Translations under genes and position numbers: made by a program
The notes under the pieces: generated by a model
Told to the model about the DNA's origin: nothing
Databases searched by the model: none
Seen by the model: the letters and a program-made list of their open reading frames with translations, nothing else
Assembly (NCBI GenBank): GCA_946481445.1
Contig: CAMLOA010000058.1
Coordinates: 1-8,433 of the forward strand
DNA from: an uncultured Devosia sp.
Lineage (GTDB): Bacteria > Pseudomonadota > Alphaproteobacteria > Rhizobiales > Devosiaceae
Direction of reading: 5' to 3'
Length of the DNA stretch: 8,433 nucleotides
In this document: positions 1 through 8,433 of the stretch, in pieces
How positions within the stretch are numbered: position 1 is the stretch's first letter
Layout: each line of letters begins with the position of its first letter

Positions 1-1
1 G

Positions 2-337
2 TCCGATTTCGACCGCAGCCTCGAAGAAGCGGCGATGGACCTGGGCGCCAGCCCGCTGCGCACCTTCTTCGACATCACCCTGCCCATCATCGCCCCGGCT
101 TTGGTATCGGGCTGGCTGCTCGGCTTCACCCTGTCCCTGGACGACCTGGTGATCGCCAGCTTCGTCTCGGGCCCCGGCTCATCAACCCTGCCCATGGTCA
201 TCTTCTCCAAGGTGCGCCTGGGCGTCTCGCCGGACGTCAACGCCCTGGCCACCATCATCATCGGTATCGTCGCGCTGGGCGTCTTGGCGGCAACCGTGAT
301 GCAACTGCGCGGCAAACCGAAGAAGGCGCGGGCGTGA
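2..337 (+). CDS. potI: Polyamine-type ABC transporter permease, C-terminal part
   Basis: This is the C-terminal ~111 residues of an inner-membrane permease of the binding-protein-dependent importer family; the 5' end lies left of the window. The frame opens with the EAA-loop signature (LEEAAMDLGASPLRTFFDITLP, residues split here as LEEAAMDLGA and the following LP), which contacts the transporter ATPase. Two further hydrophobic segments follow, the first containing GWLLGFTLSLDDLVIASF, then a short basic tail ending in KPKKARA. The SLDDLVIASF and STLPMVIFSKVRLGV stretches match what I know of PotI, the second permease of the putrescine/spermidine PotFGHI system. The likely job is uptake of putrescine or a related polyamine with a PotH-like partner encoded upstream. 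Substrate is inferred from family resemblance only. The TGA stop is at 335-337 and no obvious terminator follows it directly. Confidence 0.85.
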   Translation, partial: SDFDRSLEEAAMDLGASPLRTFFDITLPIIAPALVSGWLLGFTLSLDDLVIASFVSGPGSSTLPMVIFSKVRLGVSPDVNALATIIIGIVALGVLAATVMQLRGKPKKARA

Positions 338-427
338 TCCCTGTGCAGCCCCCCGGCCGATCGTGATCTTGTATGGCTGGACATCGGCGCAAAACCTGTC
401 ATGCTCGTGTCATGTTCAACCAACGTG

Positions 428-442
428 AAGGAGGTGATCCAG
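428..442 (+). promoter_or_regulatory. Extended Shine-Dalgarno (15-nt 16S 3'-end complement)
   Basis: The bases AAGGAGGTGATCCAG are the exact complement of the 16S rRNA tail CTGGATCACCTCCTT. Ordinary ribosome binding sites match 4-8 bases of this tail, whereas here the match covers the whole anti-SD region and includes the first base of the GTG start codon at 442. The core GGAGGT ends six bases before the start, which is ideal spacing. Confidence 0.7.
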
Positions 443-513
443 TGTCTTATGAGATTTTGGCGCTCGAAGAAGGTCTTGGATTTCAGGTGCTGACCGGGAG
501 GGACCTCGGCTAG
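442..513 (+). CDS. Putative 23-residue leader peptide
   Basis: A GTG start at 442 is followed by 22 further codons and TAG at 511-513. The product begins VSYEILALEEGLGF (initiator read as Met) and ends in LTGRDLG. It has no signal peptide, membrane segment or cysteine, and I do not recognise it. The case for translation is the exceptional ribosome binding site at 428-442 with perfect spacing. The case against is its length and lack of known relatives. The stop codon lies immediately before the anti-SD-like CACCTCACCTCC at 515-526, so a ribosome finishing the ORF would cover that segment and could keep the start site open. This is a plausible self-regulation loop. A second, overlapping frame (ATG 449 to TGA 491-493, 14 residues beginning MRFWRSKK) sits 14 bases from the SD core, so it is a poorer candidate. 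Confidence 0.45.
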   Translation: MSYEILALEEGLGFQVLTGRDLG

Positions 514-514
514 G

Positions 515-526
515 CACCTCACCTCC
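515..526 (+). promoter_or_regulatory. Anti-Shine-Dalgarno-like sequester element
   Basis: CACCTCACCTCC contains two overlapping copies of the CACCTC core. The 3' portion TCACCTCC is identical to the 16S rRNA anti-SD core and pairs over eight bases with GGAGGTGA at 430-437. In an RNA it would close a ~90-nt loop and hide the ribosome binding site of the small ORF. Function is inferred from complementarity alone. Confidence 0.5.
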
Positions 527-553
527 ACGGCACTCGAGGCCGATAAGCTCAGG

Positions 554-582
554 AAGGGCCGCCCGTCGAGGCGGCCCTTTTT
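554..582 (+). terminator. Rho-independent terminator
   Basis: A perfect 10-bp stem, AAGGGCCGCC (554-563) with GGCGGCCCTT (570-579), encloses the six-base loop CGTCGA. It runs into five consecutive T residues (578-582). It lies between the small ORF and purU, so it either ends a separate small transcript or attenuates transcription from upstream into purU. Confidence 0.9.
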
Positions 583-589
583 CATTGCC

Positions 590-610
590 GCTTGACGGAT
601 GGCGTCAAGC
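590..610. repeat. Inverted repeat over candidate purU promoter
   Basis: GCTTGACG (590-597) and CGTCAAGC (603-610) are perfect 8-base inverted arms around the five bases GATGG. The left arm contains the TTGACG proposed as the -35 box. A second, shorter dyad GCTTG-N5-CAAGC follows at 621-635. The pair could be a repressor operator, or could form hairpins in a read-through RNA. Confidence 0.5.
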
Positions 611-619
611 CATTGATAC
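592..619 (+). promoter_or_regulatory. Candidate sigma70-type promoter for purU
   Basis: TTGACG (592-597) matches the -35 consensus at five of six positions. TGATAC (614-619) is a fair -10 box, with a 16-base spacer between them. It lies just after the intrinsic terminator, where a fresh promoter for purU would be expected, and would give a leader of roughly 100 nt. The start site is a prediction only. Confidence 0.4.
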
Positions 620-724
620 CGCTTGCAAGACAAGCGTTTCCAGGCATCAGCCTGCCTCGAGCAGGTGTGGTCTCCGGTCGTCCTGCCGCGAACGCACAGC
701 GCATCTAGTCTCTGGGAGCCAGCC

Positions 725-1579
725 TTGCCCTCGGCCAATTTCGTCCTGACCCTGTCCTGCGAGGATCGCCCCGGCATCGTCGCTGCCGTCACCACCGAAT
801 TGGCGGCGCTCAATGCCAACATCGCCGAATCAAACCAGTTCTGGGACCGGGAAACCGGCCGCTTCTTCATGCGCCTGGCCTTCACCGCGCCTGAAGGGGT
901 GAGCCGGGATGCCATCGAGCGGGCCCTGAAATCGCCGATCGAGCGCTTCTCGATGAAGACGGCCCTGGCCGACGAGGGACGCCGGAAGCGGATCGTCATC
1001 CTGGTCTCAAAGTTCGACCACGCGCTGCTGCATCTCTTGTACCAGATCCGCGTCGGCTGGCTGGACGCCGAAGTGGCCGCGATCATCTCCAACCACCAGG
1101 AGGCGCGGAAAATCGCCGAGGATGCCGGCATCCCCTTCCACTACATGCCCGTCAACCGCGACACCAAGGCGGCGCAGGAAGCGCAGGTGCTCGAGATCGT
1201 CAAGCAGTCCGGTGCCGATCTGGTGGTGCTGGCCCGCTACATGCAGGTTCTGTCCGACCAGCTCGCCACGCGCCTGTTCGGCCAGGTGATCAACATCCAC
1301 CACTCCTTCCTGCCCAGTTTCAAAGGCGCCAAGCCCTATCACCAGGCCCATGAGCGGGGCGTCAAGATCATCGGCGCCACGGCGCACTACGTCACCGCCG
1401 ACCTCGACGAAGGCCCGATCATCGAGCAGGAAACGGCCCGCGTTACCCACGCCATGAGCGCCGATGACCTTGTTGCCGCCGGCCGCGACATCGAGAGCCG
1501 CGTATTGGCCCGCGCGGTCAAGCTGCACCTGGAAAGCCGGGTCATGCTCAATGGGCGCAAAACGGTGGTGTTCGGCTAG
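725..1579 (+). CDS. purU: Formyltetrahydrofolate deformylase
   Basis: This cytoplasmic enzyme hydrolyses 10-formyltetrahydrofolate to tetrahydrofolate and formate, balancing the one-carbon folate pool and feeding formate to purine synthesis or oxidation. An N-terminal ACT regulatory domain (about residues 5-85, opening NFVLTLSCEDRPGIVAAV) precedes a formyltransferase-fold domain (about 87-284). The formyltransferase catalytic set is visible: Asn190 and His192 in INIHHSFLPSFKGAKPY, and Asp228 in ADLDEGPII, with the 36-residue His-Asp spacing of the PurN family. I chose the TTG start at 725 because GGGAG (714-718) sits six bases upstream, the ACT domain begins directly after it, and the resulting 284 residues fit the family's usual ~280-290. 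An upstream TTG at 623 in the same frame would add 34 unconserved-looking residues. The gene is preceded by a terminator and a candidate promoter, so it is probably transcribed alone. It faces the rrf2 gene across a 9-bp gap. Confidence 0.95.
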   Translation: MPSANFVLTLSCEDRPGIVAAVTTELAALNANIAESNQFWDRETGRFFMRLAFTAPEGVSRDAIERALKSPIERFSMKTALADEGRRKRIVILVSKFDHALLHLLYQIRVGWLDAEVAAIISNHQEARKIAEDAGIPFHYMPVNRDTKAAQEAQVLEIVKQSGADLVVLARYMQVLSDQLATRLFGQVINIHHSFLPSFKGAKPYHQAHERGVKIIGATAHYVTADLDEGPIIEQETARVTHAMSADDLVAAGRDIESRVLARAVKLHLESRVMLNGRKTVVFG

Positions 1580-1592
1580 GGCGCTCCCCTAG
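1576..1592. repeat. Inverted repeat spanning both stop codons of purU and rrf2
   Basis: CTAGGG (1576-1581) and CCCTAG (1587-1592) are perfect 6-base arms around CGCTC. The plus-strand TAG stop (1577-1579) and the minus-strand TAG stop (1589-1591) both fall inside the arms. There is no T tract on either side, so this is not a classic intrinsic terminator. A small bidirectional 3'-end hairpin is possible. Confidence 0.45.
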
Positions 1593-2017
1593 ACGGCGAT
1601 ATCCTCCAGCCGCAGCGAGTCGGCCAGACTGGTGCGATCCAGCACGTCGCGCGTCGCCAGCGTCACCCGCTCGAAGACATGGCGGATTTCGCAGGATGCC
1701 TCGTCCCGGCAATCCTCACATCTCCTGTAGGCGATCTTGCTGAGGCAGGGCAGCGGGGCGATGGGCCCGTCGATCAGCCGCAACACCTCTCCATACATGA
1801 TCTGCTCGGGCGCCTTGAGCAGCTCATAGCCACCCGAGCGGCCCCGCCGGCTGGCGACGAAGCCGGCCCGCTTGAGCTCGAGCAGGATCTGTTCGAGGAA
1901 TTTCTTGGGGATCGACTGCTCCTTGGAGATCTCGCCGATCATCATGGTTTCACCCCGCCCGGTCCGGGCCAGCGACACCAGTGCCCGCAAGGCATATTTG
2001 GCTTTCTGCGAGATCAT
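1589..2017 (-). CDS. Rrf2-family transcriptional regulator with cysteine cluster
   Basis: This is a 142-residue DNA-binding regulator of the Rrf2 family, whose members include IscR, NsrR, RirA and CymR. The start MISQKAKYALRALVSLA is a typical Rrf2 helix 1. The winged helix-turn-helix spans about residues 25-65, with the recognition region IPKKFLEQILLELKRAGFV and the wing SRRGRSGGYEL. Four cysteines, Cys91, Cys100, Cys103 and Cys109 (RRCEDCRDEASCEIR), occupy the loop where relatives bind an iron-sulphur cluster, so a redox- or iron-responsive cofactor is plausible; the pattern differs from the three-cysteine IscR arrangement. The gene starts 40 bases after the ybaL stop on the same strand and probably shares its transcript. 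The nearest SD (AGG five bases upstream) is weak; a better GAGAGGAG lies too far away. The specific regulon cannot be told from the sequence. Confidence 0.9.
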   Translation of the reverse strand: MISQKAKYALRALVSLARTGRGETMMIGEISKEQSIPKKFLEQILLELKRAGFVASRRGRSGGYELLKAPEQIMYGEVLRLIDGPIAPLPCLSKIAYRRCEDCRDEASCEIRHVFERVTLATRDVLDRTSLADSLRLEDIAV

Positions 2018-2057
2018 CTGGACCTGGAAACGCTCCTCTCAGGCGTGGCAAGGGACC

Positions 2058-4394
2058 TCAGGACTTCGGCTCCGGCAGAACCGGCGGTGCTGGCCTCGGC
2101 GCCGCATTCTCGGCCTCGGCATCCGGCGCGTCAGTTCCGGCGGGTTCGTCGCTCGGCGGCGGGGCTATGCCCCCCTCGCTGGTTTCGTCCGCCTCCTGGG
2201 CCTCCAGTTCGGCCTCTGCCCTGTCCTGCTCGTCTGCTTCAGGTTCGGCAGGCAAGGGCGGAACGGGCACAACTTCGTCGATCTGCGCCGGCGCATCCCC
2301 GACAACGGGCACGATATCGGCCTCGTCCGCTTCCTGGGTTGCCTCGGCTGATTCCTCGGCCGGCGGTGGAGGCAAGACGATGACGGCATCCTCGGGCAAG
2401 GGCGATGCGACGACCGTGATATCATCGGGTGAAACAGGTGCAGCGTCCGCTTCGGCACCCGCCTCGCCCGCAGTGCTGGCCGGGGATATAGCTGCATCCG
2501 GGACCGCAGCTGCCGCAGCGGCAGCGGGCGCTGCCGCTTCCCGCGCCAGGATATTGTCCACCGGCGGGAGCCTGGGCTCGGCCGGCGCTGCCTCGGGCAT
2601 CCTTCCCTCCCCGCGCAGCCAGGCCAGGATGCCGCGGCCGATCTCGCGCTCGCCGCGGATGACGGTGGTCGCGCCCAGGCCGCGAACGAAGTTTTCCTCT
2701 TCCTCCGAATAGGCGCGCGCAATGATGGAAATGTCCGGATTGAGCTTGCGGCCCGACTCGCAGACCGACCCCGCCTCGAAGCCGTCGGAAATGGCGATGA
2801 GCAGATTGCGCGCCGCCCCGAGATTGGCGAGCTTGAGCACGTCCTCGCTGGCAGCATTGCCGAAGACCACTTCGAGGCCGGCTGCACGGGCGGCCGCGAC
2901 ATCATGATCGGAATCCTCGATCACGACGATCTCGCCGCCATCCTCCTTGATGCCGGCAGCGACGATCCGGCCAACCTGGCCGTAGCCGACCAGCACGGTA
3001 TGCCCGGTCTTGGTTGATGGTTCCCCGGTGTCGTCATCGGCGCCTGAAGCCCCGCTATCCACCGCCGCCTCCACCGGTGCATCGGTCGCTGCCGGCCCGC
3101 TGGCCGCGGCCGTCGGGGCTGGCTCGACCCTGGCCGGCTCGACGCCGGCCCGGCGCGCGACCCGCGCTTCCAGCCGTGGCTTGGCGAATTCCACCAGCCA
3201 GAACACCACCGGGTTGAGCACGATGGAAATCAGCGCGCCGGCCAGGATGAGATCCTGGCCTTCCGGCGGCAGGATGGCGAGCGAGACCCCGAGGCTGGCC
3301 AGGATGAAGGAGAACTCGCCGATCTGCGCCAGGCTGGCCGAAATGGTGAGCGCCGTGCCCACGGGACGACCGAACAGCAGCACGATGCCGAACGCGGCCA
3401 GCGACTTGCCGATGATGATGATGAAGACCGTGGCGATGACCGGCAGCGGATTGGTCAGGATGATCGAAGGATCGAACAGCATGCCGACCGACACGAAGAA
3501 CAGCACCGCGAAGGCGTCGCGCAGCGGCAGCGTTTCCTGCGCCGCACGATGGGAGAGTTCGCTTTCGGAAAGGATCATGCCGGCAAAGAAGGCGCCCAGC
3601 GCCAGCGAGACACCGAACAGGACCGAGGAACCCAGTGCCACGCCCAGGGCAATGGCCAGAACCGCAAGACGGAACAGTTCACGGCTGCCCGTATGGGCCG
3701 TCGCGTGCAGGGCCCAGGGGATGACGCGCCGGCCCACGACCAGCATGAAGCCGACAAAGGCCGCCAGCTTGACCAGTGTGAGCCCCAGCACGCCCCATAC
3801 GCCCACCTCCACGCCGAGAACCCGCTCGACGAAGGAAACGAAGGGATCGTGTATGCCCGTGTCGGTGCCGCCCAGGCTGGCGAAGGCCGGAATCAGCACC
3901 AGCGCCAGCACCATTGCCAGGTCTTCCACGATCAGCCAGCCCACCGCGATGCGCCCGCGCTCGCTCTCGATCAGGCGCCGGTCCTGCAGCGCCTTGAGCA
4001 GCACGACTGTCGAGGCCACCGACAGGGCGAGCCCGAACAGCAGGCCGGCTCCGACGCCCCAGCCCATCAGCAGGGCAAGGCCAAGCCCGAGCAGGGTCGC
4101 CAGCCCGATCTGCGCGATGGCCCCGGGAATGGCCAGGGCCCGAACGCTCATCAGGTCCTTGAGCGAAAAGTGGAGGCCGACGCCGAACATGAGCAGGATC
4201 ACGCCCAGTTCGGCCAGTTCGGCGCCTAGCGCCTGGTCGGCCACGAAGCCGGGCGTGTAGGGCCCGGCCATGACGCCGGCAAACAGGTAGCCAACCAGCG
4301 GCGGCAGCTTGAGCCGGTTGGCGATCATGCCGAAGATATAGGCCAGCACCAGACCCGCGACGATCGTTGTGATCAGGGGGGTGTCGTGGTGCAT
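2058..4394 (-). CDS. ybaL: YbaL-type cation:proton antiporter (CPA2/KefB-KefC family)
   Basis: This inner-membrane monovalent cation:proton antiporter is recognisably the YbaL branch of the CPA2 family; the N-terminus MHHDTPLITTIVAGLVLA and LAELGVILLMFGVGLHFSLK closely match E. coli YbaL as I remember it. Residues 1-405 form the Na_H_Exchanger membrane domain of about 12 helices, including the ion-path motif VEDL (156-159) and SELSHRAAQETLPLRDAFAV. A regulatory RCK/TrkA-N domain follows (about 463-595) with the nucleotide-binding glycine motif GYGQVG (470-475). Compared with the ~558-residue E. coli protein there are two additions: an Ala/Pro-rich linker (about 408-462), and a ~183-residue acidic Pro/Ala/Glu-rich tail (596-778) without recognisable fold. 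Start is ATG 4394 with GGAGG four bases upstream. TATAGA on the minus strand (4439-4444) could be a -10 box, but no convincing -35 is seen. Transported ion is probably K+ or Na+, by family. Confidence 0.93.
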   Translation of the reverse strand: MHHDTPLITTIVAGLVLAYIFGMIANRLKLPPLVGYLFAGVMAGPYTPGFVADQALGAELAELGVILLMFGVGLHFSLKDLMSVRALAIPGAIAQIGLATLLGLGLALLMGWGVGAGLLFGLALSVASTVVLLKALQDRRLIESERGRIAVGWLIVEDLAMVLALVLIPAFASLGGTDTGIHDPFVSFVERVLGVEVGVWGVLGLTLVKLAAFVGFMLVVGRRVIPWALHATAHTGSRELFRLAVLAIALGVALGSSVLFGVSLALGAFFAGMILSESELSHRAAQETLPLRDAFAVLFFVSVGMLFDPSIILTNPLPVIATVFIIIIGKSLAAFGIVLLFGRPVGTALTISASLAQIGEFSFILASLGVSLAILPPEGQDLILAGALISIVLNPVVFWLVEFAKPRLEARVARRAGVEPARVEPAPTAAASGPAATDAPVEAAVDSGASGADDDTGEPSTKTGHTVLVGYGQVGRIVAAGIKEDGGEIVVIEDSDHDVAAARAAGLEVVFGNAASEDVLKLANLGAARNLLIAISDGFEAGSVCESGRKLNPDISIIARAYSEEEENFVRGLGATTVIRGEREIGRGILAWLRGEGRMPEAAPAEPRLPPVDNILAREAAAPAAAAAAAVPDAAISPASTAGEAGAEADAAPVSPDDITVVASPLPEDAVIVLPPPPAEESAEATQEADEADIVPVVGDAPAQIDEVVPVPPLPAEPEADEQDRAEAELEAQEADETSEGGIAPPPSDEPAGTDAPDAEAENAAPRPAPPVLPEPKS

Positions 4395-4638
4395 CGTGCC
4401 TCCAATGGCAGGATTGGTCGGGTGCGCCCCGGGAAATCTCTATAGGCAGGATGGGGTATTCACCCGTCATGTGCAAGCACTTGTCATGCCTGCAACATCG
4501 GCAATCTCACCGATCCGCCTTGAGCTGGAGCCGACCTATGCAGCGGACAAAAGCAGGCTTTGTTGTGACCACAAGCCGATCATGGGGAACCGGGCAGGCC
4601 CGGCCCGTGTTGTCGGCTCGGACACTGCGGGGACCAGC
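4395..4638. other. Divergent intergenic region between ybaL and transglutaminase gene
   Basis: These 244 bases must carry the promoters for both divergent genes, yet no promoter with good boxes stands out. Small features seen are a perfect dyad TTGTG-AC-CACAA (4563-4574), a TATAGA on the minus strand (4439-4444), and GTCATG at 4466-4471 and again at 4483-4488. An in-frame extension of the plus-strand gene runs through the region, but it resembles no protein domain and starts inside ybaL, so I treat the stretch as non-coding. Confidence 0.5.
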
Positions 4639-5475
4639 ATGCGCTTTTCGGTTGGATGCGAGATCGGCTACGAGGTCGCCGAGAAGGCGACGCTCATCTT
4701 CAATATCGAGGCCATGCAGGGCGGCCGGCAGCGGGTCTTGAACGAGACCCTGACCATCGACCCGGACCTGCAGGCCGACGAGAAGACCGCTGCGGAAAGC
4801 GGCAATCGGTATCTTCGGCTCACGGCCGCCAAGGGCTTGGTGCAGCTGCGCTATGCCGCCCAGATCGAGCTTGACCCTCTCCGCGCCGATCCCGAGGCGG
4901 TCGGGGAGGTTCCCATTGCGACACTGCCGCTCGAAACGCTGCCCTTCCTCAATCCGTCCCGCTACTGCCCGTCGGACCAGCTGGCTCGCTTTGCCAACCG
5001 GCAGTTCGGCCAGGTGGAACCTGGCTTCGGACGGGTCGTGGAAATCTGCAACTGGATCAACGCCGAGGTCGACTACCTTTCGGGTACCAGCGATACGACG
5101 ACCACCGCTGCCGATACCTTCTCCACCAGGGCCGGCGTCTGCCGCGACTTCGCCCATCTCGGCATCACCTTCTGCCGTGCGCTCGGCATCCCCGCCCGCT
5201 TCGTCTCCTGCTACGCCTGGCAACTCGAGCCGCAGGACTTTCACGCCGTGTTCGAGGCCTATCTGGGCGACCGATGGTATCTGTTCGATGCGACCCGCAT
5301 GGCGGCCCTTGATGGCATGGTCCGCATAGGGTGCGGCCGCGATGCCGCCGACACGGCCTTTGCCACCATCTATGGCGAGGTCATACCTCGGCCGATACGC
5401 GTGTGGAGCGAAGCGATGGGCGGTGATACGGCGGAGCAATGGACCACCGATGCGGTCAGCGTGTCGCGCAACTAG
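4639..5475 (+). CDS. Transglutaminase-like superfamily protein (first copy)
   Basis: This 278-residue protein has a transglutaminase/papain-fold core. The catalytic triad is intact: Cys168 in TRAGVCRDFAHL, His202 in DFHAVFEAYL and Asp217 in WYLFDATRM. Residues 1-90 form a beta-rich N-terminal region beginning MRFSVGCEIGYEVAEKATL, as in many bacterial COG1305 proteins. The fold supports amide chemistry (protein or peptide cleavage, or cross-linking), but the substrate is unknown. No signal peptide is visible, so it is probably cytoplasmic. I chose ATG 4639 because GGGGA (4629-4633) lies five bases upstream and the recognisable domain begins there; the frame stays open upstream to inside ybaL, but that part looks like non-coding translation. 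The gene ends tail to tail with a second transglutaminase gene, sharing the bases CTAG. Confidence 0.88.
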   Translation: MRFSVGCEIGYEVAEKATLIFNIEAMQGGRQRVLNETLTIDPDLQADEKTAAESGNRYLRLTAAKGLVQLRYAAQIELDPLRADPEAVGEVPIATLPLETLPFLNPSRYCPSDQLARFANRQFGQVEPGFGRVVEICNWINAEVDYLSGTSDTTTTAADTFSTRAGVCRDFAHLGITFCRALGIPARFVSCYAWQLEPQDFHAVFEAYLGDRWYLFDATRMAALDGMVRIGCGRDAADTAFATIYGEVIPRPIRVWSEAMGGDTAEQWTTDAVSVSRN

Positions 5476-6362
5476 CCCATGGCATCCTGCGGGCTCAGCA
5501 CGCGATCGACGGCGACCGATACGTCCATGCCCAGATAGTCGTCCCTCTTGCCGATGAACGTGCCCGAAATGGGGATGGCCTGGCGCGGCTCGCGCGCCAC
5601 CCCCACCCGGATCAGGTCGCGGGTCCCCACTATGGCATTGGTCGGATCGAATTCGACCCATCCGGCACCGGGCAGGTAGACCTGGCACCAGGCGTGGGTT
5701 GCACCCCCGCCGCGATTGCTGCCGTCGCGGGCGGGCGAATAGAGATAGCCCGTGACGAAGCGGGCGGCCAAACCGAGCGAACGCACGGCCTCGATCATCA
5801 GCAGCGCGAAGTCGCGACAGGTGCCCTGCCGGCTGGCAAGGGTCAGCGACGGTCGTTGCGTACCGGGGTCGGGCCGCCGGAGATACTTGAAGCCCTCCTT
5901 GATCCCGGCCGTCATGGTCATGAGCAGATGGCTGGTATCGGTCGGGCCGTCGGGATGGACGAACTGGCTGGCCCATGCATCCACCTCCGTTTCGTCCGGA
6001 TATTGCCGCGCGATATTCGCAGCCAGGTCCGGGGCATCGCCGCCGCCATAGGCGAAGGGGTAGCGCCGGGCATGGTCATCGATCTCGAATCGCGGTGTCC
6101 GTTCGTGGGTGTGGTCGAGCACCATCCTGGCCTCGATGCGCAGCGTATCCGCCGGCGCGCCGAAGCTGGCAATGGCGATCCCGTTGCCGAAGACGTCCAG
6201 GATCCAGCGCACGTGACTGGGCTCGGGCGTGATGGCGAGGCTGAACCGGTCCAGCGTCTGTTCCATGCTGTCGCGGGGCCGGAGGAGCATGCGGTGCTCC
6301 CCGAACCTGACCGGCCGCGCATAGCGGTAAGTGGTCACGTGCCGGACCGACAGCAGGGTCAC
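5472..6362 (-). CDS. Transglutaminase-like protein with N-terminal bacterial transglutaminase domain (second copy)
   Basis: This 296-residue protein combines a bacterial transglutaminase-like N-terminal domain (about 3-85, starting LLSVRHVTTYRYARPVRF and containing EHRMLLRPR) with a transglutaminase core (about 125-240). The triad is Cys182 in RQGTCRDFALLM, His223 in GATHAWCQVYL and Asp239 in WVEFDPTNA. The family is widespread in Proteobacteria and presumed to act as a peptidase or amide-forming enzyme; the substrate is unknown. The GTG start at 6362 overlaps the helicase stop in the sequence GTGA, indicating translational coupling, and puts the domain at the usual position. A longer frame exists upstream but lies inside the helicase gene. 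Outside the active-site motifs it is only distantly similar to the other transglutaminase in the window, so the two are not a recent duplication. The alpha-E and ATP-grasp partners that often accompany this family are absent here. Confidence 0.9.
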   Translation of the reverse strand: MTLLSVRHVTTYRYARPVRFGEHRMLLRPRDSMEQTLDRFSLAITPEPSHVRWILDVFGNGIAIASFGAPADTLRIEARMVLDHTHERTPRFEIDDHARRYPFAYGGGDAPDLAANIARQYPDETEVDAWASQFVHPDGPTDTSHLLMTMTAGIKEGFKYLRRPDPGTQRPSLTLASRQGTCRDFALLMIEAVRSLGLAARFVTGYLYSPARDGSNRGGGATHAWCQVYLPGAGWVEFDPTNAIVGTRDLIRVGVAREPRQAIPISGTFIGKRDDYLGMDVSVAVDRVLSPQDAMG

Positions 6363-7447
6363 GAGACGACCGTGATCTTCTCTGCGGCGCGGGTGATGCC
6401 GGTATAGAGCCAGCGGGCGCGTTCCTCGCGGAACACGAAGCTCTCGTCGAAGAGGTACACATTGTCCCACTGGCTGCCCTGCGCCTTGTGAACCGTCAGG
6501 CAGTAGCCAAAGGTGAACTCGTCGAACTGCCGCCGCTCGGGCCAGCTCATGGCGTCCTCCTCGCCCGAGAAGAAGGCCTTGTGCGTCAGCACCCGCGCCT
6601 CGCCCTTTCCCTCGTCATCGGCCAGCAGCAGCGAATATTTGCCGTTCGAACGCCGCGTCACGTCGGTGACGATCCAGATCTGCCCGTTCAGCAGTTTCTT
6701 GCGCGGATTGTTCCTCAAACACACCATGCGGTCGCCGACCACGGGCTCGTGAAAGGGCAGGCCGCGCAATTCGCGCAGGCGGTCATTGTATTGCAGGCGC
6801 GTCTTGTTGCGGCCCACCAGCACCTGGTCGGCCTCGAGGACGGCGCCCCTGTCCACATCCTCGCGCGCAACGACGAGACTTTCCCCATAGCGGCCACGCT
6901 CGAGATAGCCACCCTCGCGCACGTCCATGCTGAGGCGGATGATCGGATTGTCGGCGGCCTGGCGATGAATCTCGGTCAGCATGATGTCCGGCTCGTCGGC
7001 GGTGAAGAAGCCGGCACCCTGCACCGGCGGCAGCTGGAATGGATCACCCAGCACCAGCACCTTGGTGCCGAAACTCAAAAGGTCCCTGCCCAGTTGCTCA
7101 TCAACCATGGAAACTTCGTCAATGACGATGAGGTCGGCGTCGGCCGCCGGACTTTCGTCATCGAGCACGAAGCGCGGCTCACCCTCCTTCTCGCTGACAA
7201 GGGTATAAATCAGGCTGTGGATCGTCTGCGCGCCCTTGCAGCCGCGCTTTCGCATGACTAGCGCCGCCTTGCCGGTGAAAGCGGCATATTTGACCGACTT
7301 GACGTCCTGCGCCAAGTGCACGGCCAGCGTCGATTTTCCGGTGCCGGCCCATCCGAACAGGCGGAAGACCTGCGGGGCCCGCGGATCCTTGAGCCATTTT
7401 GACACCGCGACCAGGGCCGCGTCTTGCTGGGGTGACCAGATTGGCAT
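6359..7447 (-). CDS. RecD/Dda-like ATP-dependent DNA helicase (SF1B)
   Basis: This 362-residue superfamily 1B helicase would couple ATP hydrolysis to 5'-3' movement on DNA. The motifs appear in order. Walker A is GWAGTGKST (32-40, Lys38), with motif Ia at AFTGKAA. Walker B is VIDEVSMVD (Asp110-Glu111) and motif III is LVLGDPFQLPPV (131-142). EIHRQ carries the motif IV arginine (Arg162). The UvrD_C_2-like end has LTVHKAQGSQW (317-327) and YTGITRA (348-354, arginine finger candidate Arg353). It is about the size of phage T4 Dda and lacks the N-terminal extension of full RecD2, so it is a compact stand-alone helicase of unknown cellular role. Start ATG 7447 shares one base with the stop of the upstream gene (TGATG). 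Its own stop overlaps the next gene by four bases. Both point to a polycistronic message with coupled translation. Confidence 0.93.
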   Translation of the reverse strand: MPIWSPQQDAALVAVSKWLKDPRAPQVFRLFGWAGTGKSTLAVHLAQDVKSVKYAAFTGKAALVMRKRGCKGAQTIHSLIYTLVSEKEGEPRFVLDDESPAADADLIVIDEVSMVDEQLGRDLLSFGTKVLVLGDPFQLPPVQGAGFFTADEPDIMLTEIHRQAADNPIIRLSMDVREGGYLERGRYGESLVVAREDVDRGAVLEADQVLVGRNKTRLQYNDRLRELRGLPFHEPVVGDRMVCLRNNPRKKLLNGQIWIVTDVTRRSNGKYSLLLADDEGKGEARVLTHKAFFSGEEDAMSWPERRQFDEFTFGYCLTVHKAQGSQWDNVYLFDESFVFREERARWLYTGITRAAEKITVVS

Positions 7448-8130
7448 CAGGCGATCAGGGTCCGCACAAGGCCAACGCCCTCGATTTGCCCCTCGAGCAC
7501 GTCGCCGCGCACCACCGCGCCCACCCCGGCCGGGGTGCCGGTCATGATCAGGTCACCCGCCCTCAGGGTCACGTAGGTGCTGAGATGGGCGATGGTTTCG
7601 CCCACGCTCCAGACCTGGTCGGCCAGGTCGCCGCGCTGCCGCTCGACGCCATTGACAGTGAGCGTGATGGCGCCCACGGCCGGGTGACCGATGCGGCTGG
7701 CTGGCGCGATCGTGCCGATCGGGGCCGAATGGTCGAATGCCTTGGCCATCTCCCAGGGACGCCCGGCCTTCTTTGCTCCGGCCTGCAGATCGCGGCGGGT
7801 CATGTCGAGCCCGGCCGCATAGCCAAAGACGTGGTCCAGTGCCGCCTCGGCCGGAATAGCGGCGCCGTCCCGCCCGATCGCCACGACCAGTTCGATCTCG
7901 TGATGCAGATCTGCGGTCTGCGGGGGATAGGGCACAGGCCCTTCCCCCACCACGGCGGCATCGGCGGGTTTGGCAAAGAAGAAGGGCGGCTCGCGTGTGT
8001 CGTGACCCATTTCCACGACATGCTCGGCATAGTTGCGGCCGACGCAGTAGATGCGGCGCACCGCGAACCGCCCGCCATCGGCAATGGGAATGGCCACTGG
8101 CTCGGCGCGCAGGAACATTGGATCAGCCAC
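7447..8130 (-). CDS. Fumarylacetoacetate hydrolase family protein (fumarylpyruvate hydrolase-like)
   Basis: This 227-residue metal-dependent C-C bond hydrolase or decarboxylase belongs to the FAH superfamily. [17 protein letters not shown] and [12 protein letters not shown] are the conserved opening of the short FAHD1/NagK-type members. The metal-binding acidic set is Glu78 and Glu80 ([11 protein letters not shown]) with Asp109 ([11 protein letters not shown]). The glycine-rich MTGTPAGVG lies near the C-terminus. Members cleave acylpyruvates such as fumarylpyruvate in gentisate-type aromatic degradation or decarboxylate oxaloacetate; the substrate here is not determined. I prefer GTG 8130 because GAGGAG (minus strand, 8138-8143) lies seven bases upstream. 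An ATG at 8148 would add six residues but has no SD, and an ATG at 8118 is also possible. It overlaps the aldo/keto reductase end by eight bases and the helicase start by one. Confidence 0.9.
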
Positions 8131-8433
8131 GCTTGAACTCCTCGGCATAGGGGCCGATCAGATCGAAATCGATGGGCCCCAGCCGATCCTGGGCCGAGAA
8201 GGACTGGTGCCAATAGGGATAGAGCAGTGGTGGACGGCTGGCTGCATCGAGCCGGGCCCGCTCCTCCGGGGCGAGCTTGAAGTCGGCAGCCTTGAGATTG
8301 TCCTCGAACTGCTCGTGGCTGCGGCCGCCAATGATGACCGAGGTGACGCCAGGCCGCCCCAGCAGCCAGCTCAGGGCCACCTGCGCGCCCGAGACGCCGC
8401 GCTCGTCGGCAATGGCCACCAGTGTGTCGATGA
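8123..8433 (-). CDS. Aldo/keto reductase, C-terminal part
   Basis: The last ~102 residues of an NAD(P)H-dependent aldo/keto reductase are present; the start lies beyond the right edge. The segment [20 protein letters not shown] followed by [19 protein letters not shown] is the characteristic C-terminal barrel part. It includes the nucleotide-phosphate-binding IIGGR region and the [19 protein letters not shown] helix that closes the family's cofactor site. The protein ends in a tail containing YPYWHQ. These enzymes reduce carbonyl groups on sugars, aldehydes or ketones; the exact substrate cannot be read from this part. It is the first visible gene of the overlapping minus-strand run and its TGA (8123-8125) lies inside the start of the FAH-family gene. 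Confidence 0.88.

Follow-up and report, generated by a model that had tools for sequence, protein, structure and literature searches.

The window analysed here, an 8,433-nucleotide stretch of DNA from an uncultured Devosia sp., contains a small RNA unit whose neighbours are the permease end of a transporter (BPD_transp_1) and, downstream of the unit, a PurU-like formyltransferase/ACT gene. All parts of the unit lie on the forward (+) strand. Its centrepiece is an exceptionally long Shine-Dalgarno sequence (super-SD), AAGGAGGTGATCCAG at 428–442, a complement of the 16S rRNA tail that reaches the GTG start codon (442–444) of a 23-codon open reading frame (ORF; 442–513, MSYEILALEEGLGFQVLTGRDLG) ending in TAG at 511–513. 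Shortly 3′ of this stop codon, a copy of the anti-SD, TCACCTCC (519–526), is complementary to 430–437, and a terminator follows at 554–582, where a strong GC-rich hairpin (ca. 554–577) precedes five T residues (578–582). An earlier note, made from the letters of the window alone, had pointed out the 15-base 16S complement in front of GTG, the anti-SD copy and the terminator, and all three were recovered in sequence and fold. The exact super-SD occurs once in the window, and allowing up to three mismatches yields two matches compared to a mean of 0.17 in shuffled sequences.

Upstream, TGGACA (378–383) and CATGCT (400–405), separated by a 16-nt gap, form a putative promoter (378–405) that we assign from our own by-eye comparison of Devosia units, while the terminator is assigned from RNA folding and the conservation of its stem; a strict consensus scanner run over 340–640 called neither promoter nor terminator. 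The probable 5′ leader, AUGUUCAACCAACGUG plus the SD (412–441), has a guessed transcription start, and a piece of it, TGTTCAACC, is strongly conserved across Devosia units. A longer ORF starting from the ATG at 412 was ruled out by stop codons between this ATG and the SD in six Devosia units (L014, L022, L029, L035, L036, and L037). Within the ORF, CTCGAA (463–468) is able to pair with 533–539 in the 3′ region, as suggested by folds and by the codon-8 covariation described below, and TTGGATT (476–482), a motif type present in 37 of 38 Devosia units, is a possible inner partner of GATCCAG (436–442) with two G·U pairs. Folds and the same covariation indicate that CGGCACTCGAGGCCG (528–542) may form a small hairpin or, alternatively, serve as partner of 463–468. 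At the foot of the terminator, positions 549–560 are strongly conserved as CTCAGGAAGGG in Devosia and GACAATGGAAGGG elsewhere. Further along the window, on the reverse (−) strand, a gene for an Rrf2-family regulator (1589–2017) adjoins one for a Na/H-exchanger plus TrkA-N protein (2058–4394).

For the 16S rRNA we used the tail of S. meliloti, GGCUGGAUCACCUCCUUUCU|AAGG, taken from the oligonucleotide table of PMC6943124, as a stand-in for that of Devosia: a search for the tail in eight Devosia genomes returned the opposite strand of the unit as sole match (five of eight), as if the rRNA genes were masked. With this reference, the window forms a duplex of 16 pairs at −29.2 kcal/mol, compared to −9.2 kcal/mol for AGGAGG alone, and the family consensus introduced below forms 17 pairs at −32.6 kcal/mol. 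Of 14 genomes searched, 10 have exactly one copy of the string AAGGAGGTGATCCA, which coincides with the unit locus in the seven Devosia genomes among them; the eighth Devosia genome, G005, carries GGTGGTCC at the same site and retains a G·U pair with 16S. The shorter AAGGAGGTGA occurs in 4–13 copies per genome in six Devosia genomes (reversed control, 1–7). In the portion of PMC4117421 available to us, 75.4% of Caulobacter coding sequences are reported to lack an SD and translation efficiency does not track SD strength, which makes an SD of such length an outlier.

A 201-base query spanning the unit found it in 37 of 37 Devosia genomes and gave a match of any kind in 40 of 61 genomes overall; one of the three matches outside Devosia contains the 5′ part and the other two just terminator-like sequence. 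In 38 of 38 Devosia units, which were collected by overall similarity, AGGAGGTG[AG]TCCA is present (A in 36, G in two), and both the frame and the length of the ORF, at 22–24 codons, are held. Three units (L025, L029, and L034) contain palindromic insertions of about 50–60 nt, of the GGAAAAGTGG...CCACTTTTCC type, between the stop codon and a retained anti-SD; these look like small mobile repeats. The earlier note had judged the complementarity to exceed chance, and its retention in every Devosia genome and in relatives across the class, together with the single genomic occurrence of AAGGAGGTGATCCA, bears this out and leaves coincidence a negligible explanation.

The unit is related to a known RNA family. 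The window has no match to Rfam at curated (gathering) thresholds, and positions 418–577 align to RF01867 (CC2171), an alphaproteobacterial family entered as a Caulobacter sRNA, with 41.5 bits and an E-value of 1.1e-7. Since this score lies under the 75-bit gathering cut-off, the sequence evidence makes the unit a divergent relative of RF01867 instead of a curated member, and the earlier expectation that a confident Rfam hit would identify it as a known element holds halfway. The RF01867 consensus opens with cAAcaAucGAAAGGAGGUGAUCCAGUGUCUCAU (its start is also given as CAACAAUCGAAAGGAGGUGAUCCAGUGUCUCAU), so the super-SD and the GUG start are features of the family. Its hallmark is GAAAGGAGGTGRTCC, a complement of the single-stranded 16S tail, followed by RTG-TCT ahead of a length-controlled ORF. 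Where the family has GAAAGGAGGUGAUCC followed by RUG-UCU, the window reads GUGAAGGAGGUGAUCCA-GUG-UCU at 425–447, with GAAA shortened to GAA, and, like the family, it is a free-standing unit with its own terminator, although the strict scanner missed the latter. The order of parts is identical. RF01867 differs in that its anti-SD lies inside the ORF, whereas that of the window lies behind the stop codon, and the pairing between SD and look-alike is absent from Rfam's structure. When this consensus structure is laid over the window, the terminator stem fits and the rest contains several non-standard pairs; Devosia folds otherwise.

A relaxed RF01867 search matched six of six relatives, 15 of 17 loci from the class (E-values up to 0.001), and three of four further loci. 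Of 289 genomes from the class, 66 have matches, 10 of them above the cut-off. In the phylum, 73 of 299 genomes have one, and the labels of all 73 place them in the same class or closer still; among 14 control genomes, Caulobacter vibrioides alone gave a match. The exact string AGGAGGTGATCCARTGTC is present in 21 of the 289 class genomes. All 30 class loci that we fetched show AGGAGGTG[AG]TC ahead of the start codon, a count to be read in light of a model that favours this motif and of weaker matches that were not fetched. Two loci on metagenome contigs (L152 and L178, one labelled Burkholderiaceae) have a super-SD before a 34-codon ORF, MSNRLSRS...; L152 is without RF01867 match. Our search of the open-licence literature brought up no study on the function of CC2171/RF01867. 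One published indication that the family is transcribed is the RNA-seq product of Mesorhizobium MH_s33, a candidate annotated as RF01867: the part of PMC5596092 consulted reports products for 34 of 35 non-riboswitch candidates, the exception being MH_s6. In Caulobacter, two RNAs earlier reported as non-coding are described as translated (PMC4117421, in part).

For comparative analysis, we assembled at least 211 units, which reduced to 189 unique sequences (38 from Devosia, 149 others, and two more from Devosia that were set aside) and were thinned to 33 Devosia and 128 other representatives. Six Azospirillum ORFs of 57–59 codons, six matches without start codon, and three at contig edges were kept outside the counts. 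Among the matches listed, loci L070–L189 were gathered with an exact pattern holding AAAGGAGGTGATCCARTGTCNNAT; because this pattern includes the super-SD, those letters are constant there by construction. Likewise, GAAAGGAGGTGATCCA occurs in 125 of the 149 unique units from outside Devosia, most of them gathered by a pattern containing it.

No gene family was found near more than nine of 132 units when flanking open frames, some of them false, were compared. The lack of a common flanking gene family points to a free-standing gene and makes attenuation, one of three roles proposed in the earlier note, unlikely. A leader or attenuator controlling the downstream purU-like gene would agree with the arrangement in the window, where the unit lies upstream of purU with a terminator in between; with flanking genes that vary between families, and with three Devosia units (L027, L028, and L031) that by eye have no purU behind them, we consider this role highly improbable.

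The length of the ORF is under clear control, 20–27 codons being found in 88% of the 128 representatives compared to 12% in shuffled sequences. The nucleotides are constrained: 121 of 128 units have TCT as second codon, the third base of which was left free by the collecting patterns, and TCT makes up about 7% of serine codons in flanking genes. Constraint on the peptide appears weak. Across 28 Devosia units, dN/dS is 0.67 overall, 0.40 in codons 2–13, and 1.1 in codons 14–23, and in 36 ORFs of 25 amino acids from outside Devosia it is 0.93. These values bear on the reading of the locus as an ordinary small-protein gene, with the super-SD providing very strong initiation and the peptide as product. 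Conserved ORF length and the low dN/dS of the first Devosia codons fit such a gene, as do the extended SDs that act in ordinary initiation in S. aureus (PMC13009471, seen in part), whereas the dN/dS values of the second half and of the 25-residue ORFs do not. Three peptides were without Pfam or NCBIfam family at cut-off, so long a complement occurs about once per genome, and the ORF strand pairs beyond what the peptide requires, as detailed below; an ordinary small-protein gene is in our judgement an unlikely account.

Other ORF lengths also occur. Eleven units from Bradyrhizobium and kin have 14-codon ORFs (MSYLKRCHLAGIAR and kin), among them the Bradyrhizobium loci L080, L086, L103, L114, L143, L144, L164, L174, and L180 and the Rhodopseudomonas locus L150. 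Within its ORF, this version carries TCACCTC and CTCGCTGG, with CCAGCGAG following downstream, apparently another set of alternative pairings. In the six Azospirillum units (L090, L100, L108, L147, L148, and L181), the super-SD precedes the 57–59-codon ORFs (MSHGASPVVAALFGLA...), which look like small secreted proteins.

Many relatives outside Devosia contain, inside the ORF, a look-alike of the 16S tail, CTGGATC-NNC-GCCTCC, that can pair with the super-SD and the start codon. Outside Devosia, the SD forms a stronger duplex with downstream sequence than it does in shuffled sequences (mean z −1.48; reversed control −0.5) or after synonymous recoding (z −1.17, n = 116). RNAalifold, applied to 82 of the 128 units (GTG start, MSH/MSD/MSN, 22–26 amino acids, terminator near), predicts a long hairpin in which super-SD, start codon, and codon 2 face GACCTGGATC..NCGCCTCC in the ORF, each of its 14 pairs being formed in 78–99% of rows. 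As the alignment itself could favour such a motif, we performed a gap-free test with 36 units that have 25-residue ORFs, anchored at the start codon. In this set, 79.7% of cells pair compared to 32–63% at shifts of 1–9. Synonymous recoding lowers the share to 69.1% (sd 1.3%), none of 500 recodings attaining the observed value, and shuffling the codon order lowers it to 45%. In these 36 units, selection thus acts on the strand as RNA, over and above what the peptide demands. Among 77 units with other ORF lengths, anchored at the stop codon, the paired register is faint (53.8%) and equalled at +3. The string CTGGRNY..GCCTC occurs in just 30 of 128 units, which makes the look-alike less a fixed string than a pattern of pairing. 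As a control, reversed GGAGG is of little use, being near-identical when read backwards, and GATCCAG is usable as probe: its full complement is present in 50 of the 128 units (reversed 18, shuffled 5) and in 21 of the 33 Devosia units (11 and 2). When the 5′ part is folded alone, the SD pairs downstream more often than in shuffled sequences (0.64 versus 0.475, n = 128), an excess that is absent when the whole RNA is folded (0.70 versus 0.75). Covariation between the start codon and its partner, considered as proof of the inner helix, was rejected: the association (Fisher 4e-4) vanished on the tree, where three independent pairs are supported, one in each direction and one neutral.

In Devosia, the anti-SD lies behind the stop codon. 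In 23 of 33 units, versus 3.4 expected, CCTCC lies no more than 25 nt from the stop, and the longest SD complement averages 7.5 versus 5.3 nt (30 units, the three with insertions excluded). The earlier note had suggested looking for covariation between 430–437 and 519–526; none is visible, and it cannot show, since the SD side does not vary. The anti-SD nevertheless shifts register, its match following the local flank, as in CGAAAGGA/TCCTTTCG of L037, and stays complementary. Folds of the 5′ part pair the SD downstream at 0.69 versus 0.51 in shuffled sequences (n = 33), but whole-RNA folds show no excess (0.73 versus 0.73), and the energy of the SD/downstream duplex equals that of the reversed control (z −0.38 versus −0.43). 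The window fold has a z of −2.67, one of 200 shuffled sequences being as stable. In this fold and in the consensus of 26 insertion-free Devosia units, the SD is mostly free and the ORF pairs with the 3′ region; the masked state is thus not the predicted ground state of the window, and the models leave it as a plausible alternative fold. Sequence variation gives some support to the ORF/3′ contact: the third, silent position of codon 8 and its 3′ counterpart read C-G in 21, T-A in seven, and C-A in one of the 29 of 38 units that could be scored (Fisher 5e-6), the lone mismatch, L023, possibly being a wrong parse. On the tree, two of two supported pairs agree, which is below significance.

At the level of sequence, the comparison shows a conserved 16S-tail complement at normal SD distance, a length-controlled ORF, RNA constraint within this ORF, and no common neighbour. 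On this basis we propose, with belief and doubt evenly balanced, that the locus encodes a small mRNA standing on its own, able to cover its super-SD and opened up by the 30S subunit. While closed, the RNA would have its super-SD paired with the look-alike of the 16S tail, which lies within the ORF or immediately behind it; in many relatives the start codon would be paired as well. A 30S subunit would open the RNA by displacing this lid pairing with its own tail and would then translate the ORF; as a ribosome would run across the look-alike, or sit on it, while translating or terminating, translation would keep the RNA open. The RNA would in this way report the supply of free 30S subunits. A translational switch is the best supported of the three earlier readings. 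Comparative support for self-masking is good in part of the wider family and weaker and mixed in Devosia, where 5′ folds and anti-SD speak for it and whole-RNA folds against.

The remaining earlier reading, an RNA acting in trans on 30S subunits or 16S precursors, whose binding would titrate ribosomes or affect maturation of the 16S 3′ end, with the ORF secondary, seems to us improbable. It draws on a complement that spans the whole single-stranded tail and includes GAUCACCUCC, the Era recognition sequence according to a reference title in PMC6943124, yet this complement ends short of the mature 16S 3′ end, one gene copy would require very high RNA levels, and the retained start codon, ORF length, and stop codon would be needless in a pure decoy.

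Returning to the self-masking mRNA, the novelty lies in super-SD and 16S-tail look-alike together as the principle that organises a known, unexplained RNA family. What Rfam lists as an sRNA has the appearance of a small mRNA whose SD is exceptional, in a bacterial class in which the SD matters little to many genes. If the lid truly imitates the 16S tail, the RNA would amount to a naturally occurring sensor of free 30S subunits, and we know of no RNA sensor of this kind. We tentatively extend this to a class of regulatory RNAs sensing ribosome supply, in which a full 16S-tail complement is combined with a tail imitation as lid and free 30S subunits are the opening ligand.

Individual elements of this arrangement have precedents. 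In E. coli gnd, an anti-SD within the coding region, the internal complementary sequence, lowers initiation and is linked to growth rate; gnd is an enzyme gene, however, whereas the unit described here has a 23-codon ORF on an RNA of about 170 nt. The type I toxin mRNAs aapA3 and hok, as covered in the consulted part of PMC6733600, are likewise small mRNAs with an SD masked by anti-SDs, some of them inside the ORF, but the three peptides examined here were without toxin-like family and the SD is far longer. The Caulobacter sRNAs SisA–D share the anti-SD motif and the bacterial class; these act as repressors of other mRNAs and pair with CrfA, and the parts of PMC12559287 examined do not mention a super-SD. 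The extended SDs of S. aureus resemble the super-SD in that pairing reaches towards the start codon, but they are widespread and, in the sections of PMC13009471 consulted, add two pairs, compared to 15–17 pairs at about one site per genome here.
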